NCBI GenBank assembly: GCA_017525875.1
Contig: JAFXSG010000004.1
Location: 140,738 to 202,448, forward strand
Direction of reading: 5' to 3'
Origin: Clostridia bacterium
GTDB lineage: Bacteria; Bacillota; Clostridia; Christensenellales; CAG-138
Length of the DNA stretch: 61,711 nucleotides
The notes beneath the pieces were generated by a model, which worked only from the letters and a program-made list of their open reading frames with translations, did no database searches and was not told the DNA's origin. The translations under genes were made by a program, and so were the position numbers. Positions 1-61,711 of this stretch are shown one piece after another (the stretch's first letter is position 1; every line of letters starts with the position of its first letter).

Positions 1-141
1 CTTCGCCGTGCTGATGCGGAAGAGGAAATCCCGCTGCGCGTAGACCGCGCCGGCGGGGAAGATCATGATCTCGGTGGTGGTGCCGCCGCTCCAGGCGGAG
101 GTGCGCATCTCTTCGGGTCTTATGGTGGTGATCTTAAGCAT
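1..141 (-). CDS. HutD/Ves family protein (N-terminal part, truncated by window edge)
   Basis: Only the first 47 codons are present; the gene continues beyond base 1. The translation begins MLKITTIRPEEMRTSAWSGG and continues GTTTEIMIFPAGAVY, then RDFLFRIS. This matches the N-terminal pattern of HutD/Ves-like cupins (an R-P-x-x-x-x-x-x-W-x-G-G-T-T-x-E motif followed by an F-x-x-R-x-S strand). Members are small cupins linked to histidine utilisation or stress, and their biochemical role is poorly defined. The ATG at 139-141 follows a purine-rich GAGGGAA. A structured leader lies directly upstream (155-212). Family assignment rests on a short fragment. Confidence 0.7.
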   Translation of the reverse strand, partial: MLKITTIRPEEMRTSAWSGGTTTEIMIFPAGAVYAQRDFLFRISTAK

Positions 142-154
142 GGTATGTTCCCTC

Positions 155-212
155 GCTGTTTTAAGACAGCAACAGCCCGGAGCCGCTTATGGGGGTACCC
201 CAAGACTCCGGG
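155..212 (-). promoter_or_regulatory. Structured 5' leader of the HutD-like gene (unassigned RNA element)
   Basis: Read on the minus strand, a hairpin with a perfect 7-bp outer stem (CCCGGAG/CTCCGGG, 176-212) encloses a smaller GGGG-UA-CCCC hairpin. It is followed by GCUGU/ACAGC (155-170) and then the ribosome site. The arrangement, two hairpins in tandem just before a start codon, looks like a cis-regulatory RNA. I could not match it to a riboswitch class. It could also act as a terminator for the upstream ctpA transcript, although no clear U-run follows. Confidence 0.45.
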
Positions 213-293
213 TGAACTGCGTATTTACAATCATATTTTAACCGATACGGGGCCGGATTTCAACCGCTTTCCCAAAATTTTCGGTTATTGCCG

Positions 294-1535
294 TTAATTT
301 GCGGATAGGAACCCGATCGCGGCAGCGAGCTGCAGGTCCCTGTCCGGATAGTCGCGTAGGATGTAGTAAATGTCCACCCCGCTGAGCTCCGGGTCCTGCT
401 CCACGACGATATCGGGCGTGACGCCCACGCCGTGGATGAGCTCGCCGTTCGGCGTGCGGTAGGCGTCCGTGGTCAGCTTGAGATAGCCCTGACCGGGCAG
501 CACCTGCCAGCTCGTCTGCACGATGCCCTTGCCGAAGGTGGTGGTGCCCATCAGCGTCCCCGCCTTGTTGTCCTGCACGGCGGAGGCGAAGATCTCGCTC
601 GCGGAGGCGGAATCGCCGTTCACGAGCACAACGAGAGGCATATCGAGGCTCTTTTCGGCGGAGGAGGTATAGACCTCCGGCTTTTCCACCATTTTGCCCT
701 CGAGCGTCGTGATCGTGCACTCGGGCAGGATCCGGTCCGCGATATGCGTGACGGTATCGAGCGTTCCGCCCGGGTCGTTGCGCACGTCGATGATGAGCTT
801 CGTCATGCTGCCGGCAAGCAGCGTGTCGAGCGCGGCGTCGAATTCACTTGCGGCGCTGCCGGTGAAAGAATCGATGCGGATATAGCCTATGCCATCGTCA
901 AACTGCGAAAAATACACGCGGCGCACGTAAACGTCCCCGCGCACGGCGGCGATCTCAAGCTGCTCCTCTCCGCGCATTATCGTCAGCGTCACGGTGCTGC
1001 CGTCCTCGCCGCCGATCATGCCGCTGACGGTATTGAGGTCGGCGCCGATAACGCTTTCGCCGTTCACCGCGACGATGTAGTCCCCGTCCAGTATGCCGGC
1101 CTTTTCCGCGGGAGAGTCCTCATACACGCGCTCAACGTGCGTCCCACGCTGCTCGTCAAAGGTAATAACAACGCCGATGCCCTTGTAGTTGCCGTTCAGC
1201 GTGGAGCGGAAGCTATCGTACTCCTCCTCGGAATAATAGGCGGCGTACGGGTCGCCCACGGCGTTCACGAGCGAATGCGCGGCGGCGATCGTGAGCTCTT
1301 TGGAGCTCGGCGCGTCCTCGCCGAAATAGTAGTATTTATCGATATCGCGCAACAACTCGGAGATAAGCGCCGAGTTCTGTTCCTTTCCGGTATCTATGAT
1401 CCTGTAGCGCGTGGTGCCGGCGGCGAGTATGCCGAGCACGACGACCGCCGCGATCGCGGCGCTCAAAAGCATCAGCAGCGCGACCTGGCCCGCGCTCGCG
1501 CCTTCGCGCCTCGTTCCGAATTCGTATTTTCTCAT
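294..1535 (-). CDS. ctpA: S41 family C-terminal processing peptidase (CtpA/CtpB type)
   Basis: A 413-residue membrane-anchored serine protease that cleaves exported substrates near their C-termini. Order: a short basic N-terminus, one transmembrane helix (about 17-40), a PDZ domain (about 110-190, containing GIGVVITF and the S-P-A-E-K-A-G-I motif), then the S41 catalytic domain. The dyad is visible as Ser311 in SASASEIF and Lys336 in TTFGKG, with the usual 25-residue spacing. Length is normal for Gram-positive CtpA/CtpB. It sits 54 bp downstream of ttcA on the same strand and probably shares its transcript. In spore formers CtpB acts in sigma-K activation, but no other evidence here points to that. 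Confidence 0.92.
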   Translation of the reverse strand: MRKYEFGTRREGASAGQVALLMLLSAAIAAVVVLGILAAGTTRYRIIDTGKEQNSALISELLRDIDKYYYFGEDAPSSKELTIAAAHSLVNAVGDPYAAYYSEEEYDSFRSTLNGNYKGIGVVITFDEQRGTHVERVYEDSPAEKAGILDGDYIVAVNGESVIGADLNTVSGMIGGEDGSTVTLTIMRGEEQLEIAAVRGDVYVRRVYFSQFDDGIGYIRIDSFTGSAASEFDAALDTLLAGSMTKLIIDVRNDPGGTLDTVTHIADRILPECTITTLEGKMVEKPEVYTSSAEKSLDMPLVVLVNGDSASASEIFASAVQDNKAGTLMGTTTFGKGIVQTSWQVLPGQGYLKLTTDAYRTPNGELIHGVGVTPDIVVEQDPELSGVDIYYILRDYPDRDLQLAAAIGFLSAN

Positions 1536-1589
1536 TATTTCAGGGTTCTCCTTGACTGCATTATTATCTTTACTCCGAAAAAACGCCGA

Positions 1590-2402
1590 TTATTCGCCGT
1601 CGTCCTCGCCGTCGGCGGCCGTGCCCCGGAGCGCCAGCGGGTCGCATTCCCCGCTGAACACGCCTCCGGTCATCCGCGGCGGGAGCTTCATCCGGTCCCA
1701 CATGCCGTATTTATGCGTGTCCGCGATCGCCTTCATGAGCTTCGTCTCCACGTCCGGCACGATATGGCGGAATTCCTGCAGGAGCAGGCGCATATCCTCG
1801 CGCTTGGTCTTGCCCGCGACCGGGCAGTTGGGCTTCAAAACGGGCAGCTCGAGCCGTTTGGCCGCGTTGATCGCGTCCTTCTCCGGGTAGAAAACGAGAG
1901 GGCGGATGACCGTTACGCCCTTGCGGCCGAGGTAGGTCACCGGCGCGAAGGTGTTGAGCCTCGCCTCGAAGAACAGGCTGAGCAGGAAGGTCTCGATCAC
2001 GTCCTCGCGGTTGTGCCCGAGCGCGACCAGATTGCAGCCTTTCGCAACGGCTATGTCGTTCAGCGCGCCGCGGCGCATCTTCGCGCACATCGCGCAGGGG
2101 CTCTTGTCCTTGCGGATATTGAAGACCACGTCGCCGATATCGGTCTTTCTGACCTCAAAATCGATGTCGTGCGCTTTGGCGAACGCCTCGATCGCGCCCG
2201 TGTCCTGTTCGACGAGCCCGAGGTCGAGCATCACGGCGCAGAGATCGTATTTCTTTTTTGAGAACATCTGGTAGAGCTTCAGCCCGTACATCAGCAGAAG
2301 GCTGTCCTTGCCCCCGCTGACGCCGACGCAGATCTTGTCTCCGTCGTGGATCATGTCGTATTTTTCATCCGCACGGCGGATGCACCCGAGCACCTGTTTC
2401 AT
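1590..2402 (-). CDS. ttcA: TtcA/TilS-superfamily tRNA 2-thiolation ATPase
   Basis: A 270-residue PP-loop ATPase. The SGGKDS ATP-binding loop is near residue 30, a C-A-M-C pair near residue 95, then the LGHNREDV motif, and PNCPVAGKTKRED toward the C-terminus. This is the TtcA pattern: tRNA 2-thiocytidine synthesis at position 32 using a bound Fe-S cluster. I chose the ATG at 2402. The upstream in-frame ATG at 2501 overlaps a TATAAT at 2490-2495 and so lies inside the promoter. ctpA follows on the same strand. A related thiolation specificity cannot be excluded. Confidence 0.85.
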   Translation of the reverse strand: MKQVLGCIRRADEKYDMIHDGDKICVGVSGGKDSLLLMYGLKLYQMFSKKKYDLCAVMLDLGLVEQDTGAIEAFAKAHDIDFEVRKTDIGDVVFNIRKDKSPCAMCAKMRRGALNDIAVAKGCNLVALGHNREDVIETFLLSLFFEARLNTFAPVTYLGRKGVTVIRPLVFYPEKDAINAAKRLELPVLKPNCPVAGKTKREDMRLLLQEFRHIVPDVETKLMKAIADTHKYGMWDRMKLPPRMTGGVFSGECDPLALRGTAADGEDDGE

Positions 2403-2489
2403 GTATCGTCCCGCGGCTTTCGGTAAAGCCGGTCTTTCGCCTTGTATTATTGCCCGAACAGGGCAGCCCGAGCCGCGCCGTTCGCGCTC

Positions 2490-2495
2490 ATTATA
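2490..2495 (-). promoter_or_regulatory. -10 element upstream of ttcA
   Basis: A TATAAT hexamer reads on the minus strand about 90 bp before the ttcA start. No good -35 hexamer is visible at 17 bp. It decides against the longer reading frame that begins at 2501. Confidence 0.5.
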
Positions 2496-2619
2496 CTGCA
2501 AAATCGGTTTTTTGTATAGAGCCGCAAACGTTTTTTATATCGGCTGCTTTTGCGGAATAGCAGGGCGAAAAACGCAAAAAATAGCGAAAAGGCCCGAAAC
2601 GGGTGGGAGAGGTGGAGAA

Positions 2620-4935
2620 TTGAAACAGAAAAGGAAAAATACGGGAGTTATTGCGGGGATCGGGAACGCCGTGCGCATGGCGGCGCTCACGCTTGCGCTC
2701 CTTTTTGCGGCGGCGGCGCTGGTGGTCGCCGCGGAATGCGTCCGCGCGGCGCGGGCGGCCGATTTCGACGCGGAGAGGATCACCGGCGCCGGAAGGAGCA
2801 CGCTCGTTTACGACGCGGCGGGGGAACTTGCCTGCGTGCTTTCATCGGGGGAAAAGCGCATCCCGATAAAGCTCGGCGAGCTCTCCGAAACGACGAAGTA
2901 CGCATTCATTTCGGCGGAGGACGCGAGGTTTTACGAGCATTCCGGCGTGGACGTCATCCGCGTTTTCGGCGCGGCATGGGCGGACCTCAAGGCGATGCGC
3001 CTCAAGGAAGGCGCGTCCACGATCGGGCAGCAGCTCGTCAAGCTCAGCCATCTGTCGGGCGAAAAAACGATCGAGCGCAAGCTCACGGAGGTTTTTCTGA
3101 CGCTTGAAATGGAGAGGGAGTTCACCAAGGACGAGATCCTCGAAATGTATCTGAACTACGTCTATTTCGGAGGCGGGTTCTACGGGATCGAGGCGGCGTC
3201 GCTCGGGTATTTCGGCGTGCACGCAAGCGAGCTCACCGCGGCGCAGGCGGCACAGCTGGCGGGCGTGCTCAAATCGCCCTCGGGGTACGCGCCGCACCTC
3301 GACCCCGAAAAGTCCCTCGCAAGGAGAAACAACGTGCTTTCGCTGATGGAAAAATACGGGCATCTTTCGCATGAGGAGGCGGAGAGCGCGAAGGCGGAGC
3401 CCTGCATCCTTCAAAACGCGATCCCGGAGGAGCGGAGCGCTGCCGTTTCGCTTGCTCTGCGCGAGGCGGCGGACGCGCTCGGCGTCGGCGCGGACGAACT
3501 GCGCCGAGGCGGGTACGTTGTCCGCACCACGCTCGACAGCGCGGCGCAAAGCGCTCTGGACGAATTGATGGGCACGGACGCGCTGTTCCCGTGCGAAAAC
3601 GCGCAGGGGGCGTGCGTGCTGCTCGGGCGGGACGGCGCGATACGGGCGCTTGCCGGCAGCCGGATAAAGGAGGGCAAAGCGATCGACGGCATCGACCGCG
3701 CGGCGGACATGAAGCGGCAGCCCGGTTCGCTTATCAAACCGATCCTCTGCTACGCGCCGGCGCTGGACGGCTTCGGCTATACGGCTGCGACCCTGCTCGA
3801 GAACGCCGAACGGGATTTTGACGGCTACGCCCCGCGCAACGCCGGCGATAAATACGGAGCGCCGGTGACGCTGCGCGCGGCCGTTTCGGAGTCGCTGAAC
3901 ATCCCCGCCGTCGAAGTGCTCGAGGCGATCGGTGCGGATAAAGCCGCGGCCTTTGCAAAACGGCTCGGCATGGATCTTGAAAACGAGCATATCGGCCTGC
4001 CCCTCGCGCTCGGCGGCTTCACTTACGGCGTTTCGCCGCTTTCGATGGCGGCGGCCTACAACGCGTTCAATAACGGAGGCGAATACTGCCCGCCGTACGC
4101 TGTTTCAAGCATCGAGCTGAACGGCGAAACCGTCTATCGTCACGAGAGCCGTCCAGCGCGTGCGATGCGCGAGGAGACGGCGTTTATAATGAGCTCCATC
4201 CTGCGGGACGCGGCGCAGACGGGCACCGCGAGCGCGCTTTCCGGCCTCGGCCTTCCGCTCTCGGCGAAGACCGGCACCAACCTCGACGAAAACGGCCGCG
4301 TGCGCGACGTATGGTGCGCGGCATTTGCCGGGGAGCTCACCTGCGTTTCGTGGATGGGCACGGACGACGCTTCGCGCGGGGAGCTGCCCGAGGGCACGAC
4401 GGGCGGGAACAGCGCCTGCGTATTTTTGTGCCGGCTGCTTGAAAAACTGCCGCGTGAAAGCCTCTCGGTGGAGCGCGAAACGCCGGACGGAGTGCTGTAC
4501 TGCGCGCTCGACAAGACCGCGCTCGAAACCGGCAAACTGCTGCTCGCGACCCGGCATACGCCCCGGGAGGAGGTGCTTTCGGAGTATTTCACGGCGGAGA
4601 CCGCGCCGCGCGACGTGAGCCCCGCGTGGACGGAGCCCCTGCCGCCCGCGCAGGCGCGCTGGCAGCCGGACGCGGGCGGGAAGCCGACGATCATATTCAC
4701 CGCGGCGGACGCGCGGCTTCTCTTCCGCGTCGTTCGCGTTTCCGGTGACGGGACGGAGCGGGTGATCGCGGAGCTTTCCGGGAGCGAAGGAGAGCTTGCC
4801 TATACCGATCATTCGGCGCTGCCGGGTGCGACGTATTTCTATTATGTGCAGACGGTGAACCCGCTCGTCCCGCAGGACGGAGCGCCGGCAGTCAGCGCGC
4901 CGTCGCGGAGAATGCGGGTGTACGTGCTGCGGTAA
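2620..4935 (+). CDS. Class A penicillin-binding protein (PBP1a-like, bifunctional)
   Basis: A bifunctional peptidoglycan synthase of 771 residues with a TTG start at 2620. GGGAGAGG lies 7 bp upstream, and the upstream in-frame region has no ribosome site. An N-terminal membrane anchor (about 12-45) precedes a GT51 transglycosylase domain with the catalytic Glu100 in SAEDARFYEHSG and the EGASTIGQQLVK motif. The transpeptidase domain has Ser370-x-x-Lys373 (PGSLIK), an SESLN motif and K550-T-G. The C-terminal ~100 residues resemble a fibronectin type III-like module (TYFYYVQTVNP). The final hydrophobic or lectin extensions of some PBP1 proteins are absent. It is divergent from ttcA. Confidence 0.95.
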   Translation: MKQKRKNTGVIAGIGNAVRMAALTLALLFAAAALVVAAECVRAARAADFDAERITGAGRSTLVYDAAGELACVLSSGEKRIPIKLGELSETTKYAFISAEDARFYEHSGVDVIRVFGAAWADLKAMRLKEGASTIGQQLVKLSHLSGEKTIERKLTEVFLTLEMEREFTKDEILEMYLNYVYFGGGFYGIEAASLGYFGVHASELTAAQAAQLAGVLKSPSGYAPHLDPEKSLARRNNVLSLMEKYGHLSHEEAESAKAEPCILQNAIPEERSAAVSLALREAADALGVGADELRRGGYVVRTTLDSAAQSALDELMGTDALFPCENAQGACVLLGRDGAIRALAGSRIKEGKAIDGIDRAADMKRQPGSLIKPILCYAPALDGFGYTAATLLENAERDFDGYAPRNAGDKYGAPVTLRAAVSESLNIPAVEVLEAIGADKAAAFAKRLGMDLENEHIGLPLALGGFTYGVSPLSMAAAYNAFNNGGEYCPPYAVSSIELNGETVYRHESRPARAMREETAFIMSSILRDAAQTGTASALSGLGLPLSAKTGTNLDENGRVRDVWCAAFAGELTCVSWMGTDDASRGELPEGTTGGNSACVFLCRLLEKLPRESLSVERETPDGVLYCALDKTALETGKLLLATRHTPREEVLSEYFTAETAPRDVSPAWTEPLPPAQARWQPDAGGKPTIIFTAADARLLFRVVRVSGDGTERVIAELSGSEGELAYTDHSALPGATYFYYVQTVNPLVPQDGAPAVSAPSRRMRVYVLR

Positions 4936-4943
4936 AAACACGC

Positions 4944-4963
4944 CGAGCGGCGCATCCGCATAA
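4944..4963 (+). repeat. Short dispersed element CGAGCGG-N-G-N-ATCCGCATAA (copy 1)
   Basis: A 20-bp element 8 bp after the PBP stop codon. It matches 18 of 20 positions of the loop of the dnaA terminator (36308-36327) and shares ATCCGCATAA with the ParB terminator loop (47561-47570). All three copies lie just after gene ends. A hairpin with CGGUUUUGC/GCAAAACCG arms follows at about 4972-4993. Confidence 0.45.
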
Positions 4964-5013
4964 TTATATTTTCGGTTTTGCAGCAAAACCGGCCAAAAGC
5001 GCTGCGGCGGCGG

Positions 5014-5042
5014 TTGACTTTTCCGGCAATTACTGGCATAAT
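5014..5042 (+). promoter_or_regulatory. Promoter of carbamate kinase gene
   Basis: TTGACT (5014-5019), a 17-bp spacer, then CATAAT (5037-5042). The distance to the start codon leaves a leader of about 48 nt, which contains the GGAG ribosome site. Confidence 0.65.
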
Positions 5043-5096
5043 GCTGTTTGGCGCCTTGTCCGCCGAATTAAAAAATGTGATTATCGGAGAATTGAT

Positions 5097-6035
5097 ATGG
5101 AAAAGATCGTCATTGCTCTCGGCGGTAACGCCCTTCAGGAAGCCGGCAAGCCCGCGACCGCGGAATCCCAGCTTGAGGTCGTTGAAAAGACCAGCGAATA
5201 CATTGCGGACATCATCGAAAAGGGCTACAACGTCGTCCTCGCGCACGGCAACGGCCCGCAGGTCGGCCGCATCGTTATCCAGAACGAGTTCGCCGCCAGC
5301 GAGACCCCCGCTATGCCGTTCGACGTCTGCGGCGCTATGAGCCAGGGCTATATCGGCTACCACATGCAGCAGGGTCTTGAAAAGGTGCTCCGCGCGCGCG
5401 GCATCAAAAAGCGCGTCGTGACCGTCGTCACCCAGGTCGTCGTCGACAAGGACGACCCGAAGTTCAAAAATCCCTCTAAGCCCATCGGCCCCTTCTACAA
5501 CGAAGCGCAGGCAAAGGCCATCGCCGCGGAAAAGGGCTACACCATGAAGGAAGACGCGGGCCGCGGCTGGCGCCGCGTGGTCGCTTCGCCCATGCCCGTT
5601 GAGATCGTCGAGCTGGACGCCGTGAAGTGCCTGATCGACGGCGGCTTCATCGCTGTCACCGTCGGCGGCGGCGGCATCCCCGTCATCAGGGATGAGAACG
5701 GCAACCTCGTGGGCACCGCTGCCGTTATCGACAAGGACCTCGCCAGCGAGAAGCTTGCCGAGGACATCGACGCGGACGCGCTCGTCATCCTCACCGCGGT
5801 CGAAAACGTCTGCGTGAACTTCAACAAGCCCGACGAGAAGCGCCTCAGCACCATGACCGTCGACGAGGCGAAGGCCTATATCGCCGAGGGTCAGTTCGCG
5901 CCCGGCTCCATGCTGCCCAAGGTCGAAGCGGCGATCAAGTTCGCAATGAGCAAGCCCGGCAGGAAGGCCATCATCACCTCCCTCGATAAGGCCGTCGAAG
6001 CGCTCGAGGGCAAGGCCGGAACGACCGTGATGTGA
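5097..6035 (+). CDS. arcC: Carbamate kinase
   Basis: 312 residues, full length for the family. It interconverts carbamoyl phosphate plus ADP with carbamate plus ATP, usually in the ATP-yielding direction of arginine or agmatine fermentation. The N-terminal IALGGNALQ glycine-rich segment, HGNGPQVGRI, the VVASPMPVEIVE stretch and the VGGGGIPV loop are all conserved carbamate-kinase signatures. GGAG precedes the ATG. It stands alone, with no arcA or arcB beside it. An ornithine carbamoyltransferase lies 19 kb away (24739-25728), so the two could work together without forming one operon. Confidence 0.97.
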   Translation: MEKIVIALGGNALQEAGKPATAESQLEVVEKTSEYIADIIEKGYNVVLAHGNGPQVGRIVIQNEFAASETPAMPFDVCGAMSQGYIGYHMQQGLEKVLRARGIKKRVVTVVTQVVVDKDDPKFKNPSKPIGPFYNEAQAKAIAAEKGYTMKEDAGRGWRRVVASPMPVEIVELDAVKCLIDGGFIAVTVGGGGIPVIRDENGNLVGTAAVIDKDLASEKLAEDIDADALVILTAVENVCVNFNKPDEKRLSTMTVDEAKAYIAEGQFAPGSMLPKVEAAIKFAMSKPGRKAIITSLDKAVEALEGKAGTTVM

Positions 6036-6055
6036 TCATCTAATAAGCATAAATG

Positions 6056-6091
6056 ATAAAAGGCTTTGCCGAAAGCGGCAAAGCCTTTTAT
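6056..6091. terminator. Bidirectional intrinsic terminator after arcC
   Basis: A perfect 15-bp inverted repeat (ATAAAAGGCTTTGCC and its complement) around a GAAAGC loop, with A-rich and T-rich flanks. It serves the convergent arcC (+) and MmcQ-like (-) genes. Confidence 0.9.
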
Positions 6092-6099
6092 GTTGCAGA

Positions 6100-6495
6100 T
6101 CAGTCCGTGGGGTCCTGCTTTTTTCTTCGGACCGTCTTGCGCGTCAGCTCAAAGCTCATATCTATCAGCGGGAAGACGGTCTCCTTCTCCACGCTGCCGT
6201 CCAGCAGCACGGTTATCCAGCTGTCCTTATTCATGTGGTAGGCGGGGAGGATCCCCTCCTCGCGCCGGAGCGACCCCGCGAGCATGGGCGGGCATTTGAT
6301 ATCGAGGATGGGCACGACCTCGTCGCCCTTAAGGCCGAGGCGGCGCCGCGGCACCTCCATGATGAGGCCGAACCATTTGCGCGTTGACGCGTGCCTGAAT
6401 ACCGGGCACTCGGGAAGCCCCTTGAAGGGATAGTCCGGCTCGACGGAGTAGGTCTCGCGGATGTATTCGGTCACTTCTTCGCGCATCGTTTTCAT
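6100..6495 (-). CDS. MmcQ/YjbR family protein
   Basis: 131 residues with an MmcQ/YjbR-like layout: an N-terminal helix (YIRETYSVEPDYPFKGLP), a F-R-H-x-x-x-x-K-W-F-G-L core strand, D-I-K-C-P-P-M, then Y-H-M-N-K-D-S-W-I-T-V-L-L-D-G near the C-terminus. The K-W-F and H-M-N-K-x-x-W motifs are characteristic. These proteins resemble a CyaY-like fold and their function is uncertain. I chose the ATG at 6495, preceded by AAAGGA. A TTG at 6534, next to the upstream gene's stop, would also be open but lacks a ribosome site. It is transcribed behind the 183-codon gene. Confidence 0.75.
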   Translation of the reverse strand: MKTMREEVTEYIRETYSVEPDYPFKGLPECPVFRHASTRKWFGLIMEVPRRRLGLKGDEVVPILDIKCPPMLAGSLRREEGILPAYHMNKDSWITVLLDGSVEKETVFPLIDMSFELTRKTVRRKKQDPTD

Positions 6496-6535
6496 GGGCT
6501 CTGCTCGTCCTTTCTTTCCCTTTTTCTCGTTCAAG

Positions 6536-7069
6536 TCATATCCGGTATTCGCAGGGCTCGTCTATGACCCAGGGCAGCTTGCAGCTTATCTCGATCTGAA
6601 GCGCGTTCTCGGGAAAGCCGGGCTGGCGCAGGTCGATTGCATCCTTGAACCATATCGAAAAACAGGGGGCGAGCTCGTACATCGCGCTTTCGCTCCAACT
6701 CAAAATTTCGTGACCGCGTTTCCGGACCCCGAGAAGCCTGCCGAGCTTGGAGCAAGAGGACTCGCTCGTCGGAACGCGCTCCGCTTTTTCGATCGCCCCG
6801 CTCATGTGCCCGACGACGTGGAACCAGCCGCCGTACAGCATCAGCCCGTTCTGCATTGCGTAGGGCGAGATCTCTGTTATCAGGCGGAGGTCGTCGACGC
6901 CGCAGCTGCGGAAAAACTCATGAACGGATGCGGGCAGGGCGGAAACGGCCTCGCGGAAATTGCGGCAGCCGGAGCAGCCGCAGTCGTTCGGGTAAAAATG
7001 CTCCGAATAGAATTCACGCGTCGCCTTTTCGTCGACTTCGATTTTACATTCTCCTATGGTTATCAGCAT
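6536..7069 (-). CDS. Hypothetical protein with a clustered Cys motif
   Basis: 177 residues, not recognised. The start at 7069 is fixed by GAGGTG five bases upstream and by a promoter immediately before it. No signal peptide or membrane helix is visible. A C-G-C-S-G-C motif at about residue 30 (followed by RNFREAV) could bind a metal, and further Cys residues are scattered downstream. The rest is mixed alpha/beta with many aromatic residues. Its stop codon lies 40 bp before the MmcQ-like start, so the two probably form a small operon. It may belong to an uncharacterised DUF. Confidence 0.75.
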   Translation of the reverse strand: MLITIGECKIEVDEKATREFYSEHFYPNDCGCSGCRNFREAVSALPASVHEFFRSCGVDDLRLITEISPYAMQNGLMLYGGWFHVVGHMSGAIEKAERVPTSESSCSKLGRLLGVRKRGHEILSWSESAMYELAPCFSIWFKDAIDLRQPGFPENALQIEISCKLPWVIDEPCEYRI

Positions 7070-7086
7070 GAGATCACCTCGCTTCA

Positions 7087-7116
7087 AGTATAAACGCGAA
7101 CGGCGGTCTCTGTCAA
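7087..7116 (-). promoter_or_regulatory. Promoter of the Cys-cluster gene
   Basis: On the minus strand TTGACA (7116-7111), an 18-bp spacer and TATACT (7092-7087). Transcription would start only about 10 nt before the ATG, so the leader is little more than the ribosome site. Confidence 0.65.
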
Positions 7117-7130
7117 TAAAGCCGCAAAGA

Positions 7131-7160
7131 AAAGGGGCAGCCTTTTACAGTTGCCCCTTT
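7131..7160 (-). terminator. Terminator of the feo operon
   Basis: On the minus strand AAAGGGGCA pairs with TGCCCCTTT around an 11-12-nt loop and is followed by a TTCTTTG tract. It lies 36 bp after the stop of the Cys-rich FeoB-associated gene. Confidence 0.8.
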
Positions 7161-7195
7161 GTGGGATCTTTCATCGGCCCTTGCGAGCCGGGCAA

Positions 7196-7375
7196 TTACG
7201 CCTTTTTGCTTTTCGCGGCGCAGCAGCACGCGCCGCAGGCCGCGCAGTTCCCGCTGCACCCGCAGGAGCAGCGCTTTTTGCCTTTGACGAGGGAGATCAC
7301 CGCCGCGGCGACAACGGCCAGCAAAACGGCGGTCACCGCGATCGTCACAAGGTTATCTGCGATCCATGCAAACAT
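7196..7375 (-). CDS. FeoB-associated Cys-rich membrane protein
   Basis: A 59-residue protein: one N-terminal transmembrane helix (about 8-30, VTIAVTAVLLAVVAAAVISL), then a Lys-rich turn and a Cys-dense tail with CSCGCSGNCAACGACCC. Such small proteins sit at the ends of feo operons in Firmicutes and are thought to assist or gate FeoB, but their mechanism is not established. AAAGGAG precedes the ATG at 7375. It begins 17 bp after feoB on the same strand. Confidence 0.88.
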   Translation of the reverse strand: MFAWIADNLVTIAVTAVLLAVVAAAVISLVKGKKRCSCGCSGNCAACGACCCAAKSKKA

Positions 7376-7392
7376 GAGCGCACGCTCCTTTC

Positions 7393-9912
7393 TTACACTT
7401 TCACATCCTGAGTCAGCTTGGTCGCTTCCTTATACTTCTTGAAGAACAGCATATAGACAAGGAGTACGAGCACCGCGAAGGCGGCGACGAGGCTCACCGT
7501 GTTCACAGCCGTTCCGGCTCCGGTCGAGAGCTTGCCGGTGAGGAGGTTGCCGAACTGGTTGATCATGAGGGCGATCGCATACGCGAAGCCGCACTGATAG
7601 CCGACGGCGAACCAGGTCCATTTTGCGCTGTTCATCTCGCGCCTGATTGCGCCGATAGCCGCGAAGCAGGGAGCGCAGAGCAGGTTGAACACGAGGAACG
7701 AGAAGCCCGCGAACTTCGTTGCGAACGCGGAGGCGATGCCTGCCCAATCCCCGTAGAGGATGCCCATCGTGCCGACGATGTTCTCCTTTGCGACAAGGCC
7801 GGTGACGGAAGCCACAGCCGCCTTCCAGTTGCCCCAGCCGAGAGGCGCGAAGAGCCACGCGAAGGCTTTTCCGATGTGCGCAAGGATCGAGAACTCCATC
7901 TCATCCTCAGCCAGCATACGGAAGGCTCCGTCGACCCAGCCGAAGAACGAGGTGAACCAGACAAGGATCGTGGAAAGCAGGATGATGGTGCCGGCTTTCT
8001 TGATGAAGGACCAGCCGCGCTCCCAGGTGGACCTGAGAACGTTGCCGAGCGTCGGAAGATGGTAGGCGGGCAGCTCCATAACAAAAGGAGCGGGATCGCC
8101 CGCGAAGCGCTTGGTCTTCTTCAGGATGATGCCGGAGATGATGATCGCCGCCATGCCGATGAAGTAGGCCGAAACGGAAACGAGGGGCGATTTGTTAAAG
8201 AGTGCGCCGGCGATCATCGCGATGAAGGGGATCTTTGCGCCGCAGGGGATGAAGGTCGTCGTCGTGATCGTCATGCGGCGGTCACGCTCGTTTTCGATCG
8301 TTCGCGAGGCCATGATGCCGGGGATGCCGCAGCCAGTGCCGATGAGCATCGGGATGAACGATTTGCCGGAGAGACCGAAGCGCCTGAAGATACGGTCGAG
8401 CACGAACGCGATACGCGCCATATAGCCGCAGCCCTCGAGCAGCGCGAGCAGGAAGAACAGAACGAGCATCTGGGGAACGAAGCCGAGCACGGAGCCGACG
8501 CCGGCGACGATACCGTTCTGGATAAGGCCGTAAAGCCATTCGGGAACGCGCAGATTGCCCTCGGAGTCGAGCAGGAGCTTGTCGATGAGCGCCGGGATGC
8601 CGGGCACCCAAACGCCGTCTTCCGCGGGATCGGGCTCGTCAAAGCCCTTTTCCTCAAAGTATCGGATCGCTTCCTTGAAGGTCATGCCGTTCGTCGTTTC
8701 CTCGTCCGCGTCCGCTGGGACGGAGTCGAAATAGACGGTTACAGAGGAGACCTCGAGCGTCTCGTCGTCAGTGACCTCGGTCTCGGCGGAGGCCTGATCG
8801 GTCGTGAAGGCTTTCAGCTCCGAGATGAGCGCGGAGCCGTCAAAGCCCTCCTCCGAGGGATCGAATTCAAAGCCGTAAGCGGCAAGCGCGTTCGAAGCCG
8901 CTTCGAAATCGCCGGCTTTTTCCTCATACGCCTTTGAGCCGATGCCGAGCAGGTGATAGCCGTCTCCGAAGAGATTGTCGTTTGCCCAGTCGGTAGCGGA
9001 AGCGCCGACGGTGACCATCGCGATGTAGTAGACGAGGAACATAACGAGCGCGAAGATCGGAAGGCCGAGCCAACGACTCGTGACGACCTTGTCGATCTTG
9101 TCGCTCCTGGTGAGCTTCTGCTCCCTCTTCTTTTTATAGCAGGCCTTGGCGACCTCGGCTATGTAAACGTAGCGTTCGTTGGTGATGATGCTCTCCGCGT
9201 CGTCGTCAAGCTCCTGTTCTGCCGCCTTGATATCCTCCTCGATATGGGCGAGCGTTTTTTCGGGAATATTCAGCTGCTCGAGCACCTTTTCGTCGCGCTC
9301 GAAGATCTTGACCGCGTACCACCTCTGCCTCTCCTCGGGCATGTCGTGGACGACGGCCTCTTCGATATGCGCAAGCGCGTGCTCGACGGGGCCGGAAAAG
9401 CTGTGCTGCGGGATCGTCTTCCCGTTCTTCGCGGCGCTGATCGCGGCCTCCGCCGCCTCCATGACGCCCGTTCCCCTGAGTGCGGAGATCTCGATGACGG
9501 GGCAGCCGATCCGGCGGGAAAGCTCCGCGATGTTGATCTTATCGCCTTCCTTTTTGACGAGGTCGATCATGTTGATCGCGACCACGACCGGGATGCCGAG
9601 CTCCGTCAGCTGCGTGGTGAGGTAGAGGTTCCTCTCGAGGTTCGTGCCGTCCACGATGTTGAGGATCGCGTCCGGCCTTTCGCCGATCAGGTAATTCCTC
9701 GCCACGACCTCTTCGAGGGTGTAGGGGGAGAGGGAGTAGATGCCGGGCAGGTCGGTGACGGTCACGCCGTCATGCTTTTTGAGCTTGCCTTCCTTCTTTT
9801 CAACGGTAACGCCCGGCCAGTTGCCGACGAACTGGTTGGAGCCCGTCAGCGCGTTGAAAAGCGTCGTTTTGCCGCTGTTCGGGTTGCCCGCGAGGGCGAT
9901 TCTGATATCCAT
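7393..9912 (-). CDS. feoB: Ferrous iron transporter FeoB
   Basis: 839 residues. The N-terminal G domain has GNPNSGKTT (G1), DLPGIYSL (G3) and NMID (G4), followed by a helical GDI-like linker. The C-terminal half carries the Gate motifs and a set of transmembrane helices that move Fe(II) across the cytoplasmic membrane. It is longer than typical FeoB (700-770). The extra length is an acidic, soluble insertion of roughly 130-150 residues after the first transmembrane helix (about residues 300-450). AAAGGA precedes the ATG. A DtxR-like box lies in the gap to feoA. Confidence 0.97.
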   Translation of the reverse strand: MDIRIALAGNPNSGKTTLFNALTGSNQFVGNWPGVTVEKKEGKLKKHDGVTVTDLPGIYSLSPYTLEEVVARNYLIGERPDAILNIVDGTNLERNLYLTTQLTELGIPVVVAINMIDLVKKEGDKINIAELSRRIGCPVIEISALRGTGVMEAAEAAISAAKNGKTIPQHSFSGPVEHALAHIEEAVVHDMPEERQRWYAVKIFERDEKVLEQLNIPEKTLAHIEEDIKAAEQELDDDAESIITNERYVYIAEVAKACYKKKREQKLTRSDKIDKVVTSRWLGLPIFALVMFLVYYIAMVTVGASATDWANDNLFGDGYHLLGIGSKAYEEKAGDFEAASNALAAYGFEFDPSEEGFDGSALISELKAFTTDQASAETEVTDDETLEVSSVTVYFDSVPADADEETTNGMTFKEAIRYFEEKGFDEPDPAEDGVWVPGIPALIDKLLLDSEGNLRVPEWLYGLIQNGIVAGVGSVLGFVPQMLVLFFLLALLEGCGYMARIAFVLDRIFRRFGLSGKSFIPMLIGTGCGIPGIMASRTIENERDRRMTITTTTFIPCGAKIPFIAMIAGALFNKSPLVSVSAYFIGMAAIIISGIILKKTKRFAGDPAPFVMELPAYHLPTLGNVLRSTWERGWSFIKKAGTIILLSTILVWFTSFFGWVDGAFRMLAEDEMEFSILAHIGKAFAWLFAPLGWGNWKAAVASVTGLVAKENIVGTMGILYGDWAGIASAFATKFAGFSFLVFNLLCAPCFAAIGAIRREMNSAKWTWFAVGYQCGFAYAIALMINQFGNLLTGKLSTGAGTAVNTVSLVAAFAVLVLLVYMLFFKKYKEATKLTQDVKV

Positions 9913-9948
9913 TGAGTGTTTCCTTTCTGCTCTTTGAAGCTTTGAACG

Positions 9949-9964
9949 ATTAGCTCATGCTAAC
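9949..9964. promoter_or_regulatory. DtxR-family operator-like box between feoB and feoA
   Basis: ATTAG-N6-CTAAC matches 9 of 10 arm positions of the three boxes upstream of the operon. Its position, inside the operon and 37 bp before the feoB start, suggests a secondary site affecting feoB alone, or a relic. Confidence 0.55.
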
Positions 9965-9990
9965 CGCAGCTGAAAAATTTTTTGCTTCCG

Positions 9991-10212
9991 TTACTCTACT
10001 TCGATCATCTCCGCGTCCGCCTTGCGGATGGAGAGCTCGTAACCCCTCACGGTGACTTCGATGGGATCGCCGAGCGGCGCGACCTTCCGCACGAAGACGG
10101 GGGTCCGCTTCGTGATACCCATGTCCATGATGCGCCTCTTGACCGCGCCTTCGCCGTGGAGCTTCACGACCGTCGCGGTCTCTCCGATCTTAACGTCTCT
10201 GAGTGTTTTCAC
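9991..10212 (-). CDS. feoA: FeoA family protein (second copy, adjacent to feoB)
   Basis: 73 residues with a single FeoA SH3-like domain: TATVVKLHGEGAVKRRIMDMGIT, then VRKVAPLGDPIEVTVRGYELSIRKADAEMIEV. The R-R-x-x-D-M-G-I and L-G-D-P-I motifs are diagnostic. FeoA is a cytoplasmic partner that supports FeoB. The start is GTG at 10212, preceded by AAAGGAGG. It follows the first FeoA-like gene by 15 bp. Confidence 0.93.
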   Translation of the reverse strand: MKTLRDVKIGETATVVKLHGEGAVKRRIMDMGITKRTPVFVRKVAPLGDPIEVTVRGYELSIRKADAEMIEVE

Positions 10213-10227
10213 TGTTCTTCCTCCTTT

Positions 10228-10440
10228 TCAGACCATTATCTTCCTTGCAAGCTCGTCGCTTAAAGCAACGCGCGCTTCCTTGACCTTGACGATGATGTTT
10301 TCGCCAAGGGTATTCACGATAAGCACCTCTCCGCCGATATTGAAGCCGAGGTTTTCAAGGTGCTGCCTGACCTCCGGGCTGCCGCCGATCCTCTTGATGA
10401 TCTGAGGCTCGCCCCTGTCTGCCAAACAAAGCGGAATCAT
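10228..10440 (-). CDS. feoA: FeoA domain protein (first copy)
   Basis: 70 residues starting MIPLCLADRGEPQIIKRIGG. An SH3-like FeoA core follows (VRQHLENLGFNIGGEVLIVN, then IIVKVKEARVALSDELARKIMV). It is the first gene of the feo operon, with AAGGAGG seven bases before the ATG at 10440. Two consecutive feoA genes before feoB are common in Clostridia, and the pair may replace a single tandem-domain protein. The longer frame back to 10473 would run through an operator box and has no ribosome site. Confidence 0.92.
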   Translation of the reverse strand: MIPLCLADRGEPQIIKRIGGSPEVRQHLENLGFNIGGEVLIVNTLGENIIVKVKEARVALSDELARKIMV

Positions 10441-10461
10441 ACCGATCCTCCTTACAATTCG

Positions 10462-10477
10462 GTTAGCATACACTAAC
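10462..10477. promoter_or_regulatory. DtxR-family operator box 1 (leader, near feoA start)
   Basis: GTTAGCATACACTAAC, a 5-bp inverted repeat with N6 spacing, in the leader about 22 bp before the first feoA start. It has the same arms as boxes 2 and 3. Confidence 0.75.
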
Positions 10478-10525
10478 CTAACGCCTTAAAATATGGTCAG
10501 AGATGCCAACGGGTATAAGAAATGA

Positions 10526-10541
10526 GTTAGCGGCCTCTAAC
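10526..10541. promoter_or_regulatory. DtxR-family operator box 2 (start-site region)
   Basis: GTTAGCGGCCTCTAAC. It lies directly downstream of the -10 element, covering the expected feo transcription start, and is centred 30 bp (about three helical turns) from box 3. Confidence 0.8.
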
Positions 10542-10549
10542 CGTCTGCT

Positions 10550-10578
10550 ATTATAGTTAGCAAACACTAACTTGTCAA
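10550..10578 (-). promoter_or_regulatory. feo operon promoter with operator box 3 filling the spacer
   Basis: On the minus strand TTGACA (10578-10573), exactly 17 bp, then TATAAT (10555-10550). Operator box 3, GTTAGCAAACACTAAC (10556-10571), occupies nearly the whole spacer. Repressor and RNA polymerase must therefore compete for the same DNA. This is the layout expected for iron-loaded DtxR/MntR-type repression. Confidence 0.88.
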
Positions 10579-10638
10579 GAGGTTTTTTGAATTTTTTAAT
10601 GCGATTTACGCTGTTTCGGCCGATTTGACGGCGAAATA

Positions 10639-10667
10639 TTGAAAGGTCTCCGTTTTTGCGCTATAAT
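10639..10667 (+). promoter_or_regulatory. Promoter of the DtxR-family gene
   Basis: TTGAAA (10639-10644), 17 bp, TATAAT (10662-10667). No GTTAG box overlaps it; the nearest lies about 70 bp away. Autoregulation is not obvious. Confidence 0.75.
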
Positions 10668-10700
10668 CAGCATGGAAAGGCCGAATAAAGGAGAACGGAT

Positions 10701-11078
10701 ATGAACGTTTATGAATCCCGGGAAATGTATCTTGAAACGATACTCGTGCTGAGCAGGAGCTCTCCCTCCGTCCGCAGCGTCGACGTTGCGGCGTACATGG
10801 GCTATTCAAAGCCGTCCGTCAGCAGGGCGATCGGCCTTCTTAAAAAGGAAGGATCGATCTCCGTGGATACGAACGGCTATATCACGCTGACCCCCGAGGG
10901 CGAAGCGAAGGCAAAAACGATCTACGAGCGGCATACGCTCCTCAGCAAGCTGCTGATGAATCTGGGCGTCAGCGAGGAGACCGCGGCGGAGGACGCCTGC
11001 CGCATCGAGCACTATATCAGCGAGGAGACCTTCGACGCGATCAAGAGGCACGTGAAGAAATACGGCTCGAAAGAATAA
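10701..11078 (+). CDS. DtxR/MntR-family metal-dependent transcriptional repressor (short form)
   Basis: 125 residues. An N-terminal winged helix (YLETILVL, then VRSVDVAAYMGYSKPSVSRAIGLLKKEG) is followed by part of the metal-binding dimerisation domain (the E-x-H segment near RIEHYISEETFDAIKRH). The C-terminal SH3-like domain of DtxR/IdeR is absent, as in MntR and many clostridial FeoR-like repressors. It is divergent from feoA-feoA-feoB, and the intergenic region holds three GTTAG-N6-CTAAC operators. Regulation of iron uptake is therefore the natural inference. AAGGAG precedes the ATG. Confidence 0.92.
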   Translation: MNVYESREMYLETILVLSRSSPSVRSVDVAAYMGYSKPSVSRAIGLLKKEGSISVDTNGYITLTPEGEAKAKTIYERHTLLSKLLMNLGVSEETAAEDACRIEHYISEETFDAIKRHVKKYGSKE

Positions 11079-11130
11079 CCGTGCAGCGCTGCGCGTTCAT
11101 TCGTGTTGCGCACAAACCGAATAAACACAA

Positions 11131-11163
11131 ACGGGCAGCCCATCAGGGCTGCCTGTCTTTTTG
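11131..11163 (+). terminator. Terminator of the DtxR-family gene
   Basis: GGCAGCC and GGCTGCC arms around a short loop, followed by TGTCTTTTT. It lies 52 bp after the stop codon. Confidence 0.85.
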
Positions 11164-11182
11164 AAATTTTTCGAAATACAGC

Positions 11183-11238
11183 TTGACAAGTTCACTCTAT
11201 TGTGTTAGAGTGAACTTGCGCTCTAATGCATTAGAGCG
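11183..11238 (+). promoter_or_regulatory. blaI-like promoter with two palindromic operators
   Basis: TTGACA (11183-11188), a 17-bp spacer, then TAGAGT (11206-11211). The first operator (11187-11218) is an inverted repeat with two perfect 12-bp arms (CAAGTTCACTCT and complement) separated by 8 bp, covering the -35 edge, spacer and -10. The second (11219-11238) is a perfect 20-bp palindrome, CGCTCTAATGCATTAGAGCG, at the likely start site. Centres are 26 bp apart. Paired dyads over the promoter are typical of BlaI/MecI autoregulation. Confidence 0.85.
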
Positions 11239-11261
11239 TCAAACCGATTGGAGGTATGTTT

Positions 11262-11621
11262 ATGAGCTCTCCGAAGATTTTTGAAAGTGAATATCGTTTC
11301 TGTACGATACTTTGGGAAAATGAGCCGATCAGATCCGGCGAGCTCGTTTCGCTCTGCGGCGAAAAGCTCGGCTGGAAGCCGACGACCGTCTATACCGTGA
11401 TGAAGCGCCTTGCGGAGCGCGGAGTTATCGAGAACCGCGATACGGTCGTCCGTTCTCTCGTAAAGCGTGAAGAGGCGGAGCAGGCGGAGATCGACGAGCT
11501 GGTCGAAAAGAAGTTCGGCGGCTCCATCCCCGCGTTCGTTGCGGCGTTCGCCAAAAACCGCCGCCTGAGCGACGAGGAAGCCGCGGAGCTGCAGAAGCTG
11601 ATCGACGGCAAGAGGGGGTGA
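11262..11621 (+). CDS. BlaI/MecI family transcriptional repressor
   Basis: 119 residues. It has a winged helix of the BlaI type (F-R-x-x-x-I-L-W-E-N-E-P-I-R-S-G-E-L, K-P-T-T-V-Y-T-V-M-K-R-L-A-E-R-G-V-I) and a helical C-terminal dimerisation region. The second ATG, at 11262, is preferred because GGAGG is 7 bp upstream; the ATG at 11256 leaves only one base. BlaI proteins are normally cleaved or released when the partner M56 sensor is activated. The next gene, 4 bp downstream, is such a sensor. No beta-lactamase gene is nearby. Confidence 0.93.
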   Translation: MSSPKIFESEYRFCTILWENEPIRSGELVSLCGEKLGWKPTTVYTVMKRLAERGVIENRDTVVRSLVKREEAEQAEIDELVEKKFGGSIPAFVAAFAKNRRLSDEEAAELQKLIDGKRG

Positions 11622-11625
11622 ACCG

Positions 11626-14259
11626 ATGGGACACGCATTTTTAACTCTTGTGAATATGTCTGTTGCGGGGGCGTTCGCGATCCCGCTTGCCATCGTGCTG
11701 CGGTCCGTCATCCTGCGCGGGGCAAAATGGCCCTTACTGCTCGTCTGGGGCGTCATCGCACTGCGGCTGTCGATACCGGTCTTCTTCGAAAGCCGGCTCG
11801 CACTGATTCCGGCTGTTTCACCCGCCGTGGGCAGTAACGCCGAAGCGAGGCAGGCCGAAACCGCTCCGCAGAATGCCGGAACAGGGAAAACGTTCATTCC
11901 CATCGGGACCTCGGAGGCCGTTCAGACCACCCACGATCCGATTCAAACCGTTCTGCCGCGTGGGTCCGCTGCCCCGACTGCAGCGCAGGAAGCGCCGTAT
12001 ATGACCGCTGCGCCGATCCCCGCCGCGGCAACCACCGATGAAGACGAAGGTTCCGACGGAGCGGGCTCCGGTTTGGTCCAAATCCTATTTTGGGTGTGGC
12101 TGTCGGGGTGCGCCGGGATGCTTTTGTATTCACTGATCAGCTATTCAATGCTTAAAAGAAAGCTTGTCGCTGCAGTGAAGCTGCGCGAAGGCGTTTACGA
12201 AAGTGAATACGTCTCCTCGCCCTTCACGATCGGCATTCTGCACCCCTGTATTTACGTCCCGTTCGGGTTGGATGACAAGCGGCTTCAATACGTCCTCGGG
12301 CACGAAAAAGCACATCTGCGCTTTGCCGACCATGTTTGGAAGGCGTTCGGCTTCGCGGTGCTGAGCCTGCACTGGTTCAATCCGCTCGTCTGGCTCGCCT
12401 ATGCGCTTTTTTGCCGCGATCTGGAGCTTGCCTGCGATGAGCGCGTTATCAAAGCGCTTTCCGAGGCGGAACGCATCGAGTATTCTCAGACTCTTCTCGA
12501 TCTTACCGCGAAAAGGCACGGCATCGGCGCTTCTCCTCTCGCGTTCGGTGAAGGAGACGCCAAGGCACGGATAAAGTCCGTTCTTACTTATAAAAAACCG
12601 AAGGCCGCGCTGATAGTAATCGCGGTGCTGCTGACACTGCTGCTCACTGCCTGCTCCTTCACCGCGAACAGGCCGAAGGATGCCGAAAACGTCGATGGGA
12701 ATAAAACCGAGGATGCCTCTTCAGCGCCTTCTTCGTCGCCCGAGCCCACAGCACCGTCAAGACAGACGCCCGCGCCGACAGGGACGCCGGACCCCGACGC
12801 GGATGCGGAGTTTTCCGATCCGGCTTTTGAAAAAAGGATGCGCTGGGTCCTCGGGCTGGAAGACGGCGAGCGGCTCACGAACGCCGACCTTTCAGACATC
12901 ACTCAGGTCGTGATAGCAGGAGAGGATATACGCAGCATCGAGGACGCGCACAAGCTGTCGAACCTTAATAAACTGATACTGAACGGCACTCCGAATATAA
13001 ATTTTTCCGAGCTTTCCGAGTTCGGTGAACTGGAAGGCCTGGTCGTCATCAATTGCGGCATAAAGGATATTTCCTTTGTCGGGCCGCTGACGAAGCTTAA
13101 TGAATTCCAATTCGACGGCGCGGAGGTGACGGACCTTTCGCCGCTTGAGGGGCACGGAGCGCTGCATACACTGTATTTCGGCTCGACCGGCGTAACCGAT
13201 CTTTCCCCGATCGCGGGCCTGGATCTTTCCCGGCTCAGCATTTCCGATCAGCCCGGAACGGATTTTTCGCCTGTCAGCGGGATGACTTCGCTGAAGGAGC
13301 TGAGCCTTATAAACTGCGGCCTCACGGACTGCGGCTTCATTTCAAAGCTGACAAGCCTCACTTTTCTGAATCTCTATGGGAATTACATTGCCGACCTTGC
13401 TCCGCTCTCGGCGTTTTCCCGGCTCCGTCAGGTCGATCTTACAAACAACCGCATTGAAAATATCGACGTGCTGTTCGGGCTCGGCGAACTCAGTATGGCA
13501 AGCCTCAGCTTCAACCCGATACCGCTTGAACGGGTCGACGCTCTGAACGCCGCACTCAGCTCCGCAGAAGATGACAGCCCAGTGGAATTCTACCCGCGCG
13601 ACAGGGGGCGTCTCGCCTGCTGGCCCGTCGATCTGGACGACGACGGCACGGATGAATACTTCTGCCTCGATCTCGATTGGCTGATCGATGATTTCGTCTC
13701 TGTTGTATGGATCGAAAACGCCGATCATCGTCTGCTCGGTTCGAGAATGTATTGCGGCACAGGGCACGTTGCCTACAATACCTTCGCCGTTGTCGAGAGC
13801 CCGGTCTTCGGCACCTGTCTGATGCAGATCTATCCGGAATGGGGAGGAACGGTATATGGCTACGAGCTTTACGATATCGAAAACGCGGATCTGCGTTCCG
13901 TCCGGAACGTAAGCTTTTACAGCTGCGATCCCGAACAGGGGAACCTTATGGACAAAGGCGAGGCCGCCGCCTACGAAGCGGAGGTCAACGCGCTGCTCGG
14001 TACCGGCTGCCTGCTCGTCAGCACGGACAGCTACGGCGTGCTGACCGGGACTTTCGTTGACCCGCGCACGGGCGAGGAATTCTCCATCACGCACGGAGAA
14101 GGCGGCAGCTCCGCAATAGGGCTCATCCGCGGCTTCGGCAGTGTTGGAGGCGCGATCTCATCCCGCAGGGAAGAGATGGAGGAACGGGGCTTCGTATTCT
14201 TCGATGATCCCGTGACCTATCGCTTCCGCATTGATCCCGATCACGTTGCGGGAGACTGA
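11626..14259 (+). CDS. BlaR1-like M56 metallopeptidase fused to a leucine-rich-repeat region
   Basis: 877 residues. The N-terminal third is an M56 membrane protease: transmembrane helices at about 10-28 and 35-52, a low-complexity Pro/Ala/Thr linker, another helix near 150-170, then the zinc motif HEKAH (in LGHEKAHLRFADHVWK) and the E-x-x-C-D-E-x-V segment. A hydrophobic helix at about 325-340 leads out of the membrane. About five to seven LRR-like repeats follow (for example SSLxxL-type VTDLSPLEG, VTDLSPIAG, IADLAPLSA), then a C-terminal domain of about 230 residues that I do not recognise. BlaR1 normally ends in a penicillin-binding sensor. No S-x-x-K module is evident here, so the ligand is probably not a beta-lactam. 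Confidence 0.88.
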   Translation: MGHAFLTLVNMSVAGAFAIPLAIVLRSVILRGAKWPLLLVWGVIALRLSIPVFFESRLALIPAVSPAVGSNAEARQAETAPQNAGTGKTFIPIGTSEAVQTTHDPIQTVLPRGSAAPTAAQEAPYMTAAPIPAAATTDEDEGSDGAGSGLVQILFWVWLSGCAGMLLYSLISYSMLKRKLVAAVKLREGVYESEYVSSPFTIGILHPCIYVPFGLDDKRLQYVLGHEKAHLRFADHVWKAFGFAVLSLHWFNPLVWLAYALFCRDLELACDERVIKALSEAERIEYSQTLLDLTAKRHGIGASPLAFGEGDAKARIKSVLTYKKPKAALIVIAVLLTLLLTACSFTANRPKDAENVDGNKTEDASSAPSSSPEPTAPSRQTPAPTGTPDPDADAEFSDPAFEKRMRWVLGLEDGERLTNADLSDITQVVIAGEDIRSIEDAHKLSNLNKLILNGTPNINFSELSEFGELEGLVVINCGIKDISFVGPLTKLNEFQFDGAEVTDLSPLEGHGALHTLYFGSTGVTDLSPIAGLDLSRLSISDQPGTDFSPVSGMTSLKELSLINCGLTDCGFISKLTSLTFLNLYGNYIADLAPLSAFSRLRQVDLTNNRIENIDVLFGLGELSMASLSFNPIPLERVDALNAALSSAEDDSPVEFYPRDRGRLACWPVDLDDDGTDEYFCLDLDWLIDDFVSVVWIENADHRLLGSRMYCGTGHVAYNTFAVVESPVFGTCLMQIYPEWGGTVYGYELYDIENADLRSVRNVSFYSCDPEQGNLMDKGEAAAYEAEVNALLGTGCLLVSTDSYGVLTGTFVDPRTGEEFSITHGEGGSSAIGLIRGFGSVGGAISSRREEMEERGFVFFDDPVTYRFRIDPDHVAGD

Positions 14260-14281
14260 TCCCGAAACCAAAAGAAAAAAA

Positions 14282-14311
14282 CACCGCCCACACCATATCG
14301 GTCGGGCGGTG
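14282..14311. terminator. Bidirectional terminator between the M56-LRR gene and gcvPB
   Basis: CACCGCCC/GGGCGGTG arms with a 14-nt loop. T-rich sequence on the minus-strand side (TTTTTTTC) gives gcvPB a strong stop, and TTTGCTGTTT follows on the plus strand. Confidence 0.88.
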
Positions 14312-14332
14312 CTTTGCTGTTTAATTAACCGA

Positions 14333-15778
14333 TCACTGCTTCACGAACCTGACGACGGGCTTCCTTGCCGCGCCGACCTCGTCGGGACGGCCGATCGGGG
14401 TGGTCTTCGGGCAGGCGTGGACGGATTCGGGATCCTCAAGCGCTTCCTTGGCGATCGCCTTCATAGCGTCGATGAACTCGTCCAGCGTCTCGCGGCTCTC
14501 GCTCTCGGTGGGCTCGATCATCATCGCTTCGTGGACGATCAGCGGGAAGTAGATCGTCGGGGGATGATAGCCGCGGTCGATGAGGGCCTTCGCAACGTCC
14601 GTGGTGTGGACGCCCTTTTCCATCATTTCATCCGTGGGGGTGACGACGCACTCGTGCATGCAGATACGGTCGTGCGCGATGGTGTAAACGCCGCGCAGCG
14701 CGTTCATGATATAGTTCGCGTTCAGCACCGCGTTCTCGCTGGCTTCCTTGAGGCCTGCGCCGCCGAGGGAGCGGATGTAGGCGAACGCGCGGACGATAAC
14801 GCCGAAGTTGCCGTAGAAATTCTTGACCTTGCCGAGGGTGTTCGGGCGATCGTAGTCAAGCTCGATCATGCCGTCGCGCTCGGTGAGGACCGGAACGGGC
14901 AGGAAGGGCATCAGGTGCTTCTTCACGCCGACCGGGCCGCTGCCGGGGCCGCCGCCGCCATGCGGGGTGGAGAAGGTCTTATGCAGGTTGATGTGCATAA
15001 CGTCGAAGCCCATGTCGCCGGGGCGGACGATGCCCATGATCGCGTTGAGGTTCGCGCCGTCGTAATAGAGCAGGCCGCCGGCCTCGTGGACGATCTCGGC
15101 GATCTCCTTGATATTGCGCTCGAAAAGGCCGAGCGTGGAGGGATTGGTGAGCATCAGGCCCGCAGTGTCGGGACCGACCGCCTCGCGCAGCGCGTCGAGA
15201 TCGACGCCGCCGTCGGGCGCGGACTTGATCTCCTTCACCTTGAAGCCGGCCATGACTGCGCTCGCGGGGTTGGTGCCGTGCGCCGCGTCGGGAACGATGA
15301 TGGTCGTCCTCTCGGTGTCGCCGCGGTACTCATGGTAGGCGCGGATGTGCATAAGGCCGGTCAGCTCGCCGTGCGCGCCGGCTGCGGGCTGGAGGGTGAA
15401 CGCATCCATGCCGCAGATCTCGCAGAGATAACCCTCGAGGTCATACATAAGGCGGAGCGCGCCCTGGCTCATATCCTCATCGAGGAGGGGGTGCATGTCC
15501 TCAAAGAGGGTGCAGACTTCCTCGTTGATCTTCGGATTGTACTTCATCGTGCAGGAGCCGAGGGGATAGAAGCCGTTGTCAACGCCGAAATTGCGGCGGG
15601 AAAGGTTGGTATAGTGGCGAACGAGATCCACTTCGCCGAGCTCGGGAAGGTCGAGCTTCTGTTCGTTCTTCATGTTCGCGGGGATCGCGTCCACGGCGGG
15701 AACGTCAAGCTCGGGAAGGTCGTATGCCCTGCGTCCCTCGTGGGAACGCTCAAAGATCAGCTTATAGGACTGCCTCAT
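14333..15778 (-). CDS. gcvPB: Glycine dehydrogenase (decarboxylating) subunit 2, P-protein beta
   Basis: 481 residues. It is the PLP-carrying half of the split P-protein, which decarboxylates glycine and passes aminomethyl to lipoyl-GcvH. Recognisable: [36 protein letters not shown], and the PLP lysine in [16 protein letters not shown]. The ATG at 15778 overlaps the gcvPA stop by 4 bp (ATGA), so translation is coupled. The longer upstream frame is a basic, spurious extension. Confidence 0.97.
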
Positions 15779-17112
15779 TCTTCTTCTCCTCCTTCGACGA
15801 TATTTTTGAGCATGTCGATCAGGAAGTCGATATCCTCCTTGGAGTTCATCTCGGTGGCGCACCAGAGCATGCCGCCGTCCTCGAGGATATAGCCGCCCAC
15901 GATGCCGAGCTCCTTGAGCGCCTCGTTGATCTGCTCCGCGGGAAGCTCGGTGTCAACGACGAATTCGTTGAAGAACGGAGCATTATAGCGCAGCTTCATG
16001 CCGGGGACCTTGGCGAGCTCTTCGGCAAGGTAATGCGCCTTGGCGACGTTCTGCTCCGCGACCTCGCGCATGCCGGCGGGGCCCATGGTGCAGGCGTAGA
16101 TCGTGCTCATGATCGCGCAGAGCATCTGGTTGGAGCAGATGTTGCTGGACGCCTTTTCGCGGCGGATATGCTGCTCGCGCGCCTGGAGGGTCAGAACGTA
16201 TGCCCTGCCGCCCTCCGCGTCGTAAGTCTCGCCGACGATGCGGCCGGGGAGGCTGCGGATGAGCTTGCCGCCCGCCGCCATGAAACCGGCGTACGGACCG
16301 CCGAAGTTCATCGGGAGGCCGAGGGGCTGCGCGTCGCCGATGGCAATATCCGCGCCATAGTCGCCGGGGCGCTTGACGAGGCCGAGGGTGATGGGGTTGA
16401 CGTATGCGGTGAGCAGCGCCTTCGCGCCGTGCACGCACTCTGCGATCGCGTCCATGTTCTCGATGCAGCCGTAGTAGTTGGGCTGGGCCGCGATGAAGCC
16501 CGCCGCGCCTTCAAGATTTTCCGCGAGCGCCGCCATATCGGTCAGGCCGTCGCTGCCTGCGGGGATCTCGCAAAGCTCGATGCCGTAGCAGTGCGCATAG
16601 GTCTTCATGGTGGCGATGACGCCCGGATTGAGGGCCGCGGAATAGAGGACCTTGTTCTTGCGCTTGGCGTCGCGCATCATCAGCAGGGACTCCGCGGCGG
16701 CGGTCGCGCCGTCGTAAACGGAGGCGTTCGACGCTTCCATGCCGGTGAGGTTGCAGATGACGGTCTGCCACTCGAAAATGCTCTGGAGCATGCCCTGGCT
16801 CATCTCCGCCTGGTAGGGAGTGTACGCGGTGTAGAACTCGCTCCTTGCGGCAAGCTGGGGAACGACGGAGGGGATGTAGTGATGGTATGCGCCCGCGCCG
16901 CGGAAGAGCAAACCGCCCTCGTCATTCTGCAGAACGTAGCCCATCATGAGGTCGCGAAGCTCCATCTCGCTCATCGGAGCGGGAAGGTCAAGCTCGCGGT
17001 GGAGCTTGAGGTCCTCCGGGATATCGGAGAAGAGCTGATCCATGCTGTCAAGACCGATGGCCTTGAGCATTTCCCGGCGCTCCTCCAAGGTGTTCGGAAC
17101 GTAACTTCTCAT
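15775..17112 (-). CDS. gcvPA: Glycine dehydrogenase (decarboxylating) subunit 1, P-protein alpha
   Basis: 445 residues, full length. It is the other half of the heterotetrameric P-protein found in Firmicutes and archaea. Motifs include [62 protein letters not shown] and NVYDGATA-like [13 protein letters not shown]. It lies 69 bp after gcvH on the same strand and overlaps gcvPB. Cytoplasmic. Confidence 0.97.
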
Positions 17113-17181
17113 TTCTTTCCTGCCTTATATTTTATAAACCGAAGCCGGCCCGGGTAAAGCCCGCGCCGGCTGTTTTGATGA

Positions 17182-17559
17182 TTACTCTTCCTCTGCGAGG
17201 AGGGCTTCGTATTCCTCTGCGGTCAGCAGAGCCGCTTCGTCGATCTCGGTGACCTCGACCTTCGCGATGAACTGGCCGTATGCGTCCTCATTGAGGAGCT
17301 CGGGCTGCTCATCCAGCGCTTCGTTGACCTCGACGATCCTGCCCGCAACGGGGGATGCGACGGGGGAAGCCGCCTTGACGGACTCAACGGTGGTGTAGTC
17401 GTCGCCGATGGCGATCTCGCCGTCGACCTCGGGAAGCTCAACGTAGACGATGTCGCCCAGCGCTTCCTGCGCGTGGTCGGTGATGCCGAGGGCCGCGATG
17501 CCGTCTTCGATCATTACCCAGTCATGTTCACGGGTGTACTTACGGTCGGTGGGAATCAT
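17182..17559 (-). CDS. gcvH: Glycine cleavage system H protein
   Basis: 125 residues. The lipoyl domain carries the modified lysine at Lys62 in ESVKAASP, preceded by YTREHDWV and GDIVYVELPEVG-type strands. It shuttles the aminomethyl group from P-protein to GcvT. The ATG at 17559 opens at MIPTDRKYTREHDW; the frame upstream belongs to the gcvT tail. It follows gcvT by 53 bp. Confidence 0.97.
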   Translation of the reverse strand: MIPTDRKYTREHDWVMIEDGIAALGITDHAQEALGDIVYVELPEVDGEIAIGDDYTTVESVKAASPVASPVAGRIVEVNEALDEQPELLNEDAYGQFIAKVEVTEIDEAALLTAEEYEALLAEEE

Positions 17560-17612
17560 TCTTTTATCCTCCAAATTATTATTTTGTTGTGTCGGTATAG
17601 GCTCTTTTGAGC

Positions 17613-18704
17613 TTATTTTCTCTTGTAGAAGGGCATCGGCGCGAACTCGCACTCGATCTCCCTGCCGCGGACGGAGACGGCCCACTTGCCGTTCTCATCC
17701 GCCTCCTCCTTGACGAGGCACATCACGTAGTTGCCGCCGACTGCGGGAGCGGGGCCGCCGGAGGTGACGACGCCGACGACTTCGCCGTTGCAGAGGACTT
17801 CCGCCTCGGGGCGGGCGATGCCCTTGCCGACGAGCTTCAGGCCGACGCGCTTCCTCGTGCGGGGCTTGCGCAGCGCTTCGATGCCGATGAAATATTCCTT
17901 CTTGAGCTTGATCGCGAAATCAAGACCGCACTCAACGGGGGTGATGGTCTCGTTCATCTCGTGGCCGTAAAGGGGCATGGAGGCTTCGAAACGGAGGGTA
18001 TCCCTTGCGCCCAGACCGCAGGGTAGCATATCGCAGACCTTACCGGCTTCGCAGAGCGCTTCGTGCAGGCGGACGGTGTCCTCGGCGGCGCAGTAGAGCT
18101 CAACGCCGTCCTCACCGGTGTAGCCGGTCCTCGAAACGAGGCAGGGGATGCCGGCGACCTTCATGCACTCGGTGAAGGTGTAGTACTTAGCGGGGATCTC
18201 GCCCTCGAAGCCGGCCGCGTCGAGCACGGCCTGATGAGCGGGGCCCTGCAGGGCCAGCTGGCCCCACTTCGCGCTGTTGTTCTCAACGCGAACGTCGCCG
18301 AAAATGTGCTCCTGCATCCAGGCAAAGTCCTTATCGGTGTTGCCTGCGTTGACGATGAACATATAGTGATCGTCGGCGAATTTGTAGATCAGAACGTCGT
18401 CCACAGCGCCGCCGTCATCATAGCACATAACGGCATAGCGGCAGCGGCCGGGGGTCATGGTGGTCACGTCGTTGGTGACCATCTTCTGGACGTATGCGTA
18501 AGCGTCATTACCGAAGATATCGACCTCGCCCATGTGGGAAACGTCGAATAGGCCGCAGCGCTCGCGGACCGCCTTGCACTCCTCGAGGATGCCGGAGGGG
18601 TACTGAACGGGCAGCGCCCAGCCGCCGAAATCGACCATCTTGCCGCCGAGAGCGATATGCCTGTCGAACAGCGGGGTCTTTTTGAGGGAATCAAAGTTCT
18701 CCAT
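17613..18704 (-). CDS. gcvT: Aminomethyltransferase (glycine cleavage T protein)
   Basis: 363 residues. It transfers the methylene unit from aminomethyl-GcvH to tetrahydrofolate and releases ammonia. The N-terminus (KTPLFDRHIALGGKMVDFGGWALPVQY), the DVSHMGEVDIFG segment and SRTGYTGEDGVELY are typical. It is the first gene of the gcv operon, with GGAGG seven bases before the ATG at 18704. Upstream in-frame sequence belongs to the untranslated leader. Confidence 0.97.
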   Translation of the reverse strand: MENFDSLKKTPLFDRHIALGGKMVDFGGWALPVQYPSGILEECKAVRERCGLFDVSHMGEVDIFGNDAYAYVQKMVTNDVTTMTPGRCRYAVMCYDDGGAVDDVLIYKFADDHYMFIVNAGNTDKDFAWMQEHIFGDVRVENNSAKWGQLALQGPAHQAVLDAAGFEGEIPAKYYTFTECMKVAGIPCLVSRTGYTGEDGVELYCAAEDTVRLHEALCEAGKVCDMLPCGLGARDTLRFEASMPLYGHEMNETITPVECGLDFAIKLKKEYFIGIEALRKPRTRKRVGLKLVGKGIARPEAEVLCNGEVVGVVTSGGPAPAVGGNYVMCLVKEEADENGKWAVSVRGREIECEFAPMPFYKRK

Positions 18705-18881
18705 TTTGTTGCCTCCTGTAAAAATCTCTTGATCGCGCCGGGCGGGGCCGTTTTGCGGGCTTTTTGCGCCGGCGTCCTCCGGACCGCATCTAAATAACGC
18801 AGCAGGAGCTCCGCCGGTTGAAGGCTGCGGCACCAAAGGACCATACACGCTAATTATATAACCAAATGAGGATCAATGTAA
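18705..18881 (-). promoter_or_regulatory. gcv operon promoter and structured leader
   Basis: On the minus strand TTACAT (18881-18876), 17 bp, TATAAT (18858-18853). A leader of about 140 nt follows. It contains a CCGGCG/CGCCGG long-range pairing around an inner GCUCC/GGAG stem. I looked for a glycine or tetrahydrofolate riboswitch and could not recognise the conserved core of either. Confidence 0.5.
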
Positions 18882-18923
18882 AGAGAAAAGTGAATATATT
18901 TCAAGCAAAAAAGCGAAGAAAAG

Positions 18924-18946
18924 GGGCGAAGGAAGACCCCTCGCCC
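18924..18946 (-). terminator. Terminator after the 428-residue hypothetical gene
   Basis: GGGCGA/TCGCCC arms with an 11-nt loop on the minus strand, followed by a TTTTC...TTTTTT tract. A second, larger G+C-rich hairpin lies at 18968-18997. It ends the ruvX-led operon. Confidence 0.65.
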
Positions 18947-19041
18947 GTGCGTGTCCGACCGATCGAAGCGGCGGTGAAGCTCAGGCTTCCCCGCCGCACC
19001 GGGACGGTGATATTTATCGTTCTTTGCTCAGCCGCGCTTTG

Positions 19042-20328
19042 TCAATTGAACTTCGTGATTATCTTCGCGCGGGACTTGAAAAACGCTGAAAGCTCGTTGT
19101 CGCGGTGAAGCAGCCGGACGGTCTCCTTCCGGCTCGTGAGGCAGGTGACGGTCTCCGGTATCGACTTGAAGAAATCGATCTTGTCGAGCAGATCGCCCAC
19201 AACGGGAAGAAAAGCGAGCGTGTTTTTGACCAGCTCTATCGACGGCAAAAGCAGCGTTGCCTGCTCCGGATTGCCGCGGAATTTATCGATATCATCCACA
19301 AGCCTTTCCATCAGCGAATCCTTGACCTCATTCTGAGCGCGGGACAGGAAAAGCTGCATTTTGTCCTCGAGCCGCCCGGTATAGTCCTCCCAGAAATCGC
19401 GGAACTCGGGCCATTCCTCCCTTGAAATGCACCCGGTATAGAACTTTATCAGCCTGCCGTCACGGAAATACCGCTCGAGCTCGCCGCGCATTTCAACGAA
19501 GTCCTCAAAGGAAACGTTATCGAAGAAAATGGAGTTGACCGCCCAGGTGGGACGCAGCTCCATGACGTCGCTCGGGTCGAGATTTGCCTCAAAGTCGCCC
19601 ACACCGCAGTCAAGGTGCAGAGGGATGTTCTTGGCTTCCGTGCTGACCATGCAGCCGGTCTCGGCGGACACGTTGCAGCTGTAGCATGAATAGAGGAAAT
19701 CATACAGCTCATCGTACCTTTTGTCCGAAACACGCCTGCCTTTTTCGGCTTTCAGAAAATCGAGGATGCTGCCGAAATAAACGGTGTCTTCACCGAACAT
19801 GCGCAGCAGCTCGCGGTCAACATCGTTTTTCCTGTCAAACTTAACGGCCGTGTCCACGCCGGCGAGCAGATTGCGCTTGAACCTCGCGGCTATGCTGTCG
19901 AGGTCGTAATACTTAACGCTGCTCCGGTCCGCAAGCAGCCCGTCGAGATAGCAGGCGTAATCGGGAGCCTCAGGCAGGAACGGCACCTTTCGCCCGGGGC
20001 GGCTGCTCATCTCGTCCCAAACGCCGCGGAGGCTGAATCCTTTTTCACCCCTTTTGCGGCAGGCGACCTCGACGAGCCCGCCCTTGACGAGCGCTTCGAA
20101 GCCCTTTTGATAGGGCTGTACGCCCGCGAAATCGTATTTTGCCAGCAGAGGCTTGTCCTCTGTTCCGCGCATAAGGTTGTTGATGCGCGGATCCGTAAGG
20201 AACTGGGAATCGCTCAGAACGATGCTGTCCCACATAAGAAGCTGCAGCATGAACTGCCGACGGATCGTGTCAGCGGAAACTATTTTGTTGTTTGGGTCGA
20301 TATCGCCGATGTAGACGCTGTTTTTCAT
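19042..20328 (-). CDS. Hypothetical protein (last gene of the ruvX-led operon)
   Basis: 428 residues, not recognised. It is mixed alpha/beta, acidic and soluble, with no signal peptide. Starts MKNSVYIGDIDPNNKIVSAD. A short hydrophobic stretch (about 365-385, LLPSIELVKNTLAFLPVVG) might be amphipathic. Several Cys residues cluster near residue 215 (FLYSCYSCNVSAETGC). The ATG at 20328 overlaps the Nudix stop by 4 bp, so it is translationally coupled and expressed with the Nudix hydrolase. Its N-terminal D-x-x-N-K-I-V-S pattern and length resemble phage- or defence-associated orphans, but nothing decisive is visible. Confidence 0.8.
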   Translation of the reverse strand: MKNSVYIGDIDPNNKIVSADTIRRQFMLQLLMWDSIVLSDSQFLTDPRINNLMRGTEDKPLLAKYDFAGVQPYQKGFEALVKGGLVEVACRKRGEKGFSLRGVWDEMSSRPGRKVPFLPEAPDYACYLDGLLADRSSVKYYDLDSIAARFKRNLLAGVDTAVKFDRKNDVDRELLRMFGEDTVYFGSILDFLKAEKGRRVSDKRYDELYDFLYSCYSCNVSAETGCMVSTEAKNIPLHLDCGVGDFEANLDPSDVMELRPTWAVNSIFFDNVSFEDFVEMRGELERYFRDGRLIKFYTGCISREEWPEFRDFWEDYTGRLEDKMQLFLSRAQNEVKDSLMERLVDDIDKFRGNPEQATLLLPSIELVKNTLAFLPVVGDLLDKIDFFKSIPETVTCLTSRKETVRLLHRDNELSAFFKSRAKIITKFN

Positions 20329-20906
20329 TTTTCGATCCCCTCGCGAAGGTATTTCAGGATCAGCAGCTCCGTTATCGAATCGATGAAATCGCATTCCGCC
20401 GCGCACTTGCGGTATCCGGCCTCATCCTCGATAATGACTTCCGAAATGGCTTCGGTGTCCTCTGGGGCAGTGTCGGCGCGCCGCGTGCAGCCGAGCGCGA
20501 AAAAACAGGCCATCGTGCCCGAAAACACGGCGGGGGAATCGCTGTATTCGCCGGCGCAAACGAAACGCTCGGCAGAATAGCCGGTCTCCTCCGTCAGCTC
20601 GCGCGCCGCGGAATCGAGCAGGGTCTCGCCCTCCTCAACGCCGCCCTTGGGCACTTCGATACCCCAGCCGCGCATGCCGTGGCGAAAATTGCGGATGAAG
20701 ACAAAGCGGCCGTCGACGGTGACGGGGAGCACGGCAACGCTTTTTTCCGTAGGATTGCAGACGCGCAGATAGGTGCCCTCGTTGCCCTTTGGGAAAAGCA
20801 CTCTGTCGTTGTAGACCGAGATATAGCGATTGCCGAAAACGAGTTCTTCTTCTACGATCTCGATCTCGCCTCGGGTGCGGTCGCCTTTATAAACGGTTGA
20901 ACTCAT
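20325..20906 (-). CDS. Nudix hydrolase (ADP-ribose pyrophosphatase-like)
   Basis: 193 residues. The Nudix box G-x5-E-x7-R-E-L-x-E-E-x-G is intact (GGVEEGETLLDSAARELTEE, then TGY), within the arrangement VAVLPVTVDGRFVFIRNFRH typical of ADP-ribose or nucleoside-diphosphate-sugar pyrophosphatases. A cytoplasmic housecleaning role is likely and the substrate is not determinable. AAGGAG precedes the ATG. It is coupled to the downstream hypothetical gene. Confidence 0.9.
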   Translation of the reverse strand: MSSTVYKGDRTRGEIEIVEEELVFGNRYISVYNDRVLFPKGNEGTYLRVCNPTEKSVAVLPVTVDGRFVFIRNFRHGMRGWGIEVPKGGVEEGETLLDSAARELTEETGYSAERFVCAGEYSDSPAVFSGTMACFFALGCTRRADTAPEDTEAISEVIIEDEAGYRKCAAECDFIDSITELLILKYLREGIEK

Positions 20907-20927
20907 ATTTGCTGCTCCTTAAAACGG

Positions 20928-22031
20928 TCATTCCCCGCCGAGGACGACGCGCAGCACGACCGGATTATGGTCCGAGCAGGCAAAGCCGAGGTCGAGCGTT
21001 TCGAGGCTTTGAACGGTCACGTTCGGGGAAACGATAAAGCCGTCGATGAGGTAGTACTGGAAGCTCGCCTTATCGGCGCCTTCATAGGGCCGGTCGAGCA
21101 GGCGGCAGCTCGGCACGCGCTCGTCCATCAGGAACTGCCAGCCCTCGGGGAAGGCCGAAACGTCGATCTCGCTGCACTGCCAGTTGCCCTCAAGGGTCGG
21201 GTACGCCGCACTGTCCGCGCTCGAAAAGATCTGGTTGAAATCGCCGCCCGCGATGACGTAATTGCCGTTTGCGGCCTCTTTCTCCAGGATATCTCTGAGC
21301 ATCTCGGTCTGTGCCGCCTTGCCCTCGCCGTCGTCATAGGCCTCAAGGTGCAGGTTCACGAGCACGAGCTGCTTATCGCTGCCCTCGATCGGGACGCGGT
21401 CGATGAGCACGCAGCGCTTGAGGTTCGCCATGCGCATCGGCCAGGAGAACGGGATCGGGAGCTGGACGCGTTCCGAGCTCTCCGCGGCGAAGGAGGAATA
21501 GGTCGCGAGGCCGGAATCCACCTTGCCGATAGGCGGGATCGGGTAGGGCAGGAAGCTGACCTTGAAATTGTTTGCGAAGCTCATCCGGTACCCGGGCAGG
21601 TTATCGAGGAAATACTTTGCTTCGTCGATATTGTGGCTGCGGTTCGAGCCGCGGTCGGTCTCCTGCATGAAGATGATATCCGGGCCGGCCTTCCGGAGCT
21701 CGCCGAGCATGCCGGCAAGGTTCTCGCCGACGCGCCATTCGGTCGAGGAAATGACGGAGCTTCCGCCGTCCATGAAGAAATCCGCGTTGTCGCCGAGCGC
21801 GCCGTAGCCGACGTTCCAGGTCACGACGGAGAGCGTCTGCCCGTCTCCGAGCTTTTTCGAAACGCCGTAGGGATCAGCGGGCGTGACCGCTTCTCGGTCG
21901 GCGGGCTTGTATTCGGTGATGGAGAGGAACGCGACGAGCCCCGCGAGCAGCACGACGACCGCGAGCAGGATGAAGCCGATCACACGGAGGATGCTTGCGG
22001 GGACGGAGCGTTTTTTCTTTTGCTTTGCCAT
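20928..22031 (-). CDS. Endonuclease/exonuclease/phosphatase (EEP) family protein, membrane anchored
   Basis: 367 residues: a basic N-terminus, one transmembrane helix (about 15-35), then an EEP fold with VVTWNVGYG, the Mg-binding E in FMQETDRGS, L-V-N-L-H-L-E-A, AGGDFNQIF and a C-terminal CSDHNPVVLRV. Active sites face outside the cell given the anchor. The substrate could be a phospholipid, nucleotide or DNA. The ATG at 22031 has GAGGT eight bases upstream; the ATG at 22073 has none. Confidence 0.9.
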   Translation of the reverse strand: MAKQKKKRSVPASILRVIGFILLAVVVLLAGLVAFLSITEYKPADREAVTPADPYGVSKKLGDGQTLSVVTWNVGYGALGDNADFFMDGGSSVISSTEWRVGENLAGMLGELRKAGPDIIFMQETDRGSNRSHNIDEAKYFLDNLPGYRMSFANNFKVSFLPYPIPPIGKVDSGLATYSSFAAESSERVQLPIPFSWPMRMANLKRCVLIDRVPIEGSDKQLVLVNLHLEAYDDGEGKAAQTEMLRDILEKEAANGNYVIAGGDFNQIFSSADSAAYPTLEGNWQCSEIDVSAFPEGWQFLMDERVPSCRLLDRPYEGADKASFQYYLIDGFIVSPNVTVQSLETLDLGFACSDHNPVVLRVVLGGE

Positions 22032-22102
22032 GGCTTTTACCTCTTTCGTTGTTATAAATATGCCCGCTTTCAATGAAGGCGGGCGAGGTTTTGCGTTTAC
22101 GG

Positions 22103-22414
22103 TCAGATCGTGTGCTTTTCGATAGCGGCGGAAACGAGACGGAGCATCGTCAGCACCAGCTCGCGGTTTTCATCCATCAGGTCGTAGACGGCGTCTTCGG
22201 AGAGCACGCCGCGCTTGAGGTCCGATGGGAGCTTGCCCGCTTCGTCCGCCTCAAGATCCTGCATCCAGAGCGCACCGCCGTAGTACTCGGTCAGCCTGCG
22301 GAGCGAAGCCTGAGCCTGCTTATAGCCATCGAGCGCTTCGGAGAGCTTTTTGACCGCCTCGGAGGAACAGTCAAGGCATTCTTCCATCTGTTTGATCCTT
22401 GTGATCCTGTTCAT
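22103..22414 (-). CDS. DUF4298 family protein
   Basis: 103 residues, all helical and acidic. It has the family signature L-x-x-Y-Y-G-G-x-x-W, D-x-E-A-D-E-A-G-K-L-P, D-L-K-R-G-V-L-S-E-D, then N-R-E-L. Function is unknown. Genes of this family are often near metal transporters and here it follows mntP by 16 bp. Confidence 0.88.
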   Translation of the reverse strand: MNRITRIKQMEECLDCSSEAVKKLSEALDGYKQAQASLRRLTEYYGGALWMQDLEADEAGKLPSDLKRGVLSEDAVYDLMDENRELVLTMLRLVSAAIEKHTI

Positions 22415-22430
22415 AGGTCTCCTCCCTGTT

Positions 22431-23024
22431 TCAGCCGATAAGATGTTCGATCAGGATCTTGAGCCCGATCAGGGCGAGGGCGATCCCTCCCGCGAGCACC
22501 GCCCAGCGTTTGAACCTTTCGCCGAGCTTTTTGCCGGCGAGGACGCCGAAGAGCGATAGGGCGAAGGTGATCGCGCCGATCAGCAGCACGGAGAAGACGA
22601 GCCTGCCCGTCGTGAAGCCGAAGCTCGAGAACACGATGCCGGTCGCGAGCGCGTCGATGCTCGTTGCGACCGCGAGCACGAGCACGCTGCCGGGGCGGAA
22701 CGGGTCGTTGCGGACGTCCTCCTCCTCGTTTTTGATCGCTTCGACGATCATCTTGCCGCCGATGAACGCGAGCAGTATAAACGCGATCCAGTGGTCGACG
22801 GATTTGACGAAGGACTCGACGCCGCTGCCGAAGATGCGGCTCAGCAGCGGGATGATATAGAAGCCGATCGCGGGCATCAGCGCCTGAAAGACGCCGAAGG
22901 CGAGCGCCATGAACACGGCGCTGCGTATGCGCACCTTTTTAGCGGTCAGTCCGCTTGCGATGGAGACCGCCATTGCGTCCATGGAGAGCGCGACGGCGGT
23001 GATCAGCAGCTCGAAAATACTCAT
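22431..23024 (-). CDS. mntP: MntP family manganese efflux pump
   Basis: 197 residues with six transmembrane helices in two three-helix repeats, each opening with a conserved Asp motif (ALSMDAMAVSIASGL and VATSIDALATGIVF). MntP exports Mn(II). No yybP-ykoY element could fit in the 31-bp gap upstream, so it appears to be co-transcribed from the ruvX promoter. Confidence 0.93.
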   Translation of the reverse strand: MSIFELLITAVALSMDAMAVSIASGLTAKKVRIRSAVFMALAFGVFQALMPAIGFYIIPLLSRIFGSGVESFVKSVDHWIAFILLAFIGGKMIVEAIKNEEEDVRNDPFRPGSVLVLAVATSIDALATGIVFSSFGFTTGRLVFSVLLIGAITFALSLFGVLAGKKLGERFKRWAVLAGGIALALIGLKILIEHLIG

Positions 23025-23055
23025 TTTTCAATCTATGAGGCTTGCGCCCCGAAAA

Positions 23056-23355
23056 TCATTCTTCCTCTTCGTCGATCTCGTCGAGAAGGGACGCGAATTC
23101 CTCAAACAACTCGCCAAGCAGGATCTCGTTGTCGACGGGGATATAGGCGTCCCCCTCCTTATCCTGCTCGATGCGGACGAAGATCACCTCGGGCTCCTCC
23201 TCGTCGATCTGCTCCTCCGGCACGAGCGCGGAGTATTTCGCGCCTTCGTAGGGGAAGGTCATAACGTGCCAGAAGACCTCCTCCTCGCCCTCGTCGGTGA
23301 GGAGCACGACGGTCTCAAGCTCGTCCTGTGCGCTGCTGTTTTCGATATCGGTCAT
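23056..23355 (-). CDS. DUF1292 family protein
   Basis: 99 residues, very acidic, with the DUF1292 pattern E-T-V-V-L-L-T-D-E-x-G-x-E, Y-x-A-L-V-P, and E-P-E-V-I-F-V-R-I-E. These small proteins commonly follow yqgF/ruvX and yrzL in Firmicutes and have no established function. It lies between ruvX and mntP, with 26- and 31-bp gaps. Confidence 0.88.
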   Translation of the reverse strand: MTDIENSSAQDELETVVLLTDEGEEEVFWHVMTFPYEGAKYSALVPEEQIDEEEPEVIFVRIEQDKEGDAYIPVDNEILLGELFEEFASLLDEIDEEEE

Positions 23356-23381
23356 GGTAAATCTCCTTGATAGCTTGGATG

Positions 23382-23807
23382 TCAGAATATCGGGTGCAGG
23401 GTCATATAGCCCTCGAGGATGACCTGCGCGGCAAGGCGGTCCACCACCTTGCGCCGCTTTTTCCAGTTGAGCTCCGCTTCGTAGAGCGCGCGCTCGGCGG
23501 CGACGGTGGAGAGCCGCTCGTCATAGAAATCGTGCTCGCCGTCCCAGCCCTCGAGCACGAGCGAAGCAAAGGCCTTGACCTTCTCGGAGGCGAAGCCGTA
23601 GCTGCCGTCCATATTGCGGGGCATGCCGAACACGATGCGGCAGGGCGCGTATTTCTTCGCGTAGTCGCGCACGTAGGCGGCGTCCTTCTTCTCGTCGCCC
23701 GTGCGGTTGTAGGTCTCCAGCCCCTGCGCGGTGATGCCCAGCGCGTCGCTCACGGCGAGGCCGATGCGCCTGTCTCCGACGTCGACGGCAAAATAGCGAT
23801 ATGCCAT
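23382..23807 (-). CDS. ruvX: Putative Holliday junction resolvase RuvX/YqgF
   Basis: 141 residues of RNase H fold: FAVDVGDRRIGLAVSD at the N-terminus, VFGMPRNMDGSYGFASEKV in the middle, YDERLSTVAAER and D-R-L-A-A-Q-V-I-L-E-G-Y near the end. In other bacteria it is essential and linked to 16S pre-rRNA processing. AAAGGA precedes the ATG. It is the first gene of an apparent seven-gene operon (ruvX, DUF1292, mntP, DUF4298, EEP, Nudix, hypothetical). Confidence 0.95.
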   Translation of the reverse strand: MAYRYFAVDVGDRRIGLAVSDALGITAQGLETYNRTGDEKKDAAYVRDYAKKYAPCRIVFGMPRNMDGSYGFASEKVKAFASLVLEGWDGEHDFYDERLSTVAAERALYEAELNWKKRRKVVDRLAAQVILEGYMTLHPIF

Positions 23808-23841
23808 AGTTTTCCTTTCAAAAAGCGTGGTAGTTTCGGTT

Positions 23842-23870
23842 ATTATAATACTTTATCGCAGCAAGGTCAA
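23842..23870 (-). promoter_or_regulatory. Promoter of the ruvX-led operon
   Basis: On the minus strand TTGACC (23870-23865), 17 bp, TATAAT (23847-23842), about 35 bp before the ruvX ATG. Confidence 0.8.
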
Positions 23871-23893
23871 TATTGTAATTTCTCAAAAGAAAA

Positions 23894-23916
23894 GCGGAGC
23901 GGCGGGGCCGCTCCGC
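23894..23916 (-). terminator. Terminator of hpf
   Basis: GCGGAGCGG/CCGCTCCGC arms followed on the minus strand by TTTTCTTTTG, 14 bp after the hpf stop. Confidence 0.88.
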
Positions 23917-23930
23917 GAAAAGATCAAAGC

Positions 23931-24455
23931 TTATCTTTCGGGCTCGATAAGGCCGTAGTTGCCGTCCTTCCTTGTATAAAGGACGTTGATCTGGTTCGTT
24001 TCGGCATTCGTGAAAACGAAGAAGTTGTGGCCGAGCAGCTCGATCTGGAGCATGGCCTCTTCAACGGTCATAGGCTTCATGACGAAGCGCTTGACGCGGA
24101 CGATCTCGGGGCCGTTCATCTCACGCTCGTCAGCGTAGTCGGGCTGTTCGGGCGCGTCCTCATAGCGGAGGGATTTGGAAAGGCGGGTCTTATGCTTCTG
24201 GATCTGCCTGTCGAGCTTTGCGATAACGTTGTCGATGCTGGCGTACATATCGCCGGTGACTTCTTCGCCGCGGATAACGCCGCCGCGGTAGGGGATGGTG
24301 ACCTCGATGATATGGCGGCTCTTTTCAACGGCCATCACGACCTGGGCCTCGGTATCCTGCGGGAAATACTTGTCGAGCTTCTCGATCTTTTTGAGGGTGA
24401 GCTCCCTCAGGTAGTCGGTAACCTCCATGTTCTTGCCTGTAATAGTTACGTTCAT
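23931..24455 (-). CDS. hpf: Ribosome hibernation-promoting factor, long form
   Basis: 174 residues. The N-terminal S30AE domain (MNVTITGKNMEVTDYLRE, then Y-x-S-I-D-N-V-I-A-K-L-D-R-Q) is joined by a charged linker to the C-terminal dimerisation domain (VRVKRFVMKPMTVEEAMLQI, ELLGHNFFVF). Long HPF dimerises 70S ribosomes into 100S particles in stationary phase. AAAGGAG lies before the ATG at 24455. The frame continues upstream to 24857, but that part overlaps the promoter. Confidence 0.96.
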   Translation of the reverse strand: MNVTITGKNMEVTDYLRELTLKKIEKLDKYFPQDTEAQVVMAVEKSRHIIEVTIPYRGGVIRGEEVTGDMYASIDNVIAKLDRQIQKHKTRLSKSLRYEDAPEQPDYADEREMNGPEIVRVKRFVMKPMTVEEAMLQIELLGHNFFVFTNAETNQINVLYTRKDGNYGLIEPER

Positions 24456-24566
24456 GGTTCTGTCGCTCCTTTCAGGTACTTGGTTCCCGTTTTTTGTTGG
24501 CAAACGGGACAAAAATGAATTGCCTGCATCCTCCTTCCCGGAGGGGCGTTCATTTATTGTATATAC

Positions 24567-24595
24567 ATTATATAGCAAAACGGGCGGATTGTACA
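24567..24595 (-). promoter_or_regulatory. Promoter of hpf
   Basis: On the minus strand TGTACA (24595-24590), 17 bp, TATAAT (24572-24567). It leaves a leader of about 105 nt. No further structure was assigned. Confidence 0.6.
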
Positions 24596-24696
24596 GAGCC
24601 AATTTTGCCTTTTTGTGCGAAATAATAAGGCAAACGAGAGGCAGCTGCCGAAAAGTCAGGCCCGACATGGCTTTTTGCGGCGGCCTTGATGAGAAA

Positions 24697-24719
24697 GAGG
24701 ACGGGCAGAGCCCGTCCTC
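24697..24719 (-). terminator. Terminator of the ornithine carbamoyltransferase gene
   Basis: GAGGACGGGC/GCCCGTCCTC with a 3-nt loop, followed on the minus strand by TTTCTC. Confidence 0.85.
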
Positions 24720-24738
24720 GGGAAAAACGCTGTTGAAA

Positions 24739-25728
24739 TTATCTGCCGGCGGTCGCGACCATAACGGCCTTGATGGTGTGCATGCGGTTCTCGGCCTCGT
24801 CGAAGACCTTGCTCTGCGGGCAGCGGAAGACCTCGTCGGTGACTTCCTGCTCGGCAACGCCGTACTTCTCGTAGATCTCGCGGCCGACGCTGGTCTCGAG
24901 GTCGTGGAAGCTGGGCAGGCAGTGGAGGAAGATGCAGTCGGGGTTGTGGGTCATCTTCATCATGTCCATGGTGACGCGGTAGGGGGTGAGCAGCTTGATG
25001 CGCTCCTCGAACTGAGCCTCTTCGCCCATGGATACCCAAACGTCGGTGTAAATCGCGTCTGCGCCGTCGACGGCTGCGATGTCCTCGGAGAACTCGATCT
25101 TCGCGCCGGTGACCTTTGCGAGCTCACGCATCTCGTTCACGAGGCCCTCTTCGGGGAACAGCGCCTTGGGAGCGATGCCGACGAAGTGCATGCCGAGCTT
25201 GGCGGAGATGATCATGAGGGAATTGCCCATGTTGTTGCGCGCGTCGCCAACGTAGACCAGCTTGACCTTGTTGAGGGGCTTTGCGATGTTCTCCATGATG
25301 GTCAGGCAGTCGGCGAGGACCTGGGTGGGATGATACAGGTCGGTCAGACCGTTCCAAACGGGAACGCCCGCGTGCTTTGCGAGCAGCTCGACGGTCTCCT
25401 GCTTGAAGCCGCGGAACTCGATGCCGTCATAGAAGCGGCCGAGGACCTTCGCGGTGTCCTCAAGGGATTCCTTCTTGCCCATCTGGCTGTTGGAAAGGAA
25501 GGTTACGTTTGCGCCCTCGTCATAGGCGGCAACTTCGAACGCGCAGCGGGTGCGGGTGGAAGTCTTCTCGAAAAGCAGAACGATGTTCTTGCCGGCGAGC
25601 AGGTCGCCGCGGATACCGGCGCGCTTCTTTGCCTTCAGGTCGGCAGCGAGGTTGAGCAGGTAACGGATCTCATCGGGAGTGAAGTCCTTGAGAGTGAGCA
25701 GGGAACGGCCCTTAAGATTGACAGGCAT
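24739..25728 (-). CDS. argF: Ornithine carbamoyltransferase
   Basis: 329 residues. It makes citrulline from ornithine and carbamoyl phosphate, or runs in reverse during arginine fermentation. The carbamoyl-phosphate loop S-T-R-T-R ([13 protein letters not shown]), the H-P-T-Q motif ([11 protein letters not shown]) and H-C-L-P ([10 protein letters not shown]) are intact. The ATG at 25728 starts [16 protein letters not shown]. No arginine-biosynthesis genes are nearby, and carbamate kinase lies 19 kb away, so a catabolic (arcB) role is equally possible. Confidence 0.96.
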
Positions 25729-25801
25729 GGTAGATCTCCTTTGTTTGATGATTTGGCCGCAAAAAGGCAAAGCCCCGCCGCGGCCGGTCTTTTACGGTAT
25801 G

Positions 25802-25830
25802 ATTATATCACAGCAGTTTCGCGTGAACAA
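25802..25830 (-). promoter_or_regulatory. Promoter of the ornithine carbamoyltransferase gene
   Basis: On the minus strand TTGTTC (25830-25825), 17 bp, TATAAT (25807-25802). No clear ARG box overlaps it. Confidence 0.65.
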
Positions 25831-25840
25831 GACGAAAAAT

Positions 25841-25882
25841 GCCCGCTGCACGGTATATTTTACGGACCGGTGCGCTGCGGGC
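25841..25882 (-). terminator. Probable terminator after the small membrane-protein operon
   Basis: GCCCGC/GCGGGC outer arms with further internal pairing (GTGC/GCAC), followed on the minus strand by ATTTTTCG. It lies about 34 bp after the 37-residue ORF. Confidence 0.6.
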
Positions 25883-25915
25883 GGCGGATATTCGGCCTTT
25901 CCTGCGGATCCGGGC

Positions 25916-26029
25916 TCAGCCGAGCAGGTAAATCAGCGGAACTATGATGAGCGAGAGCACGAAAAGCCCCGCAAGAATCAGGCAGATGATCCTGACGGCA
26001 TTCGGCGAGCTCTTTTTTTGATCCTTCAT
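25916..26029 (-). CDS. Small single-pass membrane protein
   Basis: 37 residues: a charged N-terminus (MKDQKKSSPNAVR), then one hydrophobic helix (IICLILAGLFVLSLIIVPLI) ending YLLG. AAAGGA precedes the ATG. It is the last of three consecutive small membrane-protein genes. No family is recognised, and a YfhO-like or anchor role is only a guess. The hydrophobic helix and ribosome site make it credible despite its size. Confidence 0.6.
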   Translation of the reverse strand: MKDQKKSSPNAVRIICLILAGLFVLSLIIVPLIYLLG

Positions 26030-26043
26030 ATTCGTTCCTTTCG

Positions 26044-26439
26044 TCACAAGCCTTTGGCGTTTTGCGCGGCGGTAAAGCCGGCGAGGAGCAGACCGAGGAA
26101 AATGAACGTCCCGATGAAGACCGCAAGCATCATCAGCACGGTCTTTTCCTTTCGTGAGGGGACGCGGACCGTCCCGGCCCTTGCCGCGCGCAGGTCCCGC
26201 ACGATGTAAACGAGCTTCAATACCGAGCGCAGCAGCATCAGCGCGACCGCAAACATGAGTATGAGCAGGGCGTAGTTTTCAAGCTTGGTCACGCCCTCCG
26301 CCCTGAACCGCGGCAGCACGGCGACGAGCTCGCCGATCAGCGCGCCGGCGAGCAGCGCAACTATCAGCGGCTGGGTGATGAGCTTTCGCTTTGCCGTGTT
26401 TTCAGCCGAGGCGGCAAGCGGGCTGGTTTCGTTATCCAT
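26044..26439 (-). CDS. Hypothetical membrane protein
   Basis: 131 residues with three predicted transmembrane helices (about 24-44, 57-80 and 103-124) separated by a basic cytoplasmic loop (RDLRAARAGTVRVPSRKEK). No catalytic motif is seen. It lies 11 bp after the 53-residue gene and 14 bp before the 37-residue gene. Function unknown. Confidence 0.75.
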   Translation of the reverse strand: MDNETSPLAASAENTAKRKLITQPLIVALLAGALIGELVAVLPRFRAEGVTKLENYALLILMFAVALMLLRSVLKLVYIVRDLRAARAGTVRVPSRKEKTVLMMLAVFIGTFIFLGLLLAGFTAAQNAKGL

Positions 26440-26450
26440 AGCGTCTCCCG

Positions 26451-26612
26451 TCAGAACAGCAGCTTCTTTGAATAATAGAGGTATATCAGCACGGCGATGC
26501 CCGCGGCGAGCAGGCCGAGCAGAATGAACAGCAGCACGCGGACGGGGTCCGCCCTGCGCCTTGTACGGTGCATGCTGCGCCGTGATGCGGTTTTTCTTCT
26601 GCGAGCCGCCAT
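26451..26612 (-). CDS. Small basic single-pass membrane protein
   Basis: 53 residues. A strongly basic N-terminal half (MAARRRKTASRRSMHRTRRR) is followed by a transmembrane helix (VLLFILLGLLAAGIAVLIYL) and a short YYSKKLLF tail. GGGAGG lies before the ATG. Such Arg-rich tail-anchored peptides may bind nucleic acid or acidic lipids, but nothing specific is visible. First gene of the three-gene unit. Confidence 0.65.
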   Translation of the reverse strand: MAARRRKTASRRSMHRTRRRADPVRVLLFILLGLLAAGIAVLIYLYYSKKLLF

Positions 26613-26695
26613 GCTGTGCCTCCCGATAAAGCTTTTGCCCATTGTATCATAAACCGGGAGCGAATTCAAGGAACGGCAAAAGCACGCCAAACAAA

Positions 26696-26725
26696 GAACT
26701 GCCGCGGATCGCTCCGCGGCAGTTC
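26696..26725 (-). terminator. Terminator of the cohesin-protein gene
   Basis: GAACTGCCGCGG/CCGCGGCAGTTC perfect 12-bp arms with a 6-nt loop, followed on the minus strand by TTTGTTT. Confidence 0.9.
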
Positions 26726-26758
26726 CTGTTCATTTGATCTTGTGATCGTCAGGCTCTA

Positions 26759-27610
26759 TTAGTCTTCCTTTTTCCTGAAGAGGACGACGCCTGCGCCTGC
26801 TGCAACAGCGGCAACGCCAACGCCGATCAGAGCGATAGCACCGGTCTCGGGAGGAGTGGGCTGGGGCTCTTCGGTGGGCTCAACGGGCTCCTCGGTGGGC
26901 TCGGCGGGCTCTTCGGTGGGCTCAACGGGCTCTTCGGTGGGCTCAACGGGCTCCTCGGTGGGCTCAACGGGCTCTTCGGTGGGCTCAACGGGCTCTTCGG
27001 TGGGCTCAACGGGCTCTTCGGTGGGCTCAACGGGCTCTTCGGTGGGCTCAACGGGCTCCTCGGTGGGCTCAACGGGCTCCTCGGTGGGCTCGGGGGTGAC
27101 AACTTCGCCTTCAACGGTAACGGAACCGTCGACAGTGGTGAACTCGATGTCGGTCTGATCCTCGTTAAGGGGCATGTTGATGAACTTCGTGACGTTGAGG
27201 TGTACGTCATAGGTGCCGGGCTGTGCGTCATCGGCAACGTTGTAGTTGATGATGACAAGGGTGCCGCTGCCGGAGAAGGGAGCCATTGCGCACATGACGC
27301 CGACGGATACGAAGCCTTCGGGAGTGACGTCGACAAGGGCCATGGAGCCGCTGGGAACGCTGTTGAGGATCTCGCCGTTCTCATAGGACTCAACAGTCAG
27401 GACGTTGGTATCGGTCTCGACCTTGACGGTCAGACCGTGGCACTCATACTCGCCGTCAACGCGAACGACGATCTGAACGGTATCGCCGGGGGCGGCGGTA
27501 ACGCTGTCGGCGCTGAAGGTCACAACGTCACGGGTCGCTGCGAAGGCGGGGACCGCGGTGAGGGCGAAAATCATTGCGACTGCAACGATTGCTGCGAGAA
27601 GCTTTTTCAT
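26759..27610 (-). CDS. Cell-surface cohesin-domain protein with sortase-type C-terminus
   Basis: 283 residues. A signal peptide (MKKLLAAIVAVAMIFALTAV, cut near AFA) is followed by a cohesin-like beta domain (about 27-170: VTFSADSVTAAPGDTVQIVV, then GTLVIINYNVADDAQPGTYD). A Pro/Glu/Thr linker of about eleven 7-residue repeats (EEPVEPT) follows. The C-terminus has a PPETG motif, a hydrophobic helix (AIALIGVGVAAVAAGAGVVL) and FRKKED, the layout of a sortase substrate, although PPETG departs from LPXTG. Cohesins bind dockerins, and three dockerin-bearing secreted proteins occur in this window. No sortase gene is present here. Confidence 0.88.
   Translation of the reverse strand: MKKLLAAIVAVAMIFALTAVPAFAATRDVVTFSADSVTAAPGDTVQIVVRVDGEYECHGLTVKVETDTNVLTVESYENGEILNSVPSGSMALVDVTPEGFVSVGVMCAMAPFSGSGTLVIINYNVADDAQPGTYDVHLNVTKFINMPLNEDQTDIEFTTVDGSVTVEGEVVTPEPTEEPVEPTEEPVEPTEEPVEPTEEPVEPTEEPVEPTEEPVEPTEEPVEPTEEPVEPTEEPAEPTEEPVEPTEEPQPTPPETGAIALIGVGVAAVAAGAGVVLFRKKED
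26868..27098 (-). repeat. 21-bp tandem repeats encoding the EEPVEPT linker
   Basis: Eleven nearly identical 21-bp units, counted by the CGGTGGGCT core from 26872 to 27082 at exact 21-bp steps. A few units vary (CTCTTC versus CTCCTC; one GCG for ACG, changing V to A). High identity makes copy-number change by slippage or recombination likely without a frameshift. Confidence 0.9.
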
Positions 27611-27711
27611 TTTTACTTCCTCCGTTTTTTGATTTACCGGCCGTGCCGGTATACTTTGAATTTGCGTTGGATACGCCGCCGCAAACGGGCATAGAATCCA
27701 ACTATAAAGAC

Positions 27712-27740
27712 ATTATAAACTATTATTCCGAAAAATGCAA
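27712..27740 (-). promoter_or_regulatory. Promoter of the cohesin-protein gene
   Basis: On the minus strand TTGCAT (27740-27735), 17 bp, TATAAT (27717-27712), giving a leader of about 95 nt. The stretch from 27745 to 27955 is G+C-rich and holds no gene I can support. Confidence 0.7.
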
Positions 27741-27959
27741 ACCCATTTTAAAGAAAAAAAGAGCAAATTTCGCCCATTGTTTGCATTTTTTACAAAAATT
27801 CGTCCGATCCCGGCCGCAAACCGGGCGCCAAAAGCCCCGCCCGGCAGCCGAAAACGAACGCATCGGCCCGGCCGGACGAGCGATCCGGGCCGGAAAAGAC
27901 GCGTCCCGGGCGGCATGCATGACCGGGCGGCGGCGCGCATAACATAAAGAAAATAGGGC

Positions 27960-27988
27960 TTGACATACAGCCCGTTCGGTGATAAAAT
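27960..27988 (+). promoter_or_regulatory. Promoter of tRNA-Trp
   Basis: TTGACA (27960-27965), 17 bp, TAAAAT (27983-27988), 17 bp before the mature tRNA 5' end. Confidence 0.85.
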
Positions 27989-28005
27989 ATCCCCGTTCAC
28001 CGCAT

Positions 28006-28079
28006 AGGGGTATGATGTAATGGTAACATAGCGGTCTCCAAAACCGTTCTTCTGAGTTCGAATCTTAGTACCCCTGCCA
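28006..28079 (+). tRNA. tRNA-Trp (CCA anticodon), CCA encoded
   Basis: The cloverleaf is complete. The acceptor stem is AGGGGTA/TACCCCT, the anticodon loop CTCCAAA has CCA at positions 34-36, and the T-arm loop is TTCGAAT with CTGAG/CTTAG (one G-T pair). G73 is followed by a genomically encoded CCA. A 15-bp terminator hairpin begins immediately after. Its 3' part is duplicated twice downstream. Confidence 0.96.
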
Positions 28080-28414
28080 AACAAAACAGGGATGCCTTGC
28101 GCATCCCTGTTTTGTTTGTGTCGTGAGCGCGTGATGAAGAACTCCGCGATTCCGCAAGGCGGATATCGCTGCGTTTCGCTAAGTCAAGTTCGGCCTTCCG
28201 CAAGCCGGGCGAAACGCTGAGTTCAGGATCTTAGTACCCCTGCCAAACAAAACAGGGATGCCGTGCGCATCCCTTTTTTGTTTGTGTCGTGAGCTCGCGA
28301 TGAAGAACTCCGCGATTCCGCAAGGCGGATATCGCTGCGTTTCGCTAAGTCAATTTCGGCTTTCCGCAAGCCGGGCGAAACGCTGAGTTCAGGATTTTAG
28401 TACCCCTGCCACAA
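28052..28414 (+). repeat. Tandem repeat of about 166 bp containing the tRNA-Trp 3' end
   Basis: Unit A (28052-28216) begins within the tRNA T-arm; unit B (28217-28382) and a partial unit C (28383-28414) follow. Units share CTGAGTTC, then CTTAGTACCCCTGCCA (TTTTAG in C), the terminator hairpin and a long common tail. In B and C the T-loop GAAT is changed to AGGAT and no 5' half of the tRNA exists, so they are tRNA fragments only. Divergence between A and B is a few percent. Confidence 0.9.
28081..28115 (+). terminator. Terminator of tRNA-Trp
   Basis: ACAAAACAGGGATGC/GCATCCCTGTTTTGT perfect 15-bp stem, 5-nt loop. A slightly decayed copy occurs at about 28246-28281 in the second repeat unit. Confidence 0.9.
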
Positions 28415-28610
28415 AGCAAAAAGCCGATCGCGTCAGCGGTCGGCTTAATGAAGTCGTTCGCTCTGCTCACTAATGAAGCGAAGACGCCCGCAGTTGGATT
28501 TCTTCATTAGCGAAGCGTCTTCATTTCGGCGCGGCAGGCGATTTTGGAAGCATCCTAATCACGCTGCGCTGAACTCCGCCGGGCTTTCACTTCTCATACC
28601 GGAAGCCGCA
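28415..28610. other. Intergenic stretch without a supported gene
   Basis: Holds a small hairpin (AAGCCGA/TCGGCTT, 28421-28446) and a CTAATGAAG/CTTCATTAG inverted repeat (about 28469-28512). No convincing ORF or RNA gene seen. Confidence 0.5.
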
Positions 28611-29030
28611 TCATTCTTTTTCTTCGATCCGCTCGTTCATCTGCTTCGCGTCCTTCCTGACGCGGACGCAGGTCAGCAGCCAAAGGATGAAGGCGACGGC
28701 GATCTGCAGGGCGGCATACAGCAGGCAGACCTTCCAGCCGCGGGAAAAATCGATCCAGCCGATCGCGAGCGAGGTCGCAAGCATCACGATGATGCCCGTG
28801 CCCATGTGGATCAGCACCTTCAGCCCGGTGGGGAGCTCGGTCTCATAGATCAGAGAAGGCACTCCGAAGCCGAGGCCGATAACCAGCACCGCGACGCACA
28901 TGCGCGCCATGCCGATCCCGCTGGCAAACTGAGCTTCGCCGTACCGGAAGCCGATCAGCATGCAGGACACAACGAATACCGCGGCGGAAAGCGCTATGCC
29001 GCTCCAAGCAGCATTAAGTAATTTCTTCAT
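28611..29030 (-). CDS. DUF3021 family membrane protein
   Basis: 139 residues with four transmembrane helices (about 8-28, 42-62, 73-93 and 103-125) and a charged C-terminal tail (RVRKDAKQMNERIEEKE). This is the four-helix DUF3021 layout. The family is typically encoded right after a stand-alone LytTR regulator, as here, and probably controls it. AAAGGAG precedes the ATG at 29030. The LytTR stop codon lies 13 bp upstream. Confidence 0.85.
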   Translation of the reverse strand: MKKLLNAAWSGIALSAAVFVVSCMLIGFRYGEAQFASGIGMARMCVAVLVIGLGFGVPSLIYETELPTGLKVLIHMGTGIIVMLATSLAIGWIDFSRGWKVCLLYAALQIAVAFILWLLTCVRVRKDAKQMNERIEEKE

Positions 29031-29043
29031 TATTATCACTCCT

Positions 29044-29472
29044 TTACAGTCCAAGATATTTTTTGACGTCCGGCAGGTACTTTCTTGAAATATAGTCCTT
29101 CGATCCGTTTTTGAGCGTTACCTGCATAGTGCCCGAGAACATCGGATCGAATCGCTTGATCTTTGCGAGATTGATTATGCAGAACTTCGATATCCGCATG
29201 AATCCGGAAAGCGTTTCGAAATCCCGAAGGGGCCTTCCCGTCTCGTAGGATGCATTCACGGTGCAGAGGCGCGTCCTGCCCTCCTCCGCGCGGATCATGA
29301 AAAGATCCTTTTTATCGATCACGATGATGCTTCCGTTATCGTAAGCTGTAATGACTTCTCCCGCTCGCCCCAACGCCTCCGCGGCGGAGAGGACCTCCCG
29401 GCTGATCTCCCGGCAGTATATCACCGCGTACGGTTCAGCTGCTTCTTCCGTTTTTTTGATGTCGACCTTCAT
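29044..29472 (-). CDS. LytTR-domain DNA-binding regulator
   Basis: 142 residues. A short N-terminal region precedes a LytTR domain (from about 55: S-I-I-V-I-D-K-K-D-L-F-M-I-R-A-E-E-G-R-T-R, then F-M-R-I-S-K-F-C-I-I-N-L-A-K-I-K-R-F-D, K-D-Y-I-S-R-K-Y). There is no receiver domain, so it is not a classic response regulator. With its DUF3021 partner it likely forms a membrane-controlled autoregulatory pair. GGAGG precedes the ATG at 29472. Confidence 0.92.
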   Translation of the reverse strand: MKVDIKKTEEAAEPYAVIYCREISREVLSAAEALGRAGEVITAYDNGSIIVIDKKDLFMIRAEEGRTRLCTVNASYETGRPLRDFETLSGFMRISKFCIINLAKIKRFDPMFSGTMQVTLKNGSKDYISRKYLPDVKKYLGL

Positions 29473-29610
29473 AGCGACCTCCTTTCGACGGTGAAAGCAT
29501 AACACACCGTTCCGCATTTGTCATCTGTTTTGCCGTGAGTGGTCGAAATCGGCCGGTGAAATGCAAGGCGGGCGGTGTTTGCTGCGTTTCGCCGCATATC
29601 GCCGCGCTTC

Positions 29611-29639
29611 TTGCCCCCGCCGCCCGCAGGTGATATAAT
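29611..29639 (+). promoter_or_regulatory. Promoter of the CAP/dockerin gene
   Basis: TTGCCC (29611-29616), 17 bp, TATAAT (29634-29639), 34 bp before the ATG. Confidence 0.65.
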
Positions 29640-29672
29640 AATAAATGTAAGAAATAAACTCTGGAGGCAATT

Positions 29673-30587
29673 ATGAAAAGAACCATTGCACTGTTCGCCG
29701 CGTTCCTGATGCTCATCGTTCTCTGCACTACCGCCGGAGCCGCGGCGCTGCCCGCCGGGGAGACGCCCGTCCGCAGCGTGCCCGCCGGGGTGCCCGCCTC
29801 GGCGCAGGAGTGGGAGGTGCTGCGCCTCGCCAACGCCGAGCGCATGAACGAAGGCCTTGAACCGCTCACCATGTTTTCCGCGATGCAGACCGCCGCGGAC
29901 ATCCGCTCACTGGAGATAGTCGAGAGCTTTTCCCACACCAGGCCGGACGGCACGGACTGCTTCACGGTGCTTGACGAGGTCGGCGTGAACTGGTCCTCTG
30001 TCGGCGAGAACATCGCCGCCGGTCAGCAGACCCCCGCAGCCGTAATGAACAGCTGGATGAACAGCCCCGGCCACCGCGCGAACATACTCACCGCCGGCTT
30101 CAGGCACATCGGCGTGGGCTATACCTACAGCCAGGGCTCGGCCTACGGCGCCTACTGGGTGCAGCTTTTCTGCACCGGCTGGGGCTGCAATTACACCTCT
30201 TTTGAGATCCTCGGCGAGCTCGATATGACAACTTCGGTCGACGCGCTCGGCCTTGCGGGCAGGTTCAACTGCGGCGAGGGCTATTGCTGGATGCCCCTGA
30301 CCTCCGCGATGTGCACGGGCGATACGACGGCGAACGGCGTCCGCACGGTGACCTTCTCCTGCTTCGGCCTCACGACATCGATAAGCTGCGGCAGCGCGCT
30401 CCAGGCCGGGGACGTCAACGGCGACGGCGAAATCGATATCACCGACGCGCTGCTCACAATGCGCCATGAAATGGGCATCATCACCCTGACCGCGGAGCAG
30501 CTCGAACGGGCTGACGTCAACGGCGATAACGGAGTCGATATCTCCGACGCGCTGCTCATAATGAGAATCGCGATGGGGATGGACTGA
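29673..30587 (+). CDS. Secreted CAP-domain protein with C-terminal type I dockerin
   Basis: 304 residues. Signal peptide (RTIALFAAFLMLIVLCTTAG), then a CAP/SCP-like domain (about 45-165) with LRLANAERMNEGL, the SHTRPDGTD motif, VGENIA and MNSPGHRANIL, which supply the conserved His and Glu residues. A central region of about 70 residues is unassigned. The C-terminal 60 residues are two dockerin F-hand repeats (DVNGDGEIDITDALLTMRHE and DVNGDNGVDISDALLIMRIA). Secretion plus dockerin suggests docking to a cohesin such as that at 26759-27610. GGAGG precedes the ATG. Confidence 0.93.
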   Translation: MKRTIALFAAFLMLIVLCTTAGAAALPAGETPVRSVPAGVPASAQEWEVLRLANAERMNEGLEPLTMFSAMQTAADIRSLEIVESFSHTRPDGTDCFTVLDEVGVNWSSVGENIAAGQQTPAAVMNSWMNSPGHRANILTAGFRHIGVGYTYSQGSAYGAYWVQLFCTGWGCNYTSFEILGELDMTTSVDALGLAGRFNCGEGYCWMPLTSAMCTGDTTANGVRTVTFSCFGLTTSISCGSALQAGDVNGDGEIDITDALLTMRHEMGIITLTAEQLERADVNGDNGVDISDALLIMRIAMGMD

Positions 30588-30715
30588 AACGGAAAAACCG
30601 CGTCAGGCCCGCAGTCATAGAGGAAACAAACCCGGCGGAGCGTTCGGCGGGTGTTCATAAGAAAGTTTTGTATCAAAAATGATCTGGACATCTGTCTGAA
30701 CGGGTTGGCAAACAA

Positions 30716-30757
30716 AGAATACCGGATTGCTGGAATTATCGAGCAATCCGGTATTCT
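30716..30757 (+). terminator. Long hairpin after the CAP/dockerin gene
   Basis: Perfect 16-bp stem (AGAATACCGGATTGCT and complement) with a 10-nt loop, then CTTTC. It is a plausible terminator and also marks the left edge of the A+T-richer segment. The 200 bp from 30760 to 30960 contain no supported gene. Confidence 0.6.
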
Positions 30758-30979
30758 TTCATGGGGAGAAGCCCCTTATGAGACTTCTCCCGCCTGGATT
30801 CTTTTGCGCTTTTTGGTTATCACCGGGGTCGGCTCATCTGCATATTTCCAGAGGTCTTTCTGCGGTGTACAGATCTCCATTTTTTCGGCCTTTGCTCAGG
30901 ATGGGATTTTGGGTTGGAGTTCGGTCATTCGAAGCATCATCTGCTCCATATGATCCATAATAATCGCTTACTGCAGCCT

Positions 30980-32212
30980 TTACATCTTATACTCGGCAGC
31001 GTTGATTATCTGGGTATCTTTCAGCTTGCCGAGGAAAGAACCGAGCATTCCGCCAACCATTCCACCTTCGCCGTCTTCATCATCCGAATCCTGCCCGGAC
31101 ACCTGAATCATGGCTACATCCTCGGCAATCATATTGACGGCCTCTTCCTGCTCCTTGGTGCAGATAACCATAGCGCAATCCACGATATGCAGTTTTTCCA
31201 TGATGTCTTCTGTACTCAGGTCCTCCGAGAGAGTGACCTTTGCGCAATCTTCAACACGCACGCCTTTCGGATACTTCCCAAGTACCGCAGCACCGACCTT
31301 GACCATTGGGCGATCCACGATTAACCCCAAATCCGGATTAATGACCCTCAGCTCATCGTATACACTTTCGATCTCGTCAAAGGCATCTTCCAGCTCCTTG
31401 TTTACACTGACGGTACCGTCTGCGAACAGGTATTCCAGGGAAGAGAGGGCTTCGGCATCCTTGATGGAAACGTCGCCTGTGACACAGAGCTTGGTTCCGT
31501 ACTTTTTGATGGTCTTCGGCTTCAATTCCAGATCGTCGTCGATGAGCTTTGTGCCGTCCGGAACCTTCACGATCTCTGCTTCTTCATCAAACAGAGAAAC
31601 CAGTTTGCTGATTAGGCTTTCTGCAATCACGACCTTCTTTGCGGTAAACTTCAGGCCCATTGAAAACAGCTTTTCCGTATCAATCCCAGCATCCAGGAAG
31701 AAGAGATTTCCAGAACAGTAGTACAGTGTATTCGAAGCTCTTACGATAAACAGGTCATCGATCTCCGTATCAGCCTTCAGGATCGTTGCTCCGTCCGGAT
31801 AATACTCGGTCTTTCCGTGTACCTGAATATTCGAAAACTGGCCTTCATAACTCTTCGGCATCAGGACCTTTCCATTCACCATGATGCAGTAATAGCTCCT
31901 TACCGCGTCCTGGCTGCCATCGGTAATGAAAAGTTTGCCATTGACCATCAGGAAAACACCGGTTCCGTCAGCGTCCGGGCCAATCTCGCCTTTTCCATTG
32001 ATGCTCTTTATAGAAATGTTCTCTCCATCCGGGATTTCCAGAACAGTTGCCGCATTCATGGTCACGGGATATTTGTTCAGCAGTTCCTTGGAACGCTCAT
32101 TGACAATCAGAATCGCGGCATTGATAGTGATATTTTCATACCCGGCAAGGCTTTCTTCCGTTACGGCTCTTGCATCGCAGGTTGCGGCATTGATCATTTT
32201 GTTCTTCTTCAT
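30980..32212 (-). CDS. Hypothetical solenoid-like repeat protein paired with an ECF sigma factor
   Basis: 410 residues, no signal peptide. It consists of short beta-rich repeats, with I-N-A-A or M-N-A-A recurring near residues 7, 31, 52 and 404, and hydrophobic MVNGK-type turns (FLMVNGKLFITDG, CIMVNGKVLMP). This suggests a right-handed solenoid resembling bactofilin-like polymers. A Gly/Asp-rich segment (SGQDSDDEDGEGGMVGG) precedes the C-terminus. It is transcribed with the ECF sigma gene 18 bp upstream and lacks any transmembrane anti-sigma signature. It might be a sigma-linked structural or regulatory partner. Codon and base use are A+T-richer than in the flanks. Confidence 0.78.
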   Translation of the reverse strand: MKKNKMINAATCDARAVTEESLAGYENITINAAILIVNERSKELLNKYPVTMNAATVLEIPDGENISIKSINGKGEIGPDADGTGVFLMVNGKLFITDGSQDAVRSYYCIMVNGKVLMPKSYEGQFSNIQVHGKTEYYPDGATILKADTEIDDLFIVRASNTLYYCSGNLFFLDAGIDTEKLFSMGLKFTAKKVVIAESLISKLVSLFDEEAEIVKVPDGTKLIDDDLELKPKTIKKYGTKLCVTGDVSIKDAEALSSLEYLFADGTVSVNKELEDAFDEIESVYDELRVINPDLGLIVDRPMVKVGAAVLGKYPKGVRVEDCAKVTLSEDLSTEDIMEKLHIVDCAMVICTKEQEEAVNMIAEDVAMIQVSGQDSDDEDGEGGMVGGMLGSFLGKLKDTQIINAAEYKM

Positions 32213-32230
32213 GAGATTCGTCCTCCATTA

Positions 32231-32683
32231 TTATTTCAGTTTTTCTCTCAGGAGCTTTCTGGCGCGACTTAAGGCGGCCCGGACCCCTGATGGTGACAGC
32301 CCGTATTCTTCTGCAAGTTCCTTTGAGGTGTACCCGTCAAAGTACCGTTTGATAAAGAGCTGGGACAGATCCGGCGGGAGCGAGGAAAGGATCATGGCTG
32401 TTTCGACTTCTGAGAAGCCGCCATCCGTTTCTTCCTCGGCCTGTATCTGGTTGTTCTGTTCTACGGTTCGCCTTCGGCAGGCATCATAGAACAGGTTTCT
32501 TGCCACCTTATACAGCCAAGCCCGGCGTTCCCTTTCTCCCAGTTCTTCCAGAAGATCCAGATTGGAAAGTGCCTTTATGAAGGTCTCCTGCAGTAGATCC
32601 TCTGCATAACTGACATTTCCGCATATCATACAGCAGTATTTCAACAGCTCTGTCCGATACTTGGTATATAGCTCTGCGATCAT
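32231..32683 (-). CDS. ECF-type RNA polymerase sigma factor
   Basis: 150 residues. Sigma region 2 (YRTELLKYCCMICGNVSYAE, DLLQETFIKAL) and region 4 (SSLPPDLSQLFIKRYFDGYT, SKELAEEYGLSPSGVRAALS, RARKLLREKLK) are intact, with no region 3, as in sigma-24 type factors. The ATG giving MIAELYTKYR is preferred over the longer frame because AAAGGAGG precedes it. The neighbouring gene is not a recognisable anti-sigma factor, so how activity is controlled is unclear. Confidence 0.93.
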   Translation of the reverse strand: MIAELYTKYRTELLKYCCMICGNVSYAEDLLQETFIKALSNLDLLEELGERERRAWLYKVARNLFYDACRRRTVEQNNQIQAEEETDGGFSEVETAMILSSLPPDLSQLFIKRYFDGYTSKELAEEYGLSPSGVRAALSRARKLLREKLK

Positions 32684-32689
32684 GGCACC

Positions 32690-33393
32690 CTCCTTTCCTT
32701 CGGCTTTCACTCTTATAACGTTTAAGAACAGCAAAGTGTTTTTAGTATAGCATATTTTTTGACATCTCAGAAAATAGAAAACAAAAAATCCTCCGTATGT
32801 ACAACAAAGCAAATCAATATAATTCAGGGATTAGTCCCAAAGAAAAAAGTGGATTTCGTTGTATGCAAATATGGTGTAAGCGTGAAAACGCGCAGCTCAT
32901 ACGAAGTGTGATTCCTGGGTTTGGGAGGTGTTCCCAACGAGCCGGTGCAGAAATTGGCGCAGGTCCGATTCCGGACATGTTCGCCAATTTGCAAAACCCT
33001 TACGGGTCTGCCCTGCTTGCTAGGTACCAGAACCGTAAAGGGTTGCATTGCCAGATTGAAAAAGATGGACGACAATGCACTGCTTGCCAGGTACTGAAAC
33101 CTTGGCACAGCAGGACGTTGACGCCAAAAACCGTCAACATGTTTTCGATAAAAGCAGTGGAAAACGCCGTCAGAGCATTCATATCTGCTATGATCTGATC
33201 GTGTTCATCCCTCTGAGTGAACTGATGGAACAGGAAATGGCATGACCCGAAGAGCATGCCATTTCCAGAAAACTATAAAACTGTCTTACAAGCCCCGGCC
33301 TCACTCCGCCGGGTTTTTCACGTTTTGTTTGCGCGTTTCTCCAAAGCATTGTATAATGGTACCGCAGGAAAACAGGCCGAAGGGAGAAGGAAC
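32690..33393. other. Intergenic region with a 22-bp imperfect direct repeat and a hairpin
   Basis: No supported gene over about 700 bp. CTGCTTGC[CT]AGGTAC-type 22-bp segments occur twice (about 33012-33033 and 33080-33101). A perfect 12-bp-arm hairpin (GGAAATGGCATG and complement) lies at about 33234-33267 and could mark the right edge of the A+T-richer segment. The promoter of the next gene is at 33329-33357 (TTGCGC, 17 bp, TATAAT). The ORFs here have no ribosome sites and no recognisable content. Confidence 0.5.
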
Positions 33394-33816
33394 ATGGAAT
33401 ACAGAAGGTTCGGGGACGTGCTTTTCGTCCGCATGGACAGGGGCGAGGAGATCGTCGCACAGCTGCTTGCGGCCGCGGAAAAGGAAAATATCCGCCTGGC
33501 AACCGTCGAGGCGCTCGGAGCGGTGAACGATTTTACCGTGGGCGTCTACGATACGGAGGAAAAGCAGTATCACGCCAACCGGTTCGAGGGCGCGTTCGAG
33601 ATCGTTTCCCTGACCGGGACGATCACGACTATGGACGGGAGGATCTATCATCACCTGCACATGAGCGCGGGCGACGGCAAGGGAGCCGTTTTCGGCGGGC
33701 ACCTGAACCGCGCGGTCGTGAGCGCGACCTGCGAGATGGTGATCCGCGAGGTCAGCGGCACTGTCGAGCGCGCGGCTGATCCCGCGACCGGGCTTAACCT
33801 GTTCCGCTTCATCTGA
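33394..33816 (+). CDS. PPC/DUF296 domain protein
   Basis: 140 residues forming one PCC/DUF296 domain: F-V-R-M-D-R-G-E-E-I-V near the N-terminus, A-T-V-E-A-L-G-A-V-N-D-F-T-V-G, then H-H-L-H-M-S-A-G-D-G-K-G-A-V-F-G-G-H-L. The H-x-H and G-G-H-L elements are the conserved metal-linked histidines. Such proteins are called predicted DNA-binding (AT-hook-associated in plants), but bacterial roles are unknown. The ATG at 33394 follows GGGAGAAGG. Confidence 0.9.
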   Translation: MEYRRFGDVLFVRMDRGEEIVAQLLAAAEKENIRLATVEALGAVNDFTVGVYDTEEKQYHANRFEGAFEIVSLTGTITTMDGRIYHHLHMSAGDGKGAVFGGHLNRAVVSATCEMVIREVSGTVERAADPATGLNLFRFI

Positions 33817-33870
33817 TCGTAATAATAATATGAAGGAGCTGCCTAGCTGAGCCTCTGCAAAAAACAAACG

Positions 33871-33891
33871 TCCCCCGGCCAAGCCGGGGGA
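33871..33891 (-). terminator. Terminator after the membrane-protein gene
   Basis: TCCCCCGGC/GCCGGGGGA with a CAA loop. On the minus strand it is followed by CGTTTGTTTTTT. It may also serve the convergent PPC gene. Confidence 0.8.
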
Positions 33892-33920
33892 TCATTGCTC
33901 CGGGGGAGTTCCGCGTTCCG

Positions 33921-34568
33921 TCAGCCCGCCGCGTAAGCGCGCATGATCCCGGCGAAGGCGAGCAGCATGAACGCGAGCACGCTTAGATGGTAAACGCCGT
34001 TGTGGTCGAAAAGCCAGATGCATTTGAAGCGGATGGACTTGAAGGTCTGGCAGACGGTGCCGGCAACGAGCACGAAGATCGCCGCGAGGAACCAGCCGAG
34101 GCGCGGGCAGGCGCCGACGTGCGCGATGAGCAGGACGATTATCGCGAGCATATTCAGCGCACAGTAGGCGATGAATACGGTGAAGCCGTAGGAGATACGG
34201 TTCTGAAGGATCAGGCGGACGATGAGGAACAGGGCGGCAAAGCCGCCGAGCACGATAACGGCGGTCTTGAGCCCGGCGGAGCCGAAGATCTCGGAATAGA
34301 TCGCCGCAACGAAACTCACGACAAGCACCGCCATGACCGCATACAGCACGACCCACAGTTTTTTCTTCTTTTCATCGCTCATCCGGAAGCCGTGCACGTA
34401 ATAGCCCATAAGGCTGACGATGAACAGCAGCGAGTAGGAAACGGTCCAAAGCACGAAGCGCGTGTCGGTCCGCCCGAAAACGGCAATGAGCAGGATTAGT
34501 ACGGGGCAGACGATCGCGTCTATGAGATTGGTGTAAGCGGTAACGCTTTCGGGTGGGGAGGTTCGCAT
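33921..34568 (-). CDS. Hypothetical multi-pass membrane protein
   Basis: 215 residues with seven hydrophobic helices (about 13-30, 40-58, 72-90, 98-115, 125-148, 158-178 and 192-212). The last loop (WLFDHNGVYHLSVLAFM) has an H-N-x-x-x-H pattern seen in several small membrane-enzyme and DUF6962-like families. A metal-dependent membrane hydrolase of the CREST/hemolysin-III kind is possible but unproven. It faces divergent dnaA across a 392-bp gap. Function unknown. Confidence 0.75.
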   Translation of the reverse strand: MRTSPPESVTAYTNLIDAIVCPVLILLIAVFGRTDTRFVLWTVSYSLLFIVSLMGYYVHGFRMSDEKKKKLWVVLYAVMAVLVVSFVAAIYSEIFGSAGLKTAVIVLGGFAALFLIVRLILQNRISYGFTVFIAYCALNMLAIIVLLIAHVGACPRLGWFLAAIFVLVAGTVCQTFKSIRFKCIWLFDHNGVYHLSVLAFMLLAFAGIMRAYAAG

Positions 34569-34569
34569 C

Positions 34570-34960
34570 GCGGCTCCTTTCCGTTTTATTGCCGCTCACC
34601 GGGGAGCGGACGTTCTCCGTTCATTATAAAGCCGCGCGCCGGTCAAGTCAACCGGCCCCTCGCCGCGCCGGGCGTCCGGACGGGGCGGCGAGGGACGAAC
34701 GGAAAACGGTTTGTAATACGTGCCGCACGGGCATTTTTTCGCGGAAAAATTTTTTTGAGCCTATCCCGCAGGGCCACAAGATATGGTGGCAGAACAGCCG
34801 CAGCGGGTACAATTCCGCAAAAATTGTCGCTTCGCGAGCCTTGCGAACTCTTCCCAAATTTGGTATGATAATAGCCCGCCCTCGCTCCGGATCTCTCCGG
34901 ATACGCTCTTTCATTTGCCGCGGGGCCGGTTATTTCAACGGTAATTTTCGGAGGCTGATT
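34570..34960. other. dnaA upstream region
   Basis: A divergent intergenic region of 391 bp. I looked for a cluster of DnaA boxes (TTATNCACA) and A+T-rich unwinding repeats typical of oriC and saw none, only a T-rich run near 34735-34757 and the dnaA promoter. Nothing else is supported here. Confidence 0.5.
34841..34869 (+). promoter_or_regulatory. Promoter of dnaA
   Basis: TTGCGA (34841-34846), 17 bp, TATGAT (34864-34869), giving a leader of about 85 nt. Confidence 0.65.
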
Positions 34961-36277
34961 TTGTTATCCGCGAATGTAATATGGTCAAAAGCGCTTCCTC
35001 TGCTGAAGCCTCAAATGACCGAAGCAAGCTATGAAAACTGGATCGCGTCGCTCGCGCCGCTGCGGATCGAAGACGACGGTGCTTTCGTTTTGCTCACGAC
35101 GAGCTCCGTCCACAGGGACACGCTCGAGCGGTTCTATTCCGCCGTGATCGAAAAGGCCCTTCGCGAGGCCGGCGAGGCGGAGCTTTCCGTTCGCTTCGTG
35201 ACCAAGGAGGAGGAGCAGGCGAGGCCCGCGGCAAAGAGCGCCGCGCCGGGCTGCCCCACGCTGATCCCCAAATACACGTTCGACACCTTCGTTCGCGGCG
35301 AGTCGAACCGCTTTGCGTACGCCGCGGCGTTCGCCGTTGCGGACAACCCTTCGGAGGCGTACAACCCGCTGTTCATCTACGGCGGCGTCGGTCTCGGCAA
35401 GACCCACCTCATGCACGCGATCGGGCACTATATCCACGAGCAGCATCCGGATTACAAGATCCTCTATATCACGAGCGAAAACTTCACAAACGACGTCGTC
35501 GCTTCGATCGAAAAGAAGGACCGCGCTTACCTGCGCGAAAAATACCGCACGCTCGACGTGCTGCTGATCGACGATATCCAGTTCATCGGCGGCAAGGAAG
35601 CCACGGAGCTGGAGTTCTTCAACGTTTTCAACGACCTTAAGAACGCCAACAAGCAGATCATCCTCACCTCGGACAAGCACCCGAAGGACCTGCAGACGCT
35701 CGAAGCCCGCATCCGCACGCGCATCGGCTGGGGCCTCGTGGTGGATATCCAGCCCCCGGATTTCGAGACCCGCTTCGCCATCCTGCGCCGCAAGGCCATG
35801 GAGGACGGCATCGACATAGCGGACGGCGTCATCTCCATGATCGCGGAGCGCGTCAATTCCAACATCCGTGAGCTCGAGGGCTGCCTCAACCGCGTCGTCG
35901 CGTACGCCAAGTTCGTGAACAAGCCCGTCACCGTCACGGTCGCGGAAAGCGTTCTCAAGGACTACGTCTCCGGCGAGACCAGGCGCAGCGTTTCGAGCGA
36001 GCTCATAAAGCAGGTCGTATGCGATTTTTACGGCATCACCTCCGCGGAGATCGAGTCCGGCAGGCGCGATCACAAGTTCGCCTATCCGCGCCAGATCGCG
36101 ATGCACCTTTCGCGAAAGCTGCTCGACTGCTCCTACCAGGATATCGGCGCGATGTACGGCGGGCGGCATTATTCCACGGTCATGCATGCCTGCGACACCG
36201 TTGAAGAGGCTGCGGAGAAGGATCCGGAGCTCAAAAAGACGCTCGACGATCTCGTCGAAAAGATCAAGAACGGCTGA
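34961..36277 (+). CDS. dnaA: Chromosomal replication initiator DnaA
   Basis: 438 residues from a TTG start at 34961 with GGAGG six bases upstream. Domain I (LSANVIWSKALPLLKPQMTE) is followed by a variable linker, then the AAA+ core with Walker A GGVGLGKT (141-148), Walker B LLIDDI (201-206) and the sensor-2 arginine region. Domain IV has the DNA-binding signature (FAYPRQIAMHLSRKLLDCSY and YGGRHYSTVMHACDTVEE). It is full length. Unlike most Firmicutes it is not followed by dnaN or recF. Confidence 0.97.
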   Translation: MLSANVIWSKALPLLKPQMTEASYENWIASLAPLRIEDDGAFVLLTTSSVHRDTLERFYSAVIEKALREAGEAELSVRFVTKEEEQARPAAKSAAPGCPTLIPKYTFDTFVRGESNRFAYAAAFAVADNPSEAYNPLFIYGGVGLGKTHLMHAIGHYIHEQHPDYKILYITSENFTNDVVASIEKKDRAYLREKYRTLDVLLIDDIQFIGGKEATELEFFNVFNDLKNANKQIILTSDKHPKDLQTLEARIRTRIGWGLVVDIQPPDFETRFAILRRKAMEDGIDIADGVISMIAERVNSNIRELEGCLNRVVAYAKFVNKPVTVTVAESVLKDYVSGETRRSVSSELIKQVVCDFYGITSAEIESGRRDHKFAYPRQIAMHLSRKLLDCSYQDIGAMYGGRHYSTVMHACDTVEEAAEKDPELKKTLDDLVEKIKNG

Positions 36278-36296
36278 CGCGCACCTTAATCAACAC

Positions 36297-36339
36297 AAAA
36301 GACTTCCCGAGCGGAGTATCCGCATAAGGAAGTCTTTTT
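36297..36339. terminator. Terminator between dnaA and the radical SAM gene
   Basis: AAAAGACTTCC/GGAAGTCTTTT arms; T-run on both sides. The loop contains CGAGCGG-N-G-N-ATCCGCATAA (36308-36327), the same element found after the PBP gene. Confidence 0.9.
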
Positions 36340-36353
36340 GCTTGTTTTGGCGC

Positions 36354-37406
36354 TTATACGTTCAAGCAGCCCTTCGGCGGGACGGGGGGCTTCTTTTTGA
36401 GCCCCCTCGCGCAGGCGGGGGCCTCGTAAAGCCTGCCGTGGACGAAATAGTTATAGGAGCGGCAACCGCCCGCGCAGTATTTGCCCTTGGGGCAGGAAGC
36501 GCACGCCCCGGTCAGAAGATCCGGAGTGAACTTGCGGTTGTAGGCGAAGGCGTCCGGATCCTCCCAGATCTCGCGCAGGCTCTTTTCGCGCAGATTGCCC
36601 TCGTTGAAGCGCTCGTCGTACATCGATTCGCAGCCGCGGACGTTGCCGATGCTGTCGATTCCGATCGAGGTCAGCCCCGCGCGGCAGCCCGTGAACACGG
36701 CCTTGCCGCTGGTGTTCCCGCGCAAGCTGCCCTCGCCCTCGGTATAGTAGCCGATATTGTCCGCAATGCCGAGCGGGAAGGGGCAGCGGAGATGCCTTTC
36801 GACGAACGCGATCACGCGGTTCGGGTCGAAGCGGTAGTCCACCCCGCCCTCCGCAGCGTTGCCCATCGGGGAACAGGCCTGCAGCTGCCACGCCGCGATG
36901 CCGCGATCCTTGAGTATCGAGAACATGTCTTCCAATAATGATACGTTCTCGCTGTTGATCGTCGTAATGACCGAGACCGGGACGCCTCCGGCGTGCAGCG
37001 TGTCGATCGCGGTGAGCGCGCGGCGGAAGCTGCCCTGCTGGCGATACTTGTCGTGCACGGCCTCGGTACCGTCCAGCGAGACGGCGACGGATTCGATATG
37101 GAGCTCACGGAGCTTGCCGATGAGCTCCGGCTTGAAAAGGAAGCCGTTCGTGATGATCGCCACGCGGACGCCCTGCGAGGTGAGCCTGCCCACGATCTCC
37201 GCCCAGTCGCGCCGCATGAAGACCTCGCCGCCGATCATCGAGACCCTGCGGCAGCCGAGCTCCGCGAGCTGGTCGGCAACGCTGAGGCATTCCTCGGTCG
37301 AAAGCTCGTTTTCCCTCGCCTTGCCCGCGCGGGAGCCGCAGTATTTGCAGCTGAAGCAGCAGGCGAGCGTGATCTCCCAAACGCAGGAACGAAGCTTGAA
37401 TTCCAT
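36354..37406 (-). CDS. Radical SAM/SPASM domain protein (peptide-maturase-like)
   Basis: 350 residues. The radical SAM C-x3-C-x2-C motif is at about residues 16-23 (LACCFSCKYCGS). It is followed by GGEVFMR-type GGE and a TIM-barrel pattern. The C-terminal SPASM region has clustered Cys in GCRAGLTS, GNVRGCESM, and ACASCPKGKYCAGGCRSY, so two auxiliary Fe-S clusters are likely. Enzymes of this class modify ribosomal peptides (sactipeptides, ranthipeptides, PqqE, mycofactocin) or act as sulfatase maturases. The immediate upstream gene encodes a repeat protein that is a candidate substrate. The ATG at 37406 is 10 bp after that gene. Confidence 0.93.
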   Translation of the reverse strand: MEFKLRSCVWEITLACCFSCKYCGSRAGKARENELSTEECLSVADQLAELGCRRVSMIGGEVFMRRDWAEIVGRLTSQGVRVAIITNGFLFKPELIGKLRELHIESVAVSLDGTEAVHDKYRQQGSFRRALTAIDTLHAGGVPVSVITTINSENVSLLEDMFSILKDRGIAAWQLQACSPMGNAAEGGVDYRFDPNRVIAFVERHLRCPFPLGIADNIGYYTEGEGSLRGNTSGKAVFTGCRAGLTSIGIDSIGNVRGCESMYDERFNEGNLREKSLREIWEDPDAFAYNRKFTPDLLTGACASCPKGKYCAGGCRSYNYFVHGRLYEAPACARGLKKKPPVPPKGCLNV

Positions 37407-37416
37407 AGGCGCTACC

Positions 37417-38439
37417 TTATTTCTTTTCCTTTTTGAACAGCTTGGTGAACAGGCCCTTCCGCGGGGGCTCCTTCCCGCCCTTCTTGAGGAGCGGCGGGCA
37501 GGCGTACACGGACTGAAACACGGGCTCCCGCTTCCCGTTTGGAACGGGCGTGCCGCATTCGGGGCAGAACGGCGAAGACGCCGGGATCCTCGCGCCGCAG
37601 CAGCTGCAGAAAACGGCGGAGCCGTCGCCCGTTCCGTTCGCGTCATCGGGCTTCGCACTCCCGAGCTTAGCGCCGCAGGTCTCGCAGAACCTCGCGGTCC
37701 GGCTGACCTTGCCGCCGCAGATCGGGCAGCGGCCGAGGTCGGCGGGGTCCTTTACGGGATCGGGAGCGAACGCGCCCGGAAGGACGAAGGCGGAGTTCGA
37801 CATGATCTCCGGGCCGGCATAGACCGCCATCATCGACTGATTCGTCAGATCCGGGCGGGGGACCGCATACACGCCCTGCATGAGCTTTTCACGGTCGCCG
37901 CCATTTTTGTTTTCGGGAGCGGGCGGCGGCGGGGGCGCGGCGTAGACGCGGCCCGTGCGCGGAGCACGGCCGGCGAAATAATCCGGCCCCGCGTATACGC
38001 ATTCCATAGCTTTGCGGCGGCTTTTGAAGCGCCGCTCGCGCTCCTCGAAAAACTCGGGCCCGGCATAGACGGGCGCCATCGGGACGTCCTTTTCAAAGGG
38101 GTCGGGTCCTTCGGGCTCTTCGGGCTCTTCGGGCTCTTTGGGCTCTTCGGGTTCTTCGGGTTCTTCGGGTTCCTCGGGTTCCTCTGGTTCTTCGGGTTCT
38201 TCGGGTTCCTCGGGTTCCTCTGGTTCTTCATCTCCGAAGCCCATCATCCCGGGGCCGTTGTATACGTCCTCCGTCAGGGTGTCCTCGTCGGGCTCCTCTG
38301 GCTCGGTGTAGTTCGCGGGGTAGGGAAGGCCGGGCTCTTCGGCTTCGCCGGCAGGCTCGTCCGGGCCGGCGCTCCCGGGCCTCGGGCCGAACGACGGAGC
38401 GGCGTACAGCAGCTTGATCGGGGTTTGTTCTTTCTTCAT
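37417..38439 (-). CDS. Repeat protein with eight [LV]Y-x-x-P motifs and two zinc ribbons (candidate radical SAM substrate)
   Basis: 340 residues, no signal peptide. Eight copies of a short motif: LYAAP (about 11), VYNGP (59), VYAGP (124, 148 and 206), VYAAP (165), VYAVP (190) and VYACP (311). Four copies are preceded at -3 by Met (M-x-x-V-Y-A). Between copies 2 and 3 is a run of about ten EEP triplets. Two rubredoxin-like zinc ribbons (CPICGGKVSRTARFCETCG and CSCCGARIPASSPFCPECG) separate copies 7 and 8. The C-terminus is basic (GLFTKLFKKEKK). GGAGGTG precedes the ATG. The motif is very regular but matches no family I know. Confidence 0.85.
   Translation of the reverse strand: MKKEQTPIKLLYAAPSFGPRPGSAGPDEPAGEAEEPGLPYPANYTEPEEPDEDTLTEDVYNGPGMMGFGDEEPEEPEEPEEPEEPEEPEEPEEPEEPEEPKEPEEPEEPEGPDPFEKDVPMAPVYAGPEFFEERERRFKSRRKAMECVYAGPDYFAGRAPRTGRVYAAPPPPPAPENKNGGDREKLMQGVYAVPRPDLTNQSMMAVYAGPEIMSNSAFVLPGAFAPDPVKDPADLGRCPICGGKVSRTARFCETCGAKLGSAKPDDANGTGDGSAVFCSCCGARIPASSPFCPECGTPVPNGKREPVFQSVYACPPLLKKGGKEPPRKGLFTKLFKKEKK
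38107..38228 (-). repeat. 9-bp tandem repeats encoding EEP triplets
   Basis: About a dozen 9-bp units (TTCGGGCTC/TTCGGGTTC on the plus strand) giving Glu-Glu-Pro on the minus strand. In-frame slippage could lengthen or shorten the acidic linker. Confidence 0.85.
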
Positions 38440-38779
38440 GATAACACCTCCGTGGGGTAGAATCGGGGATCCGGGCGGTAAGAAGCCCGCCCATGCAAAT
38501 GTTCGTATATATTTTAGCATAAATCGCGGCTCCGGGCAACAGCGCGCTTGGCGCCGCATGAAAATCGGATCGAAATCGAAGTCTTTTTTTGATAATATTT
38601 ACTATTGACACTTTCGCGGTTTCATTTTATACTATAATGGATTGGGAGTAACCGTTTGGCGGGTTTGACCCGGCGGCAGCGAGATTCCGAGCGGCAAAAC
38701 ACGCAGCCCGAATACCTCTGCCGGCGGGGAAAGCCTTCCGCGGATAATAACCAACGAAACCTTATAAGGAGGAAAGAAC
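38440..38779 (+). other. Promoter region and leader of the subtilase gene
   Basis: TTGACA (38605-38610), 17 bp, TATACT (38628-38633), followed by a leader of about 140 nt ending in AAGGAGG. The leader contains a CCGGCGG/CCGCCGG-like G+C-rich region that I could not assign to an RNA family. Nothing else is supported between 38440 and 38600. Confidence 0.6.
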
Positions 38780-41700
38780 ATGAAGAAATCGTTCAAAGGC
38801 TTTATTGCCCTGCTGCTCGCTGTCATGCTCATCGTTCCCGCATTCAGCACGATGGCAGAAGCATTCCCGGCAGCAAATGCAAAGATCGAAGCCGGAGAAA
38901 CCGTTTCCAGGGCCCTGAAGGACAGGACCGGCACTCTTGAATCGACCAAGACCGCCGCTCTCGACTTCTCCGGCATCAGGAACGGCAAGACCTTTAAGGC
39001 AGCTGAGACCGAAGCTGTCAGCGAGACCCAGCCCACCGATATCGTCACCATCATGGTCGAGCTCGAGGCTGCTCCCGCAGCAGACGTTGTAAGCGACCTT
39101 AAGGCGGCGGGCGCGTATCGCCAGCAGCTGCTTGAGGAGCAGAGCAAGATGGTCAAAAAGATCAACTCCGCTCTCGGCACCAGCATCGTTCCCACCCACA
39201 ACTATTCCGTCCTGTTCAACGGTTTCGCTTTCGATGGTGAGTATCGTCTCGTTTCCGAGATCGACGCCATGGACGGCGTACACGCTTTCGTGTCCCCTGT
39301 CTTCGAAAGCCCCGAACTGTTCAACACCACCACCCAGGTCGGCGCTGTCGACGCTTGGGAACTCGGTTACACCGGAGCCGGCTACACCGTAGCTATCGTT
39401 GATACCGGCTGCAAGGTAAACCATCCCGCGTTCTCCGTTGACCCCGAAGAGGTCCAGTTCACCCGTGACGACATCGCTGCGATCATCGCAAGCGGTCAGC
39501 TCTGGGGCAGCGGCAGCACCATGAACGTCAACAACGTTTATGTGAGCGCAAAGATCCCCTTCCAGTGGAACTACGAGTACAACCACGCGGACGCGTCCCA
39601 CCCCGGCACCAGCGACCACGGCACCCACGTTGCGGGTATCGCGGCAGGTAACGGCGGCGAGATCCGCGGCGTCGCTCCCGATGCTCAGATCGCAGTCATG
39701 CAGGTCTTCAGGGCTTCCGGCGGCGCACCCTGGGCAAACATCATCCCCGCTCTTGAAGACTGCGCGGTCCTCGGCGTTGCAGCTGCGAACCTCTCCCTCG
39801 GTTCCCCCTGCGGCACTGAGATCCCCTACGATCCTTCCTATCTGGCAGTCCTCGATCGCTGCGTCAACGCGGGCGTCAACCTCGCTATGGCAGCGGGCAA
39901 CGACTATGACTCCACCTTCAACAACGCTTGGGGCGGCAACGAAGGCACTCCTTCCAGCTACTCCAACTCCGGTTACGGTGTAGTTGAAGACGTCGACCGC
40001 GGCGTTGTCGGTTCTCCCTCCACCTGGCCTCACAGCGTCTCCGTGGCGGCAGTCTACAACTCCATGTCCCGCTTCTACTTCATCACCGTTGAAGGCCAGA
40101 GCTACGGCTACAGCGAGAACGCTGAAAACGCGGCTCAGATGCGCATCGTCCTCGGCGGCCAGACCGTTGAGTACGTTCCCGTTCCCGGCTACGGCACCAT
40201 GAACGATTTCGCTCAGGTCGACGTTGCGGGCAAAGTCGCGCTCGTCTCCCGCGGTGAGATCAACTTCGTCGACAAGGCTGCGAACGCAGAGGCTGCCGGC
40301 GCTGTTGCCTGCGTCGTTTACAACAACCAGGCCGCATCCGTCAACATGGTCGCCTATGAAGGCGGTCATATCCCGCACGTCATCATCTCCATGGAAGCGG
40401 GCGAAGCTCTCATCAACGCTCAGGACAAGACCATGTTCGTCAGCCAGGAGCTCGGCCTCTTCGACAATCCCGACGGCAACAAGACCACCAGCTTCTCCAG
40501 CCGCGGTCTGACCGCAAACATGGCGCTCAAGCCCGAGATCACCGCTCCCGGCGGCTCGATCTACTCCTCCACCGATCCCGCGATCTCCGGCACCTGGTAC
40601 GCGACCTGGGACGGCACCTCCATGGCGACTCCCCACGTCTGCGGCGGTATGGCGATCGTTTCCGCATACGTTGACGACAACTTCCCGGATGCAAGCGCAG
40701 CCGAGAAGCATGACCTCGTCGACCAGATCCTCATGAGCACCGCGACCCCCATCGTAAGCGACAGCGGCGAATACGCTCCCGTCCACGAGCAGGGCGCAGG
40801 TCTGCTCAGCCTCCAGAAGGCTACCACCACCAAGGCGTACATCACCGTTGAGGGTACCCAGGGTAATCGTCCGAAGATGAACCTCGGCGACGATCCCGAG
40901 AAGACCGGCGCAATGACCATGACCTTCACCGTCCACAACTTCGGCGATGAAGACCTGACCTATTCCGTCGTTCCCACCCTCCTCGTTGAGGATATCGCTC
41001 TCTACGATCAGACTCCCGACGGAGACCTGATCCTCGTCTACTACGGCGGCACCGCGAAGCTCGAAGGCGACAGCGGCTACGTCCTCTACGGCGACGCGAA
41101 CGGCGACGGTGAGATCACCATTGCCGACGCTATCCTGATCGCGCGTGACGCGATGGATCTCATCACCCTGCCCGATTCCGTGAACTGCGACCTTGACGAC
41201 GACGGCGAAGTCACCATTGCCGACGCCATCATCGCATGCCGTATCGCCATGGGTCTTATCGATCCCGTCACCAGCGGCGATGAGCCCGGCGACGTCAGCT
41301 TCGATATGCCCGAGACCATCACCGTTCCCGCGGGCGGCGAGCTTGATGTTACCATCAACGCTCAGCTCAGCGACGGCGTCATGGACTACTTCGACAACTA
41401 CTACGTAAACGGCGCACTGCTCGAGGGCTTTGTTGAGCTCGTTCCCGAGGACGGCGTCTCCCTCACCGTGCCCTTCATCAAGATGTACGGCGACTGGAAC
41501 TACGCTGCCACCATCGACCGTGGTTACTACTACGACGACTACCCGCTCAATTCCAACAACTACCCGAACACCATCGGCTGCAGGAAGGGCAACGTCATCT
41601 ACGGTCTCGGCATCAACCCCTATGTTGCTACCGATGACATGAGCTACTACATGACCGACCGCAACGCGATCTCTCCGAACAACGACGGCCTGATGGATAC

Positions 41701-43540
41701 CATCAACGTCCTCTACACCGGTCTGCTCCGCAACGCGGAAGTCAGGTATCAGATCCTTGACACCAACGGCGCTGTGATCGAGACCATCTCGAACCTCGGC
41801 GTAATGAACAAGGGCTTCTGGGATACCGACACCCGTACCCAGCTCGGCGTCACCGAGGGCGTGTTCCCCGGCGGCATCAACTTCACTCAGTACGGCAAGG
41901 AAGACCTCATCGTCCACGTTGAGGCGAAGCTTGACAACGACGGTTCCCACACCACCAATGCCGCAACTCTCGAAGCCAACGAGCACTCCGTATGGGATAT
42001 CCCCGTCCACGTCGACACAGTTGCTCCCTCCATCGCGAACTTCGCGGCGGCCGACGGCACCTTCACCTTCGACGTGACCGATGATCACTACGTCGCGGCT
42101 GTTGCCGTTTACGCTCAGGATGGCGAGAACCTCGGCGAGCTCATCGCTGTCGAGGGCCTCTTCGAGACCGAGCGCGGCATGACCACCGCCATGGAGATCG
42201 AGGGCGATGATACCGCTTACATCGTTGTTGCTGACTATGCAATGAACGAGCAGGCCTACCTCTGGGACGGCACCACCCTCACCCCCGTTGAGAGCGTCCA
42301 GCCCCCGGCATTCGAAGCTCCCTCCACCATGATCTATGGCTACGGCAAGAACTACAACACCAAGGCCTGGGCAAGCGTTTCCACCCTCCGCATGAGTGAA
42401 GCCAACTACGGCGCAGGCGGCGGCCAGGATGCCGGTGACTACACCGCGGCATGCCTCGTCGGCGAAGAAGTCTACGCTGTCGACGCCAGCAAGCAGCTCA
42501 TCAAGTGGAACGCTTCCGACATGGACAGCTGGACCGGCAAGACCACGATCGGCACCCTCACCGTTGACAACTACACCGTCAACGAATTGGCTTACGATGC
42601 TTCCACCGATACGCTCTACTGCGTCGTCGGCCTCGGCATCCTCTATGAGGTAAATCGCCAGACCGGTGCTGCGACCCAGATCTGCGAGCCCGAGTACGGC
42701 GTTGTCGCTATCGACTTCGACGAGGAAGGCACCTGCTACATCGTCGACGCGTACGGCTACCTCTGCACCATGGACGTTGCTACCGGCGCCGAGACCGCGG
42801 AGATCTCTTCCTACGGCATCTCGCCCCTCAACGGCAGCCAGTTCTTCGTACAGGGCGGCTTCTACAGGGAAGGCTGCTTCTTCTGGTTCGCATTCCCCGG
42901 CAACGCAAGCCAGTATGCCGATGCGCACGTCCTCGCGCTTGACGTCGCTTCCGAGTCCTACATCGACCTCGGTTCCCCCGGCGGCGGCCTCTACATGGTC
43001 GGTATGATGGGCGTTTACTGCGACCCGGCTCCCTACCAGCCCCTGACTCCGTCCGTTGATCCCGTCGACTTCTATGACAATTTCGACAGCGGCTTCAACT
43101 GGGACGTCATCGATGCAGACGGCGACGGCAACAACTGGATCACCGACTACGTCGCTGAAGGTAAGTATGTTGACGGCTCCAAGGTCGCGATCAGCTACTC
43201 CTGGAACGACATCATCCTCTATCCCGACAACTGGATGATCAGCCCCGAGTTCGAGATCGGCGAGGGCGAGAAGTGGCTCTCCTTCTTCACCGCTTCCCTC
43301 AACGCCGCTGACGGCGATATCTCCGAGCACTTCCAGGTCATCGTTATCCCGCAGGGCGAGCTCCCCGAGAACGGAACCGTTGTGTATGAGCACACTCTCG
43401 ACACCAACGCTCTCGAAGAGCACCTCGTTGACCTCAGCGCTTTCGCAGGCCAGACTGTCAGCCTCGCGTTCCGTCACTATGACTGCTTCGACCAGTACAC
43501 CCTGATCATCGATGCAGTCGGCGTCGGCAACCTGAAGTAA
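38780..43540 (+). CDS. Large secreted S8 subtilase with internal dockerin and cleaved-adhesin-like C-terminus
   Basis: 1586 residues. Signal peptide (FIALLLAVMLIVPAFSTMAE); an inhibitor-I9-like propeptide (about 75-165); then an S8 domain with Asp208 (IVDTG), His280 (DHGTHVAG) and Ser614 (GTSMATPH). A PA insert (about 440-560) is present. After Ig/Fn3-like beta domains a type I dockerin lies inside the chain (about 770-832, DANGDGEITIADAILIARDA and DDDGEVTIADAIIACRIA). The C-terminal ~180 residues (FDNFDSGFNWDVIDADGDGN, then WMISPEF) resemble a cleaved-adhesin or choice-of-anchor J domain. A surface protease for external proteins is likely. Confidence 0.95.
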   Translation: MKKSFKGFIALLLAVMLIVPAFSTMAEAFPAANAKIEAGETVSRALKDRTGTLESTKTAALDFSGIRNGKTFKAAETEAVSETQPTDIVTIMVELEAAPAADVVSDLKAAGAYRQQLLEEQSKMVKKINSALGTSIVPTHNYSVLFNGFAFDGEYRLVSEIDAMDGVHAFVSPVFESPELFNTTTQVGAVDAWELGYTGAGYTVAIVDTGCKVNHPAFSVDPEEVQFTRDDIAAIIASGQLWGSGSTMNVNNVYVSAKIPFQWNYEYNHADASHPGTSDHGTHVAGIAAGNGGEIRGVAPDAQIAVMQVFRASGGAPWANIIPALEDCAVLGVAAANLSLGSPCGTEIPYDPSYLAVLDRCVNAGVNLAMAAGNDYDSTFNNAWGGNEGTPSSYSNSGYGVVEDVDRGVVGSPSTWPHSVSVAAVYNSMSRFYFITVEGQSYGYSENAENAAQMRIVLGGQTVEYVPVPGYGTMNDFAQVDVAGKVALVSRGEINFVDKAANAEAAGAVACVVYNNQAASVNMVAYEGGHIPHVIISMEAGEALINAQDKTMFVSQELGLFDNPDGNKTTSFSSRGLTANMALKPEITAPGGSIYSSTDPAISGTWYATWDGTSMATPHVCGGMAIVSAYVDDNFPDASAAEKHDLVDQILMSTATPIVSDSGEYAPVHEQGAGLLSLQKATTTKAYITVEGTQGNRPKMNLGDDPEKTGAMTMTFTVHNFGDEDLTYSVVPTLLVEDIALYDQTPDGDLILVYYGGTAKLEGDSGYVLYGDANGDGEITIADAILIARDAMDLITLPDSVNCDLDDDGEVTIADAIIACRIAMGLIDPVTSGDEPGDVSFDMPETITVPAGGELDVTINAQLSDGVMDYFDNYYVNGALLEGFVELVPEDGVSLTVPFIKMYGDWNYAATIDRGYYYDDYPLNSNNYPNTIGCRKGNVIYGLGINPYVATDDMSYYMTDRNAISPNNDGLMDTINVLYTGLLRNAEVRYQILDTNGAVIETISNLGVMNKGFWDTDTRTQLGVTEGVFPGGINFTQYGKEDLIVHVEAKLDNDGSHTTNAATLEANEHSVWDIPVHVDTVAPSIANFAAADGTFTFDVTDDHYVAAVAVYAQDGENLGELIAVEGLFETERGMTTAMEIEGDDTAYIVVADYAMNEQAYLWDGTTLTPVESVQPPAFEAPSTMIYGYGKNYNTKAWASVSTLRMSEANYGAGGGQDAGDYTAACLVGEEVYAVDASKQLIKWNASDMDSWTGKTTIGTLTVDNYTVNELAYDASTDTLYCVVGLGILYEVNRQTGAATQICEPEYGVVAIDFDEEGTCYIVDAYGYLCTMDVATGAETAEISSYGISPLNGSQFFVQGGFYREGCFFWFAFPGNASQYADAHVLALDVASESYIDLGSPGGGLYMVGMMGVYCDPAPYQPLTPSVDPVDFYDNFDSGFNWDVIDADGDGNNWITDYVAEGKYVDGSKVAISYSWNDIILYPDNWMISPEFEIGEGEKWLSFFTASLNAADGDISEHFQVIVIPQGELPENGTVVYEHTLDTNALEEHLVDLSAFAGQTVSLAFRHYDCFDQYTLIIDAVGVGNLK

Positions 43541-43576
43541 GACAAAGCGGCCGTTAAGGCCAAAGCACAAACAAGA

Positions 43577-43602
43577 GGAGCGAACGGTTAACCGTTCGCT
43601 CC
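43577..43602 (+). terminator. Terminator of the subtilase gene
   Basis: A 26-bp perfect palindrome (arms GGAGCGAACGGTT), followed by TTTTC, 36 bp after the stop codon. Confidence 0.88.
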
Positions 43603-43765
43603 TTTTCGGTTTAATTGGCCGAATTGCCCGTGTTTTGAAATACGCCGTCGGTTTCGCCTGAATGGAACAATATAGGCGTTTTTTTATGCCCGCCGTTCGA
43701 CCCTCCGACTGAACGGGAACTGCTAATATCCACGTTAAAGACTCGGTTCAGGAGAGGGACAAGCC

Positions 43766-45571
43766 ATGGAAACGCTCAGAAGATTTGCGGATAATACCAG
43801 ACTGCTCGCTTATTCGCTCGCACCGCCGGAGCTCGCGGGGACGGTGCTGCTGCCGTTTTGCTGCGCACTGCTGTTCGGGCTGTTCCTGCCCGGCACGGCG
43901 GGCGTGTTCCGCGGCGCGCTGCCCTACTTCGGTAACTCAATGCTGCCCGTGCTCGCGCTCGCGTTCGTTCACGCGCTCTGGTGCTGCGGAATGAAAAGAG
44001 CCCTGCTCCCCGCCGCGCTCGGAGCCGGCGCGGGCTGCCTCATAACCGCGCAGTACGCGGGCGCGGCCTCGGTCGGGCTCCTGCTTGCCTCGGCGATGCT
44101 GCTCGCTCCGAGAAAGCCCGGCACCGTTTCAAAGCACGCCGTACTGCTCGCGATCATGCTCGTGATGCTGCCGCTCGGGATTCTCATGAAGGCGCTGAGC
44201 GAAGTGACGATGCGCGCGGTGCTCGTTCACCTCGTGCTTGCGGGCGTCACGCTCGCCGTGTCGTGCGTGGAAATGAACGCGCTTTCGGCGGCGAGGTGCG
44301 TTCGCAAAGGCCGGGCGCTCTCGGACTGGTCGGCCGTCGCGTTCTCCGTCTTTGCGGGTATAATCGCCGTCGCCTTCGGGCAGGCGAGGCCGCTCGGCAT
44401 AGGCCTCGGTGCCGCATTCGCGGCGGTATTCTGTATGGCGGCGGCGCAGGCGAAGGGCATCGCGGGCGTTGCGTGCGCCGCGATCGCCGCCGGGATGCGC
44501 GTGTTTTTGATGAACGGCGACCTGCTGCTCATAGCCGTGCTCTGCTCCTGCACGCTCTTTGCGTGCCTGGTGCGCTCGTTCGGCAGGGCGGCGTGCGCCG
44601 CGGGCTTTGCGGTCCCCGCCGTTGCGTTCTTCGCGGTCATTCACGGCTCCGGCGCTCTCAGGATCGGTGAGATACTGCTTTCATCCGCCGTGTTCCTGCT
44701 GCTCCCGAAGCGCCTGACGACCCTGCCCGGCGCGGAGCTCGTGCCGGAAAGGACGGAAAAACTGGAGCGCAGGCTGCTGTTCCAGAACGAAAAGCTGAGC
44801 GAGCTTTCAAGCGTTCTCGGCCGCCTTGCCTCACTTTTTGAAGACGGCTCGGAGCCGGCGGAGAGCTTTATCGGCACCCAGCTTGGGGGCGTCGCGGGGA
44901 GCCTTTCAAGGCTTGCGGTGAGCATCGGCGAGGTGCGGCCGGAACGGTTCGATATTTCGATCGGTTCGGCGAGCTTTGCGAAAAAGGGCTGCGCGGAGTC
45001 CGGCGACAGCCTGGCCGTCCGCGATTTCGACGGCATGTATCTGGCCGCGATCAGCGACGGCATGGGTTCGGGCAGCGCCGCCCGGCGCGAAAGCTCGCAG
45101 GCGGTCGACCTGCTGGCGGACCTCGTGACCTGCGGCTTCCGCCTCGACGAAGCGGCGGACTGCGTGAACCGCCTACTGCTCCTCCGGGAGGGCGGGGAGA
45201 ACTATGCCACGCTCGACGCGATCCTGTTTGACCCGATGAGCGGCACGATGAGCATCGCCAAGCACGGCGCGCCGCCGTGTTACCTGCTGCGCGGCGGCAA
45301 GGTTGGAACGCTTTACGCGGAAGCCCTGCCCGTCGGGATACTCGAGGAAGCAAAGACCGCGGTCTGCACCGCGAAGATGCGGCGGGGGGATACCGTCGTT
45401 ATGATGAGCGACGGCGCTGCGGACGCTTTCGGCGACGAGCTCGCCGAGAGTATTAAGGAGAACGCGGACAGGGACGATCCGAAGCTCTGCGCGGAACTGC
45501 TCGCGGGGCTCGCTGCCGGGCTCTCCGGCGGAAGGGACGACTGCTCAGTCATCGTGGCACATATCGACTGA
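43766..45571 (+). CDS. spoIIE: SpoIIE-like membrane PP2C phosphatase
   Basis: 601 residues. About ten hydrophobic helices occupy the first 320 residues, followed by a coiled regulatory segment (FQNEKLSELSSVLGRL) and a C-terminal PP2C phosphatase with the metal-binding Asp residues in ISDGMGSGSAARRES, MMSDGAAD and GGRDDCSVI. In sporulating Firmicutes SpoIIE dephosphorylates SpoIIAA and activates sigma-F. The matching architecture supports that call, but no other sporulation genes are in the window. GGAGAGGG precedes the ATG. Confidence 0.88.
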   Translation: METLRRFADNTRLLAYSLAPPELAGTVLLPFCCALLFGLFLPGTAGVFRGALPYFGNSMLPVLALAFVHALWCCGMKRALLPAALGAGAGCLITAQYAGAASVGLLLASAMLLAPRKPGTVSKHAVLLAIMLVMLPLGILMKALSEVTMRAVLVHLVLAGVTLAVSCVEMNALSAARCVRKGRALSDWSAVAFSVFAGIIAVAFGQARPLGIGLGAAFAAVFCMAAAQAKGIAGVACAAIAAGMRVFLMNGDLLLIAVLCSCTLFACLVRSFGRAACAAGFAVPAVAFFAVIHGSGALRIGEILLSSAVFLLLPKRLTTLPGAELVPERTEKLERRLLFQNEKLSELSSVLGRLASLFEDGSEPAESFIGTQLGGVAGSLSRLAVSIGEVRPERFDISIGSASFAKKGCAESGDSLAVRDFDGMYLAAISDGMGSGSAARRESSQAVDLLADLVTCGFRLDEAADCVNRLLLLREGGENYATLDAILFDPMSGTMSIAKHGAPPCYLLRGGKVGTLYAEALPVGILEEAKTAVCTAKMRRGDTVVMMSDGAADAFGDELAESIKENADRDDPKLCAELLAGLAAGLSGGRDDCSVIVAHID

Positions 45572-45582
45572 CGGCGAAACAT

Positions 45583-45618
45583 TTGCTTATCGCGTGATTA
45601 TTTGCTATAATAACGGCA
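45583..45618 (+). promoter_or_regulatory. Promoter giving a likely leaderless transcript
   Basis: TTGCTT (45583-45588), 17 bp, TATAAT (45606-45611), then only six bases to the ATG at 45618. The expected start of transcription coincides with the A of the start codon, and there is no ribosome site. Confidence 0.6.
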
Positions 45619-46550
45619 TGAGCAGAAGAGTCGGCTTCCGTTTCCGGGGCAGAAAAAGAAACAGCGGGCTGCTGAGCGGCATTACGCTTCGCGGGCAGAG
45701 GGGCAAACCCCTCCGCATCGCGCTGTACGTGCTTGCCGCGATAGCCGTCATCGTCATCGGCACGGTGCTGAACAGGCCCAAGGACCAGCTGATGAACGCC
45801 GCCGAAATGAAGCGCATCAGCGACCGCGGCGTGCTCATCGTGGGCGTGAGGGAAGATACGCCCGGCTTCGCGCTGGACGGCGAAGGGCTCGAGGTAGAGC
45901 TCGCAAGGCTGTTTGCGGATTATCTGCTGCCCGAGACCGAGGCGGACGCGGCGGTGAAGCTCATCACCGTTTCCAGCCAGACGGCGTCGACCAAGCTCTC
46001 CGACGGCAGCATCGACGTGGCCATCGCCCTCATGCAGAAGGGCGCGAGCAGCAAGTATTCCTACTCATACCCGTACTACACCGATACCTGCCGCGTGGCG
46101 GTGAACGAGGGCGGCGAGGACACGCCGCTCGATCAGATGACGATTGGCTACGTTCAGAACACGGCGGGGCAGAACGTGCTGAACCGCTATATCGACGAGC
46201 ACGAGACCAAGGTGGAGCGCAGCTTTATCGACAGGCTGCGCGGCCGCACGCCGGAGCTCCCTGCGGACGCGGTGACGTTCACCAAGCAGGCGTTCGCCTC
46301 CTATCCCGACATGCTGAACGCGCTCAGGGAAAAACGCATCGACGGCGCGGTGCTGACGGGCGTTTACGCGGACCGCTACGGCGAGAGCTATGATTTCACC
46401 TTCCACGATACGGAGCTGGGCAAGGTCGAATACGCGATCACCGCGAGCGCGGACGAACCCGCGATAGCGCAGCTTGCGGACGTGTTCATCTACGGCCTGA
46501 GGCGCAGCGGGGAGCTCGACGCGCTCCTTGCGAAGTACGGGCTCAACTGA
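45618..46550 (+). CDS. Periplasmic-binding-protein-like (SBP family 3) membrane-anchored protein
   Basis: 310 residues. An Arg-rich cytoplasmic start (MSRRVGFRFRGRKRNSG) is followed by a single transmembrane helix (about 34-52) and an extracytoplasmic domain of the amino-acid-binding class (R-G-V-L-I-V-G-V-R-E-D, L-A-R-L-F-A-D-Y-L-L, D-G-S-I-D-V-A-I-A-L-M-Q-K, Y-S-Y-P-Y-Y-T-D-T). It contains no lipobox and no ABC permease or ATPase genes follow, so it may serve as a sensor rather than a transporter subunit. The upstream ATG at 45594 lies inside the promoter. Confidence 0.85.
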   Translation: MSRRVGFRFRGRKRNSGLLSGITLRGQRGKPLRIALYVLAAIAVIVIGTVLNRPKDQLMNAAEMKRISDRGVLIVGVREDTPGFALDGEGLEVELARLFADYLLPETEADAAVKLITVSSQTASTKLSDGSIDVAIALMQKGASSKYSYSYPYYTDTCRVAVNEGGEDTPLDQMTIGYVQNTAGQNVLNRYIDEHETKVERSFIDRLRGRTPELPADAVTFTKQAFASYPDMLNALREKRIDGAVLTGVYADRYGESYDFTFHDTELGKVEYAITASADEPAIAQLADVFIYGLRRSGELDALLAKYGLN

Positions 46551-46570
46551 AAAAACATACGGCAAATCGA

Positions 46571-46600
46571 CAAAGGAGGTCAGGAACCTCCTTTGTTTTT
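46571..46600 (+). terminator. Terminator after the binding-protein-like gene
   Basis: CAAAGGAGGT/ACCTCCTTTG arms, a short loop and a run of five T's. The inverted repeat contains a ribosome-site-like AGGAGGT. Confidence 0.9.
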
Positions 46601-46679
46601 CGTTGAAATGGGGCGATCGGGAGAATTATAATAGTTCCGGGGAAAAAGCTTTGCCCGTTTCCGGGCGGAAGGAGGGCGC

Positions 46680-47534
46680 ATGGCGCTTTTTGATCTGATC
46701 CGCGAAAAACGGCCGGGACCCGGCCGCATGCTTATGGAGATACCCGCCTCGGCGATAGTCCCGAACCCCGCGCAGCCGCGAAAGAGCTTCGATGAGGAGA
46801 GCATCGCGGAGCTTGCCCGCTCGATAGAGCAGCTGGGGCTTATCCAGCCGCTCGTCGTCCGCAAAAACGGCGGCGTTTACGAGCTGATCTCCGGCGAAAG
46901 GCGGCTTCGGGCCATCCGCAGCCTCGGCATGAAAAAGGTGCTCTGCATCGTGGAGAGCGGCACGGGCGACGCGGAGTCCGCGCTGATGGCGGTGGTCGAG
47001 AACCTGCAAAGGGAGGACCTCGGCTTCTTCGAGGAGGCGGAGTGCTATAAAACGCTGACGGACGGGCTCGGCCTCACACAGGAGGAGCTTGCCGCCCGCA
47101 TCGGCAAAAGCCAGAGCTTTATCGCGAACAAGCTGCGGCTGCTGCGCATCGAACCGAACGTGCGGGAGGCGATAGACCGTTACGGCTTGACGGAACGGCA
47201 CGCGCGTGCGGTGCTTCGGCTCCGGTCCGCTGCGGAGCGTATGGCGGTCGTGATGCGCGCGGGCGAAAACCGCCTCAGCGTGAACGAGACCGAGCACCTC
47301 GTGGAAAAAAAGCTGGACTCCGGGTATGACGCCCGGAGCGCGGGGTCGAAGCCCCGCCCGGTCATCGTCCGCCTCGTGAAGGACTACCGCGTGTTTTTGA
47401 ACACGCTTGAAGCCGCTTGCGAAAAGCTCCGCTCCGGCGGGACGGAGGTCAGCCTCACAAAAACGGACAGGGAGGACGGGCTGGACGTGGTCATCCGCAT
47501 CACCGCCCCGAAAGCGGCGGCGAAAAGGCAGTGA
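46680..47534 (+). CDS. ParB/Noc-family partition protein
   Basis: 284 residues. The N-terminal CTP-binding module is clear: IVPNPAQPRKSFDEESIAEL, GLIQPLVV, ELISGERRLRA (the GERR/x-R motif), then ENLQREDLGFFEEA. The DNA-binding part has LTQEELAARIGKSQSFIANKLRLLRI. A shorter C-terminus carries the dimerisation region. There is no parA upstream or downstream, so a Noc-like role or an orphan ParB is possible. No parS-like GTTTCACGTGAAAC is visible in the window. AAGGAGG precedes the ATG. Confidence 0.92.
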   Translation: MALFDLIREKRPGPGRMLMEIPASAIVPNPAQPRKSFDEESIAELARSIEQLGLIQPLVVRKNGGVYELISGERRLRAIRSLGMKKVLCIVESGTGDAESALMAVVENLQREDLGFFEEAECYKTLTDGLGLTQEELAARIGKSQSFIANKLRLLRIEPNVREAIDRYGLTERHARAVLRLRSAAERMAVVMRAGENRLSVNETEHLVEKKLDSGYDARSAGSKPRPVIVRLVKDYRVFLNTLEAACEKLRSGGTEVSLTKTDREDGLDVVIRITAPKAAAKRQ

Positions 47535-47543
47535 CTCCCGCCG

Positions 47544-47592
47544 AAAGCCGGCGTCTGAGCATCCGCATAAGGGTACGCCGTTCGCCGGCTTT
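47544..47592 (+). terminator. Terminator of the ParB/Noc gene
   Basis: AAAGCCGGCG/CGCCGGCTTT arms enclosing a loop with ATCCGCATAA, followed by TGCTGTTTTT. Confidence 0.85.
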
Positions 47593-47611
47593 TGCTGTTT
47601 TTCGGAAATGC

Positions 47612-47640
47612 TTGACAGTTCGGACCGCATTTTATATAAT
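47612..47640 (+). promoter_or_regulatory. Strong promoter of the YdjI-like cluster
   Basis: TTGACA (47612-47617), 17 bp, TATAAT (47635-47640), a perfect sigma-A consensus. The roughly 90-nt leader contains an ACCATTA/TAATGGT hairpin. It suggests high expression. Confidence 0.85.
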
Positions 47641-47739
47641 GTAGCTGTGTAACCATTACCATGCGATAATGGTATATTAGGCGCGGGCGAGAACCGCGGA
47701 TCACCAAATCAACAATAATCTGAAAGGGGATTATAACAC

Positions 47740-48942
47740 ATGGGTCTTATCTCAGCATTAGTAGGCGCAGCAGGCGGCGTTCTTGCCGACCAGTGGAAAG
47801 AGTTTTTCTATTGCGAAGCAATGGACAGGAACGTGCTCGTCAGGAAGGGCACCAAGGTCATCTCCGGCCGCTCCTCCAACACCAAGGGCAATGACAACGT
47901 CATCTCCAACGGCTCCAAGATCGACGTCGCAGATGGTCAGTGCATGATCATCGTTGAAGACGGCAAGGTCTGCGAGGTTTGCGCGGAGCCCGGCAGCTTC
48001 ATCTACGACACCTCCCTTGAGCCCAGCATCTTCACCGGCGGCCTCGGCAAGGGCATCCTCGACCTGTTCAAGGAGATCGGCAAGAGGTTCACCTACGGCG
48101 GCGATCCCGGCAAGGATCAGAGGGTCTATTACTTCAACCTGAAGGAGATCATCGACAATAAGTTCGGCACTCCGAACCCCGTCCCCTTCCGCGTTGTCGA
48201 TTCCAAGATCAACCTCGATCTCGACGTTTCCCTCCGCTGCTCCGGCGTGTATTCCTACAAGATCACCAACCCGCTCCTGTTCTACACGAACGTATGCGGC
48301 AACGTCACGAGCGACTACACCCGCGACATGATCGACACTCAGCTCAAGACCGAGTTCGTCAGCGCGCTCCAGCCCGCTCTCGGCAAGCTCTCCGATATGG
48401 AGCTCCGCCCGAACCAGATCATCAACCACAACACCGAGCTTGAAGCCGCAATGAACGAGACCCTCTCCGCAAAGTGGGGCGAGCTCCGCGGCATCGAGGT
48501 CGTGAACGTTGCTCTCGGCTCCGTCACCCTCCCGGAGGAGGATCAGGAGCTGATCAAGAAGGCACAGCGCGCGGCTATGCTCAAGGATCCCAACTACGCC
48601 GCGGCGACCGTTGCCGCTGCGCAGGCGGACGCCATGGTCGCGGCAGCCAACAACGAGGCAGGCGCAATGACCGGCTTCATGGGTTACGGCATGGCGGCAA
48701 ACGCCGGCTCCAACGCGGCAAACCTGTTCGCGATCGGTCAGCAGCAGCAGGCGGCGGCGCCCGCAGCGCCCGCTGAGCCCGCACCCGCAGGCTGGACCTG
48801 CACCTGCGGCCACGTGAACACCGGCAACTTCTGCCCGAACTGCGGTTCGAAGAAGCCCGAAGAGCCCGGCAGCTGGACCTGCACCTGCGGCCACGTGAAC
48901 ACCGGCAACTTCTGCCCGAACTGCGGCGCAAAGAAGGAATAA
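47740..48942 (+). CDS. SPFH-domain protein with tandem zinc ribbons (YdjI-like)
   Basis: 400 residues. No transmembrane segment is evident. The N-terminal SPFH/virion-core-like region (EFFYCEAMDRNVLVRKG, VADGQCMIIVEDGKV, PGSFIYDTS) is followed by a helical region (AAMLKDPNYAAATVAAAQAD) and an Ala/Pro linker. Two identical zinc ribbons with C-T-C-G-H-V-N-T-G-N-F-C-P-N-C-G end the chain. It resembles B. subtilis YdjI, part of the ydjFGHI envelope-stress set, with YdjG-like and YdjH-like genes nearby. AAGGGG precedes the ATG. Confidence 0.9.
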   Translation: MGLISALVGAAGGVLADQWKEFFYCEAMDRNVLVRKGTKVISGRSSNTKGNDNVISNGSKIDVADGQCMIIVEDGKVCEVCAEPGSFIYDTSLEPSIFTGGLGKGILDLFKEIGKRFTYGGDPGKDQRVYYFNLKEIIDNKFGTPNPVPFRVVDSKINLDLDVSLRCSGVYSYKITNPLLFYTNVCGNVTSDYTRDMIDTQLKTEFVSALQPALGKLSDMELRPNQIINHNTELEAAMNETLSAKWGELRGIEVVNVALGSVTLPEEDQELIKKAQRAAMLKDPNYAAATVAAAQADAMVAAANNEAGAMTGFMGYGMAANAGSNAANLFAIGQQQQAAAPAAPAEPAPAGWTCTCGHVNTGNFCPNCGSKKPEEPGSWTCTCGHVNTGNFCPNCGAKKE

Positions 48943-48988
48943 CGTTATCCGTGCGGCTCCCGCTCCTTCAAGGGGCGGAGAGCCGCTC

Positions 48989-49504
48989 ATGCGTAAAATG
49001 GGGAACCTCAGAATAAAACCCATCCCGGCCAAACCGTCTGCGGACGGCGCGGGGGAAACGGGCTCCGGCCCGCTGCCTCCGCTTGACGAGCTCGCCGAGG
49101 TCTCCTTCTCCTGCACCGGCATGGATCGGCGGAGCTGCTTTTCATACGTGCTGACCGAGCGGCCGGACGGCAGAGTCCTGCTTGGGGACGGCTTTCGGGC
49201 CGGCGCCCGCCCGGCGGCGTTTATGGGCCTTTCGGGCCTTCCGCGGCGCGTGCGCAAAACGGCGATGGACGAGGTCCGCGCCATCCTCGAAAAGCACGGA
49301 ACGGCGGACTTTCTTTTGAACTGCCGAAAACCGGAGGAGGATCTCTTCGCGCCCGACGCGGCGAGCGTCAGCCTCCTGCTCCTGTATAAAAACGGCAGGA
49401 GCGTTTCCGCTCCTTCCGCAGGGAAAGCGGGGGACGAGCTCAAAGCGCTTTTCCGCTCCCTTGCGCGGAGAAAAGGGCTTTGGAGCATATTCAGTAAAAA
49501 ATAG
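48989..49504 (+). CDS. Hypothetical protein in the YdjI-like cluster
   Basis: 171 residues, not recognised. Soluble, basic at both ends, no signal peptide. A central F-S-C-T-G-M-D-R-R-S-C-F-S-Y segment and a K-x-G-R-S-V-S strand suggest a compact alpha/beta fold. It lies 46 bp after the YdjI-like gene on the same strand and about 100 bp before the zinc-ribbon gene. Co-transcription suggests a link with the envelope cluster. GGAG lies eight bases before the ATG at 48989; a second ATG nine bases later is a possible start. Confidence 0.65.
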   Translation: MRKMGNLRIKPIPAKPSADGAGETGSGPLPPLDELAEVSFSCTGMDRRSCFSYVLTERPDGRVLLGDGFRAGARPAAFMGLSGLPRRVRKTAMDEVRAILEKHGTADFLLNCRKPEEDLFAPDAASVSLLLLYKNGRSVSAPSAGKAGDELKALFRSLARRKGLWSIFSKK

Positions 49505-49604
49505 CGGGGAGAGCGCTCCCCGAAAACGCGCTTTTGCGCGGCTTGATTTGAAAACGGCTTGCCCCGCGGGGCAATAGAATAATCACCGATAAGGAGTGAA
49601 GTGC

Positions 49605-50690
49605 ATGGCAGGATTGCTTGAATACAAATGCCCGTGCTGCGGCGGCGCGATAACGTTCGACAGCTCGATCCAGAAGATGAAGTGCCCGTTCTGCGACACG
49701 GAGTTCGAGATGGAGACGCTTGCGCAGTACGACGCGCAGATCAATAACCAGAAGCCGGACAGCATGAACTGGACAACGAACACCCAGGCCGACTGGCAGC
49801 CCGGCGAAGTCGAGGGGATGCGGGTGTATATCTGCAATTCCTGCGGCGGTCAGATCGTGGGCGACGAGAACATGTCCGCCAGCGCCTGCCCGTACTGCGG
49901 CAACCCGGTCGTCGTCGCGGGCAACGTTTCCGGCCTGCTTAAGCCGGATCTCGTGATCCCCTTCAAGCTCGATAAAGAGACCGCAAAGAAAAAGCTGATC
50001 GAGCACACGCAGGGCAAACGCCTGCTCCCCAAGGTCTTTAAGGACCAGAACCATATCGACGAGATCAAGGGCATCTACGTCCCGTACTGGGTGTTCAACG
50101 CCGATGCGGACGCGGATATGCGCTTCCGCGGGACGCGCGTGCGCACCTGGTCGGACCGCGACTATCGATACACCGAGACCAGCTACTATATCATCAACCG
50201 CTCCGGTTCGCTCGGCTTCTCCGCAGTGCCGGTGGACGGCTCGAAGAAGATCCCGGACGATCTGATGGAATCCATCGAGCCCTTCGATATTTCCGAGGCG
50301 GTGGATTTCCAGACGGCGTACCTCGCGGGGTACCTCGCCGATAAATACGACGTAACTGCCGACGACTGCATCGAGCGCGCCAACGAGCGCATCCGCACCA
50401 CCACGCAGGAGGTCTTCGCCGGCACCGTGGGCGGCTTTGCTTCCGTAGTGCCGGAGGCAAGCAGCATCCGCCTTGCCAACGCGGAGGCGAAGTATGCGCT
50501 GTACCCGGTGTGGCTTTTAAACACCACCTGGAACGGCCAGCAGTACACCTTCGCGATGAACGGGCAGACCGGCAAATTCGTGGGCGACCTGCCCGTGGAT
50601 AAGGGCCAGAGCCGCAAGTGGTTCTGGCTGCTGACGGCGATCGGCGCGGCGGCTGCGTTCGGCATCGCGGCGCTCATCCACTTCCTGTGA
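49605..50690 (+). CDS. Zinc-ribbon membrane protein (YdjG-like)
   Basis: 361 residues. Two N-terminal zinc ribbons (CPCCGGAITFDSSIQKMKCP with FC, and CNSCGGQIVGDENMSASACP with YCG) are followed by a beta-rich domain (VIPFKLDKETAKKKLIEHTQ, GIYVPYWVFNADADADMRF) and a C-terminal transmembrane helix (WFWLLTAIGAAAAFGIAALI). The order matches TFIIB-type zinc-ribbon membrane proteins such as YdjG. AAGGAG lies eight bases before the ATG at 49605; the GTG at 49596 is too close to it. Confidence 0.88.
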   Translation: MAGLLEYKCPCCGGAITFDSSIQKMKCPFCDTEFEMETLAQYDAQINNQKPDSMNWTTNTQADWQPGEVEGMRVYICNSCGGQIVGDENMSASACPYCGNPVVVAGNVSGLLKPDLVIPFKLDKETAKKKLIEHTQGKRLLPKVFKDQNHIDEIKGIYVPYWVFNADADADMRFRGTRVRTWSDRDYRYTETSYYIINRSGSLGFSAVPVDGSKKIPDDLMESIEPFDISEAVDFQTAYLAGYLADKYDVTADDCIERANERIRTTTQEVFAGTVGGFASVVPEASSIRLANAEAKYALYPVWLLNTTWNGQQYTFAMNGQTGKFVGDLPVDKGQSRKWFWLLTAIGAAAAFGIAALIHFL

Positions 50691-50721
50691 GGCAAAACGG
50701 TCAGAAAGGTTGGGATCGAAC

Positions 50722-51951
50722 ATGAAAAAAAGACTATTCGCAATTCTCGTTCTCGCTTCGCTCGTTCTGATGCTTGCCATCCCCGCTTTTGCTTCGGGCA
50801 CGGAAGGCTATATAATCGACGAATGCGACACCATTTCCGCCGAGCGCCTTGCGGAGCTCAATGAAAAAGCAGCCGGGATCGTGAACGGCACCGGCATTAA
50901 CGTTGTGTTCGTCATCACCGATAAATCGGGCGAGGGCGGCATCCTCGGCTACATCGAAGACCTCTATTCCGAGAGATTCGGCGGCACGGCGGGCATTATC
51001 GTCGGCCACGACACCAACCTCGGCAAATGGGCTGCGGAGCGCTTCGGCGAAGCCGCCGAGCTGCTCACCGAGAGCGACGAAGACGCGCTCTTCGACGCAT
51101 ATAATGAAGAACTGACCTATGGCGAAGGCGTTGAGGCGTATCTGAACGCCGCCGCCGAACGTATCACCGCCGCGCACGCCGCGACCATGCCGGAAGACAA
51201 TCTCACGGAGGCACCCATCTCTCAGCCGACGAGCGTGAACGGCGTCCACGTGGTCGATATGGCGGACCTGCTCTCCGACGATGAGGAGGCACAGCTCCGC
51301 TCGAAGCTCGAAGAGATCAGCAACAGGCAGAACGCGGACGTCGTGTTCGTGACCGTGAACAGCACGGGCAATAAATCCGCGATGGATTTTGCGGACGATT
51401 TCTTCGACTACAACGGTTACCGTACCGACGGCATCCTGATGCTCGTCAGCATGCAGAACAGCGATTGGTGGGTCTCCACCGCGGGCCGCGGCATCACCGC
51501 CGTTACCGACGACGCGCTCGAAAGATACGAGGAGGAGAGCGTCACCTATTTGTCCTACGCTGATTACAGCACCGCGTGCAGCAAATTTGCCGACCTCAGC
51601 GACGAATTCCTCACCCTCGAAAAGCAGGGCACGCCCTACCAAAAGCCCGAGGAAAAGAGCTCATCCGGCCTTGCAACGGCGGGCGTCGTCTCCGCGGGCG
51701 TCGGCCTTGCGACCGGCGCGATCGGCACCGGCTCCATGAAGAGCAAGCTGAAGAGCGTCCACAGGAAGCGCAGCGCCACCGAGTATATGAAGCGCGACAG
51801 CCTCAATATCGTCGACGCGAGCGAGATCTACCTTTACAGCAACGTCACGAGGACCTATATCGACCGCGATCGCGGCAGCCACAGCGGAGGCGGCGGAGTG
51901 CATATCTCCTCCTCCGGAACGAGCCACGGCGGCGGAGGCGGACATTTCTGA
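50722..51951 (+). CDS. Secreted protein with two TPM domains (YdjH/YgcG-like)
   Basis: 409 residues. Signal peptide (RLFAILVLASLVLMLAIPAF), then a TPM_phosphatase domain (about 22-145, YIIDECDTISAERLAELNEK) and a second one (about 178-300, HVVDMADLLSDDEEAQLRSK). A short hydrophobic stretch (ATAGVVSAGVGLATGAIGTG) may be a second transmembrane segment, and the tail ends in a Ser/Gly-rich HISSSGTSHGGGGGHF. TPM proteins are membrane-linked, some with phosphatase activity. Two tandem TPM domains in one chain are less usual. Confidence 0.88.
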   Translation: MKKRLFAILVLASLVLMLAIPAFASGTEGYIIDECDTISAERLAELNEKAAGIVNGTGINVVFVITDKSGEGGILGYIEDLYSERFGGTAGIIVGHDTNLGKWAAERFGEAAELLTESDEDALFDAYNEELTYGEGVEAYLNAAAERITAAHAATMPEDNLTEAPISQPTSVNGVHVVDMADLLSDDEEAQLRSKLEEISNRQNADVVFVTVNSTGNKSAMDFADDFFDYNGYRTDGILMLVSMQNSDWWVSTAGRGITAVTDDALERYEEESVTYLSYADYSTACSKFADLSDEFLTLEKQGTPYQKPEEKSSSGLATAGVVSAGVGLATGAIGTGSMKSKLKSVHRKRSATEYMKRDSLNIVDASEIYLYSNVTRTYIDRDRGSHSGGGGVHISSSGTSHGGGGGHF

Positions 51952-51968
51952 TAACCGACGAATAAACG

Positions 51969-51997
51969 AAAAACGGGCAACCGCATGCCCGTTTTTT
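51969..51997. terminator. Terminator between the TPM gene and elaA
   Basis: AAAAACGGGCA/TGCCCGTTTTT arms with a 6-nt loop. It serves both convergent genes. Confidence 0.92.
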
Positions 51998-52034
51998 ATA
52001 TGCTTTTGTTCACCTCATCTGGAACGCGCCCGCG

Positions 52035-52481
52035 TCACAGCGGCAGCCGCATCGTCACGTGCGGGATGCCGTCCTCGAGGAAGGGCTTGCTCGTGACGGT
52101 GAAGCCCGCCTTTTCGTAGAAACCGATCGCGTAGCACTGCGCCTCGATATAGATCTCGCGGGCGCCCATAGCGCGGGCCTCGCCGATGGCGGCGCTAAGC
52201 AGCTTCATCCCGAGGCCGACGCCGCGCTCGCCTGAAACGACCCTGCCGAGACGGACGGTCCCGCTGTCTCCGTTCTTCCAATGCAGGCGGGCATAGGCTG
52301 AAACGCTGCCGTCCAAACGCATTGCGAACAGATGGATGCTCTCGTAATCAAGGCCGTCCGGGTCCTGATAGGCGCAGTCCTGTTCCACGACGAAGACCTT
52401 GCTGCGAAGGGCAAGGATCTCATACAGCTCACGCGTCGTCAGCTCGTCGAAACGCTTAACGGCAAGCGTTGTTTCATCCAT
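52035..52481 (-). CDS. elaA: GNAT acetyltransferase, ElaA family
   Basis: 148 residues. ElaA-like opening (KRFDELTTRELYEILALRSK, VFVVEQDCAYQDPDGLD), acetyl-CoA loop V-V-S-G-E-R-G-V-G-L-G-M-K-L-L, and YIEAQCYAIGFYEKAGF. The natural acceptor is unknown. GAGGT lies before the ATG. Last gene of the MATE-LuxE-LuxC-MscS-ElaA run, 9 bp after mscS. Confidence 0.93.
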   Translation of the reverse strand: MDETTLAVKRFDELTTRELYEILALRSKVFVVEQDCAYQDPDGLDYESIHLFAMRLDGSVSAYARLHWKNGDSGTVRLGRVVSGERGVGLGMKLLSAAIGEARAMGAREIYIEAQCYAIGFYEKAGFTVTSKPFLEDGIPHVTMRLPL

Positions 52482-52490
52482 AACGATACC

Positions 52491-53282
52491 TCACCTGATG
52501 TGTACGTCCATCTGCGGGAACGGGATCTCCATGCCCGCTTCGGTGAGGGCGGATTTGCCGCTCTCCGCAAGGCCGAACTTCAGCTCCCAGTATTTCTCCT
52601 GACGGCACCACACGCGGAGCAGGACTTTGACAGCGCTGTCGCCGCATTCGTCGAGCAGGACCTGCGGTGCTGGCTCATCGAGCACGCCGTCCGCACCCGC
52701 GACGCCGAGCAGAGTGCTGCGCACGAGCGCGATATCCGATCCGTAGCTCACGGAGAAGGGAATATCGAGCCTGCGCGTGCCCTCGCGGGTGTAGTTGACG
52801 ATCGCGGTGTTGGTGAGGCTTGAGTTCGGCATGGAGACGTGGCGGTTGTCCGCGGTGACGAGCTCCGTGTAGAACATCCCGATCGTGCGCACCGTGCCCT
52901 CGATCTCGCCGACCTTGACGTATTCGCCGGCCTTGACCTGCTTTAAAAGCAGCAGCGCCACGCCGCCGACGACGTTGCTGAGCGCGCCCTGCATCGCGAG
53001 GCTGACCGCAACGCCCGCGGAGGCGAGGATCGTCACGAACGAGGTGAGCGGGACGCCCATCACGCCCACGGCGGCGAGCACTACGGCGGAGTAGAGCAAA
53101 AGCTTTATGAGCGCCGTCAGAAACCCTCGCACGGTCGGGTCGATCTTTTGAAAACGCTTGCCGCGGGTGATGAGGCGCACGGCCCATTTTGCGAGCAGCA
53201 GTCCGACGATCAGCACGGCGAGCCCGCCGAGCAGTTTGAGACCGTAGGTCTCGATCAGTTTAAGCAGTTCTTTAATATCCAT
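52491..53282 (-). CDS. mscS: Small-conductance mechanosensitive channel (MscS family)
   Basis: 263 residues. Three N-terminal transmembrane helices end in the pore-lining TM3 (VAVSLAMQGALSNVVGGVAL). The beta domain with GEYVKVGEIEGTVRTIGMFY and VSMPNSSLTNTAIVNYTREG and the alpha/beta C-terminus complete the MscS fold. It releases solutes under hypo-osmotic stress. It starts 4 bp after luxC. Confidence 0.95.
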   Translation of the reverse strand: MDIKELLKLIETYGLKLLGGLAVLIVGLLLAKWAVRLITRGKRFQKIDPTVRGFLTALIKLLLYSAVVLAAVGVMGVPLTSFVTILASAGVAVSLAMQGALSNVVGGVALLLLKQVKAGEYVKVGEIEGTVRTIGMFYTELVTADNRHVSMPNSSLTNTAIVNYTREGTRRLDIPFSVSYGSDIALVRSTLLGVAGADGVLDEPAPQVLLDECGDSAVKVLLRVWCRQEKYWELKFGLAESGKSALTEAGMEIPFPQMDVHIR

Positions 53283-53286
53283 AGCT

Positions 53287-54567
53287 TCAGTATTCGTAGG
53301 AGACGAGCTTCATATAACGCCTGAGCGGCAGTTCGCCGTCGTGGGGCGCGCCGCAATAGCTGCGGCTCATGCGTTCGCCGCTCGTGATGCGAACGACGCC
53401 GGTCTTTTCAAACAGCGCTTCGAGCTCCGCCCGGTCCTTTTTGGGGCAGAGCAGCGCCGCTGTGTTCAGAAGGTTCTTGTATTTGGAAAGCTCCGAAAGC
53501 AGTTTGTCCTTCGGCAGGGGCCTCACCCAGCAGTTGCGGAACGCGTATGAGGCGGTGAGCTCGCTGTCGTTATACGCGATGACGCTCACGCCTCCGCGCC
53601 GGTAAACGCGCTTGCTGCCCGGCTCCGCTTCGAGCTCCTCGGTATAGAGCTCCAGCGTTTTCTGCGCCGCGACCGCGGGCGGGAGAGAAGAGGGGATGCT
53701 CTCCGCCGTCTTTTCGAGGATGGCGGCAAAACGCTCAGCAAAGCGGCAAACCTCCTCAAAGTCGTCCGTGTCGAGGAAGACGCCCTGGCAGGAATTGCAA
53801 AGCAGCTGCTCCGTTTCGCAGATGTTCTTTGCCGCGCCTTCGAGCGCGCTTATGCCGACGTCGCCGGAAACATAGGCAAAGCTCAGCTTATGCCCCCATT
53901 CGATCAGCTTCGTGTCCGGCATTGCGAGTTTTCGCGCGGCGGAAACGGCTTCGTCGCCGCCCCAGACGGTCACGGCATCCGAAACGGCGGCAATGCGCCC
54001 GAGCGTTTCGGTATCCGCGGACGGAAAATCGAACACGAACACGTATTTTTCGATGGCGGGCTCGATCTCGATCAGCTTCTTGAGCAGCAGGACGGAAAGT
54101 CCGTTGTCCCCGCCCGGTAGCTTGAGTATGTTGACGTTGCCGGTCAGCAGCCCTTCGAGCACGCTGTAAACGGGCGCGGCGTCTACGTTGCCGGCGGCGA
54201 TATGCATCAGCACGCCGAGCGGCTTCCATTCAAGGCGGACGGGCCTGTCCTCGCCGCAGGGGGTGAAGCGGCCGTCCTCCGTGCCGCCGAATTCGCGGAT
54301 CAGGCGCGAGGTCAGGTACTCGCGGCTCGTAACGAAGCGCGCGTAGCCGAGCTCCGCCTTCGCCTTCTCCGGCGAAAGCCCCATGCCGGTAAGCAGAGGG
54401 ATGCAGTCCTCGTCGCGCAGGCTGCGGCTCAGCCGGTCGCAGGCGCGGATCACCGTGTCGCGCAGGAGGGGCGGCTGCCGCCTTGCCTCGAGCACGAGCT
54501 CGCCGAGCCTTGAAACGGCCTCCTTCGCGGCGGCGTTATCGAGAAATTCTCCGAAAACCAGGTTCAT
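53287..54567 (-). CDS. luxC: LuxC-like acyl-protein/acyl-CoA reductase
   Basis: 426 residues with the LuxC NADP-dependent aldehyde-forming reductase pattern: GVLMHIAAGNVDAAPVYSVL, GNVNILKLPGGDNGLSVLLL, and the candidate nucleophile in LLCNSCQGVFLD. It reduces an activated acyl group to an aldehyde. It overlaps the LuxE-like gene by 4 bp (ATGA). No luxA, luxB or luxD is present, so bioluminescence is not implied. Confidence 0.9.
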   Translation of the reverse strand: MNLVFGEFLDNAAAKEAVSRLGELVLEARRQPPLLRDTVIRACDRLSRSLRDEDCIPLLTGMGLSPEKAKAELGYARFVTSREYLTSRLIREFGGTEDGRFTPCGEDRPVRLEWKPLGVLMHIAAGNVDAAPVYSVLEGLLTGNVNILKLPGGDNGLSVLLLKKLIEIEPAIEKYVFVFDFPSADTETLGRIAAVSDAVTVWGGDEAVSAARKLAMPDTKLIEWGHKLSFAYVSGDVGISALEGAAKNICETEQLLCNSCQGVFLDTDDFEEVCRFAERFAAILEKTAESIPSSLPPAVAAQKTLELYTEELEAEPGSKRVYRRGGVSVIAYNDSELTASYAFRNCWVRPLPKDKLLSELSKYKNLLNTAALLCPKKDRAELEALFEKTGVVRITSGERMSRSYCGAPHDGELPLRRYMKLVSYEY

Positions 54568-55685
54568 TTTGCCGCCCCCTTTCCGAGCGTTTCAGCCGCG
54601 GCTGCGGCACAGGTCGTGATGCCGGAAACGCCGGCGCGGCCGATGAGGTCGAAATACGGCGCTGGATTGCCGCACCCGCAGGGCTCGTCCGAGTAAACGG
54701 CGAGATCGTCCGTAACGACGCTCGTTATCGGCATGCTGTGCACGAGCGGGGAAACGAAGCTCAAAAGCCCCGTTTGGCCGTTTTCCACCGGGGAGAGATC
54801 ATACGCGCTGCGGATGATCACGCGGCTGTATGCGGGAACGTGGAAGTGCCCGCAGCTGCAGCGGGCGTAGGCAAGCGGGTGCTCCGCCGCGCTGTAGAAC
54901 TCGAGAATGCGCTCCCTGCCGATGCCGAGGGTCTCGTTGATGAGCGCGCAGAACGCCTCGCGGCCTATCTCCTCGCCCGAGAACTGCTTCCAGCCCCCGC
55001 CGAGAATGACCATCGACTTTTTGTTCAGCTTCAGCGAGACGCCCCGGTCCCTGAGCGATCTTGCGAGGAAATACATGTACGCGGGGAAGCCCACGAAGCG
55101 GACGGGGAAGGGGCTTTTCGCGTAGCGCAGGAGCGCCTTTTGCACGCCTTCGATATTGAGCTCATACTTGCCGTTCACGGCCTTGAGGCAATACTCGCGG
55201 TGCAGCGCCGGGGCGAATTTGCTCGTTCCGTACGCGGTCTTCGCGGCGCCGAGGTCGGTGGCGCCGGGTTCGTAGCTGAGGATGACGTAATTGCAGGGGA
55301 TGAGCGAGATGACCTTGTGATACGAGAAGAACCGCGTCATCATGCGCATGCCGAGCGAGAGCGACTTTTTGTCGATCCCGACCGTGCTCGCGCTGCCCTT
55401 CGTCCCGGAGGAGGACGCGCGGACGGCAAGCTCGCTCTCCGGCACGGAGAAGAGCCGATTGCGCTTGAGATAGAGCGTGGGTATGACGGGGATCTTCGCA
55501 AGGTCCGCCTCGGTCCTGATATCGTCCGGCCGGAAGCCCTGTTTTTCCGCGATGCGCGCGTACTCGGGGCAGTTTTTGATATGGTGAGAGAGCTCGCTGC
55601 GTGTGGCCGCAAGGAAGGCTTCGCGCAGCTGGTCGTTATTCTTATAGGGATCGCGCCGTGTAAACAGCTTTTTTCTATTGTCCAT
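54564..55685 (-). CDS. luxE: LuxE-like acyl-protein synthetase
   Basis: 373 residues. An ATP-dependent enzyme that activates a carboxylate and loads it on a protein thiol. It has the adenylate motif ASSSGTKGS, preceded by PVIPTLYLKRNRLF, then YVILSYEPGATDLG and GFPAYMYFLARSLR, and VILGGGWKQFSGE. The ATG at 55685 (MDNRKKLFTRRDPYK) follows GGAGG; a TTG three codons earlier sits too close to it. With luxC it would convert an acid to an aldehyde. Confidence 0.88.
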   Translation of the reverse strand: MDNRKKLFTRRDPYKNNDQLREAFLAATRSELSHHIKNCPEYARIAEKQGFRPDDIRTEADLAKIPVIPTLYLKRNRLFSVPESELAVRASSSGTKGSASTVGIDKKSLSLGMRMMTRFFSYHKVISLIPCNYVILSYEPGATDLGAAKTAYGTSKFAPALHREYCLKAVNGKYELNIEGVQKALLRYAKSPFPVRFVGFPAYMYFLARSLRDRGVSLKLNKKSMVILGGGWKQFSGEEIGREAFCALINETLGIGRERILEFYSAAEHPLAYARCSCGHFHVPAYSRVIIRSAYDLSPVENGQTGLLSFVSPLVHSMPITSVVTDDLAVYSDEPCGCGNPAPYFDLIGRAGVSGITTCAAAAAETLGKGAAK

Positions 55686-55732
55686 CGGGGTCAAACCTCC
55701 GTTAGCGTTGAAGGATAAAAGGCGATGCGCCG

Positions 55733-57088
55733 TCAGTCCCTGGGGAGCTGCGGCAAGCCCGGGTGTTTTATGAATTTATCGCGGTAGAACAGCACGCACA
55801 TCACCGTTGCGACGCACCAGCCGATCGGCCATGCGACCCAGATGCCCGTGGAGCCGAGCGAAGTCTTTGAGAGGAGGATCGCCAGCACCACGCGGAGCAC
55901 GAGGTCCGTGAAGGTGCCGATCATGAAATAGCGCATGAGGCCGGCGCCGCGGAGAACGCCGTCCGCGATCATCTTGAGGGGGATCACAAAATAGAACGGA
56001 GCGAGGATGCGCAGCAGCGTGATGCCGGTACGGAGCGCGTCGGGGCTCGGCCGGTCCATGAACAGGCGCAGGAAGAACTCGCCGAAGAAAAAGTACAGCC
56101 CGGCGAACGGGATCGCGATCAGCCACAGCATGCGCACGCCCGTGTTGTAGCCGGAAGGGACGCGCTCGCGTTTGCCCGCGCCGAGGTTCTGCGCGGTGTA
56201 GTTCGATATGCCGCCGGAGATCGTCGCAAACGATGTGATGACGAGATTGTTCAGCTTTATCGCCGCGGCATAGCCGGCGATCGTGCCGTCGCCAAAGCCG
56301 TTTATGACGCGCTGGATGATCACGTTGCCGATCGAAACGAAGCTCTGCTGGATCGTCGACGGGACGGCGACCTGCACGATGCTTTTGAGCAGCGGGAAGG
56401 AGAACAGCCTGATCTCGGCCTTGTCCGCGGGCAGCTCGGCGAGGCGGCGGAACACCACTATGACCGCGAGGACGCAGCTCACGCCCTGGCAGAGGAACGT
56501 CGCCCACGCGACGCCCGGAACGCCCAGGCGGAACACCTTCACGAAGAGGACGTCCATGAACACGTTCGCGGTGGAGCTCGCCGCGAGGAAGATGAACGGC
56601 GTGCGGCTGTTGCCGAGGGCGGAAAAGATGCCGTTCGAAATGTTGTAGAAGAACATGAACGGCAGGCTCAGCGTGTAGATCGAAAGATACGCCACAGAGT
56701 CGTCGAGGATGCTTTCGGGCGTATCGATGAGTCGGAGCAGCGCCTTGCCGAACGCGAGCCCGAGCGCCATCAGCACGGCAAGCAGGCAGACGGTCGATAT
56801 GAGCGCGGTGTGGACGGCGGTCTTGAGGCCGCTGTGATCCTTTGCTCCGAAAAGGCGCGCCACGACGACGGAGCAGCCCACATTGCAGCCGAATGCGAAC
56901 GCGATGAAGATGAGCGTTACCTCGTAGCTGTTGCCGACGGCGGCAAGCGCGTTCTCGCCGATCAGCTTGCCTGCGATCAGGCTGTCCGCAATATTATAAA
57001 GCTGCTGAAAGATCACGCTTGCAAAGAGCGGCAGGCAGAACCTCCACAGCACGGCGGAGGGCTTGCCGACGGTCAGATCCCTGTTCAC
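55733..57088 (-). CDS. MATE family efflux transporter
   Basis: About 451 residues with twelve transmembrane helices in the MATE repeat pattern (FCLPLFASVIFQQLYNIADS, and a second bundle opening VQVAVPSTIQQSFVSIGNVI). It exports drugs or metabolites using Na+ or H+. I place the start at the GTG at 57088 (VNRDLTVGKP) with GGGGAAAGG upstream. The frame to 57130 overlaps a TTGAAA-17-TAAACT promoter. It is the first gene of the run luxE-luxC-mscS-elaA, with 47 bp to luxE. Confidence 0.88.
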   Translation of the reverse strand: MNRDLTVGKPSAVLWRFCLPLFASVIFQQLYNIADSLIAGKLIGENALAAVGNSYEVTLIFIAFAFGCNVGCSVVVARLFGAKDHSGLKTAVHTALISTVCLLAVLMALGLAFGKALLRLIDTPESILDDSVAYLSIYTLSLPFMFFYNISNGIFSALGNSRTPFIFLAASSTANVFMDVLFVKVFRLGVPGVAWATFLCQGVSCVLAVIVVFRRLAELPADKAEIRLFSFPLLKSIVQVAVPSTIQQSFVSIGNVIIQRVINGFGDGTIAGYAAAIKLNNLVITSFATISGGISNYTAQNLGAGKRERVPSGYNTGVRMLWLIAIPFAGLYFFFGEFFLRLFMDRPSPDALRTGITLLRILAPFYFVIPLKMIADGVLRGAGLMRYFMIGTFTDLVLRVVLAILLSKTSLGSTGIWVAWPIGWCVATVMCVLFYRDKFIKHPGLPQLPRD

Positions 57089-57229
57089 GGCCTTTCCCCC
57101 GGATAGTTTATTCACCGAACAGTTTAGCACAAATCCGCGCTTATTTCAACAAAAGCGGCGCGGGGCGGGGAAAACCCGCGGCAGGCGCCTTTTCGTGCGT
57201 GGAAACGCCGTACCCGCTTGGGAAAGCAC

Positions 57230-57259
57230 TTGACGGGAAGGCGGTCGGGATAGTAAAAT
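57230..57259 (+). promoter_or_regulatory. Promoter of the lipase/dockerin gene
   Basis: TTGACG (57230-57235), 18 bp, TAAAAT (57254-57259). It leaves about 30 nt of leader. Confidence 0.6.
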
Positions 57260-57297
57260 GATAAACGTTATAATATACCCGAAACGAGGTGCCCCGA

Positions 57298-59718
57298 ATG
57301 AAAAACTTCAAAAAGCTCGTCTCGTTACTGCTCGCGTTCGTGCTCGTGTTCGCGGCGATAGGCGTTCTGCCCGCAGGCGCGTTCAGCGTGAACGAGGCCG
57401 AAGCGGATTCCGACTTTGACGGCATTCCGGATATCTTCGACTCCGCGCCGAACAGCAATACCTTCACCGGCCGGATGAAGAGCGGGCACGACGGCACCAC
57501 CGCCGTTAGCTACACGATGGACTTCCGCAATTTCTTCACGGACAATACGGTCTATCATCCTGAGCTTGCGAGCGTTTCCGTCCTCGGCAGCGCGCTCGCG
57601 TATTTCAAGGCGGATTATTCCGATACCTACCTCACCTTCGACGCTCCCGTCGCATGGGCGGGAGGCACGGCGAGCAGGGTGCACGGCCTCGAGCTCATGC
57701 AGGTGCTCGGCTTTGAGGATCCGGTGGATTATTCGCTCGAGTCATACGGGGACGACGATATCTGCGAGATCCTGCTCGGCCACCGCACCGTGAGCTATAA
57801 CGGCCGGACGAAGGTCATCGTTGCCTGCTGGGTGCGCGGCACGAACCCGGAATCCATGGAGGAATGGAGCTCCAACTTCCACGTGGGCGACCTCGTCCGC
57901 TTCTTCGATCAATATGATTCCGCCGCCGGCAAGAGCCCGCGCCAGAGCAACGCCGACTGGACCCGCAAGACCAATCACCGCGGCTTCGACGTCTGCGCGA
58001 CGAGGCTGATGAACTACCTCAAGACCTATTATCTCGATGAATTCGTGCAGCCCGCGCTCGACGCGGAGCCCGAAGCGACGCTCGCGTTCTGGCTCACAGG
58101 GCACTCCCGCGGCGCAGCGGTAGCGAACCTGATGGCGTCCTACCTGATCGACGAGGGCGAGGAGATCTTCTGCTACACCTTCGCCGCGCCTTACAACACG
58201 GCGAACACCGAAGCTTCCGCTCAGAAATACGACTGCATCTTCAACCTCGTCAACAGCAACGACTTCGTTCCCATGCTGCCGATGCCCGAATGGGGCTTTA
58301 CAAGGTACGGAAAGACCGCGAACGTGGACGCTTCGCAGTACGCCTCCCTCATCGCGGACCGCACCGGCGTAACGTACAGCAACAATTACCTGACCGCGAG
58401 CGACATGAGCACGCTGATCGGCAAGTTTACCTGCATCACGGGCGAGAACCCGAGCCGCACCAACCCCGGCAAGATCCTCGGCTGGCGCGAGGTCTACGTG
58501 TACCACTGCGGGCACGACCATGCGGACGAGACCAACGGCGATCACCAGTCCACCACCTTCTGCAAGAAGCAGAGCATCACGAACTGGGGCGGACCGACCG
58601 AGAGCGGCTACAACGGCTATGCGGTGCGCCTGCGCAAGTACAGCTACTGGCACGACGGCATCTGCGAAACTCCGGCCTACTGCATGCAGGTGCTCGTTGA
58701 GCTCCTCGTCGCTGTCGCAAGGGGCGAAACGCTCGGCGGCGCCTCCACCTATATCACCAGCAACAAGCTTGCGGATAAATTCGATTTCGACAAGTGGAGC
58801 CTCATCTCCTACGCCACAAAGCTGACCGAGCCCCACTTCATGGACACCTATTCGGTCATACAGCATGAGATCAACGAGGCAGGCGATCCGGGCGCGCGCT
58901 TCACCACGCTCGGCTATTACACTTCCTTCGGAGCTGACGGCGGCAGGCCGGCGCACGAGCACACCTATACCTACGTCCCCTACGAGGGACACGAGCCCAC
59001 CTGCACCGAGGCGGGCCTCGGCTACCGCTTCTGTCTGTGCAGTGAGGTGAACGGGGATTATTACGACGACTACCAGAAGAACGTCGTGATCCCCGCGACC
59101 GGTCACAACTGGGACGCGCCCGAATACACCTGGGCGGAGGACTTCACCTGCACCGCCGTGCGCACCTGCCTGAACGACGCGGACCACGTTGAGACCGAGA
59201 CCGCCGAGGCGGAGCTCTCGATAATCGTGGAGCCCACCGTCGCCGCGCCCGGCCTCGGAAGGTACACCGCCGAGTTCGAAAACGAGGCGTTCGAGACCCA
59301 GACGAGGGACGTGGAGCTCCCGCAGCTCGCCGCAGTTTACTTCACCGTCACTTTCGTCGATTGGGACGGCACCGTGCTCAAAACCGAAAGCGTCATCCTC
59401 GGAGGCTCCGCCACGCCGCCCGCCGACCCGACGCGCGCGGGCTGGACCTTCGCCGGGTGGGACGTCGATTTCTCGAATATCACGGAGGATCTGACCGTCA
59501 CCGCGACCTATACCGAAAACGGGCCTGCCGTGACCCTGCTCGGCGACGTCGACCTTGACGGCGAAGTCACCGCGTCGGACGCGCTGCTTGCGATGCGCCA
59601 CTCGATGAGCATCACCTTGGTCAGCGGCCAGGGCTATGTCAACGGCGATATGGACGGCGACGGCAGCCTCACGGCGAGCGACGCGATCCTGATCATGCGC
59701 GCGGTCATCGGCGCGTAA
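57298..59718 (+). CDS. Secreted class 3 lipase-like protein with C-terminal dockerin
   Basis: 806 residues. Signal peptide (KKLVSLLLAFVLVFAAIGVL), a short Ca-binding-like stretch (DSDFDGIPDIFDSAPNSN), then an alpha/beta hydrolase with the G-H-S-R-G nucleophile elbow (Ser270 in LTGHSRGAAVANLM). A Cys/His-rich repeat-like region (H-E-H-T-Y-T-Y, G-H-E-P-T-C-T-E-A) is followed by an InlB-type repeat (FVDWDGTVLKTESVILGGSA). The last 60 residues are a dockerin (DVDLDGEVTASDALLAMRHS and DMDGDGSLTASDAILIMRAV). GAGGTG precedes the ATG. Confidence 0.92.
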   Translation: MKNFKKLVSLLLAFVLVFAAIGVLPAGAFSVNEAEADSDFDGIPDIFDSAPNSNTFTGRMKSGHDGTTAVSYTMDFRNFFTDNTVYHPELASVSVLGSALAYFKADYSDTYLTFDAPVAWAGGTASRVHGLELMQVLGFEDPVDYSLESYGDDDICEILLGHRTVSYNGRTKVIVACWVRGTNPESMEEWSSNFHVGDLVRFFDQYDSAAGKSPRQSNADWTRKTNHRGFDVCATRLMNYLKTYYLDEFVQPALDAEPEATLAFWLTGHSRGAAVANLMASYLIDEGEEIFCYTFAAPYNTANTEASAQKYDCIFNLVNSNDFVPMLPMPEWGFTRYGKTANVDASQYASLIADRTGVTYSNNYLTASDMSTLIGKFTCITGENPSRTNPGKILGWREVYVYHCGHDHADETNGDHQSTTFCKKQSITNWGGPTESGYNGYAVRLRKYSYWHDGICETPAYCMQVLVELLVAVARGETLGGASTYITSNKLADKFDFDKWSLISYATKLTEPHFMDTYSVIQHEINEAGDPGARFTTLGYYTSFGADGGRPAHEHTYTYVPYEGHEPTCTEAGLGYRFCLCSEVNGDYYDDYQKNVVIPATGHNWDAPEYTWAEDFTCTAVRTCLNDADHVETETAEAELSIIVEPTVAAPGLGRYTAEFENEAFETQTRDVELPQLAAVYFTVTFVDWDGTVLKTESVILGGSATPPADPTRAGWTFAGWDVDFSNITEDLTVTATYTENGPAVTLLGDVDLDGEVTASDALLAMRHSMSITLVSGQGYVNGDMDGDGSLTASDAILIMRAVIGA

Positions 59719-59736
59719 AAGCAACTGAAATACAAG

Positions 59737-59781
59737 GCAGAGGGCCGTTCCCAAGCAGCGGGGCGGTCTTCTGCTTTTTTT
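59737..59781 (+). terminator. Terminator of the lipase/dockerin gene
   Basis: GCAGA/TCTGC outer arms with inner GGCCG/CGGTC-like pairing, followed by TTTTTTT. Confidence 0.8.
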
Positions 59782-59801
59782 GAAAATATACAATAGTTTT
59801 A

Positions 59802-59830
59802 TGGACATACAAACGGTCGTATGATATAAT
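59802..59830 (+). promoter_or_regulatory. Promoter of the C1 peptidase gene
   Basis: TGGACA (59802-59807), 17 bp, TATAAT (59825-59830), giving a leader of about 70 nt. Confidence 0.7.
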
Positions 59831-59905
59831 ATAACAGTTGAAAGGGCCGCCCGTTCGGCGGCATATAAAAGCCTTTCAGGTCAATTTAAAGAAGGAGAAC
59901 AGCAA

Positions 59906-61711
59906 ATGAAGAGGACACTCACCAGAATGATCGCGATCGTTATGGCCGCGTTCATGGCCTTTGCAGTCGTTCCGAACCTCATTAAGGCCGGAAGCGCTGT
60001 CAAGGCATCCATCGACAGCACGGTCATCCCCGCGCCCAACGGCTACATCCACACCGAAATGCACGGTGCGCGCGCCGTTTCCACCGCTTACGAGAACGGC
60101 GATATGGAAACCTATTACGCCCTCACCGGCGCGACCCGCGACACACTGCCCTCCAGCTATGACAGCCGTAATTACAACTACATTACCCCTGTCAAGGACC
60201 AGAACCCCTACGGCTCCTGCTGGGCACACGCGGCGATGGGCAGCGTCGAGGCCTATATGATCAAGCACGGCGTCCCGGTAGGCACCGGCTCCGCGGCTAC
60301 CACGAGCCTCAACCTTTCCGAGACTCAGCACTGCTTCTTCAACTACTCCACCGCTTATGACGCGGAAGGCATGCTGACCGGCGACAAATGCACGCTGCTC
60401 GGTTCCGACAGCTGCCTCGATTCCGGCGGCAACGGCGAGATGAGCTCCTACACCCTCCAGCGCTGGTGCGGCGCGGCGGATGAATCCCAGTCCGCCCTGC
60501 AGTACAGCAAGGCCAGCACCGTCGCTTCCTCCGGCCTTGGCAGCCAGTATTCATACCAGTACAACGTTTGCCACGTTCAGAATTCCGAGTGGATCCCCGG
60601 AACCGATATCGAGGGCATAAAGCGCGCGATCATGGAATACGGCGCAGGCAACATCAGCTACTGCGCAAGCTCCGGCTACACCACCTATACCAACACCTAT
60701 CAGTGCGTCATCGATACCTCCAGCCAGGACAGCAGCTCCCACAAGTGGGCAAACCACGCGATCACCGTCGTCGGCTGGGATGACAGCATCTCCAAGTCCA
60801 ACTTCAAGCCTAACACCCCCTCCTCGAACGGCGCATGGCTCTGCAAGAACAGCTGGGGCACCGGCTACTTCAACAGCGGCTATATGTGGATCTCCTATGA
60901 GGACACCTCCGTTGGCGAGGGCTACCTCTACTTCTACGATGCCGAAGCCATCGACAACTACGATCACAACTATCAGTATGACGGCAGCTGCAACGTCGTG
61001 ACCTACGGCGTCGGCAACCGCGTCGGCTTTGCAAACAACACCAAGGTCGCCAACGTCTTCACCGCACAGGGCAGCGAGCTGCTCCAGGCGGTCGCTCTCT
61101 GCAACTGGGACGAAGCGCTGAGCTACACCGTGGAGATCTACAAGAACCCCACCACCGGCAATCCTTCCTCCGGCACGCTGATGAGCAGCCAGACCGGCTC
61201 GATCACCTACTCCGGCTACTATACCATCGTGCTCGACACGCCGGTCCTGCTCTCTCAGGGCGACACCTTCTCCGTCGTCTTCACCCAGAGCTGCCCCACC
61301 GCGGACGAGAGCGGCAAGTATATCCACACCCCTTACGATGCAAACTTCAACGATACTTCCCTCGTATCCTGGGCTTCGTGGACTCACACCAACCACGGCA
61401 ATACCTCCTATTATCAGGAGCCCAACGGCGCATGGACCGATTGCCCCGATAACGGCGACTACCGCATCAAGGCGTACACCGTCGATTACGAGAATCCCTA
61501 CACCGTCACCGCGGTTTCGAACAACAACTCCTACGGCACCGTGTCCGTGACCGGCAACGTCATCACCGCGACCCCCGCTGCGGGCTACTACGTTGAGAGC
61601 TGCACCGTCACCGCCGGCACCGCGACCTACACCATCAACGGCAACACGATCACCGTTAACGCATCCAGCGACTGCACCATCCGCGTCAACTTCGCTCCCA
61701 AGCCTCAGTAC
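59906..61711 (+). CDS. Secreted papain-like (C1A) cysteine peptidase, C-terminally incomplete
   Basis: The first 602 codons are present; the frame is open to the window edge. Signal peptide (RMIAIVMAAFMAFAVVPNLI), a short prodomain, then a papain fold with Cys105 (QNPYGSCWAHA), His284 (WANHAITVVGWDD) and Asn315 (CKNSWGTGYFNSG). After about residue 350 comes a lectin-like beta domain of the kind found in bacterial C1 peptidases, then an InlB/BACON-like repeat (YTVTAVSNNNSYGTVSVTGN). AAGGAG precedes the ATG. A dockerin could lie beyond the edge. Confidence 0.95.
   Translation, partial: MKRTLTRMIAIVMAAFMAFAVVPNLIKAGSAVKASIDSTVIPAPNGYIHTEMHGARAVSTAYENGDMETYYALTGATRDTLPSSYDSRNYNYITPVKDQNPYGSCWAHAAMGSVEAYMIKHGVPVGTGSAATTSLNLSETQHCFFNYSTAYDAEGMLTGDKCTLLGSDSCLDSGGNGEMSSYTLQRWCGAADESQSALQYSKASTVASSGLGSQYSYQYNVCHVQNSEWIPGTDIEGIKRAIMEYGAGNISYCASSGYTTYTNTYQCVIDTSSQDSSSHKWANHAITVVGWDDSISKSNFKPNTPSSNGAWLCKNSWGTGYFNSGYMWISYEDTSVGEGYLYFYDAEAIDNYDHNYQYDGSCNVVTYGVGNRVGFANNTKVANVFTAQGSELLQAVALCNWDEALSYTVEIYKNPTTGNPSSGTLMSSQTGSITYSGYYTIVLDTPVLLSQGDTFSVVFTQSCPTADESGKYIHTPYDANFNDTSLVSWASWTHTNHGNTSYYQEPNGAWTDCPDNGDYRIKAYTVDYENPYTVTAVSNNNSYGTVSVTGNVITATPAAGYYVESCTVTAGTATYTINGNTITVNASSDCTIRVNFAPKPQY

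Follow-up and report, generated by a model that had tools for sequence, protein, structure and literature searches.

Organization of the locus

Why is a gene for a radical SAM/SPASM enzyme placed directly behind a gene for a long protein studded with short tyrosine-containing repeats, and does the enzyme act on these repeats? The question is raised by the window (the whole stretch of DNA that was analyzed, 61,711 nucleotides), for which an earlier note suggested that the two genes might form a peptide-modification system. The relevant features, in window coordinates, are:

36354..37406, minus strand, gene for the radical SAM/SPASM enzyme, 350 aa (Pfam Radical_SAM, 5.7e-26; SPASM, 2.6e-8)
37338..37361, minus strand, CxxxCxxC radical SAM cluster motif (enzyme residues 16-23)
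36411..36686, minus strand, SPASM region with Cys 241, 259, 302, 305, 311, 315, and 332 (Pfam SPASM)
37417..38439, minus strand, gene for the repeat protein (putative precursor/substrate), 340 aa, acidic and proline-rich
37540..37734, minus strand, double zinc ribbon of the repeat protein (Pfam DZR, 2.8e-11)
38308..38322, minus strand, YPANY (YPx[NSR] element, residues 40-44), recurring across the family
38395..38409, minus strand, motif 1, LYAAP (residue 11; context TPIKLLYAAP)
38251..38265, minus strand, motif 2, VYNGP (residue 59)
38056..38070, minus strand, motif 3, VYAGP (residue 124)
37984..37998, minus strand, motif 4, VYAGP (residue 148)
37933..37947, minus strand, motif 5, VYAAP (residue 165)
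37858..37872, minus strand, motif 6, VYAVP (residue 190)
37810..37824, minus strand, motif 7, VYAGP (residue 206)
37495..37509, minus strand, motif 8, VYACP (residue 311)

Both genes lie on the minus strand, the repeat-protein gene first and the radical SAM gene second; the open reading frames (ORFs), their lengths, and the 10-bp gap between them were located exactly as the earlier note had described. The start codon of the repeat-protein gene is an ATG preceded by GGAGG. The enzyme is a member of the radical SAM/SPASM proteins, with both Pfam domains above cut-off, and no N-terminal domain ahead of its radical SAM domain was found.

The repeat protein carries the same eight [LV]Y-x-x-P motifs that were initially listed, and the two zinc ribbons correspond to the Pfam DZR domain. 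In 20,000 residue shuffles of this protein, the mean number of motifs was 0.15 and the maximum was 3, compared with 8 observed; its three VYAGP copies have three different codings. All eight motifs are internal, a C-terminal site being absent, and Gly is found at the +1 position in 0/8 sites, so that none is XYG. A hydropathy scan of the protein found no hydrophobic segment. A long EEP repeat occupies positions 38104-38229 and has a similar counterpart in the precursor of locus L038, while a PGAFAPDP stretch at 37756-37779 has look-alikes, judged by eye only, in precursors from the nearest genera (GLVMxxP, GAVMPAP).

Co-occurrence of the enzyme and the repeat protein

A scan of contigs with two peptide patterns gave 211 enzyme relatives, of which the best 80, mostly from MAGs of rumen and gut Clostridia, were analyzed. 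In 72 of these 80 loci, an ORF with at least two motifs is located directly upstream of the enzyme gene and ends next to its start. Another motif ORF lies beside the enzyme in six of the remaining eight: the upstream ORF carries at least one motif-like site in L085, L105, L108, L111, and L128, and in L121 the motif ORF is downstream of the enzyme on the opposite strand. Locus L079 is cut by a contig end, and no substrate ORF was found in the 13-kb locus L104.

In the family to which the window belongs, an enzyme relative at E ≤ 1e-60 is present in 18 of 103 genomes. An adjacent ORF with at least three motifs was observed in 17 of them, counting the own genome, and in the last one the enzyme is at a contig start. 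A DNA pattern encoding VY[AG][AG]P[DEG] and then two F/Y/M-type codons, with the reversed pattern as a control, matched 15 of the 18 enzyme-bearing family genomes (the own genome among them) vs. 0 of 85 lacking the enzyme; all 29 matches are on the contig of the enzyme, and the control gave none. In a class sample of 393 genomes, the pattern occurs in 7/7 genomes with the clade enzyme and in 7/386 without it, absence of the enzyme not being absolute since mostly no more than five best candidates were scored per genome. The seven clade members of this sample were separated from eight distant ones by score (477–662 vs. 283–307 bits). The seven genomes with the pattern but without the enzyme have one match each, and all six that were inspected fall in unrelated ORFs; the reversed control produced five matches in four genomes of the sample. 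In family f19 (nine genomes, also in the class sample), the pattern was found in 3/3 genomes with the enzyme and 0/6 without, while family f53 comprised only five genomes. The genome sets overlap (e.g., L042 and L058 are on contigs that agree in length and layout), and hence these counts are not independent. At G215:C95 and G383:C174, motif matches were also found downstream of the enzyme, and thus a second substrate may flank it.

The pairing of the enzyme with the repeat protein is real and widespread. Homologs of the two genes co-occur in a near-strict manner (15/18 vs. 0/85 in the family, 7/7 vs. 7/386 in the class), in line with the partnership suggested at the outset, and a wide occurrence of repeat proteins in genomes lacking the enzyme was sought and not found. 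A trivial explanation, an ordinary radical SAM gene that happens to neighbor a low-complexity protein, could draw on the EEP stretch and on L104 as the single substrate-free locus, but is at odds with adjacency and co-occurrence over about 80 loci; we consider it extremely improbable and reject it on the co-occurrence counts.

Conservation of the motif and other precursor features

Motif conservation was assessed in 78 precursors, comprising those of 77 loci among the best 80 of 211 and that of the window; they were trimmed by a rule placing the start at an M no more than 80 residues ahead of the first element, five were added by hand, and a few are truncated where their contig stops. YxxP holds 327 of the 550 Tyr residues in these proteins, with one to nine copies per precursor. 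The residue preceding the Tyr is V in 81% of the 327 sites (L 8%, A 6%), position +1 is A in 85% (M 4%, G 4%; Met/Phe forms include VYMGPP and AYFGPG), position +2 is G in 75% and A in 15% (Gly or Ala in 90%), and position −4 is M, I, or F in 74%. XYG, the site of spliceotides, thus accounts for 4% of the 327 sites, with LYGAP in the basal L128. When the search form does not presuppose Pro, i.e., [VLIA]Y[AG][GACSV], Pro is the next residue in 281 of 283 cases.

The form [LV]YxxP was observed 293 times in the 78 proteins vs. 5.2 expected. VYAGP alone is present in 184 copies from 72 loci, written in 119 codings, which indicates that selection acts on the protein. Six of the nearest precursors share 27–32% identity with that of the window in the best local match, compared with 74–79% for their enzymes. 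The check set out in the earlier note, conservation of the motif with a varying copy number, is passed, and the linkers and zinc ribbons vary too. Given the adjacency and co-occurrence of the genes, the conserved core motif, and the variable flanks, the unit is a RiPP-like maturase/substrate pair.

The zinc ribbons had been put forward as the recognition module, which as a general rule is unlikely for two reasons. Firstly, CxxC is entirely missing from 15 of the 78 precursors, including L096 and L110 that are cut by contig ends; a CxxC pair was found by a loose rule in 61/78 untrimmed precursors, and by a stricter count in 58/78 trimmed ones, one N-terminal ribbon having been lost to trimming. 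Secondly, another element is near universal: YP outside YxxP, mostly followed by x[NSR], occurs in 74/78 precursors vs. 21.1 expected from shuffles. The four without it are L110, L116, and L117, which begin at contig ends, and the basal L128. We give this YPx[NSR] element an even chance of being a docking (leader-like) site for the enzyme. None of the 78 trimmed precursors has a hydrophobic segment.

In three loci, the motif tail is attached to other domains, namely, WXG100 (L128), FMN reductase (L126), and rRNA adenine dimethylase (L094). The tail is in frame with the RsmA-type rRNA methylase of L094 (4786-5970) and with the FMN reductase of L126 (4907-5998). The upstream ORF of L128, a WXG100 protein of the ESX type, has a C-terminal MLYGAP site and neighbors the enzyme that is basal in the clade.

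Genomic neighborhood

The pair is flanked on one side by dnaA (Pfam Bac_DnaA; 34553-36277), which is convergent, with 76 bp between its end and the enzyme gene, and on the other side by a divergent gene; a PlpY-like gene was not found beside it. In the 80 loci (best 80 of 211), no conserved third gene was found among ORFs of at least 70 aa; the commonest other neighbor is an ABC-transporter-like ORF, seen at varying places in 11 of the 80. The C39 domain is absent from the 832 ORFs of these loci, and the repeat protein has no Pfam match to a Nif11 or NHLP leader. As neither a leader protease nor an exporter was found at the loci, the unit does not have the make-up of a RiPP natural product cluster, although such genes may lie elsewhere in the genomes.

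The window also encodes a CAP protein carrying a dockerin of type I (29673-30587) and a large S8 subtilase (38780-43540) in which PA and cleaved-adhesin domains are accompanied by a dockerin-like stretch, the latter as read from the sequence. The subtilase, which is beside the pair, was considered as its target and dropped because its protease domain is unmatched in the 832 ORFs of the 80 loci, where only the dockerin-like stretch was matched.

Kinship of the enzyme

IPR026482, the InterPro entry of PlpX, is taken here to be identical with TIGR04103. The enzyme of the window scores 228.6 bits with TIGR04103 (cut-off 725) and 220.1 bits with TIGR03913, the model of GDL maturases (cut-off 591.75), and being below both cut-offs it lies outside both families; by this cut-off it does not count as a splicease of the PlpX type, although TIGR04103 is its best-scoring model. 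Both models were matched at E ≤ 1e-45 by all 48 aligned enzymes, i.e., that of the window and those from 47 of 68 cleanly translating loci, while any other model was matched by at most three. When enzymes were scanned individually, TIGR04103 was the best model for each, namely, those of the window, L121, L104, three members of clade B, and Agathobacter.

The phylogenetic tree contains 45 rows (31 of the 80 loci, the window, 8 clade-B loci, and 5 plasmid rows) and has a midpoint root only. The enzymes paired with repeat proteins form a YAxP clade of 32 rows (support 100/96) with L128 basal, joined by a Clostridial clade B of 9 rows (support 100/99). A group of four further out includes an enzyme from Nostoc, which is a TIGR04103 member (853 bits, cut-off 725) and 36% identical to that of the window, and a GDL enzyme from Azospirillum (763 bits). 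All ten Cys are invariant in the 48 aligned enzymes, including Cys 16, 20, and 23 of CxxxCxxC, which are kept at ≥90% in all three groups of relatives, and the seven of the SPASM region. Residues W173, Q174, Q176, M181, G182, G219, and Y220 are likewise kept at ≥90% in all three groups; WQ.Q....MG is found in 45/45 tree rows and [DN][NC].GY[YF] in 43/45. Among the 8 radical SAM loci fetched from the 17 matches in the own genome, only that of the window has the conserved residues and motifs. Foldseek and VIA recovered the general SPASM fold; no splicease is among the matches listed, which rules out nothing.

The substrates found beside the more distant enzymes are informative. The Nostoc TIGR04103 enzyme adjoins a Nif11 precursor with the C-terminus LYGLPPELF, so the view that the motif has no counterpart among known RiPP classes is not supported, the enzyme of the window belonging to the same wider group. 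This LYG precursor and the shared enzyme group make tyramine excision, a reaction absent from those named in the earlier note, the leading chemistry. In clade B, 8 of 9 rows are located beside a precursor with 3–16 YG sites: six are ORFs of 82–104 aa with 3–4 sites, and two of about 310 aa have 10 (L184) and 16 (L189). In the ninth row, from an Agathobacter plasmid, the upstream ORF is short and contains a single MYG. The Tyr is preceded by Lys in 26 and by Leu in 10 of 47 clade-B sites, a tally that leaves out six sites from two unrelated ORFs. The residue before Tyr thus differs between clades (Val 81% in the YAxP clade), a pattern to be expected if the target protease varied from clade to clade. 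A C39 peptidase-transporter was found in 5/8 clade-B loci vs. 0/80 YAxP loci (best 80 of 211). The large clade-B substrate of L184 (4293-5237) contains a chagasin domain (Pfam Inhibitor_I42, 5.2e-12), and that of L189 (4345-5289) has no Pfam match but resembles it by eye. Locus L186, with a multi-YG precursor and a C39 transporter, also encodes a serpin-like ORF, as read from its sequence.

Six DUF1843 peptides were found beside GDL-type maturases of Azospirillum and Aureibacter (L196, L197), each with [LMP]Y[GAM] near its start (LYGG, PYGV, MYMA, LYAA in LYAAG, MYAA, and PYGA). This suggests that GDL enzymes may also act on the Tyr of this site. From the Nostoc, clade-B, and GDL sites, XY[GA] (once XYM) is common to the loci inspected in the wider group.

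These data bear on the reading that [LV]YxxP stays unmodified and is a linear motif by which the enzyme, or some other partner, is bound and recruited, the target of the enzyme being elsewhere. Zinc-ribbon scaffolds with short linear motifs in disordered linkers would look like this. It is nevertheless an improbable reading, as the motif follows the presence of the enzyme from one genome to the next, XY[GA] sites are present in small proteins beside related enzymes, and the published splice tag resembles the motif.

Proposed activity and alternatives

The motif Tyr is very probably modified. We propose that the radical SAM/SPASM enzyme may be a dedicated maturase of the neighboring repeat protein, probably docking via the YPx[NSR] element and acting on the Tyr of every [VL]-Y-[A/G]-x-P copy. 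Each site would undergo a splicease-like action turning the Val into a keto-beta-amino acid. The resulting protein would stay in the cytosol, without export, and bear up to eight electrophilic ketoamides; in this mechanism it would probably inhibit proteases in a multivalent, reversible, and covalent manner, with Val at P1. HtrA- and elastase-type proteases favor Val at this position. The chances of tyramine excision being the chemistry are about equal either way, and inhibition of proteases by the product is a doubtful prospect; the latter role is suggested by the description of spliceotides as protease inhibitors in PMC11117315. A leader is not required for splicing, which fits sites scattered through one protein.

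Several observations count against the splicease reading. At +1, Ala makes up 85% and Gly only 4% of sites, and Met/Phe is tolerated. The TIGR04103 score is 228.6 vs. 725, and the GDL model is about equally near (220.1). A PlpY-like partner and a Nif11/NHLP leader were not found beside the window pair, nor was a C39 exporter in the 80 loci. We also considered that the same Tyr might undergo another radical reaction with no backbone splicing, such as a Val-Tyr or Tyr-Pro C-C bond, desaturation, epimerization, or side-chain loss. SPASM enzymes catalyze many reactions, and that of mycofactocin joins Tyr to the adjacent Val (PMC8326336). The replacement of XYG by XYA with Met/Phe tolerated at +1 suggests a different geometry, and so do Gly/Ala at +2 (90%) and Pro at +3 (281/283). 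On the other hand, the nearest kin of known reaction are the spliceases, assuming the identity of the PlpX entry with TIGR04103, and the mycofactocin maturase model TIGR03962 scores lower (139.6 bits, cut-off 265, vs. 228.6). MftA is modified at its C-terminal VY, a single site, and since the sites in the window are internal, mycofactocin-like C-terminal chemistry was rejected. Another reaction at the same Tyr is a distinct possibility that falls short of an even chance.

A wider form of this alternative is a new reaction at V-Y-A-G-P, other than tyramine excision, performed many times along resident cytosolic proteins as a general protein-labeling system of gut Clostridia. Its carriers would be zinc-ribbon scaffolds and, where the motifs form a portable tail, proteins of the RsmA, FMN-reductase, and WXG100 types, and not an exported peptide. 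We regard this wider reading as rather unlikely.

The unit is real, widespread, and under selection, and judging from sequence comparisons it is probably best described as a splicease-type variant. More specifically, a multi-site splicease-like system, leaderless and not exported, that uses XYAxP in place of XYG has, in our estimate, a one-in-two chance of being correct. If so, splicease-type backbone editing would no longer be confined to small peptides destined for export but would include long cytosolic proteins with multiple sites, in many Clostridia of the rumen and gut. The site XYAxP would lie outside the published XYG rule and provide a natural leaderless tag, and the enzyme would offer biocatalysis a new means of installing several ketoamides in a single protein. 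It would then become a question which internal proteases or partners meet the Val-ketoamide scaffold.

Comparison with known systems

The pairing of [LV]YxxP with a radical SAM enzyme was not found in the open literature; the main spliceotide survey (Chem 2022) is outside this scope, and an earlier mention is possible. Mycofactocin maturation differs from the present system in its single C-terminal site, the motifs here being internal. The likeness is that MftC is also a SPASM enzyme working on a Val-Tyr pair, bridging the Tyr and the neighboring Val according to PMC8326336.

The GDL maturases (TIGR03913) provide the second-best model for the enzyme of the window, and their peptides include LYAAG; in contrast, these peptides are short DUF1843 proteins with one such site each. 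Clade B (L182–L189) shares a related enzyme clade and several sites per precursor, with one YA site in L186, but its YG sites mostly follow Lys or Leu, and its precursors have, in place of zinc ribbons, a chagasin domain or leaders judged by eye to be of the GG type.

PlpX cuts tyramine out of XYG and leaves an alpha-ketoamide, as described in PMC11002830 and PMC10533398. The system reported here differs from PlpX and other spliceases in having Ala and not Gly at +1, a long cytosolic substrate, and a model score far below cut-off, and it is without a Nif11/NHLP leader, a PlpY-like gene next to the window pair, or, in 80 loci, a C39 exporter. It resembles them in its best model (TIGR04103), the SPASM Cys pattern, WQxQ....MG, and the outline of the substrate site. 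The splice tag is given, with LYG, as GGPIRPLYGLPI in PMC10533398, and this LYG-bearing form presumably represents the natural PlpA2 core. In the same paper, FtsZ insertions are mostly unspliced, LYG ones included, and context thus matters for the tag. When GGPIRPLYGLPI is aligned with TPIKLLYAAP of the window, P, I, a basic residue, L, Y, and P are in register.
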